From the NCBI GenBank assembly GCA_034359265.1, contig CP136890.1:100837501-100901500 (forward strand): a stretch of DNA of 64,000 bases, read 5' to 3'. The translations under genes were made by a program, and so were the position numbers. Below, one piece after another: positions 1 through 64,000 of the stretch (positions within the stretch are counted from its first letter, which is position 1; each line of letters starts with the position of its first letter). The notes beneath the pieces were generated by a model. It was not told the DNA's origin. It saw only the letters and a program-made list of their open reading frames with translations, and ran no database searches. This DNA comes from Canna indica. Lineage: Eukaryota; Streptophyta; Magnoliopsida; Zingiberales; Cannaceae.

Positions 1-3000
1 CATTTTACTTACCTGGCGTGCCTCTGTCAAAGGAACTGTTTGCTGTTGTGGCTGAAAAATCTCGGAAACCTGATTGGAAGTAGAATGTTGTAAGTTGGGA
101 GGTTGTGAATAAAGGACCTTTTGTTGACTATCATGGTTCTCATTCGGAAGAGGAGTGGGGTTTAGAGGGTTCTGGAAGTATGTCGATTGACTAATAGTGG
201 GTGTCTGCAACCCTGGAGCAACAGCATCCCATGTTTTATTTGAATTATATGGTACCACAGCTTCTTTTTCCTAAAATCACAAATGAAAAATAAGACTATA
301 TCTCCAAGAAACACTGATCAATTAGCAACCACAAACCAGATAAAAAGATATGTATATCAGTTAAAAGATATCTCACACTTGATGCAATATGTTGTGTGCA
401 GCATGACGATTGTCATTTTTAGGGATAAAAAGCAAAAGGTAAAAATGCATCTGAAAAGATTATCGCATGTCCCATTGATACCAATACTCAAAGTTTCCAG
501 AACTCAAAAAAATCACATCAAACTTGTCATTAAATTTAGGAACATTCTTTGTACTTAGTGCATTAGTGCACGTAACCAAATTAGATTCACCGTAGTGATA
601 TCAAGAACCAATTAGAAAAATGGAAAATATCTGCATGAAAAGTAGCATCCAAATTTCTACAAGCTATCTGCATCCACCTTTAAACTTCCAGGACTGAACC
701 TGTCACAAGCTTGTTACCTAATCCAACTTAAAATGAGAAGCACAATCAATTGGTGATGGAAGCATGATAAATGGTAACTAAGCAATGAAAGAGGTCAAGT
801 ATCACTTGAATTGTAGTAAGTTATTAACAACAGACCAATGCAAGCAAAACAATAAGAGGAATGAATAACAGCTACCAGCCCGCTACAAAAGTCATCAATC
901 ATCCAAATCAAACATGTAATCATAGGATGATAAATCTAGTTAACAAGTGTCATTTGAACTACATGAATATGATTAATAATATCGCAAATCATTTTCAGGT
1001 AGCTATAAGAAAAATTTCTGACTAAACTAAAGAACACAACTACCAATGAAATATCATATTTTAGTGGATCAGCAGGTTCTCAAAACTCTTGACCATTGGA
1101 ATGCACAATAAAAATAACAAATGGTAGTTGATAACTTCGTTAACATAGATTAAGCTACCGCATTTTGCATGCCCAGCATGAGCACTAAAACCATAGAAAA
1201 TGTGTACCAAAGCTCTTGCAAAACTTCTGAGAACGAGATTGCACAAAACTAGGAACCAATTCCATAATACTTACAGTGAAATGCTGGAACTCCAAGTCAA
1301 GACACCTAGAAACAGTGACAAGTAGAAAATAACATGACTAGACCTCTTTCTTCATAGTTCCTCATATTATTAAAAACCAGATATTTCTTGCTTAAATCAC
1401 ATGCACCATACTACATTAGCAAGTTATCATAATCAATGAAAAAGATTTCCTTGTCCAACAAACCCGACAGCAACATGCCTACACTGAATGAACTAGTGAG
1501 CATGTAAAATTTGAACTATGAACCTAGGGAGATAGACAATCATATTGTTGGAGGCATATAATGGCATGCCTTGGTCACTGCATAAGGTTCCATGTTAATA
1601 TATTTACTGTTCAGTACACCAAACAATTTCCTCATATTGTGTATGATTCTACAGAAATCCTTGCTCATTTGAAATACAGAAATGAGGATTAAACAAGCCG
1701 CCAAAAATAGCTTGAAGAAGTTCAAACCTGAAAAGAAGGCACTACTGGGGGTTTAGACTCTTCTCTCCATGATGTTGTGCCAGGTGGAGGAGGCTGATTA
1801 CTGGCATATGGATAACCGCCACTAACACCTAAGTAACCAGCAGATTGAAGACTGGTAGCAGGTGAATTATCTGTCCCTGCTACCCCATTAGCAACCGGTG
1901 CAGGTTGGTTGTAATAATAAGGCCACTTGTTATATTGCTGAGGATAATAAAGAGAATTTGTAGCAGTAGCAGAAGTCTGTGTCACACTTGTTGCTGAGGT
2001 TGTGTAGCTTGAATAAGGATGGTGTGGATAGTGATGGTAATTCCCATCATTCCACGAGCTTGTCTGATAATTGTAGTTGTTGTTTTCATACCCTGCCCCG
2101 CTCTGATTATCACCAGCATTGTAATAAGTGCCTAAATAACTAGTAGGACCAACATAAGACCCTGAATTCTGAAATGTGCTAAGAGGCTGATAAGCAGCAC
2201 CTGAATTTTGATCTCCAACAATTTGCTGAGTAGAATCATTGCCTGGTAAGTGATGACCATAATAGTAATTCTGGAATCCCGCAGCATTATAGTTATATGA
2301 TGTGGTAGAACTTGAATAAGGTGCATAACCAGAATATGGTTGTGTTGTATTCGCAGTAACTATATTTGATGGGGTAGATGAATGAGATCCTGATGTCATT
2401 CCTTGAGCATCTCCTGGCATGCAAATCTGTCTTTGTGGATCATAATGATAGCCAGAGCTTGAGATACCCAACTCTCCAGTTGATGAGGACCAAGGCTGAG
2501 GCGCAGGATGTAACGAAGGATACGAAGACCCATGTGATTTTCCCACATCTACAGTCTGACAAGTTAGGAAAGGAAGACGTCAAAACTAAATGTTAAAAAG
2601 GCTTGAAGTACACAATTAAAAAAACAATAAACAAATTCTATAAGTGTTCTTAGAAAGATAACGAAAAAAGCATCCTAGTGCAAAGACCCAGCCATATAGT
2701 GTTCTACTACATAGCCTTTTGATAGGAAGCATCTCAAGTCAGATGCGTAAAAGGCAAAGAATTTTGGTGATTCCATGTCCAATTGTCCATAGTCAACCAC
2801 TACATGTACAGAATGTGAAGATGACGACACGCCTATAAACAATATTATTTAATTTTAATTTCCATAATAGTAGCTAAGTGCATGTATATGTTTACATCCA
2901 TTTTGTTGCCCAAAAGCTGCCACCAAAAGAAAATAGTTAAAGGAACGCAAAGGGCTATTCTCTAAGCAAACAATAGACATTTAAAGACAGAATAATTTCA

Positions 3001-5384
3001 CTCGCATTTTGGGTAATTTTCTTGAATTTCCTTACTTCTGAATCTAGATTCTAGAATGTTACCTAACTTCTAGAACATATACCATCTTAATCAGGTTTGA
3101 AATAAAGAACCAATCAATAGATAACTTTATGACTGAACCAATATTCTTACACCTAATAGGCAAGCATAAAATATTTAAGCGGTCCATTGTGATAGAGAAT
3201 GAGTGAGCAGGTCATTATCCGACCTTAATGTACTTTCCTAATTCACATTCCTCTGCAATTTTAGAAATTAAAGCACAAAGTCTGTAAAAGGAACTAAGGA
3301 AGAAAAATCTGTCAAAAGTCAGGCTCTTGGGATGTAATTAAAAATTAGTGAGAAATTGAAGGTGCAGCCCCTTTCTACTTCTCATCAATTCTTTTAGATT
3401 TTCTCCTATTGCTCACTTCACCACCCTAGTCCATTTTTGTTCCATATTTTGATAAGACAGTTGCAGTTTTGGATCAGCAATGACATTCAAAAGAATAAAA
3501 ATCCTACTAAAGCTTCAATATGGACAATCAACTATTTTCCCAACATTTCAGTTGTTCAATTCAATTTGTAATTGTTTCAGATGAATTTTCTCCCCTACGA
3601 AAAGGCATATTAATGTCTAGCTAGGGGTGTGAAGAGAAGTCTATTGTTATCTAGATGTGCAAGATAAAATATGCTAAACTTCCAGTGAGATCTGAAACAC
3701 ATAATTCTACCCAACATGTCAGCTGGCCATAAAATTTGTTGAAATGAACTGTGCCATAAATCAGGCATATTAAAGATATAAGTCACAGCAAGGGGTTCAA
3801 GGGGAATATTTTTATTGCTCTCCTCTCTCCCTCTCCAACTTTCTTTTACAACTGCTGGTTCTCAACCTATTCCTAAGCCTCGGATGCTTTTCTTCTATAC
3901 TAGATCATCTAATATTTCTCATCAAAGTTCTAGCCAATTCATGATGATTTCCAATTCTAACAGCTCCTAATGGTTCTCTAATGGAAATACTAAATCTCAA
4001 TAAAAATTGGATCGTCCACAAATCCTGATCCAACTCAGCAGATTCCTGCTGAAGTCGATGTGTAGCTCAGACAGGACCAGCAGGTCCAAACCAGGAAAAA
4101 ACAGAATCCGGACTAGAGTTCGCTCTGATGGCAAAATCTGACCACATACAATTCATTTATAGTTATGTTCCAGAAGAAATACAAGAAGCCTTAAGATCCA
4201 TTTTTAACAATGAATATAAGAAACTAGATCCAACGCACTCCAACAGCCAGAAGAATACTGTGGTTCTCAGTTCAACTCTGTAGACTAACTATCTAATAAG
4301 GAAACTAGCCAGTACATAAAGATAACTTGCTAGAATGGAAAATAATTTGCCATATGCTAGGATTATGCTTCAGGAAGTTTCCATAAAAAAGAAAAAAAGG
4401 TCTAGAGGGTTGGAATGAGTAACTTCTCTAGGACTGAAAGTGCATATTAAGAGTCAAAGATATTGTAAAGAAAAGTGGATTCTACAAATTTTATAGAACA
4501 AAATGCTTTTGGGAATGACAGCTTCGTGTTAATATGTTGCATCTAGATAGAACATTTCCACAAAGCACATCATTCTTATTACTCTGAACCGAATCTTCTT
4601 AATCTGCATTCAAATTCAAATCATTTACCAAGGAATGAAGTCTTTTACATTGTCCAGAAGCAGTCTCTTGGCTAACTAATATGAGAATTCCTCTACTATT
4701 CACTTGACCCAGGCACTCTATACCAAAAAATGTCTCCCAAATATCAACCAACAGAACTATCAAGCTTGAAATGTGTAGGCAGACTAAGCATCAAAGGTTA
4801 ACAAAAGAACATTCAATTGGAAAGATCTGGATTCGAAATACAATCATGTACCAGAAGAACATGGAACATCTAGCCTACTCACCTAGAACAAAGAGACACA
4901 GATTAAAGCTACTCCGAAGTACCTAGTTGCATAAAATGCTTACATTTACTTATATGTGACAATATGGAAAGGTAGGGTAAGCCCTTTCTACTGCCAAGGT
5001 AACAAAACATGTCCATATTAAGGTTTAAGAAATTATACCAGCAACTGCATATGGTCTCATCATCGGTCCTACTTCACATACATGCTATCCAAATTAAACA
5101 TTAATATACTTCACCGCAGCGTGTGATAGTTAGTAATGCTCATGACTTATGTAAAAAATCCTTGATCTCACAGGAACATATAAGGTTGCTACTTATATTC
5201 ATAACCACGAAGATTCCCTGGAAATTGGTTATAATTCATCGAGAATAGATAACAACTGAAATTCTTCCTACTGCAAAAAACTCAATAAGCAAAGATCTGC
5301 AAACTAGATAAAAAAACAAACGATTATCACCTCAGTGGATCTGGAATCAACTACGGCTGAAGGCTCAGCACCTCGACTCGTCAT
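1..5384 (-). CDS. SAC3A: SAC3 family protein A, N-terminal part (gene continues past the left edge)
   Basis: Three exons are visible: 5331-5384 (ATG at 5384, 18 codons), 1728-2555 and 13-270, all joined in phase 0 by GT-AG introns of 2.8 and 1.5 kb. The first residues are MTSRGAEPSAVVDSRSTE, followed by about 360 residues rich in Tyr, Ser, Gln, Asn and Pro with many YY/NYY runs. From memory this low-complexity stretch (YQPLSTFQNSGSY, TSWNDGNY, YNKWPYYYNQ) matches the N terminus of plant SAC3A/LENG8-like proteins. The family works in TREX-2-type complexes linking transcription to mRNA export at the nuclear pore. The SAC3/PCI domain should lie beyond position 1, so the assignment rests on the disordered N terminus only. 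The donor after position 13 (GTAAGT) is perfect. The alternative is some other Tyr-rich RNA-binding protein. Confidence 0.75.
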
Positions 5385-5900
5385 GCCGCCGGAATGGGAA
5401 CTGGATAAGAGTATCCGCTGCAATCACTTGGATTCAACAACTCAACACGACTAGAAACAAGGAAACACAAACGAAACCCTAATAATCCTCCCTCCAGAAA
5501 TCGCCTCTGGATGATTGCATCAAGAGAACTCTTTTTTCGCGGATCGGGAGCAAACGGCCAGAAGGCGAGCAGAAAGAGAGAACGAGTAAGAAAAAAAAAT
5601 ACAACACCACCAAAAGAGGGGTTTTTTTAATTCCTCAAAATTAGAACATAGAGGAACAACTCAATAGATATGATTCGGAAAGAAATGAAAGGAAAAGAAA
5701 GGAGATTTTAATAATAAAAGCAGAAACCCTGAATTGGAGAAAAGTTGAAACAAATTTGCGGTTCTCTGTCGGTTGAACGGGTGAGAAAGTTTTTCACCGG
5801 CGGAGGAGAGAAAGAGAGAGAGAGAGAGGGGTAGAAATATAATGCTACGTTGAACCAAAGCACTGGGCCAGCGAGGCACCACCATCTTGTGGTATTTATA
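5385..5900 (-). promoter_or_regulatory. SAC3A 5' leader and proximal upstream region
   Basis: This stretch precedes the SAC3A start codon. It holds A-rich and purine-rich tracts and a GA dinucleotide microsatellite at about 5806-5829, read as CT on the gene strand, typical of plant 5' leaders. No convincing TATA box or intron was found, so the transcription start is not placed. Confidence 0.35.
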
Positions 5901-7577
5901 GCATCGATGGATGCGTCTTGAATCATGTTTATCAAATCGGACCGGATTGGACCGCCCGGTTCAATCTAAAACTAATCCAAAATCAAGTTCGGGTGAATGA
6001 TGTGGTAGCTTTTGATAGTACCCAATCTTATAGGTTTCCATTTGGTTGATTTGATAAGTAAATAATAGTGTGACTCCGAGTTAATGGTCTATATGTGCAA
6101 TAAGCTTTTAGAATCTTTTTAGTCGGTAAAAATTATTTTATTGGACATTTATTATCTTGCACGATCGCTCTCGGGAACTTGTTTTTTTTATTATAAAAAT
6201 ATTAAATTCTCCTAACTGATGTACTTAATAATTCTCTTAATATCCACATATAATAAAGTACTCATGATTATTGATGAAATTATCACTCATAATAAAAAAA
6301 AATATTCGACCGATTATTAGAAGAATATAGCAAGACTCTTTTTATTAATGAAACGGGAATAAGGCAGGTGATTGGTTGGCGGTATGTGTTGGATTTTTTA
6401 ATAGTCCATTTACTTGGAAAGACGAATGGCTTCATGATTTCGCTCTTATTGTATTAAATAATTCTCATGTTTCTCGGGTTAGATTTGACTCATGCTAGAC
6501 TTTAGAAAAATCGAGCTCATAAGTAAGAAATTAATGCGTCCAATATGTGGAATGATTTTGTTTGACGACGTTCAACTTTCATTAGAAAAATATGATGTTT
6601 GATTACGTGTAATTTAAAAGGTATATTATAACCGGTAGAATAATATATAATGTCCTCATTTTCTAGTTCTCAGGGCATAAAAATACTAACAATTTTTTCT
6701 GATAAAATGAATATTGTAGTATACATGGAAATTGATTTTTTTGTTAAAAAAAATTATTCTCAAAACCATAAAGTTATGCATTAAATAATATACATATAAA
6801 AATAGAGAATTTTCATAAAAACTTTATGATTTATTGGTAAAATCATAAATACTTTATGATATTTGTCAAAATTAAAATATATATATAATATGCTTCAAAA
6901 ACATATAATATTTTGAGATATTCAAAATATGTTTCAAAAATATGATATTGTCTCATTTTGTTTTAATACTAGGCAAGCTAACCAAATAATCCATTGGGTT
7001 TTAAACATGACTAAAACTTGTAAATGATCTTTATTTCGATCCTTTCTAAACCTCCTAGATCATGAGCATCTCTTATAAGTGGTATTGCATGTCTTTGCAC
7101 TTCAAGCTAGTAAAACTACTCTCCTTTGTTGTTAAAAAAATTACTTTTTTTCAAATGCATTGTCAAAAATAAAAATTAAACTATATTTTTTCTAGGGAGT
7201 GTTCTTTTTCGTATTGAAGATATCCGTGAAATAAAAGTAGGTAAAGAACTAAAGACTCCACTTCTAGAGTAGAAGACATTATTGTGATCTTGTCGGGGGT
7301 ACAGTTACATTGGTAAGGGGGCAATTGGCCAACCTACCATTTAAGTATATATATTAAATTTTAAATTTTAAATTTTAAAGGCTTTTTTTGCATAATTATA
7401 TGTTCTTGAATCTTGAGTTCTCTTGTTTTTTAAACTGCATTTGTTTTTTTATTGATGGCTCCGTCACTAATCTTGTCTTATTTTTTACTATTGCATTATA
7501 TATACACAATATATTGTAAGTATTTGATTAACTATTTTCTACATCAATCTTGATTAACTTGTGTGAATTATTCTGCA
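5901..7577. other. AT-rich intergenic DNA without a recognisable gene
   Basis: No coding exon, RNA gene or bounded transposon could be supported. Short A/T runs and a small AAATTTT-type tandem run near 7345-7380 are the only structure seen. Confidence 0.5.
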
Positions 7578-8053
7578 TAGGGTTGAGCATCGGGCGGGTC
7601 GGGTATTAATTCAAAAATTTTAAAAAATTTATACCCGACCCGATTAATTTCGAATAACCCGAATTTGGTTTAGAAAAAAAAATCATCTTGAAAATGGTGA
7701 TAAAAAAAATGAACAATTATATTAAAATTATAACTCAGACTTATTCTCAAGACCTCCTAAACTTTATTTTCACATTTCTAACCACAAAGCCAACACCATC
7801 TTTTACTAATACATACAACATATGTATGTATTTAACTTAAAATTGAGTTGGGTCGGGTCGGGTTAAACAGAATTTTCATCCGAACCCGACATGACCCAAA
7901 ATAGTAAATAAAATTTTTAAAAATGTAACCCAACCCAATATACTCGAATAATCCGACCCGACCCGATATACCCGAATAACCCGACCCGAAATGAATTTTT
8001 GGGTCGATTTTTTTTCAATTTTTTCGAGTCGGATCAGATTTTGCTTAACCCTA
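7578..8053. mobile_element. hAT-type MITE rich in GGGTCGGGT motifs
   Basis: The element opens TAGGGTTGAGCA and closes TGCTTAACCCTA, an imperfect terminal inverted repeat typical of hAT elements. The flanking octamers are ATTCTGCA on the left and GTTCTGCA on the right, a seven-of-eight match as expected for the 8-bp hAT target duplication. Internally there are many GGGTCGGGT/ACCCGACCC copies in both orientations, probably subterminal transposase-binding repeats. There is no coding capacity. Confidence 0.75.
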
Positions 8054-8520
8054 GTTCTGCATCTTAATACAACACTTTTCTCTTGTTTTATCTCATTCCA
8101 ATTATTAATTTAAATTATATATTACTATAAAATATGTTACAATTATTATTTATAATATTACCTACTTTAAAAAAAAAAAATTACAAATACTAGCTGTTTT
8201 ATTTGTTGTATGGGTCGGTTTCGACCCGAAGTAAATTATTTACATAATTTTCATTCGATCTTGTCAAAAAAATGCATTTCCAAGGAACCAAAATATAACT
8301 ATTTATGATATAATTGCAATGATATTTGCTGATTAATTATATGCACACAAAAATGTATTGATTATTTATTTAAAAGAATAAAATTGCAATGATGTTCGTA
8401 GATTAACATTTAACTACTTTCTATAAATTGTTGACACCAATTATATATGGTGTTATAATAAATATATATATTTATTAATCATTCATTATGATTCGAGAAT
8501 AGCAAGAATATTAAGAGGGG

Positions 8521-8815
8521 GGGACAATGTGCATGTGGTGTATGGACTAATTCACATTTGTTTTGCTCTCTAATTTTGTGGAGGAGCATAAATATACTCA
8601 CTTTTATTATATATACTCATTTTGTTTTAAATATACTTAGTTTTTATCATTTGAAAGTGAGTATATCTAAAATGAGTATACTAAAGTGAGTATACTTAAT
8701 AAAAAAATGAGTATATCTAAAGTGAATGTACTTGAATAAAAATTGAGTATATTTATAATTAATATAAAAATGAGTATATCTATACTGTGCCTAGATACCA
8801 CACAGATTTTGTCCC
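8521..8815. mobile_element. Small MITE with repeated GAGTATA motifs
   Basis: The left end (GGGACAATGTGCATGTGGTG) and the right end, read in reverse (GGGACAAAATCTGTGTGGTA), form an imperfect inverted repeat. Between them GAGTATA/TATACTC motifs recur about eight times in both orientations. I saw no clean target duplication, so the superfamily is left open. Confidence 0.5.
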
Positions 8816-9225
8816 GTTAATTGACATTTGGGCATTGATAAGGGTATTAAATAGGGATAAAATGAGAAGGCACTGATGAATCAGTAACCAGGATCATTCG
8901 GCTGGTAGCAGTGCAAAGGCAAAAGCAAGCACGTAAACAATACACAATTCAAAGAAAGTTTGAAGAATGCATGCATGAAGCATGTGAGCGCGCACGTGAT
9001 AACGGAGGCAGAACAAAACCAAGATCATGCATGGAATAAATTACTGTGAAATTTTAAGCGTTACTGTTGTCCTAGCTATTAGCATGCAATTATAATTGGC
9101 AAGTCCACCGGGCGTTTTCCTCGCACTCATCTCTTCCGTTTCCTTCGCCACAACGCAAGGCGGTCCTCTATAAATGAACGTCACTCCTCTTACCTCCATA
9201 ACAGTAGGGGGAGAGAAAGAGAGAG
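8816..9225 (+). promoter_or_regulatory. Annexin promoter with G-box and TATA box
   Basis: TATAAA lies at 9169-9174, 52 bases before the start codon, which gives a short leader. A palindromic CACGTG (G-box, the ACGT core recognised by bZIP and bHLH factors) lies at 8993-8998. Plant annexins are commonly stress or ABA responsive, which would suit a G-box, but that regulation is inferred here. Confidence 0.55.
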
Positions 9226-10654
9226 ATGACGATGGCCACTATTACGGTTCCTGAACCTGTTCCTTCTGCAGCAGAAGACGCCGAGCGTCTCTTTAAAGCA
9301 TGCCAAGGTAAACAAATAGGTTGATTGATTCATTTTAATTTCCCCTTCTCTATTAACTTATGATGTTTAATTAATTTATCGACATATAGGATGGGGAACC
9401 GATGAGAAGGAGATAATTGCTGTCCTGGCTCATAGAGATGCAACTCAAAGGAAGCAAATAAGATTAGCTTACGAGGAACATCATCATGAGAATCTTATTA
9501 AGAGACTTGAAAAGGAGTTATCTGGGGACTTTGAGGTACTTGTCTATGTATTCATCTTTGTCGTCGACCTCTTTTATTCCGCTTTCTTGACCTTACTCAA
9601 GTCATCCTCGATCTTCCTTCTTTAGAGAGCTGTTTATCGTTGGATTTTTGACCCGATTGAACGCGAAGCTATCCTTGCGAACATCGCTGTGAGCAAGAAA
9701 TTTGACTACCAAGTGATCATAGAAATTGCTTGTGTGAATTCTCCGAAAGAGCTCTTGGCAGTGAAGGAGGCCTACCATGCTCGATATAAGCATTCCTTGG
9801 AAGAAGATGTTGCCCTCCACACCGTTGGAGAACTTCGACAGGTACAAATTAATGCACTTTTATGTATGTCATTTGCTCTTTCTTTTTTTCCTGCGAATCA
9901 TATGCATACTAATTAAATCATCAATATATGTCTTAATTTTGTCTCCAGCTCTTGATCTCCTTGGTGAGTACATACAGATACGGCGGTGATGAGATCGACG
10001 TGAACGTAGCTAAGTTGGAAGCCAAAACTCTTCAAGATGCTATCAACCTGCAAGAGTTCAATCACGGGGAGGTCATTAGAATCTTGAGTACTAGAAGCAA
10101 GGCTCAGCTCTGTGCAACCTTTACTTGTTACAAAGATGAATATGGCATTTCTATTACAAAGGTAAGTAACATTTAGCAGTACATTTATATATGTGTGCAT
10201 AAATTGCTTGCAGTCCTGAAGAACAAATTGTGGCATCGTTTCAATATTGATTCATGTTATATATATATATATACATGTATAGGCATTGGCCACTGATTCT
10301 CCAAATGAATTTGCACATGCACTGAGAACCGCGGTCCGATGTATCGTCGCTCCCCACAAGTACTTTGTTAAGGTGAATAAGTAGTAACTATCGAGTTTCA
10401 ATTCATCTATTTGTCGATCTTCTGCTACGTTCTAGCTAATTAGTTGTCATGAGCTGCAGGTTCTTCAGCGTGCGGTCAGCAAGGTTCCAGATGAGGATGC
10501 TCTTACTCGCGTCGTGGTTATGCGTGCAGAGAAGGATTTGAAGGTGATCAAAGAGATGTTTTACCAGAGAACAAATGTTACCCTTGAGCATGCGGTTGGT
10601 AAAGAGACATCTGGCGACTACAAGAGTTTTCTCCTTGCTTTGATAGGGAATTAG
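9226..10654 (+). CDS. Plant annexin (RJ4/D2-like), 313 aa, complete
   Basis: Six exons: 9226-9307, 9390-9535, 9626-9841, 9949-10161, 10283-10372 and 10460-10654. They total 942 bases and close in frame. Annexins are cytosolic proteins that bind acidic membranes in a Ca-dependent way. Four annexin repeats can be followed. Repeat I carries the type II calcium loop GWGTDEKE with an acidic partner about 40 residues later (SGDFE). Repeat III has the conserved [11 protein letters not shown]. Repeat IV ends [14 protein letters not shown]. In repeat IV the usual GxGTDE loop is replaced by [11 protein letters not shown], so that calcium site looks lost. A second in-frame ATG lies two codons downstream (9232) and gives the more usual MATI- start. 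Length and N terminus resemble the strawberry RJ4 type from memory. Confidence 0.95.
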
Positions 10655-11606
10655 GATATATATGTTGTTTACTTTGAAAAACTCTAGTCACCGGTGACCA
10701 GTGCCTTAGTTAATTCCTAAATAGCGTGCGGGCATTCGGTAAACTTCTCTTTGCTTAGTTTAAGGATGTTGTGTTCCCCTGGTTTTTGTTGAATATCATG
10801 AAAGACAATGGTTTCTTATCTTGGAATTGATTTTGGTGCATTTGAATACATATATATACTTTATGTTTTTCTAATGAGTGGCTCAATAATTCTTATCAAC
10901 AATTAAGTCATCTTTATTTCATTGAATGCATATTAAAACCTCCTTCCGATCAATGTCCACTTAGCCGAAATAAAAAATTAAAAATTAAAAAGAATAAAAA
11001 ATAAAATAGATCGACTAGTTCGGGCAAGTTTGATAGATATCAATGCGCCAAAAATATTACATATATAACAACACTAACATACCAGGTCAAGTTGGACATG
11101 GCCCAAGACGAGTCGTGCAAGTGCAATAGCTGCAAGGGTTTGAGCCTAGTACAATATGCCGCAAGGGGATGAGCCTAACACAAAGCTTGGCTTCAGGTCG
11201 TGCTAGCCATGGATTAGCATGGTTTGGTGCCATCCAACCAGTTTGATATATCTAAGCTTGTATACAAATGGTTAATGGAGCAAGGACAACAATCATTTCT
11301 TATTCAAATGTATAGAGAATTAAAGATAGTAACTAGATGACTACATACCTCTGCAGATCAACACGAAAATAAATTCTGGGTAACAGAATGGCACGACAAA
11401 GAAGACAGAAGAAATGAAAGAAAGAGAAACACCATCATTTAGCAGAATCTCCTACTAATGTGACAGAAAACCAAAAAATGAGACTTAAATAGTATGCCTA
11501 CAAATTGATTAAAAAACATGATTTCTTTTTATACATGCTAAAGCTACCAACAAAATACCACAATCACTAGTTGGAACAACATCAAACAACACGTAAACAC
11601 ATCTTA
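10655..11606. other. Convergent intergenic region between annexin and NRPE5
   Basis: The two flanking genes run tail to tail, so this stretch should hold both 3' UTRs. A middle part near 11080-11250 with recurring GCAAG and GAGCCTA words looks repeat-like, but no element could be bounded. No coding exon was seen. Confidence 0.5.
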
Positions 11607-14600
11607 TCACATGATACAGCGATAAGTGACATGTGACCCTGTTAGCTCTCCGTCATATGTGACCTTCACAATCTGCCCTTTCTCGTACCCATAGTACCGA
11701 GTAACTGCATCACTCTCTAGCATACGAGGAAGCTACAAAACCAATACGATATGGACTATTAGAATATTCCTTCAGGACAAACACATGTCAATTAAGATAG
11801 TCAAGGACTCACAAGGCTTTTCTTAATGTCTTATACTTTCTTAAGGCTAATGTATTCTGCATTTTTCTTAATGTCTTAACACTTACTCTCATCGGTGATT
11901 ATTTGGAAGTACCATAGGCATATGCTATCAATGATTCTTTGAATCATCTTGAAGGATTGAATAGCATCATAAGTTCATAACCATCTAGATAAGGATGTAA
12001 ATGATGGTTTGTAACATAGTTATACTTTCATATTTTTAAGTTACTTTTTCAGTATCTATCCATTCTGAACCTTTTTTTTCAACCTGGGAACTATGTTATA
12101 TGTACTGGTTCATATGACATTATGATATTCCGCACATGCAGGTCTGCAAAAGGAACATTATAGGGGTATTGATATTGAGATTTCATACCTTAATTTAAGA
12201 ATTTTTGCACACATGCAGAAGCTATTTCAAGAAAAGAATAAACCAAAAGAGTTGACACTCCAGGAAATGCAGAAGCTATTTTAGAAACTCGGAATGATTG
12301 TTTGCTTTTTACCTGGCTTTCCACCACATTATACTTCTTCAATAGCTTTTGTTTCTCTTCCTCATTCAGTAACTCATGTCTTGGTTTCAAAGCATGCTTT
12401 GTGATATTAACCAGCAATTCAGTTACCTGAGAATAATAAGTAAGCTTAAGGAAGTAAAAATGGTGGAAATTTCTTAACTGCTAAACTTACACTTGTAAAA
12501 TAGAAAGAAAATAACGAGGATGGATCAGAAAGCGTATTGTGTTAAACATGACCGATTTCATAAATATATGAAACATTAGTACTTGTCTGGATATTTTATA
12601 ACACTTCATACCTTCAAGATGATTATTGTTTTGTTTGCTCTATCTTTTGAAGCTTACATGGAACATTACAAGTCTAGTGGAACTTAAAAGGAGTTATCTT
12701 TTGAACAAAGCAATTATACCACCTGCAAACTTTAAAATACCACTGCCCTGCACCTAATTGTCTTGGTTAAAAATCTGACACCAGCTATTGAATAGTTCAC
12801 ATAGATAATATTGATGATGATGAACTTTAGAAATGTTATAGATTAATGTTCTCATAAAAGATTTGTGGCCCTCCGCAGAGAGAAAAACTTTTAGATAATA
12901 TTGATGATGACGAACTTTAGCAAGAACGAAAAATCCCAAACTATTCCAGCCAATCACCAGTTGTTGGCTCAAGTGCAACCAACCTGGTCTGGTTCCAAAC
13001 AAGAGTTTAAGTTCTAACGAGATGAGTATGTCAGATGGTCACTGGTTCCAAACAAGAGTTTCTGCTAAGCTTGATTTGAGTGAATATAGCTGATAGAATC
13101 TATGTTCTCTTCTTCCTTTCATTTGATCTTATGGATGGATTGACCTTTTATGAATCACCATATGGAAGGAATTTCATTGTCATGCTAATGCCACTACCAT
13201 ATTACTATGTTAGTCTGGCCCAGAGACAGAAAAAAAGGCATATTGAAAGACTTACTGTATGACTGATATTTCATATTAAAGGGCCTATGACCATTCAGAA
13301 TTATAGATTACTTGCAGCAGAAAAACAAGCAGAATTATGCAAGTAGAAATAAATAATTTCCTTCTATATTTTTCCCAGGAAAAATTCATGAAGTTAAAAA
13401 CATATGGAAATTGTGAAATATAAAGAGGGAATGAGAACATACTTGGAATATCTCCACTCTGAACTTGAAAATCTCTTTAATGGCTCCTCGAGCTTTTGAT
13501 GTCATTTTATTTTGTAGTATTAGTATTAAATTAGTCAGACGTTCTTTATTAACATAACTGGATATCTCACGGACAGTTGACAACTTGAAAGGATCAGTTC
13601 CACAAAAGATAGCAAGAACCTAAAAATGTTAAAAATTTGTAAATATAAAGAACACCAAACACCAGATAAAAAGTTACCATGGTACAATGACTAAAAAAAA
13701 TCATGAAATTAAGAAAGAGACATTTTTAATGGTAATCAGGAAGGAGAAGGACTGACGAGAATTTTTAATTTAAGTGGGGTTTGAACTCCTAGTGACTTGA
13801 AGAATATTTCCTCGAAGAAATGACTTGGAGAATAATTTCTCAACCATTAACTTTAACATGTCAAGTTTTTAATCTACTGGAAATAGCAACTACACAATTG
13901 TAGTTAGCCCGATTACAAATTTGGATACCCATGGTATCTTTTATGTAATGTGGTTAGCATCATACATGAATTACTTTTATCAAGCACCTGTATTTTAAAG
14001 GGAAAGGTAGTTTGAATCGTTTGATTAAAAAAAACATGTGAGTTAAGTTAAGGTAATATGTTAATAACATTGCCCACATGTGAGCAAAATGGTACAGAAC
14101 AACAAAGATCATGGACTGAAACCTTTTAGATCAGCCTATCCATAGATGGGTAATGCGCAAGCAAATAGCAACTAATGCAATGTACTAACAACATTAATCA
14201 TAAAATGGGGAAAGTGATAAAAATATCATATACAAGTTTGGAATCAGCTTATTCACAAGTGAGTAGAAAACTAGATTGCAAGTTGTCTTCTAACTTAATA
14301 TATCTCCAATCATCAAAGTTTGACTTCCATAGGAATGATGAGTTTATGAACTTGATTAATACTTACTGGTCTCACCAAAAATAAAAATGGCAATGGCTAG
14401 AAGAAAAGAATGATTACACAGTTCCCACTTACGTGCATGTGCACACTTCTAATTTATTTTTATTTCCCTTATTTTCTCCCCTTCTTTGGACCTTCAAATT
14501 TTATTTATCTTAGATGTAATCTTGAGGTTTTAAATCTCAATATAGACTGCACTGGTTTGATATTGGTACCTACAAAATAAAATGATCAATAAACTCAATG

Positions 14601-16612
14601 CACATTATATTGCAACAAACTAAAGTAGGAGATAGTGGTGGAGGAGGCAGCAGATATAGCATACGAGCTCAATGAAGCCACCTTAGGAACACCACAACAT
14701 CACATCCTCGTCAGCACAGGTGGCAACAAAGCAAGGCATATAAGTGTACAAAAGACAACTGCATGGGAAATGGAGGCAACATCTCATAGAAGAAGTGCAG
14801 TAGAGATTGTGGATTCCAAAATATCCAGTTATCTTTACTTCTTTATTATTTCAAACAATGTGTTCAGAGATATAGAGTTGTCTTTTGTATAGGAGTCTCG
14901 TATTCAATAGGATCACTGTTATAAGTTATGAAGAGTCATGCTTTAGAATATGAGTCATGTACTAAGAGTTATCAATTTATATATTTTTGTGGATGTTTCT
15001 CATTTACTGGGTTAGGTATTAGTGGTACAGGTGAGAGGTGTGTAGCGTAAATGAAAAAGAAGATAGAAGACTGTATAAATATTCCTTAAGAAGTAATGAA
15101 TGAAGTTTTTACATCTCAAACAAAAAATCATGTTAAAGAAGATATTGGCTATGGACTACTCTTGTTTACATCAACGAGCTAGAATTTTATGTACAACTAT
15201 AGGGAGGAAGAAGATACTCTCTGCAGGAGGTTTCCATGACCTTTTGACAGCAGAGTCGATCAGCACCTATTCTCCCTCACTGCATTGCCCCCTGACACGT
15301 TCCCAAAATCAGGCCTGTACGGCTGTAACATAGAGTGCAATGGAGAAAGAGATGGATAGTCTCTCTGTAAAAAAGAATAAGGCTGAAATGGGGAGGTTCA
15401 GCGATGACGAGAAAAAAGATGAGGCAACCTCTGCCTCTACCTACTCTCTAAGAAGGAGGTGATAACCACAAGTCTGCAATGTTGTATTTCCAATAGCTCA
15501 CTCCACTCTCCTCTCCTTGTTATACTCTTTCATTTGTGTATTCCATCAAAACTAGAGGACCATGTGGTAGCCTGGTAGGTTTAATAGACTTGAAACCTAG
15601 TATAATGGGCCCTTATACATATAATGAAACTTGGTAGGTAATTAAACCAAAAAATTGCCCTAAACACATATTGGTTCATGCTTGCAGTCTTGCACTAAGA
15701 AATACAATCCTTACGAACTAGTAGGGACTGCCAATGTTTATTATTATTTGGCATCTATTTTTATTGGTTAAATCATTAAAACACCAAATTAGAGTAAGAA
15801 TATGACGAAATTTAAAACCATGAAAAACCTCGCTCAGGATATAATGAAATGAAAGGTTGTTCCACTGTGAACTAGGAGACCAAGTTTGATTTGAGAAAAC
15901 AACTTCTTTTCTATACAAAGGTATTATGGTAAGACCATTCCTAAACCTTACCCTTCATCACAACACATCAATTCTCCCCAGAGTTCCACCTCTACTTTTG
16001 GAGGTCCCAAGAATTGACTTTGCCACACTCCTAATCCTAGTAGCAATCAGGTTCTACATAGAACTAATGCTATTGTTAATTACATTACAAACATCTTCTT
16101 TCTCCATCCTACTCTTAAAAGGTGTTTGTATCATTATCTTTAAAGTGACACCATGTTTCAAGTCTACCAAACAATCAATTTTGAATCTTCCGAACCCCAA
16201 GCTCCTATGTAGAACTTCCCATTATTATCTTGTTGATATTCTACCCCCTTGTAATTCTTTAACTAGATGATAAAGAAGTAAAGATTATGCAATGAGTATC
16301 ACTTGTACGGATCATAGATTAAAGTTTATTTATCTAAGAAAGAGGGACAAGGGTTACCTTCTTGGGGGGGTCGGAGGAAATGGTGAAGGAGATCCTGAGA
16401 TCATCGAGCCTAGGGTTTTCGCCGAACTTGGCGCGGAAGGCGGGGAGGGTGAGGGCGATGTCGTCATCGGGGACTGGGAAGCCGCGGTCGCGGAGCATCT
16501 CCAAGAGAGTCCGCCGCGCGAGGAAGAAGCGGTGACTCTCCACGCTCCCACTGTCTGTGAACGAGCAAAGGCACTCCGGCATTCCGCCATCATCCGCGTC
16601 CGCTATCTCCAT
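11607..16612 (-). CDS. NRPE5: RNA polymerase V-type subunit 5 (RPB5 family, NRPE5-like), 223 aa, complete
   Basis: Four exons: 16358-16612, 13443-13619, 12313-12426 and 11607-11732, all phase 0 (85, 59, 38 and 41 codons plus stop). RPB5-family subunits form part of the jaw of nuclear RNA polymerases. The start [19 protein letters not shown], the DDLRIS segment, the middle [17 protein letters not shown] and the C-terminal assembly domain ([29 protein letters not shown], ending YRCIM) follow this family. The acidic N-terminal extension before the ESHR block and the total length (about 222 aa) match the Pol V version rather than the roughly 205-aa subunit shared by Pol I-III. That points to RNA-directed DNA methylation, an inference from sequence type. 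Intron 1 is 2.7 kb. A shared-subunit paralogue remains possible. Confidence 0.88.
12802..13061. repeat. Two short duplicated words inside NRPE5 intron 2
   Basis: A 29-base word containing TTGATGATGA occurs at 12802-12830 and again at 12892-12920 with one difference. A 20-base word (CTGGTTCCAAACAAGAGTTT) occurs near 12990 and near 13042. The copies are direct repeats and non-coding, probably traces of local slippage or an old insertion. Confidence 0.55.
13700..16357. other. Remainder of NRPE5 intron 1, possible degraded retroelement
   Basis: This is intronic sequence. Around 14600-15500 the base composition is higher in GC and shows LTR-like features, but no paired LTRs, primer-binding site or protein domain could be recognised. 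I see no independent gene in it. Confidence 0.3.
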
Positions 16613-16758
16613 CGTCGCCGGCACCCAACTTTTCCTAATTGAGGGTTTTGGGCACTGAATTATGCAGTGCAGTACTATTTTTTCCAACACTTATTTTTTT
16701 CCAGCAAAGATAAAACTTGTATTTGGATATTAAATTGGAATATATATCGTTAGGATAA

Positions 16759-18130
16759 AGGAAAATTATATTTTTGATTCTCACGGTTTGCTCGAATTTT
16801 AATTTTAGTTTCTATAATTTTAAAAAAATTATTTTAGTTTTCACACTTTATTTTCGTTTAGGATTTAATTTCTACCGTCACATGAGGTCTAAACGGAGCT
16901 GACGTGAATAACAGATGCTGACTGGACATTGCTGATGTAGATCTGCAGGAACTAACTTGGTAAACTATGAGAACTAAAATTAAAATTCAAGTAAACTATA
17001 AAGAGTAAAATTATTATTTTTCTTATATATATATATATAATCACAATATATTTTTAAATTTATTTATAAATAATTATAATACTTAAAAATATTAAAATTG
17101 AGCGCACTATAGTAATTTGCGTTAATTTGAATGGATTTAAATCAACGTCGTCATTATGTATTGGGTTTTATTCGTTAATTACCTTAATTTAATGTGAATT
17201 CCACAGTGATTATAGAATTCGAAAATATGCTCTCTTGATCTACTCATCTCTTCACTGATCACCACATCACCTCCATTTTGATCCTAAATTTGGCACATTC
17301 AAGCGGTTTAAATTAGATTTTGGTGGATCCTTTTAACAATGTCGGTTTTCCATAATTAAATGTCGGTTTTCCATGAATAATTTAAATTAGATTTAGATTA
17401 TCCTAATTAAATATCGATTTTCCATGAATATCTCTTAACAATGCCCATAAAATCGTAACAATAACTTTATATTATGATGTTACCACTACAACAAATGCAT
17501 GAAAAATCGATATTTATTAGAGTGAAAATCAATATTTTTTGACATTTGAAAACTAATTTAAACTGCTTTGAATATGCCAAATTTAGGATCAAAATAGAGG
17601 TGAGAAGTTGATCAGTGAAGAGGTGAGCAGATCAAAAGAGTAGATTTTTGAATTCTGCAATCACTGTGAAATTCACGTTAAATTAGGATAATTAACGGAC
17701 AAAAACCGACGCTTAATGACGACGTCAGTTTAAATCCACTCAAATCAACATAAATTATTGTAGTGTGCTCAATTTTAATATTTTTAAATATTATATTTAT
17801 TTAAAAAAATCTTGTGATTTTTTATATTTTTTTAAGAAAAATAATAATTTTGATCCCTATAGTTTACTTGAATTTTGATTTTAGTTCTCATAGTTTACAA
17901 AATTTTAATTTTAGTCATCATAGTTTACAAAGTTGATCACTGCATGTCCACGTCAGCAATGTTCAGTCAGCATTTGTTATCCACGTCAGCTTCGTTTAGG
18001 TCTCATGTAACGATAGAGATCAAATTTTAAACGAAAATAAAATGTGTGGACTAAAATTAAAATTTTAAAATTATGAGAACTAAAATCAAAATTCGAATAA
18101 ATCACGGGGAAAAAAAAATATGATTTTCCC
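16759..18130. mobile_element. Mutator-like foldback element with roughly 0.57-0.6 kb inverted arms
   Basis: A perfect 9-bp target duplication, TTAGGATAA, flanks the element at 16750-16758 and 18131-18139, the size typical of Mutator-like elements. The termini read AGGAAAATTATATTTTT and, reversed, GGGAAAATCATATTTTT. The inverted arms continue through about 16759-17325 and 17535-18130, including matched segments for the start-of-arm TTTAGTT words, the CACGTCAGC region and a TTTGATCCTAAATTTGGC stretch. The centre is about 200 bases and non-coding. The element starts about 150 bases upstream of the NRPE5 start codon, so it forms that gene's promoter-distal flank. Confidence 0.85.
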
Positions 18131-18139
18131 TTAGGATAA

Positions 18140-19708
18140 TTTTGACAAACCCTAAATTATTGTTAGACCGGTGGTCGACACCAATCTAATTCGAGCACAG
18201 ATTCACTAGGTTTTATTTTGTTGTTTTAATTTAGGGAATTCTAGTCGTACTTTTTACTAAATATCATTGAGTTTTCTTATCCTTAGATATTGAGAATCCC
18301 TTGCTTGGTGTGATTCTAGCAACCAAACTAAGTCTAGTCAGTGGTAGAGCTAGAAATTAAGAAGATAAGGGTAAATTTTTAAATCAGGACTCTGAACAGA
18401 TTGTTATTGGCCGTGCATGGATGGACGCCTGTGGAGACAACGAAGATTGGTCGTAGAAATATCACTTTGAAATAAAAATTTTATTTTTATTTTATATTTT
18501 AACACTTTAATGCACTACTAATATTTGTATAACATCAATAATTTGAGGACAGAAGGACAGAAATATCACTTTGAAATAAAATTTAAATTAGACCAATATT
18601 TTATAAATTGAATTAAATTAATTGATTATATAACTTCGATTACAAAAAACCATCTCTAATTTGATTCAAATTGTCCTTGAAAACTGGCTTAGTTAAAAAT
18701 AAGTTAAAGTTCACAAAATATAATTATTCTAAATGTATTTTTTTTATTTAAAGTAATTGTCAATCCAACTAACTCAAAACTAAATTTGGGTTTTAAAATA
18801 AAAGAGTCAACACAATTACATAAACAATAGTCAAAATTTATCAAGGTGGAGGGGTCCATCAATCAAGGTTTTGGAATATATCCGCCTCAAGGAGAAAAAG
18901 ACATGCAACAGATAAATATATCCTCATTAATTTATTTATGCAAATTAATCGACTTAATATTCTGGGGATCGATTGATTAATTGGATTATGCTCGGTTGGA
19001 AATGACTATGTCTAAAATCTAAATGTCAAATCAAATCCGACGCAACAGGCCGGATTAATCAACTCTGCGTATTTAAATCAATTTGGTGAACTCAATGTCA
19101 GCTGTGGTTTTGATAGTTGTGTCCAAATACTTTCAATATGATCACTTGAAATGTTTATTTAAACATTCGGTGCACGAATCTTTTGAAGCCACAAAGTGTT
19201 CCGAGAGGATTATTGCAAGTCACGTCGAAGAAGACAATTCAATTAAGATAAGCATGCATGTTTGTACATTTCCAGTAACTCTCTCTGAGCCAGCAAATTT
19301 GCATATATATTTTTAAAATTAAAACTATATATATTTATATTTCAAAAATGGGTAAATTACTAAATTGTGTGGATTGCATTATTTTAAATAAAGATAAAAG
19401 TGCTGAAAAAAGCATTAATTAGTATTAATCAACATATAATTAAGGTCAAATTAAGAAGTTTATTTCAGCTGAAGTCAAATCAATTATGCTGAAACCAAAT
19501 CATTCTCCTTAATAATCTTCAATCTCGTTTATTGGATGAACATTCTATACGCATCTTTACAATTGAAATCGGCAGAAATCCAGAATTTAAACTCGTAAAT
19601 TACAATAAGAAGAAGAGGAGGAATTAACAGAAATGAAAACGATAAGAAGAGAGCGAGGAAAGCGGACGATGAGACTGTACAATGTTTTCAGAATTTACAG
19701 GCGGATGA
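18140..19708. other. Intergenic DNA, no gene supported
   Basis: AT-rich sequence. A CAGTGGTAGAGCTAGAAATT word at about 18344 resembles the left end of the hAT element at 26469, so a decayed hAT fragment is likely. An open frame near 19083-19316 has no recognisable domain and unremarkable composition, and I do not call it a gene. Confidence 0.45.
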
Positions 19709-19873
19709 TCATGCGACCGGGAAGGCAGCGGCGGCGCCGCCCACGTTGCCGGCCCGGAGGGCGTGGGCGATCTCGTCGGCGACCAGCACGCACGAGGATA
19801 TCCACCCGTCGAGCGCGTCCCACACCATGTTCATTATGTACATCGCCAGCTCAAACGGCATCGCCATCGACAT
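19709..19873 (-). CDS. Small plant protein of 54 aa, function unknown
   Basis: The frame runs from ATG at 19873 to TGA at 19709. It reads MSMAMPFELAMYIMNMV, then a WDALDGWISSCVLVADEIAH core and an Ala/Gly-rich tail ending FPVA. The GC-rich, third-position-biased codons contrast sharply with the surrounding AT-rich DNA, and the residue pattern looks like an amphipathic or membrane-associated helix with a DEIAHALRAG segment. I recall short plant proteins with a similar GWISSC core but cannot name a family or function. The first ATG was chosen; three further in-frame Met codons follow within the first 14 residues. A long purine microsatellite lies upstream, in the presumed 5' leader. Confidence 0.6.
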   Translation of the reverse strand: MSMAMPFELAMYIMNMVWDALDGWISSCVLVADEIAHALRAGNVGGAAAAFPVA

Positions 19874-19929
19874 ACCTTGCTTTAATTACTTCCCTAGCTA
19901 GTTCCCTTCCCTGATCACCACCTCCTCGA

Positions 19930-20095
19930 GAAGAAGAAGAAGAAGAAGAAGAAGAAGAAGAAGAAGAAGAAGAAGAAGAAGAAGAAGAAGAAGAAGAAGA
20001 AGAAGAAGAAGAAGAAGAAGAAGAAGAAGAAGAAGAAGAAGAAGAAGAAGAAGAAGAAGGAGGAGGAGGAGGAGGAGGAGGAGGAGAAGAAGAAG
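19930..20095. repeat. Long GAA/GGA trinucleotide microsatellite
   Basis: About 43 uninterrupted GAA units (19930-20059) are followed by 9 GGA units (20060-20086) and 3 more GAA units. On the strand of the 54-aa gene this is a TTC/TCC pyrimidine tract lying some 55-220 bases before the start codon, so it may be transcribed in the 5' leader. Confidence 0.95.
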
Positions 20096-20599
20096 TCGTC
20101 TACTGTGTTTGGATTGGAAGCGAAACGAGCAAATTAGTTTGTAATGGAAGATTCCTTGTCTGCTGGTATATTAGCCAGCAGCCCAGCAAGGCGAGGAATT
20201 TAAGCGAAGAGAATCAAAATAAATTATTGCAGTGTTTGTAATTATATGCGGAAGGCGGAAGGCAATGGGGGAATGAACAAGGAAAAGAAATTGAATTCCA
20301 ATTGGATATTGAAAATGAAAGGTGAAGTTAGGAGTTGGTCAGCTTTGGACGGTGGCGAATCCGGTGGATACATGTTTCAGGTCAACAGATAAGCTGGGGA
20401 AGAGATGAGATATATATCTGCTTGTTTTTTTAGATATTTATTGTGCATATCTGATCTGAGTCAGAGTACACTTATAATAAGGTTTAAATAGTTTTAATTG
20501 TGTGCTAAATAAGTTAATGATTTATTTTAACTAATATTCATCTTTATATTTACATTATATAAATATTTTTATAAATTTTATTGAATTAATTTATTAAAA

Positions 20600-21149
20600 A
20601 TACAATCCAAATTAGCGTCGATGGAACGCAAATATTCGCATACGTATGGATATACTGTCGTTACTATGGATGATAATTTTATCCGCATTCGTTAATTAAA
20701 AATCGCATTTGTACCGCATCTAATCTATATTCGTAAGTAAAAATGGATACGGATTTAGAAAATTTATATCTGCATGGATACGGTGCGGATACGAATATGA
20801 TTGTGGATCCGCACCGCATATCCGCGTCTTTGAATTACTATTTTGCCTATATAAGTTATTAATATATAAAAGAGCTCGGTGGTAATTTTATATCAAGATG
20901 AATTTTGAAGTATATTATATATTTTATTTTGGATCAATGAAATGATATTTTTTTTTAATTTTTTAATTAAATATATTATTTTAATATTTTTTTTATTAAA
21001 TACAGTGCAAATACGAATGCGGTGCGGATATGAATATTCATATTCACATCCGTAATGAATACGATGCAAATACGAATGTGCGGATATGAGATACGGTGCG
21101 AATACGAATAATACAATATTCGTACCGTATTCGATCATTACCCGCCCTA
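20600..21149. repeat. Interspersed repeat rich in CGGATA / GTGCGGATACG motifs
   Basis: Words such as GGTGCGGATACGAATATG recur in both orientations, and the right end reads TCATTACCCGCCCTAG, reminiscent of the subterminal repeats and ends of hAT-type MITEs. No matching left end was found, so the element is probably truncated. It carries no coding capacity. Confidence 0.45.
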
Positions 21150-22270
21150 GTCATTCCTAATGACAAGTATCTAATTAATTCCATCAACATCTCCAGCGCT
21201 GTTTGATTCACTGCTATTGACGTTCAGATCTAGCGTTGAGCATTCAAACGTTATCCATTGCTACTGCTGTTTGCTTTCAAATACAACGGTGCCGGCCCTT
21301 ATGATTAGAATGGGCCAGATATCTAATTCCTATCCTTATCTATATAAAATATAAAGATACTATATTTATATGTTTTTCATACAGACATATTATATATATA
21401 TATATATATATATTAAATTTTGAATACTTTCTTTAAATTAATTGAAAGATTGAATGCAGGGGTGATCAGTGGATTTAAGTACTTTATATTTTTTATGATA
21501 TTCGAATCCTATCATGTATAGAATCGATTTTCAAATTTTGAATTCGAACACTATTTTTATTGGAATATAAAATCGGACTTTATTTTGTTGGAATCTAGAA
21601 CTAAACCCTACTCAAAACATGTGATGTAGTACGGATTTCAAGTATCATATTAAAACATATTCAATTACAGGATCCATGATGCAAATTTAGGATATCATAT
21701 TGGAACCTATATTCTAGAATCTTTAAATGAACAAATTTCGGATATCGTATCTGGTACTGGTTCTTAATACTCGATGTGTTGAACCTAAAATCAAAACTGA
21801 TTTTAATCGCCTCCTTAAGTTTTATCACGAATTCTGCACGAATTTAATTCTCTCTAATTGGAACCTATGATTCGGTACTCATGCACATTCCTAGTTCAAC
21901 GTTGAATAGACGTTTGCAAAATATTGACTCTAAACATGTGAAAATTAAGTGAAATTTAAAATTAACAATAAAAAGTTGATTAAATTATACAAAATTGCTA
22001 ATTTTGATTGGTTTCATGTTATGATTCAAAAAATATATATCCGATTGGTTCGATGTAATTATGAGAAAGTATATATTTTAATTTAATTTTTTAAAAGTAA
22101 AATTTCGGTTGAAATGGAATCGATCGACACTTGACACCCCTAATATAATTAATAGGGAGGATTTGGAGGAATATGTAGTATGATATTATTGTTGTCGCCT
22201 AATATGTTTTTTTTTTACCAGTCGCCTAATATGTTCAAAATCTTTGTATGCGCGCACTACATATGGATGC
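21150..22270. other. Intergenic DNA with diffuse repeats
   Basis: Contains a TA microsatellite near 21390-21412 and GGATATC/GGAACCT words between about 21600 and 21800 that recur at 25890-26330. No exon or bounded element was recognised. Confidence 0.4.
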
Positions 22271-23180
22271 ACGTGAAAATGTGGGTCCACTCGAGTAGTT
22301 GCAGGACATCGGCAACTTAATTGCCAAGTTTTGTGGATAAGGATCGCAAGTTTTGTGGGACTATATATACTTTATGAAAAATAATATATTCTCTAATTAA
22401 TGTGTCTAAATTTTTTTTAACACTCGTCCTATAATAAATTATTCATAATTATTAATGTGATTTTTTATGAACAATTATATATCGTATTTATCCTGTACGT
22501 ATAAAATTACCACTTGTAAAATATCCTATCATCTTATATAATGTATCAAACAAGTTTAATAACTTAGACCTAAAATATGTTGAGTTTTGAATAAATTGAG
22601 TCCGAATCCAATAAAATAAAATTGACTCAAATAGAAATTAATTTGATCGAAATTTAGTTGAACCAATTATTCAAAATGATCGTACCATGTTAAACTATGT
22701 CTAGTTGGAACCAGTCATGTTTACATGGGCCTTGAGTCCTATCACCCATGATGGGCTATTATGACCCAGTCTTCATTCATTAAGTTATATGGTCAATTAT
22801 GGGCCACCTGACCCTTCATTGTGAATCTGGCCTGTTCGGGCCACTTATTGAATCATCTGGCTGAATTGTGGACCACTTTGCGAGTCCCAATTCTTTAGCC
22901 AATCAGGAGTCTTTCATGGAGAATGATTTCTTCCTTCTTCGTCCTCTGCTCGGAACAGAGGAATTCATGCAGATTTTATTTCGGCGACTTCTTCATCCTA
23001 TATATTTTTTGTAAAATGCATGCAGTTAAATATGCACAAAGATATCTTTATTTTATATCAGGAATAATACGTACCATAATTTAAGACGTACATGCCCATT
23101 ACAATTAATACAAAAAGCTTGCAAAATAGTCAAAACTATATATAACATCTCCTTAATAAATTGATTGTGCATAAATTAAA

Positions 23181-23650
23181 TCATTCCCACTGTATTGCGC
23201 CCTCAACTGGTGTAGTATAATCTGTAATTAAGACAGCAAAAAATAATACTTATAATCAGTACACATTTTACAATCAACTTATATTATATATTAACAAAAA
23301 AAAACATAAATAACTTTCTTACTGAATCTATAGCACGTCGGAGGAATCTCGCATGCATGGGTGCAATACTTGCAAACATCGATCACCTTCTTCATGCTCA
23401 CAAGACGCTCGGCATCCTGGGGCATGTCCAAGCAGATGCACATGAAGCCCGCTTCCTTCACCTCATCACAGCAATCTTGGGAAGGAACATCATTCTCAGC
23501 TCCAATCCCCACCACATCCTCGCAAGCGTAGTAGAGCTTTTTGTATGCCACTTGACATGAGGATGCTCCATCCTCTGCGTGACAGGCTACACTACTCGTG
23601 ATCAGGATCAAGAACATGAAGCCCAACACCGAAATGACTCTTGCCATCAC
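23181..23650 (-). CDS. LTP-like secreted cysteine-rich protein, cluster copy A, 122 aa
   Basis: Exon 1 is 23323-23650 and exon 2 is 23181-23221; the junction falls inside a codon (phase 1) and the total is 369 bases, in frame. A hydrophobic signal peptide of about 25 residues (ending CHAEDG) precedes a domain with the C-C-CC-CxC-C-C spacing of the plant lipid-transfer/2S-albumin superfamily (SCQVAYKKLYYAC, QDCC, FMCICLDMPQ, VIDVCKYC, IPPTC). Ten cysteines are present, two more than the canonical eight. Members of this fold are secreted and usually bind lipids; the ligand here is unknown. Exon 2 encodes NYTTPVEGAIQWE and lines up with exon 2 of copy C, but the donor GT seen there is GG here, so the frame reads on to a stop. 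A TATA box lies 39 bases upstream of the ATG. Confidence 0.85.
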
Positions 23651-23688
23651 GCACTCTTGATAGTGCGATTTGGTTTTAGTTGAACGGC

Positions 23689-23695
23689 TTTTATA
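23689..23695 (-). promoter_or_regulatory. TATA box of LTP-like gene A
   Basis: TATAAAA on the minus strand, about 39 bases upstream of the start codon at 23650, implying a very short leader. Confidence 0.6.
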
Positions 23696-23699
23696 GATC

Positions 23700-24487
23700 G
23701 AGAGTAGGTAGTGGCTTCCATTTTTGCATCCGTATGAAAAGCGTGACGAGTCTAAGAATTATATCCTTGAATGTTAACGCATATTATTAATTAAGTATAT
23801 ATATAAATGTGGATGAATTAAAACGAGGCAGTGGCCGCCCACACATTTTGTATGCGACTTTATTTAGTTTATGTTCAAAATGTATGTATATTGGTCAAAC
23901 AACTAATTTCCGCGGTTGATTTGGATGTGTGTGGTACGAAACTTGGATTTAGTGAACCGATGTTATAAATGTGTTTGATTCATTCACCGTTATATTTACT
24001 TCGTTGAATAAGATACGATAAAATTAAATAATAAATAAGATAAAATTAAATATAAATTATTTAAATTCGATGAGCATAAAATATAATATTAATTTTATAT
24101 TTATTTATTTTTATTTTCTTTTAATTCATGCACTAAACAAATAATAGATATTAATCCACTATTTATCTTATGAACCAAACGTGCACTAAATGCTTCGAGC
24201 TCGGTTGGATTTTTTTTATAAAATTACTAGGGGTGTGCATGGATACCGAGTAGACTCATAATCGATTGGAACCTACCAAATTGGATAGATTTCGAGTAGA
24301 TTCGAATTAATTTTGGGTAGACATATATCTCGAATTAAATTCGGGTAGGATTCGGGATAAAAATTAATGAATGATCAAAACGTCGGTACATCCAACTTCG
24401 ATCAGCCGACATGATTCTGTCAATCAATGACAATTTCTTTGGTTAATGTCTTTAGGTGAGATGGTCCTATTCCATTCGGGATTTATG
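23700..24487. other. Intergenic flank of gene A
   Basis: Holds a probable Tourist-like relic at roughly 23960-24185 (TTTGATTCATTC at the left, ATGAACCAAACGTGCAC at the right) and, from about 24230, the left half of a GGGTGTGCATGG-type repeat. No gene seen. Confidence 0.4.
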
Positions 24488-24676
24488 TTATTCGTACTGC
24501 ACTTACGTTTTTATTTTAACTGTTAACTAATTATTCTAAATTTCGACAGCATCTCCCTACAGTTCTCCGAATACGCATATCATCTGGGCGCGTATCGGAG
24601 AACAAGAGAGATGTTGCCGAAATTTAGAATAATTAGTTAACAGTTAAAATAAAAACGTAAGTACAGTACAAATAAC
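24488..24676. repeat. Near-perfect 189-bp palindrome
   Basis: The left arm (24488 to about 24575, with GTTAACTAATTATTCTAAAT and CAGCATCTCCC) is repeated inverted in the right arm (about 24595-24676), with only about 20 bases between. It lies in a stretch that ends at a CACTA terminus at 25885 and may be part of that element. Confidence 0.8.
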
Positions 24677-24884
24677 TATATTCCCAAATTGTCCAATCAG
24701 GGACAATTCAAGAATTGTACGTCGTATAAAAGATCATCTACTTCTTTTACACGAACATACAATCCCCGAACGGATCTAAGGTTTTGCTAAATCATATCCG
24801 ACTGATCGATGCGTACGTGAAACATATCAACTCGTCGGATGGATGATTATTTTCTAAATGTTTTGAGACAGTTCGAGTCCATAT

Positions 24885-25118
24885 TGGACGATTTCGGCGC
24901 GCGTCCGAAGTGGACGATTCCGGCGCGAGTCCGAATTGGACGATTCCGGCGCGCGTCCGAAGTGGACGATTCCGGCGCGAGTCCGAATTGGACGATTCCG
25001 GCGCGCGTCCGAAGTGGACGATTCCGGTGCGAGTCCGAATTGGACGATTCCGGCGTGAGTCCGAATTGGATGATTCCGGCACGCGTCCGAAGTGGACGAT
25101 TCCGGCGCGCGTCCGAAA
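24885..25118. repeat. Nine-copy 26-bp tandem array
   Basis: Nine contiguous units of TGGACGATTCCGGCGCGNGT plus CCGAA(G/T). Units alternate between CGCGCGTCCGAAG and CGCGAGTCCGAAT forms in the first part, giving a 52-bp higher-order period. Open frames exist on both strands only because the unit lacks stops. Confidence 0.95.
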
Positions 25119-25211
25119 TTAATCTAAACCCTAATAATTAATCTAACAAATTAAACAATTAATCTAAACAATTAATTAACATTTATAAAATAATTAATTA
25201 ACAATTTCAAA

Positions 25212-25218
<7 letters not shown>

Positions 25219-25247
<29 letters not shown>

Positions 25248-25582
25248 CGGCGCCGGAGTCCACCCTCCGGCGCCGGCGTACAGTGGCCGGACACACTGTC
25301 CGGCCACTGTAGAAGGTCCGGCGGCGGCCATAGGCCGACCGCCGCCGGCCGAAACCCTAGAAATAGGGTTTCGGTCGGATTTTAACATCTCCGGCCGAAA
25401 CCGTATAGGCCGGCCGATCAACATACCGGCAGCAGCGGCAGCGGCGCGGCGGCGAGAGGCGTCGGCGAGAGGCGTCGGCGTCGGCAGCAACGGCAGCAGC
25501 GGCGAAGTTCTCGGCGGGAGGCGGCGGCGGCAGCAGCGGGAGGAAGAAGGGTCGGGCGCGAGAGCGTGCCCTATATAAACTT
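25219..25582. other. TA microsatellite followed by GC-rich inverted repeats
   Basis: A TA run at about 25219-25243 is followed by about 330 bases of CGG/GCC-rich DNA containing short inverted repeats such as CAGTGGCCGGACAC against GTCCGGCCACTG. GC content is far above the surroundings. It is probably internal to the CACTA element; no protein is supported. Confidence 0.5.
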
Positions 25583-25885
25583 ATCAGCAACGGCTCACTC
25601 GCCCGTTAGAAAGCCGTTGCTGATAAGTTATCATCAGCAACGGCTCACTTATCCGTTAGCAAGCCGTTGCTGAAAATTAAAAAATCAGCAACGGCTAGCC
25701 TTTCCGTCCGAAAGCCGTTGCTGATAATTAAAATAATCAGCAACGGCTCGGTTTTCCGTTAGAACGCCGTTGCAGATACAGATATCTGCAACGGCTAGGG
25801 CGGCCGTAAGAATGCCGTTGCAAATAGCAACGGCTTGAGCGGCCGTTGCTGATAGCCGTTGCTGAAGACCAAGTTTCTAGTAGTG
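25583..25885. mobile_element. CACTA (En/Spm-type) terminus with hairpin subterminal repeats
   Basis: Read on the minus strand the end is CACTACTAGAAACTTGGTC, a typical CACTA terminus. Inside it CAGCAACGGCT and AGCCGTTGCTG alternate five to six times, each pair forming a hairpin of about 40 bases, as subterminal transposase-binding repeats do. TTA follows immediately and could be the 3-bp target duplication. The opposite end was not found; the element plausibly extends left to about 24370. Confidence 0.75.
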
Positions 25886-26460
25886 TTAGTTAAAATTAGT
25901 TTCGGATCCAACACATCGGGTACCCGAAATCAGAACTACCAATATCCAAAACTTGTACATTTACAGTTTTCAAGATACAGATTCTAATAGGGCACCCTGT
26001 TATGCAACCTGTTCTAGAATAGATTCCAACAGGGTATCATATATATTGGAACTTGTACCATGGAACCTGTAAATGAACGTGATCAAATATGGTGTACGTA
26101 ATAAGGACATGTATCCTAGAACATGTTCCAACATGATGTACGTACTCGAAACTTGTACCCTAGAACCTATAAATGAATATGTTCCAACAGGATATCCGGA
26201 ACCGGTACTACACCACAAGTTTCGAGTAGGATCTGATTCCAAGTTCCAATAGGCCGGATAGGATTCAATTCCAAAACATAGGAACCGATCCTATACATGA
26301 TAAAGTCCACGTATCATAAAAGATACATGATATCTGGGCCCTGCCCACTTCTATTTTTTACCCAAAAAAAGTTACTCAATTATAAATTAAGAAAAGAATG
26401 ACCAAGGAAATCCCATATAATATGTTCAAGGTCGAGCGGTATAATACTAAATAGTGGAGC
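25886..26460. other. Degenerate GGAACCTGT/GTTCCAAC-rich repeat
   Basis: Words such as TGGAACCTGTAAATGAAC, CCAACAGGGTATC and ACTTGTACCCTAGAACC recur imperfectly. It looks like the right half of a repeat that starts near 24230 and was split by the CACTA insertion. No gene seen. Confidence 0.45.
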
Positions 26461-26468
26461 CTCTAGAA

Positions 26469-27011
26469 CAGTGGCAGACCTAGAAATTAATATGAGGAGG
26501 GACAAAGTTCACACAGAACAAATGAGGAAAACACAATAACCAAAGACTACACACGGGAGCTTAGGGTTGCATTTGGGGTCGAGACGTTTAGAGTTATGCA
26601 CATGAGTGTGAGCGTAATAAGAGTTGCTGCACATGAGGTCACGATGTTGAGCACAAAGGGAGCTGATATACGTGATATTCGAGCACTTGGAGTTAGCACG
26701 ACGATCGTAACGAGAATTGGCGAGGAGGGGGGGAGGGGGGAGGGTTGGGTATGCGTTTTCATGATTGTGAGGATGACAAGACATGACATTGTGGGTGCGG
26801 AGATAAGACAACTCAAGCAATATTATTGAGAAAAAGAGAAAATTAATAAGAAATAATTATAAAGTCAAGGATTGAGTTTTGTAGTTTAAAAAATTGTATA
26901 ATTATTCCATGTTCAAACTATTGAGGAAAAAAAAAGTAACTTTGATTAATATTTGACACATTTTAATTTTTTAAAAATTCAAAAGAATCCTAAATTAAAG
27001 TAATCACATTC

Positions 27012-27044
<33 letters not shown>

Positions 27045-27074
27045 TATCATATATTTATTATTCTATCATATATA

Positions 27075-27161
<87 letters not shown>

Positions 27162-27395
27162 GTGTTCCAGCACTTATCAAATATTATATAATTTATTTTA
27201 ATTAAGAGTAAATATTTACTAATTCTCATAGTATTGAGATAAAAGAATGGAGAAGGGAGGGGGCAAATATATTAATTTGGGGAAGGATGATGCGAAGAGG
27301 GCAAAATTGCCTTTTGCCCTTAGATATTAATGGAAACATCTCAAATGTGAATGAGGGCAATTGTTCCCCTTCTTCGTAAGGTGGCTCCGCCCCTG
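26469..27395. mobile_element. hAT element with 8-bp target duplication and empty-site evidence
   Basis: The flanks are CTCTAGAA (26461-26468) and CTCTAGAC (27396-27403). The ends read CAGTGGCAGACC and, reversed, CAGGGGCGGAGCC, a hAT-type inverted end. The duplicated locus near 37331-37350 continues across this site without the insert, so it is an empty site. The interior has no intact transposase; it carries an inverted pair of AAT/ATT microsatellites. Confidence 0.8.
27015..27160. repeat. Inverted AAT and ATT microsatellites
   Basis: An AAT run (about 27015-27043) is followed after 33 bases by about 28 ATT units (about 27077-27160). The two tracts are complementary and could fold into a hairpin. 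They lie inside the hAT element. Confidence 0.9.
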
Positions 27396-27699
27396 CTCTA
27401 GACAATCTTTCTGGGTGATATATGAGTTGAAAGGTACATATATTATAATTCTTACAAAAAGAAATTAGATTTGAGAATAAACTCCGGAGGTGAACTTATG
27501 CATAGAGCACAATATGCATAGAGCACAAGAATTGCGTTGCAAAATCTGGGTCAACTCTTTGCAATCTCATTCTATGATGACATTTTTCAAATGGGGTTGA
27601 TGTATGTATTGCAAACCACGTATAATCTCAATTGTGTATAATTTTATTTTGCGAAACAAACACACCATTAATCTGAGTGACTTTGATCCAATGATTTTA

Positions 27700-28032
27700 G
27701 GTCATGTTTGTTTTGCAGGATATGATTTGGATGATATATGATTTAAGGTGGATAAGAGTGGGATAGAAATTCAAGAGAATTTTTTGAAATTCTATCATAT
27801 ATTTGTTTTAGCATAGGATAAGAAGCATGGATAGTATATAAAAATTCATATCATGTGAATTTGGGTCATAAATCCACCCCTATCTAGGATTTCTAAATCA
27901 GGCCAGCGGTGGATTTGGGCCAAAATAAATTCACTCAATATTCGATCTGATTCATATCCATTGCTGCAGCAAATAATGGATTAAATTTTAAAATCCAATC
28001 TAACTTTTTAATCCATCAAAGCAAACGAGGTC
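27700..28032. mobile_element. Tourist-like (PIF/Harbinger) MITE, polymorphic between duplicates
   Basis: TTA target duplications flank the element (27697-27699 and 28033-28035). The ends are GGTCATGTTTGTTTTGC and, reversed, GACCTCGTTTGCTTTGA. The duplicate locus near 37590-37610 reads straight through with a single TTA, confirming insertion after the segmental duplication. Confidence 0.85.
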
Positions 28033-28491
28033 TTATATTGTTAATTACATTTAACTTCAATAGCCCAAGATATCTTACTATTGCCCTGACTATTAGTTCA
28101 ACTCATCTGGGGCATCATCAATATTTACTATATTGCTAGGATCGAACATTAATAGTCTTGCATAAGAAAATATAGAAAGCATACACTAATTATTTATATG
28201 TTATAAAGAGATAGTGAGTTATGTTAGTATAATTTGTCTTAATTATTTTAATTCATGATCTAAAATATTATTCATCGTCGAAGATTCACTACTAAATCAT
28301 GAAACAACTTACAACTAGATGAGTGACATAACTTTATTATTATATTTTATTTTTTCTAAAATTATTTTGCATAATTAATTGAAGTACACAACCTTAAAAG
28401 CAAGGTGATATAAACATCTCTCTCCATGCATGAACCTTCATCCACAAATTCCTGCACCCTCAACTAATTAATTATTGTAGCTATGAGCAAG

Positions 28492-29330
28492 CTAGGGTGG
28501 GGGATTCAAGCCACCTATTGGGTTGGTATTGGGTCCAAGCTCCTCGTAGTCATCCATGAGAGAGGGTTGGGGATTCAAGCCACCTATAGGGTTGGTGTTG
28601 GATCCAAGCTCCTTGTAGTCTTCTATGAGCGAGGGTGAGGGATTCAAACCACCTCTAGGGTTGGTGTTTGGTCCAGGCTCCTTGTAGTCGTCCATGAGCG
28701 AGGGTGAGGGATTCAAGCCACCTCTAGGGTTAGTGTTGGGTCTAGACTCTTTGTAGTCGTCCATGAGCGAGGGTGGGGGATTCAAGCCATCTCTAGGGTT
28801 GGTGTTGGGTCCAAGCTCCTTGTAGTCGTCCTTGAGTGAGGGTGGGGGATTCAAACCACCTCTCGGGTTAGTGTTGGGTCCCGGCTCCTTGTAGTCATCC
28901 ATGAGTGAGGGTGGGGGATTCAAGCCACCTCTAGGGTTGGTGTTGGATCCAAGCTCCTTGTAGTCGTCCATGAGTGAGGGTGGGGGATTCAAGCCACCTC
29001 TCGGGTTAGTGTTGGGTTCCGGCTCCTTGTAGAGCGAGGGTGGAGGATTCAAGCCACCTCTAGGGTTGGTGTTGGGTCCCGACTCTTTGTAGTCGTCCAT
29101 GAGCGAGGGTGGAGGATTTAAGCCACCTCTAGGGTTGGTGTTGGGTCCAGGCTCCTTGTAGTCGTCCATGAGCGAGGGTGAATGATTCAAATCACCTCTA
29201 GGGTTGGTGTTGGGTCCAGGCTTCTTATAGTCGTCCATGAGCGCGGGTGGGGGATTCAAGCCACCTCTCGAATTAGTGTTGGGTCCTGGCCCATCGTAGT
29301 AGTCCGTGAGCGAGGGTTGGGAATTCAAGC
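28492..29330 (-). repeat. 69-bp coding minisatellite (12 peptide units)
   Basis: Twelve head-to-tail units of 69 bases (one of 60) with substitutions that mostly preserve D-Y, P-N-T-N-P and L-N-P. All indels are multiples of three and there is no internal stop, unlike the single unit in copy C. The frame is therefore either under constraint or recently expanded from an open unit. Confidence 0.95.
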
Positions 29331-29715
29331 CTATCCATGCATTGGGTTAATATATGTACTACAAAATATAATTAATTCAAATATATAATTGCTTACTGAA
29401 TCTGTCGCAGGTTGCAGGAATCTCAGTTTCTTTGGTGCATACCTTGCAAACATCGATGAATTTCTTAATGCTTACGATACGATCAACATCCTGGGGCATG
29501 TTCGAATAGATGCACGCGAAGCCTGCTTTGTTCACCTCAACACAACAATCCGAGGAAGGAGGCACATCCTGACCTGCAATCTTGATGGAGTCTTGGCAGA
29601 GGCTGAAGAGCATTTTGTAGTTCACCTCACATGATTCTCCAACCTTGGCATGATATGCTACAACCAAGGTAAGGGCGAAGAACATAAAACACAACACCGA
29701 CACATCTCTCGCCAT
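28492..29715 (-). CDS. LTP-like domain fused to a 12-unit tandem peptide, cluster copy B, 385 aa
   Basis: Exon 1 (29397-29715) encodes a signal peptide and an LTP-like domain close to copy C (SCEVNYKMLFSLC, SDCC, AGFACIYSNMPQ, VCKVC). In the CxC motif the second Cys is Tyr (CIY). The donor GTAAGC at 29396 can join the acceptor ATAG before 29330, removing 66 bases and restoring frame: 319 + 839 = 1158 bases, 386 codons with stop. Exon 2 encodes twelve 23-residue units, consensus LNPPPSLMDDYKE then PGPNTNPRGG, ending GGLNPPP. Eleven of the twelve keep the Asp-Tyr pair; unit 5 has lost three residues including DD. The acceptor has a weak pyrimidine tract, and the alternative acceptor TTTTGTAG at about 29360 would frameshift and stop early. 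Function unknown; a repeated secreted-peptide precursor is proposed. Confidence 0.7.
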
Positions 29716-29763
29716 CTCTCAACACTTAGTATGATTTGAGAAGTGCATGCACAGTAGAGTTAC

Positions 29764-29770
29764 ATATATA
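29764..29770 (-). promoter_or_regulatory. TATA box of gene B
   Basis: TATATAT on the minus strand, about 50 bases upstream of the ATG at 29715, beside a CTCTCTC tract. The same block is found near 41175 for gene C. Confidence 0.5.
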
Positions 29771-30330
29771 GAGAGAGATGAATGTATTATTGGAAAGTTG
29801 TCAAGTGACATGTTGTCCTAAATATTCTTCTGCAGTGCATTAATTAAGACGTGATTTATATATATATAATATGTAATCATTCTATAAATAACAATAAAGG
29901 AATACCAATGACAATTGGCGCCCACAGAAAAAAAAACAATTATTAACTGCTTTCAAAATAAATATATGATTATACAGTAACAATTAATATTCTTGCAGAA
30001 TAATTTAATAATATAGTATTTCATAAATTTATAAATTATCAAATGCTATTTATTACTTACCAGCATAAAAATAATATACTATATATATTTTGGTATTTTT
30101 GGTACAGACTTTATATATTTGCCAATTTAACATATAGGGGAGCTAAAATCGTTGCTAAATTAACTATTAGAGCATATTTATTTTGGTCCATAATTTTTTT
30201 TTCCGCTCATATGAATTTTTAATTATATTCACTTCTCTGCCCCACTATATCGTTAAAAATTATCTACATGACTAATATTTTTGATGATGTAGCCAAATTT
30301 TTTAAAACAACGTGGCTTAAATATAAATTA

Positions 30331-30895
30331 AGATCTCGTTTGGTTGATATGAAAAGTAATTTTTTTTAAAAAATTATAATTCTCATGAATTAACTTTCCA
30401 CGTGTATTTTTCGGGAAGTACTTAAAAAATGTTTGGTTGACAAAAAATTAATTCATAGGAAATATAATTTTCCACCTACAATATGTTTGGTTGACATGAG
30501 TACTTCCTAGGAAGTACATATGAAATAATCAATATACTATTCTTTTTTATAAATTAATATTTTAATTTATATGTGTTAGTATATAAAAAAATAAGTTTTA
30601 TTTGTAAATAAATATTGTAATATATATATATATATGTAAAATATAATATAATATTTTCATATATAATTAATATAATATATATTTTATTATATAGAAAAAA
30701 TAATTTTTTATTTATAGTTAATATAAAAAATTATATATTTTATTTAAAATAAAATAAAATAAATACGTAGAGAATTTAAAAATTATTTAATTTCATAATG
30801 TTGATAATATAAATTATAAATTTTGCATTAAATGCAAATGTGGGGCTAATATTGATTTTTTCTTTCAATTACAATGTAGGAAGTGCAACTTACCT
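30331..30895. mobile_element. Tourist-like repeat, copy 1
   Basis: Begins after TTA with GATCTCGTTTGGTTGA and shares most of its length with 51108-51632: TTAATTCATAGGAA, a GACATG(A/G)GTACTTC word, TATAAATTAATATTTTAATT and GTAGGAAGTGCAACTTACCT. It is AT-rich and non-coding. The right end appears truncated relative to the other copy. Confidence 0.65.
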
Positions 30896-31114
30896 AGGTT
30901 TGTGCATTGGTACCGGATATTGATCGATATTAGGTTTGAAAATGTGGGTCCACTCGAGTAATTGCCAAGTTCTGTGGATCGATATTGATTGCAAGTTTGG
31001 TGGACTATATGAGAAAATTCGTGTCCGAGTTTAATTAATAAAAATATATCTGCGGATTCTGCTTCAACTGGTGTTAATTCGAAAGTTTCAAATGATTTAC
31101 CATCGGCTTCCCCT

Positions 31115-32002
31115 ATGGATGTTATGGATTCTGATACTTCGAATTCAGTTGATTCTTCGAATGCTCTTGTTCATCCTGTATCGGACTCTCTGTCGGAACC
31201 AAACTGTGATCCGTGGATCCAAGTACAACGCCGACAAAATCATCGACGAAACCCTAGAAGCGCAAATCCTAACTCAAAAATGAGGGAGGATCGTGCTCGG
31301 GTTCGGGATGCCTCAAATGATCCATGTGATCACAGTAGGGTGAGGAATGAGATAGCCAACCATGGTGATAAAGTGCTTGCGGCTCGTAAATCTTCCTTGA
31401 GCCCTGCCTCTGCTAGGTGCGCCTCTTCGATCAGAAATGTAATTGGTGGCTCTTCTGATGTTAGAAGTAACAGATCTGGTAAAACTGCTCCTCGAGGTAA
31501 ATCCTCTCCCTTTACTGCTGCTCCAAATTTTGGTGCGGCATCCCCTAATTTGAGTAAGCATGTTCTTAATAATGATGCTTCTATTAATAACAATGTTGTT
31601 AAAGCTTCTAAGTTAGTTTCTTTTTTTGAGACTCCTCATTTCGAGATTATGTCAAATATTTCTAAGGAGAATAATGTAGAGATTGGAGTTGAATCCATGG
31701 CTATGGATTCTTCTTCTCATTCCCCATCTAGGAATATTAAGGAATTAGATTCTGAACTTGCCATTATTTTTAATGCAAATCATGTGATTTCCGATGCTAA
31801 TACTAGTTCAAAATCCTCTTGTAAGAAAACCCCCAAGCATGTGAAGAAGGCTACTTTTAACACCTTTCTTCCGGGAGGCCATAGTAAATCTAAAAGGCCT
31901 AGATCTACTTCGGAGGAAATTTCTATCTCTATTGAAAATTCTCAGCTTCTCATGATATGTGATTACCCTGCTCAGTCCAATATTAATGACGAACATACTT
32001 AA
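31115..32002 (+). pseudogene. LINE ORF1 C-terminal part
   Basis: An open frame of 295 codons rich in Ser, Asn, Lys and Arg. The PWIQVQRRQNHRRNP segment resembles the basic region that follows the zinc knuckle in plant L1 ORF1 proteins (from memory). No knuckle or RNA-binding domain is present, so the protein is 5'-truncated. It overlaps the ORF2 start by a few bases. Confidence 0.6.
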
Positions 32003-35000
32003 TTGGAATGTGCGAGGAGCATGGAGACGTCCGGTTAGGGACTTTATTCATGACTTAATTAAAAATTCTAATGTTAAACTTATTGCTCTTCAAGAGATTC
32101 ACTTATCTGAAATCCGTTCTAAAAATTTAATTAGATCTTTTGGTAGAGATTGGATTGGTTTTATTCATCCTAACAAGGGGGGCTCTGGTGGCATTCTTAT
32201 AGTTTGAAACTCTAATTTTGTCAAATCGCAATTTATTTCTAGCTCGTCTCAAATTATAAATGTTGTAATTCAAATTGATAATTTAGAGCCTTTCTTATTT
32301 TCTAATGTTTATGTGAGCACAAATTAATGTGTGCATGCTAATCTATGGTCTTCCTTTTCTAATATTTCTTTGGATTCTTATCCTTGGCTAATTACTGGAG
32401 ATTTTAATTGTATTTTGGATCAATATGATAATTGTGGAGGCTCTCCTTTTCATGTTAATAAACATGTCTCTGATTTTCGTGCTTTTATTCATCATTGTGG
32501 TTTGATGGACTTAGGTTTTGATGAAAATCGTTATACTTGGTCAAATAATAGGTCTGATTTAGCTAAAATTTTGATTAGGTTAGATAGAGCTTTTGCAAAT
32601 GCTTCGTGAATTCATTTTTTTTTGGCAATTCATCGGTTAAGTATCTTATTAGATTAATTTCTGACCATAGACCTTTACTGATTATGTTACCTAAGGCTAA
32701 TTCGCATAAAAATAGATTATTTAAGTTTCAAAACTTTTGGTTGGAGTATGAGGAATGTGAAAATGTCATAAATAATGCATGGAACATCCCCAATTCTTGT
32801 ATAGCTAATTCTATGTTCTCTCATAAACTAAGAGCAACTAGAGGTGCCCTATCTCATTGGAAAAAAAATGGTCTTGGTGTTATTGAAAAATTGCTTGATG
32901 ACACTAAAATGGATATTGAATTTTTGAAATCCCTTGAAAGCTTGCCAAATGCTCCCCCTAATATTGATACTCATATCCTTATATAATAAATCCATTGTTC
33001 TTCAAAGACAAATCACTTTAAAATGGTGGTCCAAGTCTAAAACAAAATGGATTAATGAAGGGGATCAAAATTATGCTTTTTACCATAGGATTGTTACCTT
33101 AAGGAGAAGGAAAAACTTCATTACTTCAATTACTGATAGCAATAACTCTATTACTGATGACAAGCTCATTCTCCATCAATTTGTGGATCATTATAAATCT
33201 CTTTGGAATTTTATTCCTGATCCAAATTTTCATATGTTGCATTGGCCTGCTTTTAACTCTATAAGTTCTACTGATAGTAATCATCTTATAGCTCCTTTTA
33301 CTATGCTTGAAGTTTGGAATATCATTAAATTTTTAGGGAATGACAAAAGCCTTGGTTTTGATGATTTTACTGCAGAATTTTATAAACACTATTGACATAT
33401 TATTTCTACCTCTTATATGGACAACATCAATCTTTTTTATAATTCTGCTATTTTACCCAAAGATTGGAATCAAACCATGTTATCTTTTATTCCAAAATGC
33501 AAATCTTCTACTCATGTTAGAGAATTTCGCCCCATTGCTTTATGTAATCTAAACTATAGAATTCTTTCTAAAATTTTGGCTAATAGACTTGAGGTGCTTC
33601 TACCTAATTTGCTTCTGGCTAAAATCTTGCTAAATCTGAGATTTTTTTTTCCCAAAGTCGTTCTTATTTATAATAGGAATCATATTTGTCATAAACTAGG
33701 AATGAAGTCTGAGAATTTTCCTTTTAAATATATAGGTACCATGATTTCTTCTAGAAGACTCACTTCTAATGCTCATGATTATATTATCTCTCAGTTTGAG
33801 TCCAAGTTAAGTAATTGGAAATCTTCTCTTCTTTCTCAAGCAGGTAAGCTTGTTTTAATCAAGTCTGTTCTAAATTCTATTCCTACTCATACCATATCTA
33901 TAACCTGGCTAAATAATTGTATTATTGATAAACTAGAGAAAATCATTAGAAATTTTCTTTGGGATAGTAAGGATGATAAGCATAGTATTCATTTAGTTAG
34001 TTGGGATATTATCACCCTTCCTAAAAATTCTGAAGGCCTAGGTATCCAAAATATCAAAGCCAAAAGTATTGCTTTACATGTTAGAAGAATTCAAACTTAT
34101 CTAAATAACAATGATTCCATTTGGGTAAAATTAGTTAAAAATAAATACCTTTCCCTCTTTTTTATTAACCAAACTCCTCCTAAACACTCTTCTTGGTGTT
34201 GGAAGCTTTTCTTAGAGGCTTTTTCTAACCTTAAATCTGGTTTCACTAGCATTATAGGAAATGGTAGTAACACTTCTATCCTTGATGATTCTTGGGTCTT
34301 TGATATTCCATTGACTCTAAAACCTTCTATGATAAACTCTAATTTAATTCAAAATGTAAATAAAGTGCATGACTTTATGTATAATCATTCTTGGTCTACT
34401 TTTTTTGGACTAACCTATTGCAGTAGGGACTTATGGAGGGTCATTGAGCAGATTGAGTTGCCAAAGACCCCCTGTGATGATTACTTTGTTTGGAAATCTG
34501 ATTTGAAAGGTGAGATTTCTTCATCTTTAGCTTACCTTTTTTTGAAAATCTGGATGAACATCTTGTTGGTATTTTTTCCCATTGGGCTGAAATTTGGAAG
34601 CTTACCACTTCCCTCAAGGTAAAGTTATTTATGTGAAAATTTCTTCATAACAGACTTTTAACTAGACTCCGGCTTTTTCGATTGGGTATTTCAAACTCAA
34701 AAGACTGTGTTTGTTGTGGTTTGGAAAATGAATCTATTCAACATTTGTTTTTTGAATGTTCTTTTGCTTCCGATATTTGGTCGGCCATTGGTCATAAGCT
34801 CAATGTGGATTTTACCAATAGGACTATATGATATTTTGGTAGTTGGCTTCTGTCGAGTCCTGGTTTAGTTTTAAATCAGGAAACCAGAGCCATTCTTGCT
34901 AATACTATCTGGTTTATCTGGTTTTTTAGAAATGGTTTGTTTCATGCTGAACAGAAGCCCACTATCTTCAATTCTATGATGCGTATTTTTGCCTACTCTA

Positions 35001-35554
35001 CTCATTTCCATAAATAAAGCGTATCTGAGGGGAATAGAAGTATTATCCAGAATTCTATCAATTGGCATCGTCCTCCCCAAGATTGAATTAAAATAAACTA
35101 TGATAGATCTTTTTTAAACAGTGAAGGTGGAGCTGCATTTGTGATAAGGAATCATCTAGGGAAGTGTTCCTTTGCTGCACCATTTTACTTTAAATCTGAT
35201 TCTGCTTTCTTTTGTGAAATTATAGCTGCTTATCATGCTCTGTTTCATACAGTTTCAAATCAGTTGGACTTTATTATTTTGGAGAGTGGTTGTAAAATTT
35301 TGGTAGATCTTATGAATGCAAAAGCTCAAGCCCATTGGAGATGTAAAAATTTATATCTAAATGTGTTAGAGTTAATTAGTAAATGTACTAATATCATTTG
35401 TAATTTTGTTCCTAGATCTGCAAACAAAGCTGCCCATTGGGCAGCAAATGCAGCTCGGCTAAATAAAGATTCCATTATGTGGAATCCTATTCGGCCTCCA
35501 GAGCTTGATAACATTTTGTATAATGATTTAGTTTCTTCTGGCCTAATGGCCTAA
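31970..35554 (+). pseudogene. LINE ORF2 remnant (endonuclease, partial RT, RNase H)
   Basis: Starts ILNWNVRGAWRR, the N-terminal EEP endonuclease motif, followed by LIALQEIH, WLITGDFNCIL and ISDHRPLLI. Stops interrupt near 32205, 32325 and 32607. The RT begins (FRPIALCNLNYRILSKILANRL, about 33526-33600) and then jumps near 33610-33660 to a post-RT region (FPFKYIGTMISS, LSNWKSSLLSQAG), so the palm with the YxDD active site is deleted. A Cys-rich zinc-binding region (CVCCGLENESIQHLFFEC) and an RNase H domain (about 35100-35554) follow, with further stops. Confidence 0.85.
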
Positions 35555-35593
35555 TAGATTTTTATTGGAAAAAAAAAGTTTGGTGGACTATAT

Positions 35594-36669
35594 ATATACT
35601 TCATGAAAAATGATATATTCTTTTATCTCATGTGCCTCAAAATTATTCTAATATTCACATATAATAAATTATTCATAATTATTGATGAAATTATAACTCA
35701 TGTGATTGCGAGTGATTAGAAAGATTTTTAAAAAGATATAGCAACACTCATACTTCATATTTAAATGTTAAACAAATTATTTTTTAATTAATAATTAAAA
35801 ACGTGTTTGTGATTTTTTTATGAATAATTATATATTGTATTTATCCTGTATAAGATTTGATTATAAGCCATAAAATATCCTATCATCTTATATAGTGTAA
35901 AACAAGTTTAATAACTTAGACCTAAAATATGAATACTCAAAATATGTTGAGTTTTGAATCAAATTGAGTTCGAATCGAATCCAACGAAATCGGACTCAAA
36001 TTGGAATTGATTTGATCAAGATTTAGTTGAACCAATTATTCAAAATGATTGAACCATGTTCAATCATGTCTAGTTGGAACCAGCCATGTTTAGAGGCTTA
36101 TCATCCAGGATAGACTATTATGGCCCAGTCTTTAAATTTATATGGTCAGTTATGGGCCAGCAGGCCCTTCATTGTGAATCTGGCCTACTCAGGCCACTTA
36201 TTGAAGCAGCTGGCTGAATTGTGGACCACTTGCGGGTCCCAATTCTCCAGCCAATCAGGAGGAGCAAATCAGGAGTCTTTCATGGGACGCAACTTTTATA
36301 AAGCCTGACTCCATAGAAAAAATTGCTTTGCGATTTGTGCTGAGTCATCGGAGCCCGGCTCCATAGTAGTTGTTTCCCATGTTATGTTATGGATATGGGT
36401 AAATGCTCGAAATTGCGAGTACTTGTTTTTCAAGTTCGATTAATTTATTTGATTCAGATCATAGCTATATATATATATTTTGTAAAATGCAGTTAAATAT
36501 GCACAAACATATCTTTTTTTTATATCGATCAGGAATAATTACAAAAGCCTCTACGTACCATAAATTTAAGACGTGCATGTCCATTAAAATTAATATAAAA
36601 AGCTTGCAAAATAGTTAAAACTATGTATAACATCTCCATAATTAATTAATTATGCACAAATTAAATAAT
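35594..36669. other. Duplicated flank, unit 2 counterpart of about 22360-23180
   Basis: Words such as ACTTAGACCTAAAATATG, TTGAACCAATTATTCAAAAT and TGTCTAGTTGGAACCAG occur in the same order near 22560-22720 and here. No exon is seen. It is the downstream flank of the pseudogene on its right. Confidence 0.75.
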
Positions 36670-37101
36670 TCCCACGGTATTGCGCCCTCAACTGGTGCAG
36701 TATATAATCTGTAATTAAGACACCAAAAAATAATACTTATAATCAGTACACATTTTACAATCAACTTATATTATATATTAACAAAAAATAACATAAATAA
36801 CTTTCTTACTGAATCTATAGCACGTAGGAGGAATCTCGTTTTCATGGGTGCAATACTTGCAAACATCGATCACCTTCTTTTTCATGCTCACAATTAGACG
36901 CTCGGCATCCTGGGGCATGTCCAAGCAGATGCACCATGAAGCCCGCTTCCTTCACCTCATCACAGCAATCTTGGGAAGGAACAACATCATTCTCACCTCA
37001 TCACTTGACACGATGATGCTCCACCCTAGCTCTGCATGACAGGCTACACTCATTATCAGGATCAAGAACATGAAGCGCAACAGCGATACGACTCCTGCCA
37101 T
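36670..37101 (-). pseudogene. Decayed duplicate of LTP-like gene A
   Basis: Aligns with copy A from the ATG (37101, MAGVVSLLRFMFLILIM then SVACHAE) to the exon 1 donor near 36810, and again at the second exon (about 36670-36708). About 60 bases coding the first Cys-containing helix are deleted. A one-base insertion disrupts the CxC region (TTCATGGTGC against TTCATGTGC in A), and exon 2 has a 2-base insertion. The TATAAAG promoter word survives near 37148. No functional protein is expected. Confidence 0.85.
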
Positions 37102-37974
37102 CGCGCACAGATCCTAATTATATATACTGCAATTTGGTTTCAGTTGAATGGCTTTATAAAGAGTAGTAGCTTCCATTTTTGCATCCGCGCAGATGAAAAC
37201 GATCGAGTCTAAGAATTCTATAGATATATGGATGAATTAAAACGACTAAACGAGGCAGTGGCCGCCCACACCTTTTGTACGTATGCTACTTTATTTAGTT
37301 TACATCCATATATATCGGTCATATAGGACTCTAAATAGTGGAGCCTAAAGTTACAAGTTACAACTCTTACAAAGAGGAATTGGATTTGAGAATAAGCTCC
37401 TGAGGTGTCATGCATGGAGCACAGGAACTGGCTTGCAGAATCTGGAGATATATCAACTCTTTGCAATCTCATTCTATGATGACATTTTTCAAGTGGTGTT
37501 GATGTATGTACTGCAAACCACATATAATTAACCGCAATGATTGTGTATTTTGAGAAACAAACACACCATTAATTAATCTGGGTGATTTTGATCCAATGAT
37601 CTTATATTGTTAATTACGTTTAACTTCAATATATATATAGCTCAAGATATCTTACTATATTGCCATGACTATTAGTTCAACTCATCTGCGACATAATCAA
37701 TATTTACCATTGCCAGTATCGAACATTAATAGCCTTGCTAATTATATATCTGTTATAGAGAGATAGTGAGTTGTGTTAATTAGTATAATTTGTCTTCATT
37801 ATTTGAATTCATGATCTAAAAATATTATTCATCATCGAAGGTTCAGTACTACTAAATCATGAAACAAATTCTAGATATGGTTGACATAACTTCATTATTA
37901 TATTTTTTTTCCGGAATTATATATTTTGCATAGTTAACTGAAGTACACGCCCTTAAAAACAACATGATATAATT

Positions 37975-38543
37975 TTTTGAAACGTGAAAACTGTATACCA
38001 TTCATGAGAAATGATAGGTTACAGCAATGGTTGAGGAAGGAGAATAAAAAACAAGGTTCGAAAATTAAACATAAAAAAAGACAGACAACCCCAACATAGG
38101 TTATCCCACACAACAACTGAAACAGAATCAGCTCCTAAGGAGAAGTACAGAATGAATAGAAGTTAGCCGCAGAGGCAACCAAAACAGGCAAAGAGGATCG
38201 CCGGTCCTGAAAAATGCGAGAGTTGCTCTCAAACCAGATGAACCAGCTCCATATCAGAATTAATCTCAAGCGGGCCAGCCAATAACTAGTAGATTCATTT
38301 GAAGATTGCGAAATGCAGAGCGAAGCGAAAGGCAGCTTGAGCATCGAGAGGAAGGAACGCCATCCGTCCGACACGAAAGGACAGGCAAGGAATAAGTGAT
38401 AGTGAGACTCCTTGCCCCCGGAACAAAATAGACAAGCATCCTCAGAGGCAACGCCCCAGCGCATGAGTCGATCTCGAGTAAGCAAGCGCTTTCGAAATCG
38501 AAGCCAACCGAAGATGGAGATCAGAATTAAAGTGCCTGAAAAA
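37975..38543 (-). mobile_element. 5'-truncated LINE fragment (zinc-binding region)
   Basis: AACAACATGATATAATT (17 bases) occurs at 37958-37974 and 38544-38560, and the minus-strand 3' end finishes in a short A run. The encoded fragment has KRLLTRDRLMRWG and a C-x2-C / H-x4-C pattern (ACLFCSGGKESHYHLFLAC) typical of the zinc-binding region after plant LINE reverse transcriptases. The same site near 28400 in unit 1 is empty. Confidence 0.85.
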
Positions 38544-38653
38544 AACAACATGATATAATTAATCAGCATCTCTCCGTATGCATGAACCTTCACCCATTAA
38601 TTATATATATATTGTACTAGATCGATGAGGGTGGTGGAGGATTCAAGCCACCT

Positions 38654-38944
38654 CTAGGGTTGGTGTTGGGTCCGGCCAGGCTCCTTGTAGTCGTCCATAG
38701 TCATCTCCACCATCCCCTTTCCTTCCTGAAACAAGCAATTTGAAGCACTCATTCGGCCACAAGTTGGGAAGAGTTAATTAGCCAGAAGACTCACCTCAAT
38801 TTCGGAAGTACTAGAATCTGCAAGGTCCCAACAATAAAACAATAATATATAATTAGTTTAATCTGCAAATTAAGGTGCCAACAATAAATTATAATAATAA
38901 CGAAAATAACTATCCACGCATTGGGTTAATTAATATCTGTACTG

Positions 38945-38983
<39 letters not shown>

Positions 38984-39300
38984 TGCTTACTGAATCTGTC
39001 GCAAGTTGCAGGAATCTCAGTTTCCTTGGCGCAGACCTTGCAAACATCGATGACTTTCTTAATGCTTACGATACGATCAACATCCTGGGGCATGTTCGAA
39101 CAGATGCACGCGAAGCCTGCTTTGTTCACCTCAGCACAGCAATCCGAGGAAGGAGGCTCATACTGACCTGCAATCTTGATGGAGTCTTGGCAGAGGCTGA
39201 AGAGCATTTTGTAGTCCACCTCGCATGATCCTCCAACCCTGGCATGATCTGCTACAACCAACGCCAGGGCAAAGAACGTAAAACGCACTTCTCTCGCCAT
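38654..39300 (-). CDS. LTP-like protein with a single frameshifted peptide unit, cluster copy C, 134 aa
   Basis: Three exons: 38991-39300, 38795-38817 (23 bases) and 38654-38725. They total 405 bases and close in frame with good GT-AG signals. The signal peptide (about 22 residues) leads into an LTP-like domain (SCEVDYKMLFSLC, SDCC, FACICSNMPQ, VCKVC) with an intact CxC. Exons 2 and 3 add NSSTSEIE and EGKGMVEMTM, then DDYKEPGRTQHQP. Compared with the units in copy B, four extra bases (CCGG at about 38673-38676) follow the DDYKEPG codons and shift the frame, ending the protein before the PNTNPRGG part. A Harbinger insertion separates the ATG from the old TATA region. Confidence 0.7.
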
Positions 39301-39313
39301 CTCTCGACACTTA

Positions 39314-41135
39314 GGGGGCGTTTGGTTGCCCGCAAGTAGAAATGCTGCAACTCTAGTTGCAGCATTTAGATAACAAATTTATTTGGTTGGCTGCAAAATC
39401 ATTTTGCAGCATTTACTATTTGCAACTTGTATTTCAAATATCATTTGCGGGCCGCAAGTGGAATTGCAGCCCAAAAAGCCCGCAATACAAAATTACGGGC
39501 TGCAAATGCAATAATTTAAGTATTGAAAAATAATTAATTTTGGCGACGTAGAGTCGTCGGATGAAGACGAGATAAATATCAAAGTTGTAGGTTTTTGCAT
39601 GCTGAACCTGATGGTAGTGTCAAATTTTACATCTGATGTCATTTGATAGATTTTTTAATATATTTTCAGTATTATACAAAAATTAAAAATTATTAATTTG
39701 TCAGACAAATCGTGTCGGGCCTAAGTTTTTAGCCTGGCCCGAAAAAATTTGTCCCAGGCTCGACCCAAAAAATTTATGCCCGACCCGGTCCAAAAAAGTT
39801 CGTGTCCAGCCTGGCCCGAAAAAATTTGTGCCCGGCCCGGCCCGAAAAAATTCGTGTCCGTCCCGCCCCGAAAAAATTTGTGTCTGACCCGACCCAAAAA
39901 ATTCGTGCACTACACGGCTCGTCCCAGCCCGGCTCGGTCCGAAAAAATTCGTGCCCAACCCGGCCTGAAAAATTTCGTGCCCAGCCCGACTCAAAAATTT
40001 CGTGCCTGGCCTAGCCCGAAAAAATTTGTGCTCGGCCAGGCCCGAAAAAATTCATGCTCAGCCTGGCTCGAAAAAATTCACTGTCGGCCCGGCCCGAAAA
40101 AATTCATGCTCGACCCAAAAAAATTCGTGCCCAACCCAGCCCTGCCCGAAAAAATTTATGCACTGCCCGACTCGTGCCGACCCGAAAAAATTCGTGCCTT
40201 GCCCGACCCAAAATTATTCGTGCACGGCCCAACCCCAAAAAATTCGTGCCCAACCCGGCCCAAAATATTTTGTGCTCGGCCCGCCCCAAAAAAATTCGTG
40301 CCCGGTCTGGACCGAAAAAATTCTTGCCTGGCCCTGCCCGAAAAAATTTGTGGTCAGCCCTGCCCAAAAAAATTCGTGTCCCGACCCGACCCGAAAAATT
40401 TGATGCCCAGTCCGAAATATTCGCATCGGGCCCAACCTTGCCCGAAAAAATTCGTGCACTGCCCATCTTGACTCGGCTCGGCCCAAAAAATTTATGCCCG
40501 ACCCCGCATGAGAAAATTCGTTCCCGGCCAAAAAAATTTCGTGCTCGGCCCGGCTCGAAAAAATTCCTGCCCGACCCGGCCTGAAAAAATTCGTTTCCCG
40601 GCCCAGCTCAAAAAAATTCATCCCCGGCCCGGCCTGACCAGAAAAAAAATTCGTGCCCAGCCCGAAAAAAAAATTGTGTTCGGCCCAGCCTTGCCCGAAA
40701 AAATTCGTGCACTGCCCAACCTGTCCTGGTCTGGCTCGGGCCGACTCGAAAAAATTCGTGTCCGGCCCGGCCCAAAAAGATTTGTGCATGACCCGACCCA
40801 AAAAGTTTGTGCCCGGCCCTGCCCGAAAAAGTTTGTACCCGGCCTGAATAAATTTGTGCATGCTCGGCCCGTCCCGTCCCGGCCCGACTCAGCCCGACTT
40901 GAGAAAATTCGTGCCCGACCCGACCCGAAAAATTTCGTAAGATGCAAGTTGCACGTTGCAAGTTGCAAGTGTAATTACAACTTCCATTTGCGGCCAACCA
41001 AATGCTTGCAAATAGAAGTTGCAACTCTACTTGCGGGCAACCAAACGGTAGGCTGCAAAATCTATTTGCGGGCATTTGCTTTTGCATGCAAATAGATTTT
41101 GCAGCATTTACACTTGCGGGTAACCAAACGCCCCC
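39314..41135. mobile_element. PIF/Harbinger-type element inserted 13 bases before the gene C ATG
   Basis: TTA target duplications lie at 39311-39313 and 41136-41138. Terminal inverted repeats read GGGGGCGTTTGGTTGCCCGC and, from the other end, GGGGGCGTTTGGTTACCCGC. Removing it joins ACACTTAG to TGTGGTTTGAG, matching the gene B leader. The left interior (about 39540-39690) is similar to the Harbinger element at 42879. There is no transposase; the interior is mostly a degenerate tandem array. Confidence 0.9.
39710..40945. repeat. Degenerate GCCCGGCCCGAAAAAATTCG tandem array
   Basis: Several dozen imperfect units of about 22-27 bases alternate a GC block (GCCCGGCCCG) with an A6-TTCGTG block. Copies diverge by substitution and by unit-length changes. 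Long open frames occur on both strands only because the unit is stop-poor. Confidence 0.95.
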
Positions 41136-41138
41136 TTA

Positions 41139-41200
41139 GTGTGGTTTGAGAAGTGCATGCAATTTAGGGTTATACATATAGAGAGAGATATATAGATGTA
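41139..41200 (-). promoter_or_regulatory. Displaced promoter of gene C
   Basis: The TATATG/CTCTCTC block at about 41175-41190 matches the TATA region of gene B but now sits about 1.88 kb from the gene C start codon because of the Harbinger insertion. Homology to unit 1 continues to about 41540. Confidence 0.6.
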
Positions 41201-41540
41201 TTATTGGAAGTGCTCGATCACATGCTATGCTTAATAATCTTCTGCAATGCATCAATTAAGGGGTTATTCGTATATATATAACCTTTCTATAAATAATAAA
41301 AGAATGCCAATGACAATTGGCGTCCACTGTATACATATTTATTTATGGAAAAAAATATTAATTGCTTTCAAAATAAATAATTATATTATTGCAGAATAAC
41401 TTTATAATATATTATTTCATAAATTTAAAAATTATTAATGGCTATTTATTACGTACCAGCATAAAAATAATATACTATATACATATTGGTATTTTTGGTA
41501 TAATGGACTTTATATATATTTGCCATTTTAACATAAGCAC

Positions 41541-42878
41541 AATAGTTTGATTATCTGGTTATGTTTGGAATATACATGAATAAAATAATTATTATAGGTG
41601 TATTTGGTTGTTTGGAATATACATGAATAAAATAATTATTCGTTGTCTATTGGTTCATTGTTTATTGATATTATCTTAATTATCTGGTTATGTTTTAAAG
41701 ACAATAAATAATTATTCATATTTATTCTATTCTTGATTGGTGGGAATGATTATCAAAGGTAAGGAATAACAATCTATTGTTTATTCCTGATCATAATTTT
41801 CAGTTTTACCCATTAATTGTAAGTAATAATATTAATTACACAATATATTATATATATTTTTATAATTAAAATTTTAACAGGATACTTAATAATTGCAATA
41901 TAATATATAGAGTATATTATTTTTGCAATTAAAAGTTTAATGGGATACTTAATATATAATTGCAATATAACATGTAGTATATTATTTTTGTAATTGAAAG
42001 TTTTATAGGCTAGGTACACTTGGCAAATTTTAGCTCGACCAAATAGTTCGGCACGAACCCAACATATAAAACAACGCTCGGGCCGATACTTGTCGTGTCT
42101 GACCGTTATTGGCGCTGGGTGCAATGTAAGAAGATTTTATATTATGACATGTTTTTATTTATAAAAATCACATGATACTTCTTATTATACTATCATATTG
42201 TATAATTATATTGATAGGGGGGGAAAATATCACTGTGACCCGAACTTGTTAGGCTTCTCCTTTGAATCATCAACTCAAGCCTATTGGTCCAAAGAACCAT
42301 CCACCCAGTGGGGCCTATCAACATGGCCTATACAAAGGTCATCTGCCTCCATCACCACTGAACATTGGTCCTCTCGCTATATATATATATCCCCTAAAAT
42401 TATTATTTTTTCATATAATTATTCTCATGAGATATGAGTTTATATTTTTTTCTCCTGAAATAATTTCCTGACTTCACTTTGGTTACAGTGAGATGAACCC
42501 ATTAGAGGGTGCTCCCGAGGACCCAAAGTGCCTAATCACAATGGGGCACATTCACATGTGCTGATCAAGCTCTATGCCTCTACGCCGACTTGATTGGGTT
42601 CGATCGACAATTCTTCAGCGACCCAGTCCAACACTGTGAAAAAGGACCTCATCATATATTATCACAATTTATTAAATATCATCATATCATCGTAAGTTGA
42701 CGACATGAACTAAATAATATTTTAATAAATCAATTAAGAATGATTAAGATACAATAATTAGTTAATATACTACAATTTATATTTAAATTGACAATAATTA
42801 AAATACTTTAGATAATAGGTTTTGTCTTACATCTTCTTTTTTTTTTGCGTGTGTGGCTTGGTTCTCATAGATCTCTTA
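41541..42878. other. Intergenic DNA with MITE relics
   Basis: A word containing TTTGGAATATACATGAATAA occurs twice near 41567 and 41618, suggesting a Tourist relic. Positions 42371-42481 are a reversed copy of the hAT MITE found at 63003-63214 (CCCTAAAATTATTATTTTTT through TTTCCTGACTTCAC). The stretch 42221-42640 is less AT-rich but has no recognisable exon. Confidence 0.5.
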
Positions 42879-43540
42879 GGGCCCGTTTGGTTTGCTAAAA
42901 AACGGGGGACTGGACTGGACATCCGCCCATGTCCCCCGTTTGGTTTGCAAAAGAAGTTTCGGGACAAGAACTTCTCCTTGTCCGGGACAGGATTTCCACC
43001 CATTTTGGTGTACCGAGAAATTTCTCAGTACACCGGAATCGGGCGGAAGACAAGGACTGCAATTGTCAAAATTACCCCTTCCTTTGATCGTAGAATCGTC
43101 GGATCGAGTCGAGGTGAATACCAAAGTTGTAAATTTTCGCGTGCTGAACGCGATGGTGGTGTCAGATTTTAGATTGGAAATCGTTTGGTATGATTTTTAT
43201 ATTTTTCGGTATTATCCTATTGTTATACTTTTAGGTTAATGGAAATTAGTTGAACACTTATTAGTTAAACTAAAACTTCTTATTGTATTAAAGTATTTGA
43301 TACTATATATTAATATTTTTTACATATTAATTAATTTTAAGACTAATTTACAAGGGTATTTTAGTCATTTGTCATATATAATACTTTGTTATAGCGAAAC
43401 AAACGCAGGACAGAACGGAATATCGTGTTCTGTTCTTGACGAAACAAACACGGTATAGCTATTGTTCCAGGACATCTGATGTCCTGTCCTTGTCCCTGTC
43501 TGGTGTCCTGTGATGAGCAGTTTGCGAACCAAACGGGCCC
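42879..43540. mobile_element. PIF/Harbinger-type element, 662 bp
   Basis: TTA duplications at 42876-42878 and 43541-43543 bracket ends reading GGGCCCGTTTGGTTTGC and, reversed, GGGCCCGTTTGGTTCGC. An internal segment (about 43085-43215, with ACCAAAGTTGTAAATTTT and GATGGTGGTGTCAGATTTTA) matches 39545-39680 in the gene C insertion, so the two belong to one family. Non-autonomous. Confidence 0.9.
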
Positions 43541-44025
43541 TTAGTATTAGTTTATCATGTATTTATTAAGTAAATTATTTAATCTGCTATAATTTGTTTG
43601 TTTTATTGGATATAAAAGAATATAATAGAATAATAAATGAGAGAAATGATATTAGATAAAAAATTTAAATTTGATGTTCACCTAATATAATATTAATTTT
43701 ATAATTTATAATTTTATAATTTATAATATATAATTCTATATATTTAAGAATAATAAATTGAAAACTAATAAATTAAAAAAATCTTTTATCCATGAAGCAA
43801 AAAAATCCACAGCATCCTGATCGTCGACGGGTTGGGCTGTGGCGAGACAATAAAAAACAATTTACCCCACCTTGGTGCTATCCGACGTGTCACTATCCGA
43901 TTGGCTGCAATTAGCTAGAAGCAGCAGCCTCACGGGAAAGGGAGCGAAGCCACGAACAAATAAATCAAACCAAAGAGATAAGAGACAAGGAAGCAATTCT
44001 ATCGAGCACTTGCAGAGCTCACAAA
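43541..44025. other. CHLD upstream region and leader
   Basis: The first part is AT-rich. From about 43810 the sequence becomes mixed and should hold the promoter and 5' leader of CHLD. No clear TATA box was identified. Confidence 0.4.
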
Positions 44026-47000
44026 ATGGCTGCTGTCGCTGCCACGGCCGCAGCCGCCTCCTCTTTCCTTCCGTCGAAGTCCATTATCTCCCCCTCATCC
44101 TTTCGGCCTTTCCTCCGACGCACGGAGAGACCCATTTGCCCTCGCAATTCCGCTGCCGGCCGCCCGTCGCCGCGTCGCTCCATCGTCGCTTCGGCCGCCG
44201 CGACAATCGACTCCGCCAACGGATCTGTCTCCAAAAACGTACACAATCCTGTTGACAACGCGGACTTTGGCAGGCAGTACTTCCCTTTGGCTGGTGTGGT
44301 TGGACAGGTAAGCATCTCAGCATCAAAATCCTGCTCTGTTCTTCCTTTTCTCCTTCAGTCATTTGGTACGTTTAATTCTTCGATTATGTTGGCCACATAT
44401 AATTAAGTTTGATGTCTGGTTGAAGAGGTAATTGGAATGAATTGGTTTTCTCAATGCCTGCATCTTTGTAGGACATCAATCACTGGCCTTAAAGTCCCTT
44501 TGCTTTCTTGTTTCATGCTTGTGAGTTGTGACATGCAGAAGTTACTGGATCAATCTAAATGATCTTAACGACAGATCTTTGAGGATAGTAATATACAAGA
44601 CTATGCTTTTTTAAAAAAGCAAGACTATGGAAGTTTGTAATTTGTTAGCAAAAACATGATTTTTGCATTCTCCTGGTAATGTATCTACCATAATATTCAA
44701 TCTTTTACTAAATTCTGAAGAAATTTTTAGCATCATTTTCTGTGCCTTATTTAGTGATACTTTCATTCCTAGAGATGATAGGTTGGTACTTGGTATCACT
44801 CCATCTTTCTACCATGACATTCTAGTATGTACAGTACAATTTTGTGTTCTGGTAGACATGAATCTTGGAAGCTAATATATAAACCATTTAAAAGATAAGA
44901 TATCAAATGCTTGTGAACCTTTAAAAAGTCAGAGAGAGAACAAGAAAGACACTTTATTGATCAACCTAAAAATTGCAAACCAGCAAAGTATTGTTGATTG
45001 ATATACATAAAAATAATAATGATACCTGAAAATGGAAGAGGGATGGTATGGTATGGAAGGTCCATATACAATGTGAGATGGTGTGGATTTACTCAGTCTA
45101 GAGGGACGGTATGGTATGGAACGTCCATATACAATGTGAGATGGTGTGGATTTACTCATTCTAGAGAGATGATATCATAGGGAAGGTCCACATATTATGA
45201 TCGGGACAAATGTGTGGATGGAGAAGGTGGTAGAAAGATTGGGGAAGTATATGTTGTTCAGTACTTCAGTCTTCAGTTAGTATTCCAATTTCAAGTACAC
45301 ATAAATTTATAATTGCATGTTGTGAGGATAATATCTCTGAAAATTGACTTATATATAGTAGATATTGCATATTTGTTTGAAAAAAATTACTGTTGATGGG
45401 TCTCATATCAACATAACTTCGATAGTAGAGGCCTAGAACATCTGATTCGAGCACCTTGGCTATTGATGTCTTTACACTACACAGTTTTTTGATAGATAGC
45501 TGCTGATGTCTTTATTTTGGTGCAATCAAGTAATCCATCAATAATATCTTAATAACTAAAGAAAGTACTGTCACGACCTCCTCTAATGGGCTACATGGCC
45601 TATAAATGTCATAGGCCTTAAGCTCGAAATGCTTAAGCCTTAAGCTGAAGTTAATGGTAGTATATTAATTAAGCTTTATTAATAAACACAATTCATAATT
45701 AAATCCCAATGTGAGACTAAATCAGAGTGTTACAATCTCTTCCACTTAAGTCTTAATGTCTCGTCATGACCCAATCCAAGTCAATGCATATCCCACAACT
45801 ACACCTTACTTAATGGCATGTGAAGCCTAACCTAGTAGTACTTTCATTCCATCTATGAGCAACGCTTTCTTATATTAGCTCCCTCATTAAGCCTAGAAGT
45901 AGACTCGTTTGTTACCACTTGTCATGATCTTGTCTGATGGGCTAACTGGCCCACAAACCTCATAAGCCTGAACCACTTGAACCAAAATGCTTAAGTAGAA
46001 GTTAGCAGTAGTATAACTATCAAGCCTTATCAACCAAGTGCTAATGTTAGACTAAATCGAAGTGTTGCAATTCAATGAGATCTTATTAACTAAAGAAAGT
46101 ACAACTACCTTTTGATAGTCTGTTTGTAACTTTGCAAAACTTCCTTTTGCATTACTGCTCGAAGGTAAATCATTCAAACAAGAAGAGGGCATAAAAGTTA
46201 CATGGTCTAATCACTAGTTATCCATCTTCAAGCAAACTTTGGTACCTTCTTGCATTCAAAACATATATTTGACATCACAAAAGAACCTTCATCTCCTGAA
46301 TGTTACTTTGGAAGAAACAATTTGGGCTTTAACTTATCGCTTAGATGCCTCTCTCTATAGTGGAAAATGTGCTAACGAAGAATAGAGGGGGCTTTTTTTT
46401 TTGGGTTTTTCTTCAATTTTTATGAACTATAATTATCCTTTTCGAAATTCCTGCAGTAAAACAGCGTTTAGACCTGATCTTCTACTGATGCTGTTCATTA
46501 TTTCAAAGTTTCTCAACAAAGGAACAGAATGTGATAGAACATGGATGTACTAATATTATAGCTAGAGAGTGTAGACTAAAATATATTCTGACAAGATGTT
46601 TAACTTTTATAATATCTTTCATATGACTATTGACTAGTGTTCACAATGGTTCTTTAACCTTTTTTCCTTTCAATGCAAAGGATGCTATAAAAACAGCCCT
46701 ACTTCTTGGGGCTATCGATCGTGAGATAGGAGGTATTGCCATCTCAGGAAAGCGTGGAACAGCAAAGACAGTGATGGCACGTGGATTACATGCTATGCTT
46801 CCACCCATTGAAGTAGTGGCAGGTTCAATATGTAATGCAGACCCCAACTGTCCAGAACAGTAAGCTTTTTTATGTTTTGGTTTACTTGAATTACTTTATT
46901 GATCTAGATAAACTGTATTGCGTTGTACTATGTGAACTCCTGAGAGTGCATAGTGGAAACTACAGAGTGGTCAGGCGCTCTAGCACACATAAATTAATTA

Positions 47001-50000
47001 AATGTACCTAAACTGTAATTCCATAATTTCAGTTAAAAATTTTAAAGCATTACATTCTATTTTCCATGTTCTAACAATTTAATTTTCAAGAATGTCTGAG
47101 CATTCTATTGTTTTTTTTTTCTGAATTAAGTAGGTGTTAAGACTTAAGAGGCATTATCTCTGATCCAGGATTGGATTTCTTAAAAAAGATTGTTCTATCT
47201 CTTATAATATACTTCAGTGTCAACTTTAGTTAACTGATAAATATACCTAGAACATGTAACATCTAAATTTGCATATGGCTCTGAAAAATGTTTACTAGCT
47301 CTTACAGGTGCTTTGTTTCAATACTGCATCATAGTAGTCAAGTGCCATTATTTAAAATATTTCCTGCGAAATGGAAGAGGTTAATGCTGACTCAGCAATA
47401 AAAATGTCCAAGAAAACTTTATTCATTATTTTGCAATGCTTAGATTTCTTACTGGTTGCAGTATCAATTGAATGTGATTAATTTATCCATTCCTTGTAAT
47501 GGAATTTTCTTTTCTGTAACATATGACATTCTAAATTATCTTTTAGGGTTCAATGTGGTATTGTGGTTATCAGTTGCTAACAGATATATAGGTACTGTTT
47601 AGATGGGAAGATGGTTTAGCTGAACGAGTTGAATATGACTTTGCTGGAAATATTAAGACTCAAATTGTTAAGACACCTTTTGTGCAGGTAAAATACTCAA
47701 TGGCCTTGATACCTATAATATATTCATGAAATGTTCATGTGCATAACACCATTTACTAATAAAATTTCAGATTCCACTTGGAGTTACTGAAGATAGGCTT
47801 ATAGGATCTGTTGATGTTGAGGAATCTATAAAATCCGGAACTACAGTATTTCAGCCAGGTCTACTTGCAGAAGCACACAGAGGTGTCCTCTATGTTGACG
47901 AAATAAACCTTTTGGATGAAGGTATTAGTAATCTGCTTTTGAATGTTCTTACCGATGGAGTTAATATTGTGGAGAGAGAAGGAATAAGCTTTCAACATCC
48001 TTGCAAGCCACTTCTTATTGCTACCTACAATCCAGAGGAAGGTTCCGTACGGGAACACTTACTTGATCGCATAGCGATTAATCTAAGGTATGGCCAGTCA
48101 GCATCTACTCTACCTTTCATGCCCAACTAAGCTTCTCATTTGGGATCCACATATGAAAAAACTGCAGCCCAAATAGGACCTAAACCTAGACATAAAAAGA
48201 ATCATGTTATAGATGGACAAAGTTTACTCCTTTAGTAAAAAAAACCTAAGAAAACTAGAATTGTTATAAAATTTGAGAATAATAACTGAGTGCTATTGTT
48301 TTTGAGGTAAACAAATAGAAACTAGATGTCTGATCATTGCCATAGTTCACTCTTGTACACAATATTTCACCAATAATCAATTGAATCATGACATCATGAT
48401 TTCAAGGGCTTCTGTTGTTGATAGATAATTCGTCGACAATCAATTTAAATTTCGAAGAATGATGGTCATAGATTAACTGGGCTTTCAAATATTTACTATT
48501 GAGATAGGAAGAAAAATAGTGGTTTGAGCTTGATGCTAATGATTCCAAATTTCATCACAAGATTCTTCGAGGACAACCTTATTTTCAAATTACCATTTCA
48601 TTTACAAAAGAAAAGTCGGTTATATGTATTACAATAGAGCAATTTCTCACAAAAAAGAATAAAATTTATCATGAGTTTATGTTTCTTCTAAGTTCATATT
48701 TTAACGGGTGGAAGAAACTTCACAATCAATCAGTCTTGATAGAATGTCAAAATTGAAATGAAATAAGATTGTAGTTGTCTTCAGCTCTGCCCAAAACCAA
48801 ACCCCTAGCGATATAGCAGCAATTGATGTCTGTCTTTTGATCTTCAAAACATAAAAAACTTATATCTTTTTGAGCTTGGAGTATAACTGGAATGTGATCT
48901 TCCTGTCATAAATATGCTTTCAGGAATAAATCTACTTCATCTTACATGACGCATGATTGTTAACAATTCACTTGCTTGATCTCAATATCAGCTAAATAAT
49001 TATACTACATGTAGATAGGATGTAATAACTAATTTATTTATTCTTTTTCTCATTTGTATTTTACTAGCTTTTGGGACTGGGTTTAAGCTTTTAAATATTG
49101 GGTTCTGTACAGATACCAAAAGCCTATAAGCAAATAAAATAAAATAAAATCTTGGGTGATATGTCAATATGATCAATACACTGGTACATTAGTATGGTTT
49201 ATCCGAAAAAGATATAGTGAAGATTTGGACCTTTAAATGATTTGACTCAGTTTATCTGGAAGTTATAATCAAGCTTGAAGATGTCTCTAACAGTACTTGG
49301 TAGAATTGTCATTCTATCTAAGATTTTACAATTTAGGGGTATAGTTATTTGTTTCTTCTACAACTATAAGTTTTTGTCTTTGCTTTTTCAGTGCAGATAT
49401 TCCCATGAACCTTGATGACCGAGTTGCTGCAGTTGGTATCGCAACAAAGTTTCAGGAAACAAGCAAGGATGTTTTCAAAATAGTGGAGGAAGAAACTGAA
49501 TATGCAAGGACTCAGGTAACTCTGAATATCTTTTATGTAATTGTGATTCTGGATACTGGCGAGACTAGAAGTGGCAGTGAACATATAGCTGTGCTAGTGA
49601 AAAGCTTTTTTTGTTATATTTTTTATATCCTTAGTACAATTCAAATATCTAAGTATCTAGTATCTACTGCTTTATGGCTTGCATTTGTACCATTGATAAA
49701 ATTTCTTCTTCTTTTTATTTAAATGTAAGTGAACTTATTTGTTATAAGTATATATCAGCTGGATCATCATGACTATTCTGAATTCTCTATTCTTACAGTA
49801 TATCTTTCTAACATTTTCAAGTTAAAATTTTACAAATGATACTTGATATCAAACTGACAATGTTGTTTGCTTATTTAACATTTGTTAAAGTCCCACGTTA
49901 CTTAAGGATATGGTCAAGATAGCCTTCAAAATAGTTTGGGCAGTCCTCTCCCCTTGAGCTAGCTTTGGGGGTGGAGTTAGGCCCACTAATTTGTTAACAA

Positions 50001-53000
50001 ACATCTAACTTGAAAATGATTGCTATACAGATCATTTTGGCAAGAGAATATCTGAAGGACGTTACCATCACTAGGGATCAACTGAAATATCTGGTTATGG
50101 AATCAGTACGAGGCGGATGTCAGGTTCAGAAAAACTTAAAATTGACCATATCTTCATCTCTTTCATTCTTGTCAGTTAAACACTTATAACTTGTCTATTG
50201 CTTTCATTATTGAATATAAGGAGATTTTACTCTATTTGATGGCCCTGGTATCAACATTAGTATATAGTCAGAAGATTCAGAACTTTTGACTTATATTTAG
50301 TGCATGGTTTTTATATTGACCCGGTATGGTTGGTATTTTCCAAGAAGCTATTATCGATATTGGGCGGTATATATAAAATACCACTCGTACAGAGTGAACC
50401 GCTTAGTATAGGTCTCATATCGGACATACCAGACCACTACAACATCGAGTGTACCAAACTAAGCCGGTGCATTACCAAGTGTACCAAATGTACTAGACTT
50501 GTAAGGTATCAAATGTACTACTAGTACTGAGTGTATCAGACACATCAGATCGATACGGTATTAAGTGCACCAGACGTATACCAACGTACTGGGCTGGTAC
50601 ATTACCAAGTGTACCAAATGTACTAGATTGGTAAGATATGGAATGTACTACCAGGTATTCAGTGTATCGAATTGTATCCGACTAGTACGATACCTAGTGT
50701 ACTGCCCAGTAATGAGTACCAAATTAGTATGTATCGAGTGTAGTGGACGTACCAAACCAGTACAACATCAAGTTTACTGAACTTATCAGATGAATATGGT
50801 ACCGAGTGTACCAGACATATCAGACCGATAGCGAGTGTGAGTTATGCCAAATGTATCAGACCGATAAGGTACCAAGTGCACTGGACGTACCAGACCAACA
50901 CGTTATCAAGTGTATTGGATGTATTGGACTGGTTGGGTATAGAGTGTATCACTTGGAACCGAGTATACCGCCCGATATGGAGTGTACTGCTCGATACTGA
51001 GTGTACTGAGTACCAGTACAGGACATAACAGACCAATATGCTGTCAAGTTTACTGCCCATTCCAAGTGTATTGCCTGGTACAACTTTCCAAGTGTTTCTC
51101 AGGGAGTACCAAAAATGTGTTTGAATGTCAAGAAATTAATTCGTAGGAAGTGTAACTTCCCACCTTAAACATGTTTGGCTGACATGGGTACTTCTTAGGA
51201 AGTATACAAATGACCAATATACTCTTCTTCTTATAAATTAATATTTTAATTTATATATTAGTATATATGGAAAAATTTAAATTTTATTTGTAAATTAATA
51301 TTTTAGCATATATATGTAAAATATAGTATACTTTTATATATATAACTAATATAATATATAATTTATTATATAAGACAATTCAATTTTTTATTTGGAGTTA
51401 ATATAAAAAATTACATATTTTGCTCAAAAATAAAATAAATAAGTCAAGAATTCATGGATCTGACAACATAAATTATAAATTTAGCATTAAATGCGAATGT
51501 AAGGATAAAATTGTATTTTTCTTTCAAATACAGTGTAGGAAGTGCAACTTACCTATAAGTTACTTCATGCATTTTGTAGAAAGTTACACTTTCCGAGAAA
51601 GTTGTACTTCGCAGAAAGTGTGTCAACCAAATGACACCTAAGACATGAAGTGACATGAATAATTCTTGATAATCACCTAGCATTGTAGGGCAAACCTAAA
51701 TAAGTCTTATGGGTGCACTAGGCTTGGTTAGTAATAAGATATGGTTTGAAATAAATAATGGTTATTAGCTGAAAATAGCCTCAACTTTGGCGAAATTCTC
51801 ATTTGTGGCCAATTCTTTGATTGGTCTCAATTGTATATATAAGCTTACGAATTGGTTTCAATAATGGCATGTCGTCTATAAACTGTGAGATTGCCCGTTA
51901 ACTTGGTGACGTGGCGAAACAAAAATAATTTTAAAATGATGTCACGTCGTACTCATCCAGGACCCCAACAAGCTTCCTTGAAGCACCCTTCCCACCACAC
52001 CTCACCCGTGCCGCTCCATCCCCTCGATCATGACGTTGACGCTCCCCCGCCAGCCGTTGCCGCCTCCCTCGTCGTGCCACGTCTTCGCCTTTGATCTCCC
52101 CACCTCCTGCCCAACCTCGCCGATCTGCCGTGGTAGCCGTCAAGCCACTCAAGCTTGACATCTCCTCCGACGAGAGCGTCACCGCTGCCACGTCCAAGGT
52201 TCTCTCCTCCTGCGCTCGCGTCGACGTCCTCATCAGCAACGCCGGCATCGGCGCCACTGGGCTGCTGGCCAGCGCATTACACCTTGGAAGGGAGGACTTC
52301 AGTTGGGTTGAGGTAAGGACGCCTTGTCGTCGTGCAACGCGCTGGGCCAGCGGCCCGATGCCAGTGTTTCTGACGAGGCGTTGACGTAGGTGCGGGAGGA
52401 GAGAACCTTGGACGTGGCGGCGGTGATGCTCTCATCGGAGGAAACGTCGAGCTCAAGTGGCTCGGTGGCAGATCGGCGAGGTCGGGCAGGCGGTGGGGGA
52501 GGTCGGAGGCGAAGATGTGGCATGACGAAGGAGGCAACGGTAGGCGAGGGAGCGTCGACATTGTGGTCGAGGGGAAGGAGCGGCATGAGCGAGGTGTGGC
52601 GGGAAGGGTGCTTCAAGGAAAAGCTTGTCAACTTGAGAGTATTTCTTTTGTCAACTTTCACATTTCATTTATTTATGCTGACTGAAGTTAATGCAGAATA
52701 GAATTATTTGTTGATTTAAGTATATTGATGATGTAACTTTTTATTATCATACACAATCATAACGTTTGTGTTTTTGAAACAATGGACCTATTCATAGGGA
52801 CATAGAGCTGAGTTATTTGCAGCTCGAGTAGCAAAATGTCTAGCTGCTCTGGAGGGGCGTGAGAAAGTCTATGTGGATGATCTTAAGAAAGCTGTAAGCT
52901 CCTGCTGAATGCCCAGAATTTATTAAAGTTGTATTACTCTCCTATTATTTACAGAAGCCTCTCTTTGTGATTTTTCATAATACACAGCTTCAATGAACGT

Positions 53001-56000
53001 TATATTACTTCTCTAATAGCATATCTAAATTAATTTGAGTTCTTCGTATGACAATTTTCTTTAATTTAAGTTCTTCGTATAACAATTTTCTTGGTACCCT
53101 ATGCATTATTGTTGTGATCAAAATTTAATTTTCAAACACATGCTTAGTTAATTTTGATAACTTGAATTTTGTCGTCTAGTCACCTCTGTCTTATAGTAGT
53201 AAGCACTCTTTTATACTGCTTCTCCCTTGGACCGACTCCACTTCTGTAAACTTAATAGAAATAAGTTTAATGCTGAACATTTGTCATATGCAGGTAGAGC
53301 TAGTTATCCTACCTCGGTCAATAATAAATGAGAACCCACAAGAACAGCAAAATCAGCCTCCTCCTCCTCCACCTCCTCCACAAAATCAAGATTCTGCGGA
53401 TGATCAAAATCAGGAAGAAGATCAAGAGGTTTTTAAACTACTGCTATTTGAAATCTTTATCCTTTGTGTAACAATTGCTCAAAAGATTTTCTTTAAAATT
53501 TTGTAGTAATTCTAGTCATATACACCTTTAGATTTTAACATGAGAAACAGAAAAGATCCCTATAAAAAATTATGACTTCTATGTGAACAGGAAGACAATG
53601 ACCAGGAGAATGAACAACAAGAACCGCAAATACCTGATGAGTTTATTTTTGATGCTGAAGGTGGGGTTGTGGATGAGAAGCTTCTCTTCTTTGCACAACA
53701 AGCACAAAGACGTCGTGGTAAAGCTGGGCGAGCAAAGAATGTCATATTTTCAGAAGATAGGGGCAGATACATTAAGCCTATGCTTCCAAAGGTTAACAGT
53801 TTATCTTTTTTCCAGTTTTATTTGTTTATGTTGAGAATATAAAAAAATATACATTGGCCCTTTTCTAACAACTTAAGATTTGGAAAAATTGGTGACCTGA
53901 TTAAACTTAATATGATATTTGGTCTTCTAACGATGCATAATTGAATGCTAGTTCTCAAATTTCTTAGATAAAGTAACCTTAAGTTAGACCTATGCTCATT
54001 CTGAGATACGCAAGTTCTTTGCATGAGCCAGCATTGCATGTTTCCTTGATCACAATGTAGGTTCCAATATAAAATGTTAAGCACTTGCAGGGTCCTGTGA
54101 AGAGGCTGGCTGTTGATGCAACGCTAAGAGCTGCTGCACCATATCAAAAGCTTCGGAGGGAGAAAGATATTAACAAGTCCAGAAAAGTTTATGTGGAAAA
54201 AATTGATATGAGAGCAAAAAGAATGGCACGAAAAGCTGGTGCTCTGGTATGATTTCATCATATACAATTTTTTTACCTTGTTTATATATTTTTATCATCC
54301 ATAACATGGAATTAACAGCACACTTCATACAAATTGATATCGTTCAGAAATTGAACTAATGTTGAACTTATAAATACATCTATCTTCCTTGTCTTGGTTT
54401 TGAATTCATACTTAAAACCAGTTTGTCATTATATAGACTTTCTGCCACTCTTTGAAGTTTGAACACCCTTCTGCATTTATATTGGCAGGTAATCTTTGTA
54501 GTTGATGCTAGTGGGAGCATGGCACTAAATCGTATGCAGAATGCAAAAGGTGCAGCATTACAATTACTAGCAGAGAGTTATACAAGCAGAGATCAGGTAG
54601 GATACTACAATGTCTTTAATGCCTGGAAATAGCTTTGATCGTGGTTATCAAGTAGTCTCATATTTGAACTCATAATATTCTGCACTTTATCACGAAATTA
54701 AGTTATTGCATCTGATCTGCATGAGGACTTAGTCATTGATTGCCACATCATTATATTAAAACGTGAGCTCTTTGATTACACCTAGTTTAAATTGTTGTTG
54801 CTAGAACTGAAACCACTATTTTGTCACTGAGTTGCCATAGTTGATGCAACTGAGTTTGACAAAGGTTGCTATTACAGATGGGCAGTAGTTTGTTAAATTC
54901 ATTTGCTCCTTATTCTTGAAAATTCCAGTTTTTAGGATGGCAACTTGGCAAGTGAATCATGCATAATAACTTAAGAGCTACTCCTGTTGTGAAATTGCAA
55001 AGGTTATTGAATCTTTTGAGGCAATATTAAGATACAGCAGTTAAACTCATTTAGAAATATTTGTACTTCATGGACTAGTCTTATTTAATATTTTATATTA
55101 GCGTTGTTTTCGCATGTACCTTGTAGGGTAGTCTTTATGGTGCAAATGCTATTTGCACGCATTATGTGACAGATTTTTTGGAATTTCAGAGCTTATATTT
55201 TGTGTGCATAAGCTCTTTTGGCTCACAAGTTGTTTTTGTGAAATGATAAAAGGGTGAACTTCTCCTTAATCCAAATCTCCCCCTCAATATACAATATATA
55301 GATGAGGAGTTACAAAAGTCTAGCAAAATAAATTACACACCCTTATTTATTTCCATACCCATCTCCTTATTTACCTCAACAATATTATTTACATCTTAAA
55401 ATTCTCTGATAGTTTTGTTCTGTTAGATATTTGAGGAACTTGAAGATATAGTCTTCTTTAAGGGCATGTTTGCTTCATAGGATAAAAGGAGGATAGAATA
55501 GGACATGAATTAATATCCATTGTTTGTTTAGTGCATGGATTAGAAGAATTTGGGAATAGAATAATATAAATTTGATATTATATCCGATGTACACCGGATT
55601 TAAAAAATTCATATCCAATCCTCCCTCATTTATTATCCAATCCAATCCTATCCTATCCAATGAAGCAAACATTACCATAAGGGAATTGAATAGTCAGACT
55701 TGTTTGCATTCTAAATCACAGTTATGCAAGTCTGTATCTAATATATATAAGTACTCATAAACAATGTGGAGATAAGTATTGTGCCAAATGGATTTGAATG
55801 TGGTTTAAATTGTTAGCACCATCAAGGATGTTTAAGTCAAGGATTTAATGAGTCTGATACCAGTTCTCAGAAATAAATGCTTAGTTAGATAAAGACAATT
55901 GAAATGAGCACATATCAGCACAAACAGGTACCACAGCAAATGGTCAGACAAAATGATATAAATGGTGTTTGTTATCGGTCTTTGGTACTTGAAGCCTCAG

Positions 56001-57402
56001 TTGAATTAAACTTAAGTGGCCTACATATACATTTCAATTCTTTCATGGTATCCTACCTTGTTCATGCTTATTCATATGTATCCAAATTGAATGAACCCAA
56101 ACACAAATTTGGGTTTCATGGTTATGATGATATATAAATGTCTTTACTGATAACAAAGTTGGACTATGTCCATGAAAGCTTCAACAGTTAAAATTATCTA
56201 CAGAGCTTCTCTTTTTGGTCTTGGTTTGCGTAATACACTGCTCTCATAATCTTCATATACTATTGTGATTGATTTCGGTTAGGTATCGATCATTCCATTC
56301 CGTGGAGACTATGCAGAAGTATTGCTGCCTCCATCAAGGTCAATAGCAATGGCCAGGAAACGGCTTGAGAGACTTCCCTGTGGTGGTGGTTCTCCGTTAG
56401 CTCATGGTCTAAGCACGGTATCAGTATCTTATTTTAAGTTATCTTTTTGGTATTTACCTTCCCGCTTCTGTTTCCATGGCTGATTTGAAATTTCCTACTA
56501 CAGGCCGTTAGGGTCGGTTTAAATGCTGAAAAAAGTGGAGATGTTGGACGCATTATGATTGTTGCTATTACTGATGGAAGGGCAAATGTATCTTTGAAGA
56601 AATCCACTGACCCAGAAGCTGCTGCTGCTGCAGATGTTCCTAGGCCTTCTAATCAGGAGCTCAAGGTAGGGAAAAAAATAACTAAAGTCTATCAAACTAT
56701 AAGCATATGAATTATTTTTATAATGTGTTTTCTTCATTTAAGAATATAAATGAATGAATAGATCGTGTCTCATGACTTAAGCTTTTAGATGAAATGACAT
56801 TAATTAAACATTGTAGGAGCTTCAGTCTCTCTTTAGCTGATGCATACCTGGATTTCTAGAAAAATCTTAAATCGTTAAATCTTCATAATTCAATGAGAGT
56901 GCACCATGCACAAACTTTGATCATTAGATCATATTAATTGTCAATGTCCCATGAGTCAAGCTCAAACTAAGCTTAATTGGATGATTCATCTTGAATGATC
57001 CGTTTTATGTTGTTTCTTCACAAAAGTTGATAGCTATATCATATTAATATCATATTTGTTTTAATTTTCTGAGGCATTTATGATTATAACAATGTGCATT
57101 CAAAATTTATGCAAATTCTTTTTTCTGAAGGATGAAATTCTAGACGTTGCTGGGAAAATATACAAGGCAGGGATGTCGCTTCTAGTCATTGACACTGAAA
57201 ACAAATTTGTTTCTACGGGATTTGCAAAGGAGATCGCAAGAGTTGCCCAAGGTATAAATCTCAATGTTTGAATTGCTATCTGATGGCGTCATTTGATAAA
57301 ACCTTCTTTATTCTTGCAGGGAAGTATTACTACTTGCCCAATGCTTCTGATGCTGTCATCTCCGCCACAACAAAGGAAGCATTGTCAGCCATGAAGAGTT
57401 GA
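44026..57402 (+). CDS. CHLD: Magnesium chelatase subunit D, chloroplast, 758 aa, complete
   Basis: Fifteen exons: 44026-44307, 46681-46859, 47603-47687, 47771-48087, 49392-49515, 50031-50123, 52798-52893, 53294-53428, 53591-53791, 54091-54246, 54489-54596, 56283-56417, 56504-56665, 57131-57251 and 57320-57402. They total 2277 bases in frame. CHLD with CHLI and CHLH inserts Mg into protoporphyrin IX, the first step committed to chlorophyll, in the chloroplast. A Ser/Ala/Arg-rich transit peptide (about 60 aa) precedes an AAA+ module ([38 protein letters not shown]). A Pro8 run and an acidic Gln/Glu/Asp linker follow, then a von Willebrand A-type domain with the MIDAS motif DASGSM and DGRAN. The P-loop GKRGTAKT departs from the classic form, as usual for plant CHLD. 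Introns 1, 5, 6 and 11 carry repeats. Confidence 0.98.
45040..45165. repeat. 63-bp tandem duplication in CHLD intron 1
   Basis: Units 45040-45102 and 45103-45165 are nearly identical (GGTATGGTATGGAA, CCATATACAATGTGAG and TGGATTTACTCA words in both). Non-coding. Confidence 0.85.
45545..46105. mobile_element. Retroelement- or solo-LTR-like insertion in CHLD intron 1
   Basis: A direct repeat of about 23 bases (core TAACTAAAGAAAGTAC) lies at about 45547-45570 and 46080-46103, flanking a segment that starts TGTCACGACC. Inside, a module (GTCACGACCTCCTCT against GTCATGATCTTGTCT, then ATGCTTAAG and GACTAAATC words) occurs twice, at about 45571 and 45928. It resembles plant LTR-type repeats but no class can be fixed; the long flanking repeat is not typical of LTR insertions. 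Confidence 0.45.
49885..49990. repeat. Fragment of a common plant retroelement-type repeat in CHLD intron 5
   Basis: TCCCACGTTACTTAAGG and CCCCTTGAGCTAGC followed by GGTGGAGTTAGGCCC are words I recognise from widespread plant LTR-derived repeats. It is a fragment only, with no termini. Confidence 0.45.
50290..51080. repeat. Degenerate GTACC/GAGTGTACC array in CHLD intron 6
   Basis: Words such as ACCGAGTGTACCAGAC, ATTACCAAGTGTACCAAATG and CAGACCGATA recur imperfectly for about 790 bases. The unit length drifts, so the period is only approximate (about 35-50). Open frames here are repeat artefacts. Confidence 0.75.
51108..51632. mobile_element. Tourist-like repeat, copy 2, in CHLD intron 6
   Basis: Second copy of the repeat at 30331-30895. 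The right end GTGTGTCAACCAAATGACACC (before TAA) is the Tourist-type terminus missing from the other copy. Non-coding. Confidence 0.65.
51969..52628. mobile_element. GC-rich foldback carrying two inverted copies of an SDR gene fragment
   Basis: The left arm (about 51969-52231) and the right arm (about 52379-52628, inverted) are near copies. The left arm encodes [20 protein letters not shown] then [15 protein letters not shown], the NAG-containing segment of short-chain dehydrogenases. The right arm encodes [20 protein letters not shown] on the minus strand. Neither has a start, the full nucleotide-binding motif or a continuous frame. GC content is far above the intron. This looks like an exon captured by a transposon (Pack-type) inside CHLD intron 6; its termini were not resolved. 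Confidence 0.75.
55460..55685. mobile_element. Tourist-like MITE in CHLD intron 11
   Basis: The ends read GGGCATGTTTGCTTCATAGG and, reversed, GGTAATGTTTGCTTCATTGG, with a second inverted block (GGATAGAATAGGA against TCCTATCCTATCC). TAA/TTA triplets flank it but the exact duplication is ambiguous by one base. Confidence 0.65.
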
Positions 57403-58242
57403 TAATCAACTGGAAAACATATTCTTTTGAATCTTGATATTAGAAAAGTGCGTTTCCTATTTACAAATTTTGTAGATATTTCTAAGAGGAATATTGTGAA
57501 TGTAAGCCCGTTTCTTCATATTTGCCTTGCATACTTTTAGTGATATATATTATATATATGTATTAAACATATATATGATAGATCGATGGGTAGGAAATAA
57601 TGAGGTTCCCTGATATATTTTAATCAGGCATTATGTTTGGTCGTCTACCAGCAAAATAGACATGTTCAAACGAAAAAAATGGTAACTCTCAAGTTAGAAT
57701 ATGTGGTGATAATCATTGTCCTAACAAGGTAGACATATTTTGGAATAATTTCCCTCAAAAATTAGTTTAACCGAAGCAAAGTTGCTAGAGCATGTTTACT
57801 CCATAAGATAAGAGAGAATATAATAAGAAATGAATTAATATTCATTGTTTATTAACATTAGCAACTTATTAATCTCCAAATGAGATAAGGTATCCCTCTG
57901 ATTTGGACTGGGAATGGAAATATACCAGCATAAACACAAGAGAACCAAATCTTGAAAAGTCAATCCACTGAAATGTATAACCGATATTACATTAGTACTT
58001 GGAGAAACAAAACACAACCAATCATTCTTTCAGCAACCCATCCACATTACTCATACCAAACCTATATCAAACTATGATGCTTGAAAGCTTCCTGATAAAG
58101 GTCAAATAGGTTATCCAGCTGCTTGGATGGTGCTTTACAAACGATGAGTACAGTAATAATACAACCAATAAAGAGCTTATTCCCAAGCAGCAATTAAAAT
58201 GTCTGATAGATATTCTACCATGGAAGACAATGGTAATTACAA
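57403..58242. other. Convergent region between CHLD and the EF-hand gene
   Basis: Should contain both 3' UTRs. A TATATA-rich patch (57540-57575) and a Tourist-like half-end (GCATGTTTACTCCATAAG, about 57791) are present. No exon seen. Confidence 0.5.
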
Positions 58243-61001
58243 TTACGCAATGAGAAACGGCAACACGGTTAACATGAAAGACTCGTAGGTGAAAGTCGCT
58301 GACCCTGAATACATGGTGTCTTTTTCCTTGAACTTCTCTGTCAGCCCCTGTAATACAGCAGTTGTTGATTCATGTAAATGAACAAGAGGAACATTGAAAA
58401 AATATACAAAAGAATCTAGCAAATATATATACCTTGACTGTGAGACAGCACCTGAATTAGAAAGCAAGACAAAAGATAGAAAAGTTAGTTGCGGATCTAT
58501 AGGCAAGCTAGTCAGTTCAGAAGAATTAATCTTAAATGTATCTCTTACTCGATGAAGTTATCATATTCAATGGCTTTGCTTTTGCCTCCGGATTTGTCAA
58601 ACTTGGTCACAAGCAAATCTAGAACTGTTGGGGAAACAGAAAAACCAAGGCTTAGAAGAGCCTCGCGAAGTTCTGCAGTGTCAATTCTACCACTTCTATC
58701 ACGATCAAACCTCTCAAAGATGTCCTGGAAAAGAAATAATCAATATATGTTCTACTACAACCAAGTAGCAGATAATGTACAATATGGACAACAGAGTGTT
58801 TTCATACCCTCCAGCTCTGAAGGCTGTAGAAGACAGACGTGAACTCTTTTGGTCCTATAAAAAATGCAAGGCACCAGAAAATAAGGTTTGATGTATTGTT
58901 ATGGGAATAGAAAAAAGTGATAATAATCAATAATTGATAACCATCTCAAAATATATGAAATTGAGAAAAAGCAAATTTGGAATTTGCAGTTGGAGATAAC
59001 TGCGAAAGTATGGAGTCTTTTTAGGCTTAAGACCAACTATACATATAAGACAAGATGGTCTCCTGAGAAAGTAATGCAATCAAACTAATATCCACTGATC
59101 CACAGGACTCCCATCTACAGAAAAAGTGAAATGTGCATAAAACAATAACAACTTAACAAGATGAATGTTGTCAGAAAAGATGAACTGTAATATTTCATCA
59201 ACCAGTCAACATAAAAAAGATGAAAAACATTTGCAATTATGCCCAATTCAGTGCAACAAAGAATTAGATTTTCCACAAATATGCTTAAATGGAGAAAAGA
59301 ATAATTAGAATGAGATAATTATGGTGTTCGAGTTCAGAAAACGCCATGCTTTCTTTAGAATGCCATAAGCACAATTTTTTAAGCACATGGAACAAGGTTA
59401 AGTATAAACCAAGTAGTTTGAAGGAAGCATATAAACATTATCAATTGTTATCATTTTTCTGCAAGTGGTCATTAATAGGTGAATTGATTGTTAAACTTCA
59501 TTCTTACACCTTTGATATGCTGCATGAGTTTTATTAGATACTGTTCAATAATACAATAGTTCCTAGGTACAATGTGGTTGGATATAATCAGACCCTTCAA
59601 ACCTGGAAGATGGATAACTAAAGAGAAAAGCTCAAGAATAGTAACCCAAATATTTTTCTTGGAAATAAATTGGTATTTACTTCTATAAGCATGCATATAG
59701 ATAATCCTTCTTGTTCTAGAAAATGCCTACTCAGGCGGTATGCTTTTGCAACATTCTAGGAGATTGATGCATGGAAACAATATCAAATTCCATAAGTTCC
59801 TGCCTGAGGTCCCCATCAATTACAGCCAAGCAATATCTGAAAGTCTCCACACAATTCTTTCGAAGTTATTAGAAGAATTTAAAGTGGTTTCACCTTCTCG
59901 AATCAAAATCTTCAAAGTTACTAGCAAAAAGATGAGAGCATGCAAGCAAAACACCTACGAGCTCATCAAGGCAATTAGCCCTCCCAAGTCCCGTTAAAAA
60001 TTATGCTACACTAACCAATGAGTGATGCCCTTACTATCAAAGTCCTAAGATTACTCATGGATCTTAGCCAATTGAATCCAAAGTTTGCGCACAGTAGCAC
60101 TCAGCGAACTACCCATGCTACCACGCACCGTTTAGGGCTTGAATCATGTCGATAAGGGGAATATAAAATTGCAACAGATTTGATAGAAGAAAACATTAAG
60201 AATTAAAAAAAGAAATGTTCCAAGAAGGATGGGAAAAAGTATCCCATTAATCCCTCTTCAATTGAATACAAGGTGCTTTAATTTCAAGATAAAAGAAGGA
60301 TAGGAAGAAGGGGAGAAGTGGAGGAGCTGACCAATTTTGCGGACATTTGAGGAGGTGAAGAGGTACATGAGGAGATGGACGGTCCTCAAGCTAAAGCTTT
60401 GGTTGTATGACGACAACGCCTGCTGCAGCTCCTTGTCGTCGATGAACCCGCTACCATCGTGATCCGCGGCCTTGAAGCATGCTACCACGTTCGGATCCGT
60501 TCCTGGTGGGAATACCGACGGCACCAACAACCCAAACGGGTTGCCGCCGCCGCTGCTGCTGCTGTACGCTCCCATAGGAGGCGGGGCCGACGCGGCCGGA
60601 GGAGGGGGTTGACCGTAGTACCCTGGTTGCCCGTAACCTCCATAACCATGAGGCTTCCCTTCCTTGGGAGGCTTATCGCCCGCTGGCACCTGATCATAGT
60701 ACCCAGGCTGCCCGTAGCCTGCGTAAGCCTGAGGCTTCCCGTCCTTGGGAGGCATCTCGCCCGCCGGAGGCTGGCCATAGTACGCGGGCTGGCCGTAGCC
60801 TCCATAGGCCTGAGGTTTCCCTTCCTTGGGGGGCTTCTCGCCCGAGGGCGGCGCCGAGGGAGTTGGGGCGCCGTAGGGCGGCGCGGAGGCGTAGGGCGAC
60901 GGCGGGGATCCGTAAGGCGGGTAAGCACCGTAGGGTTGGCTGCCGGGGGCCGGGGGAGCGCCGTAGGGAGAGTAGCCGGAGCCGGGAGGATAGCCTGCCA
61001 T
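58243..61001 (-). CDS. Penta-EF-hand calcium-binding protein (CML48/49/50-like), 338 aa, complete
   Basis: Five exons: 60332-61001, 58808-58854, 58549-58724, 58433-58451 and 58243-58347. They total 1017 bases in frame, and the 19-base fourth exon is confirmed by phase. The N-terminal 150 residues are rich in Gly, Pro and Tyr, with three tandem repeats of about 27 residues (EKPPKEGKPQAYGGYGQP type). Then follow a canonical EF hand DHDGSGFIDDKE, a second helix pair ending FYSLQSWR, another canonical loop DRDRSGRIDTAE, a degenerate hand (DKSGGKSKAIEYDNFIE) and a C-terminal segment YESFMLTVLPFLIA used for dimerisation in the PEF family. Such proteins are Ca sensors in cytosol or nucleus; partners are unknown here. 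A TATA box lies at 61054-61059. Confidence 0.95.
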
Positions 61002-61053
61002 CTGGATGTCGATCGATGCAAGGAGAAAAAGTCATTCGGTGAAATTGAATCGG

Positions 61054-61059
61054 TATATA
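61054..61059 (-). promoter_or_regulatory. TATA box of the EF-hand gene
   Basis: TATATA within TTATATACCG on the minus strand, about 53 bases upstream of the ATG at 61001. Confidence 0.55.
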
Positions 61060-62073
61060 AGTAGATAGCGTCTTTGTCGCAACGATATAAATACTTTTTG
61101 TCGCTTTAGCTTAGCCTTGAAGATTTATTTGCCGTTATAACGTTCAAAACGACGTCACGGACTCAAAACACTTTTTGGCTTTTCATCGCGGATTAAGTGA
61201 GACGCGGACGCGGTTTGTTGAACGCGCAAAGAGAGTGGGCTCCACACAAATTTTAGTTTAGTCCCTAATTCAGCTACTATTATAGTTCAGTCCCTTCAGA
61301 AACCCCAGTTTAATCAAATTGACGTTAGATGGGTCCTCGAGAACGCTGTCACGTGACTCACGTGATTTTTTTTATTTTTTTTCTGTAACTATTTCATTTA
61401 ATGTTAATTTTATTAACGATTAATTGGTCAGCCTCCGTAATTTATTCCGAAATTATGAATGTGCGTTGTAAATTTTGATAAAAGAACAGTGATGTGAGAA
61501 AATTGAAACTGCAAAATATTAGAGTGAAAAAAATTTATAAAAATATACGGACCAAATTAAAATAAAGTAACCTACGAGTACTAAAATTAAAAAACAATAA
61601 ATTTAAGAACCAATCAAAAAATAGTTTTTTTCGGGCGGATGCGAGTCAAAACTATGGTTTATTTTATGATGGACTCGTATCTCAACATCTGTGTATCTAT
61701 TTCTATCTTTTCATTAAATGACGAGAGAAATTAAGTTAAAGAAATAAACACATCACGGGGTATGATCGAGTCCAGTAAACTCGATCGCATCGCACCCGAT
61801 ATAGAATTAATCCAAAACTACTAACACGTAGATTAAGTATGTTGCGAGCGGATAACCGACGCAAATGCCAACGTAGAATTGTTGGAAAGATTTGATATTT
61901 GTGCTTATATATATAATATACTTTGAAAAGATACCTAGATTAACACATGCCGCAACATTTTGCACTGATCAATTCCAAAGAGCTAATTACCCACAACTTT
62001 GAAAACCCTACTATCCTGGTTTGTTCAACAAACTCGCGAATAGTAAGGATAAGTCTATATATAGCTAATTTAG
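61060..62073. other. Intergenic DNA between the EF-hand gene and polygalacturonase
   Basis: Positions 61250-61620 carry TTTAGTCCCTAATT-type and ACCAAATTAAAATAAAG-type words in opposite orientations, as in MITEs that also supply the MULE arms at 16.8 kb, but limits were not found. No coding exon seen. Confidence 0.4.
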
Positions 62074-64000
62074 CTAGAGACATGGAGGGGGGATTTGCAC
62101 ACCAAAAACTTTTCCTTGGGCATGAGTGCAAGATGCGGTGGTGGTCTTACAATCCATATCGTCCGAAGAACATGATAAATGTATATTATCAAGTTCAATG
62201 TTGCTACAAGGCACATCTTTGCTGCACAAAATATTCACCGCCAATCGTGTTCGCGATGTTCCGCTTATCCTACTGAACTTTACGTCGTTTATCTTCACTT
62301 TCGATGGCTGTAAATTGACTAATTAGAACAAGTATGCATGCACAAGATGATATATCTAGAATAGTTATGATCATGTACCTTACTTGAACAATAATCGTCT
62401 TCTCCGGGGCAATACTTTTGATCGATAATGATAGGATTAGCGACGTTGATCATTTTAACATCCTCAAACGTAAAATTACGTGCTTGACTTGCTAAAGAGC
62501 CTTGCCATGTCTTGATTCTTAGGCCATTGGTTGTTCCCTTGATGGTGCAATTCTTTACCACCAAGTCAACCACATCCATCTCATCGGCATACTTGCCCAA
62601 GCTTCCAACGCTGAAACAATATAATTCATATGAATAAATACTAAATAAGAAAAAGATACTAGAATGTTCTTGACGTTTGTTAACGGGTGCTATTTTGCTC
62701 ATATAATTAATTAATTTTAGCCGAACAATGTCTCTAACGTTCTAGAAATGGGTACTAAAATACTATTACCGTCAATATACACTTAATGGTACGTGGCACA
62801 TGAGTGAGCACTTAGATGTCATCCATGTGAAGAAGCTCCAGCCACGTCAAATTCCATATGCTACATCAGTTGAGACTCACCCATCCACTAACTCTCTCTT
62901 CCATATAGTGGATGGTGGATCTCAACTGACGTGATTCTGACATAATAGAAGCTCCATATGGACGACACCTAAGCGCACACTCATGTGCCACGTACCGTTA
63001 AGTAGGGGTGAAGCCAGAAAATTATTTCAAATGGGACAAAATATAAAATCGCATATCATGGGGGCAATTATATGACAAAAAAATAATTTTAGGGTGGCAA
63101 ATATAGTTAAATACTAGTATATATTCTATATATAGTAATATATATGTAATGAGGGCACCAATGTCGAGGAGGGGGGGTGCAATTGCCCCCGCTAATACAT
63201 TGGCTCCGCCCATGTCGTTAAGCGTACATATATTGATGGTAAGAGCATTTTAGTACCATTTTCTAGAACATTAGAGGTATTTTTCAGCTAAAATTAATTA
63301 TATGGGCAAAATAGCATATTTTTCTATTAAATATATCGCTCTATTTAATTAATCAAACTAACCTTATTCATTACCTGATCCCATGTCCTGGGCCACAAGT
63401 GATGTTGTAAATGGTGACACCCCTTGAACCTTGGCCGACAGAAATGCAATCATCCCCTGTGCCAATGACGGAGTTTCGGATAGTTATATTATGTGTGATC
63501 GACAAATGAATGCCGTCAGTGTTTTTACTTGTTCCGGGAGCATTGATCTCAAGGTCATGAATATCAATACTATCACATTTGTGGAGATTCATATGGAACG
63601 CCTTGCTATTTGTCAATTTAAGATCATAAACCTCCGCGTTGTTCACTTGGTGAAGCCTTAACGACTACAAAATAACGAATCTATTATGGTAATATATATA
63701 GTGATCAAAATTAGGGTTATAAAATAAATTAGAAAATAATTAAAATCATATAAATATTCTTACCGTGGCAGATAGCTTGCATGATTTAGTATCTTCGCAT
63801 TTGTTATCATCCCATGCTTGAGCACCTTGGCCATCCAATTCACCACCCCCACTTACTGATAACCTATTTAGACCATAGAACTTGATCCAATATTTGGCAT
63901 CCCCATCATTAATGAGGGACTTGAGCTTCCCTCTGATCTCAACTTTAGGGGACACTTGATCATGACAGGGCCCACCGAACTCAACCTGCCCCACCATGAA
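62074..64000 (-). CDS. Polygalacturonase (GH28), 3' part; 5' end beyond the window
   Basis: Four exons are visible: 63764 to beyond 64000, 63375-63664, 62379-62610 and 62074-62307, closing in frame. GH28 enzymes hydrolyse alpha-1,4 bonds of homogalacturonan in the cell wall. All four signature motifs are present in order: NTDG (APGTSKNTDGIHLS), GDDC (GTGDDCISVGQGSRG), GHG (CGPGHGI) and RIKTW (GLRIKTWQGS). The C-terminal Cys-rich part ends VFGVQIPPPCL. The exon pattern and the DVVDLVVKNC and SSDDMDCKT segments resemble plant exopolygalacturonases expressed in pollen, an inference only. The signal peptide lies outside. Intron 62611-63374 contains a foldback with a nested MITE. Confidence 0.93.
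62688..63316. mobile_element. Foldback element in the polygalacturonase intron
   Basis: The left end TGCTATTTTGCTCATATAAT and onward (about 62688-62810) is repeated inverted at the right end (about 63220-63316), including TTCTAGAAA and TACTAAAAT words. A second inverted pair (CACTCATGTGCCACGTACC and its partner near 62791) lies further in. A hAT MITE is inserted in one arm. Confidence 0.8.
63003..63214. mobile_element. hAT-type MITE nested in the foldback
   Basis: Flanking octamers CCGTTAAG (62995-63002) and TCGTTAAG (63215-63222) match at seven of eight positions. The ends read TAGGGGTGAAGCCAGAAA and, reversed, CATGGGCGGAGCCA. The interior matches the relic at 42371-42481 and the end type of the hAT element at 26469. 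Confidence 0.8.

Follow-up and report, generated by a model that had tools for sequence, protein, structure and literature searches.

Does the minus-strand gene at 29715-28492 of Canna indica, in which an nsLTP-like exon is followed by an exon of twelve tandem units, encode a secreted precursor of many small peptides, or is the repeat an untranslated remnant beside a decaying gene? We addressed this question in the window, that is, the whole stretch of 64,000 nucleotides that was analysed.

Gene layout and tandem paralogs

The initial annotation had joined the phase-1 donor of exon 1 in frame to an exon of twelve 23-residue units, and both the splice signals and the open frame agree with such a join. 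The array gene would then consist of exons of 319 and 839 nt, encoding 385 residues once joined in frame. Its features are as follows.

29715-29397, minus strand: exon 1; ATG at 29715, 106 codons plus one base, with the signal peptide and the cysteine-rich nsLTP domain
29647-29715, minus strand: probable signal peptide MARDVSVLCFMFFALTLVVAYHA, by inspection (N-region basic, core hydrophobic, cleavage point preceded by a small residue)
29506-29508, minus strand: codon 70, with Tyr at the second Cys of CXC (Cys6), which paralogs 39 and 23 retain; the change is polarised as C>Y
29396-29331, minus strand: putative GT-AG phase-1 intron of 66 nt, GTAAGC...GGATAG
29330-28492, minus strand: exon 2, the repeat exon, ending LNPPP-stop with TAG at 28494-28492; open for 279 codons including the stop
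28510-29328, minus strand: array of 12 units with consensus LNPPPSLMDDYKEPGPNTNPRGG, from repeat and frame analysis
29052-28993, minus strand: unit 5, lacking Met-Asp-Asp through an in-frame deletion of 9 bp; the sole indel among the 12 units

The donor is in phase 1 (CA/GTAAGC at 29397/29396) and the candidate acceptor lies at 29331/29330. The donor position is common to paralog 23, whose database protein P0003 (Cni_G04238) is spliced at the homologous donor. When 14 AG dinucleotides in the 300 nt past the donor were tested as acceptors, five kept the array open (29331, 29286, 29265, 29196 and 29127) and nine closed it. The acceptor at 29359 has a better pyrimidine tract than GGATAG, but it does not leave the array open and yields 134 residues, as expected from the earlier remark that an upstream acceptor causes a frameshift. 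The GGATAG acceptor has no pyrimidine tract and the intron is short, as judged by eye, which was counted against the explanation preferred below. The database protein that matches exon 1 (P0001, 112 aa) continues unspliced into the intron and reaches a stop there, without the array. The 2022 Canna genome paper mentions, in its available text, the use of Maker with RNA-seq evidence (PMC9371203), and this may not be the annotation from which P0001-P0003 derive. Directly before the ATG, at 29743-29771, there is a TATATATG stretch together with GTGCATGCAC. We take the latter to be an RY-type CATGCA element.

The LTP exon occurs in four tandem copies, all on the minus strand, which start at 39300, 37101, 29715 and 23647. 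The features of the three paralogs are listed below.

38991-39300, minus strand: exon 1 of paralog 39; 8-cysteine motif complete, with an additional Cys; 86% protein identity to array-gene exon 1
38795-38817, minus strand: probable small exon 2 of paralog 39, NSSTSEIE, assigned by eye; absent from the array gene and skipped by the P0002 model
38654-38725, minus strand: single-unit exon of paralog 39, EGKGMVEMTMDDYKEPG..., with a 4-base insertion inside the unit that breaks the frame; P0002 (Cni_G04240) ends here
36811-37101, minus strand: paralog 37, a disrupted copy of the LTP exon, from sequence comparison
23323-23647, minus strand: exon 1 of paralog 23 (nsLTP), covered by P0003
23181-23221, minus strand: exon 2 of paralog 23, a short ordinary tail NYTTPVEGAIQWE without the peptide unit, identical to the P0003 C-terminus

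Two of the four copies are damaged, paralog 37 in its exon and paralog 39 in its unit. The intron of paralog 23 lies 38 bp before the stop codon, and in most nsLTP genes of types I, III, V and VI the only intron lies, according to the accessible part of PMC2277411, 2 to 73 bp ahead of the stop. P0002 (111 aa) joins the LTP exon of paralog 39 to the unit exon, so that the unit is C-terminal and the protein ends in ...KEGKGMVEMTMDDYKEPGRTQHQP; the model uses an earlier donor, by which the last cysteines are dropped.

The array-gene intron sequence that matches paralog 39 ends at GGATAG and then runs directly into the array, so the acceptor probably arose where some 210 bp of paralog 39 are missing. 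Past its unit, paralog 39 has what looks like the degraded beginning of another unit (shuffle P 0.001, in a post hoc alignment), and the units of the array diverge more from one another (mean dS 0.357) than the LTP exons of the array gene and paralog 39 do (dS 0.150). These two observations suggest that the array is older than the duplication that separated both genes and that it became smaller in paralog 39. Alternatively, the repeats may mutate faster.

The surroundings of the cluster hold several other elements. A 1.8-kb element at 39314-41135, 13 bp upstream of the paralog 39 ATG, has terminal inverted repeats (GGGGGCGTTTGGTT...) and a TTA target duplication, and is presumably PIF/Harbinger-like by these features. 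It contains a long 26-bp GC-rich minisatellite (GGCCCGAAAAAATTCGTGCCCG...) at 39736-40844, and the array-gene upstream sequence (30134-29725) aligns with 41535-41135, on the far side of the element. The 3' flank of paralog 39 carries an insertion at 37973-38566 that is absent from the array-gene flank and presumably contains a LINE-like 3' coding remnant. Beside the array gene, plus-strand ORF fragments at 31013-35554 are, we assume, a broken LINE with reverse transcriptase and RNase H-like pieces. Farther away are plus-strand exons at 43915-49722, which we take to resemble an Mg-chelatase CHLI gene, and a minus-strand glycine/proline-rich protein with an 81-bp repeat (60258-61031), presumably followed by an apparent EF-hand.

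The LTP head and the repeat array

The LTP-type secreted scaffold that had been proposed from the letters alone is supported by a Pfam match to LTP_2 (PF14368; 25.9 bits against a curated cutoff of 22, residues 17-103) and by the cysteine pattern, with the signal peptide recognised by inspection. The eight-cysteine motif C-Xn-C-Xn-CC-Xn-CXC-Xn-C-Xn-C is incomplete in the array gene and complete in paralogs 39 and 23. Since nsLTPs missing a single Cys, one of them Cys6, are described in the portion of PMC2277411 at hand, the loss of Cys6 weakens an assignment to type VI but does not exclude it. The spacing in paralog 39 is C-10-C-16-CC-9-C-1-C-19-C-2-C-9-C; with Cys7 taken as the second of the two late cysteines, the spacing values available from that paper exclude types I, II, III, V, VII, VIII and IX, and leave IV or VI. 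The same excerpt describes for rice and wheat type VI nsLTPs an extra Cys between Cys6 and Cys7, which is also found here. It also gives two residue rules for type VI. The Val four positions before Cys7 is present in the array gene and in paralogs 39 and 23 (by eye), and the Met ten positions before it occurs in paralog 23 only, with Ile in the array gene and paralog 39. From these spacings, the extra Cys and the Val -4/Met -10 pattern, the LTP head looks like a type VI-like nsLTP that lost Cys6, the numeric spacing of type VI not being among the values compared.

The structure model of the head is of low confidence (mean pLDDT 66.4), and Foldseek and VIA-align gave no meaningful match. A profile compared with PDB sequences had one match listed, DIR1, at E 0.095, and exon 1 alone had none at E up to 10. 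When exon 1 was polarised with paralog 23, the array gene presented five nonsynonymous and two synonymous changes since its split from paralog 39, so the LTP head is without visible constraint in this branch. Paralog 39 presented eight and one, respectively, three of the eight being in one codon beside an alignment gap. Eight further differences between the two could not be polarised, and the overall dN/dS was 0.43.

In the second exon, Tandem Repeats Finder reported 12.3 copies of 69 bp at 28490-29331, with a score of 1166. The unit measures 69 bp in 11 of the 12 copies and 60 bp in unit 5. Residues L1, N2, P5, L7, Y11, N17, T18 and N19 are unchanged in all twelve. The count of eleven units with the Asp-Tyr pair given in the initial annotation was reproduced, although in unit 1 the pair is shifted one residue earlier (TDYYDG). 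An Asp directly precedes DY in nine of these 11 copies, and RxxL was found ten times. Against Pfam, the best match of the repeat was a sub-threshold coiled-coil match at E 0.38.

The pattern of changes among units bears on whether this exon was translated. The array has zero frame-breaking indels and a single indel, of 9 bp, per 39 to 64 substitutions, depending on the counting, while the noncoding flanks common to the array gene and paralog 39 have 17 indels per 64 substitutions, 14 of which are not multiples of three. At the flank rate 8.5-14 frame-breaking indels would be expected in the array, and the probability of none is 2e-4 to 8e-7, with the provisos that AT-rich flanks inflate the expectation and that gene conversion could purge indels. 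Over the 66 pairs of units, mean dN is 0.105 and mean dS 0.357, a ratio of means of 0.29; against the consensus, dN/dS amounts to 0.34-0.44 when all differences are counted and to 0.46-0.59 when only distinct ones are. The dN/dS across units, which had been proposed as a check, is thus 0.29, with moderate constraint, and Y and NTN are kept in 12/12.

The 39 distinct changes from consensus include 16 synonymous ones, where 9.8 to 11.5 are expected (P 0.010-0.042 under four mutation models; P 0.015 to 0.075 by a simpler binomial). On a neighbour-joining tree of the units, 22/51 changes are synonymous (P 0.004-0.03) and 26/51 fall at third positions (P 0.007). A similar synonymous excess appears in the antisense frame with the common wobble position (P 0.02-0.066), and none in the other two frames of the same strand. 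Moderate evidence of this kind indicates that through much of its existence the array was coding and under purifying selection.

The absence of stop codons was also considered as coding evidence. Of the six frames, only that of the array is free of stop-related changes among the 39 distinct ones, and this proved uninformative (P 0.27-0.46 and 0.08-0.49). The open frame is partly expected because the repeat period is a multiple of 3.

Resemblance of the unit to sulfated peptide hormones

The unit was compared with nine Arabidopsis and seven soybean PSY peptides, 12 of the RGF/GLV group and six of the CIF group, taken from the tables available in PMC11534595 and PMC9369194. From the Arabidopsis table, seven PSK entries and GLV9, which starts with EY, were left out. 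The soybean rows for CEP and CLE were also dropped, together with PSY/CIF duplicates of the same or shorter sequence. Four queries (the consensus and units 1, 4 and 12) were shuffled 3000 times with DY kept fixed.

The consensus start DYKEPGPN is identical to Arabidopsis PSY7 (DYPEPGPN) at 7/8 positions. The start of unit 4, DYKESGPN, is likewise identical at 7/8 to soybean PSY-XSP4 (DYKESGAN), which is its best match. Identities to any PSY as high as these at positions 3-8 were reached in 0.07% of the 3000 shuffles (P 0.0007) for both the consensus and unit 4, the choice of positions having been made after the PSY match was seen. The mean score over the 16 PSY peptides gave P 0.009 for the consensus and 0.017 for unit 4, and the best score to any of them gave 0.065 and 0.032. 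Unit 12 is weaker (best-score P 0.12, identity P 0.028, mean reached in 6.5% of shuffles), and unit 1 did not match PSY (0.58, 0.95 and 5.7%, respectively). In an ungapped test against 26 Arabidopsis peptides, the best score had P 0.021 and the identities had P 0.0014.

The sulfated-hormone likeness, which had been claimed for both PSY and RGF/GLV, therefore holds for the first eight residues of PSY (P 0.0007 for identities at positions 3-8) and not for RGF/GLV. For the 12 RGF/GLV peptides listed, the best-score and mean P were 0.19 and 0.30 with the consensus, and 0.75 and 0.60 with unit 4. The CIF group showed no similarity beyond composition in the shuffle test, and the ungapped test agreed.

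The likeness to PSY is limited to one half of the motif, given as DYXXXX[AP]NXXHXP in the accessible parts of PMC11641228 (wheat) and PMC7913133. DYXXXX[AP]N is matched in 8/11 DY copies and N stands at position 8 in 10/11; the full motif is found in 0/11, and HxP is absent in 11/11. We call the unit PSY-like and not PSY because its second half fails the motif. The wheat criteria, as stated in the excerpt of PMC11641228, are 60-200 aa and the full motif, and a 385-aa protein with tandem copies lies outside this criterion of a short precursor with a C-terminal motif. Soybean PSY-XSP4 (DYKESGANPRNDQ...) is reported in the available part of PMC9369194 in forms with unmodified and with sulfated Tyr2, also without HxP.

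Protein searches with exon 1, the repeat ORF and an alignment gave matches on one Canna contig only. The repeat ORF had no match at E <= 0.1 among 7993 candidates scored by a method that needs shared five-residue words. As far as these searches reach, the gene appears so far to be specific to this lineage, seen only in Canna. In the open-licence PMC literature we found no work joining LTP, tandem repeat and peptide hormone; for three of the four topics LTP, tyrosine sulfation, tandem repeats and C-terminal extension, the one match was unrelated nematode work; and no multi-copy PSY appeared in the titles and abstract beginnings of the 10 matches listed out of 52,720.

Competing readings and comparison with known systems

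We tentatively favour, at a little under even chances, a multi-copy precursor of PSY-like peptides, specific to this lineage and built on an nsLTP scaffold. The unit of paralog 39, which lies downstream of its LTP exon and is joined to it in P0002, counts for this reading. Weighing against it are P0001 with no array, the missing HxP, the modest best-score P values and the poorer matches of units 1 and 12, the loss of Cys6 in a head of no visible constraint, the two damaged paralogs, the protein searches that gave no relative beyond Canna, and the synonymous excess in the antisense frame. The tiny second exon of a type VI-like nsLTP would have been replaced by the array of twelve PSY-like units. 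We infer the splicing, translation, sulfation, cleavage and receptor of the array product along the following lines. The signal peptide would lead the protein to the ER, with the LTP-like head acting as pro-domain or carrier. In the Golgi the tail would meet TPST, and the Tyr of each (D)DY would be sulfated; DY contexts are TPST substrates according to the consulted part of PMC11534595. Prolyl hydroxylases may modify tail prolines. Subtilases could release DY-initiated peptides, those of the aspartate-dependent type cutting at DD/DY sites, and, according to the available text of PMC7162652, SBT3.8 needs an Asp at the site where it cleaves to mature CLEL6. The RGGL between units could be cut by an S1P-type enzyme; this is a weak match to the CLEL6 S1P sites RRLR and RRAL in the same excerpt, because there is one Arg per unit. 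The released peptides may act via, or compete at, PSY-type receptors.

A stronger form of the precursor reading, in which an LTP gene turned into a polyprotein hormone precursor yields from one transcript an LTP head and up to eleven sulfated PSY-like DY peptides that differ slightly in sequence, as an HxP-less new class of ligands or as antagonists at PSY receptors, is doubtful in our view. If it were true, ligand copy number and the mix of variants would be set by the tandem array. To our knowledge, a sulfated peptide is present in its precursor once or in a few copies. Section 6 of PMC11534595, within the text available, mentions one precursor that contains PSK twice. With twelve PSY-like copies on an nsLTP, the gene would show that a multi-copy precursor can originate by exon replacement in a tandem cluster, and natural PSY-like variants without the HxP half would directly test which part of PSY the activity needs. 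Gene models can miss such genes, as here the database protein stops before the array.

The strongest rival, given how the database models the gene, its missing Cys6 and the damage to neighbouring copies, is that an untranslated minisatellite lies beside a decaying gene. Read-through or the upstream acceptor would give a protein of 112 or 134 aa, and the array would be a 3' UTR relic of a once-coding exon. P0001 does end in the intron, and exon 1, besides lacking Cys6, is without visible constraint in this branch. Paralog 37 is disrupted, and paralog 39 has a broken unit and, 13 bp ahead of its ATG, a transposon-like insertion of 1.8 kb. A 69-bp repeat also keeps a frame open cheaply, the lack of stops being uninformative. 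On the other hand, no frame-breaking indel and an excess of synonymous changes at a mean dS of 0.36 argue against long decay, although a recent death of the gene is still compatible with them; on balance we consider this reading unlikely. The same exon could instead be read as the structural, proline-rich and partly hydroxylated tail of a cell-wall nsLTP, left uncut and perhaps cross-linked through its tyrosines. Pro makes up 59/278 residues of the tail, with NPPPS motifs. Xylogen and LTPG-like chimeras are kin to this idea, here in reverse order. Chimeras of an 8-cysteine domain with a repetitive proline-rich region are known from the part of PMC2216038 available, which also states that in HyPRPs the repeat usually lies on the N-terminal side of the 8-cysteine domain, the opposite of the order found here. 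Moreover, Pro is retained at unit position 3 in only 10 of the 12 units, at position 4 in 7 and at position 14 in 6, against 12/12 for Y and NTN, and the similarity to PSY7 and PSY-XSP4 would be a coincidence, so that a wall protein seems improbable.

Another kind of processed peptide, RiPP-like, cyclic or buried in an 8-cysteine precursor, would not be a sulfated hormone at all, and we regard it as very improbable. PawS1/SFTI is a further example of peptides that come from such precursors. These systems typically carry core peptides in tandem on a secreted precursor, cyclic ones being suggested for tandem-repeat ST proteins in the accessible text of PMC11991032, and each unit has one conserved Tyr. 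Against it, the Pfam scan at E up to 1 gave no BURP or DUF2775 match, and the DY context is that of TPST substrates.

Among known systems, the RGF/GLV/CLEL peptides share with the unit the DY start and spaced prolines, but the unit does not have the HN or NN ending of the peptides listed in the available table of PMC11534595. HyPRPs, as described in the portion of PMC2216038 seen here, also unite an 8-cysteine domain with a repetitive proline-rich region; the order is reversed in the array gene, and its repeat holds DDY and NTN instead of a structural proline motif. Several peptide copies likewise occur in the two-domain CEP precursors GmXAP6 and GmCEP-XSP1 (PMC9369194, in part), which have two copies that are not of the DY type, and in a sweet potato precursor with six wound peptides, against twelve units here; unlike the array gene, neither is mentioned with an LTP head in the available text. 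Type VI nsLTPs, as far as their partial description goes, resemble the array gene in the apparent signal peptide, the LTP_2 domain and the intron just after Cys8, whereas the array gene lacks Cys6, has Ile for Met and has a second exon of 839 nt in place of a short tail. Finally, although the array differs from PSY in its twelve tandem copies without HxP, within a protein of 385 aa with an LTP domain, the unit is like the PSY peptides AtPSY7 (DYPEPGPNPIHDP) and GmPSY-XSP4 in its DY start, its acidic context and its secreted precursor.
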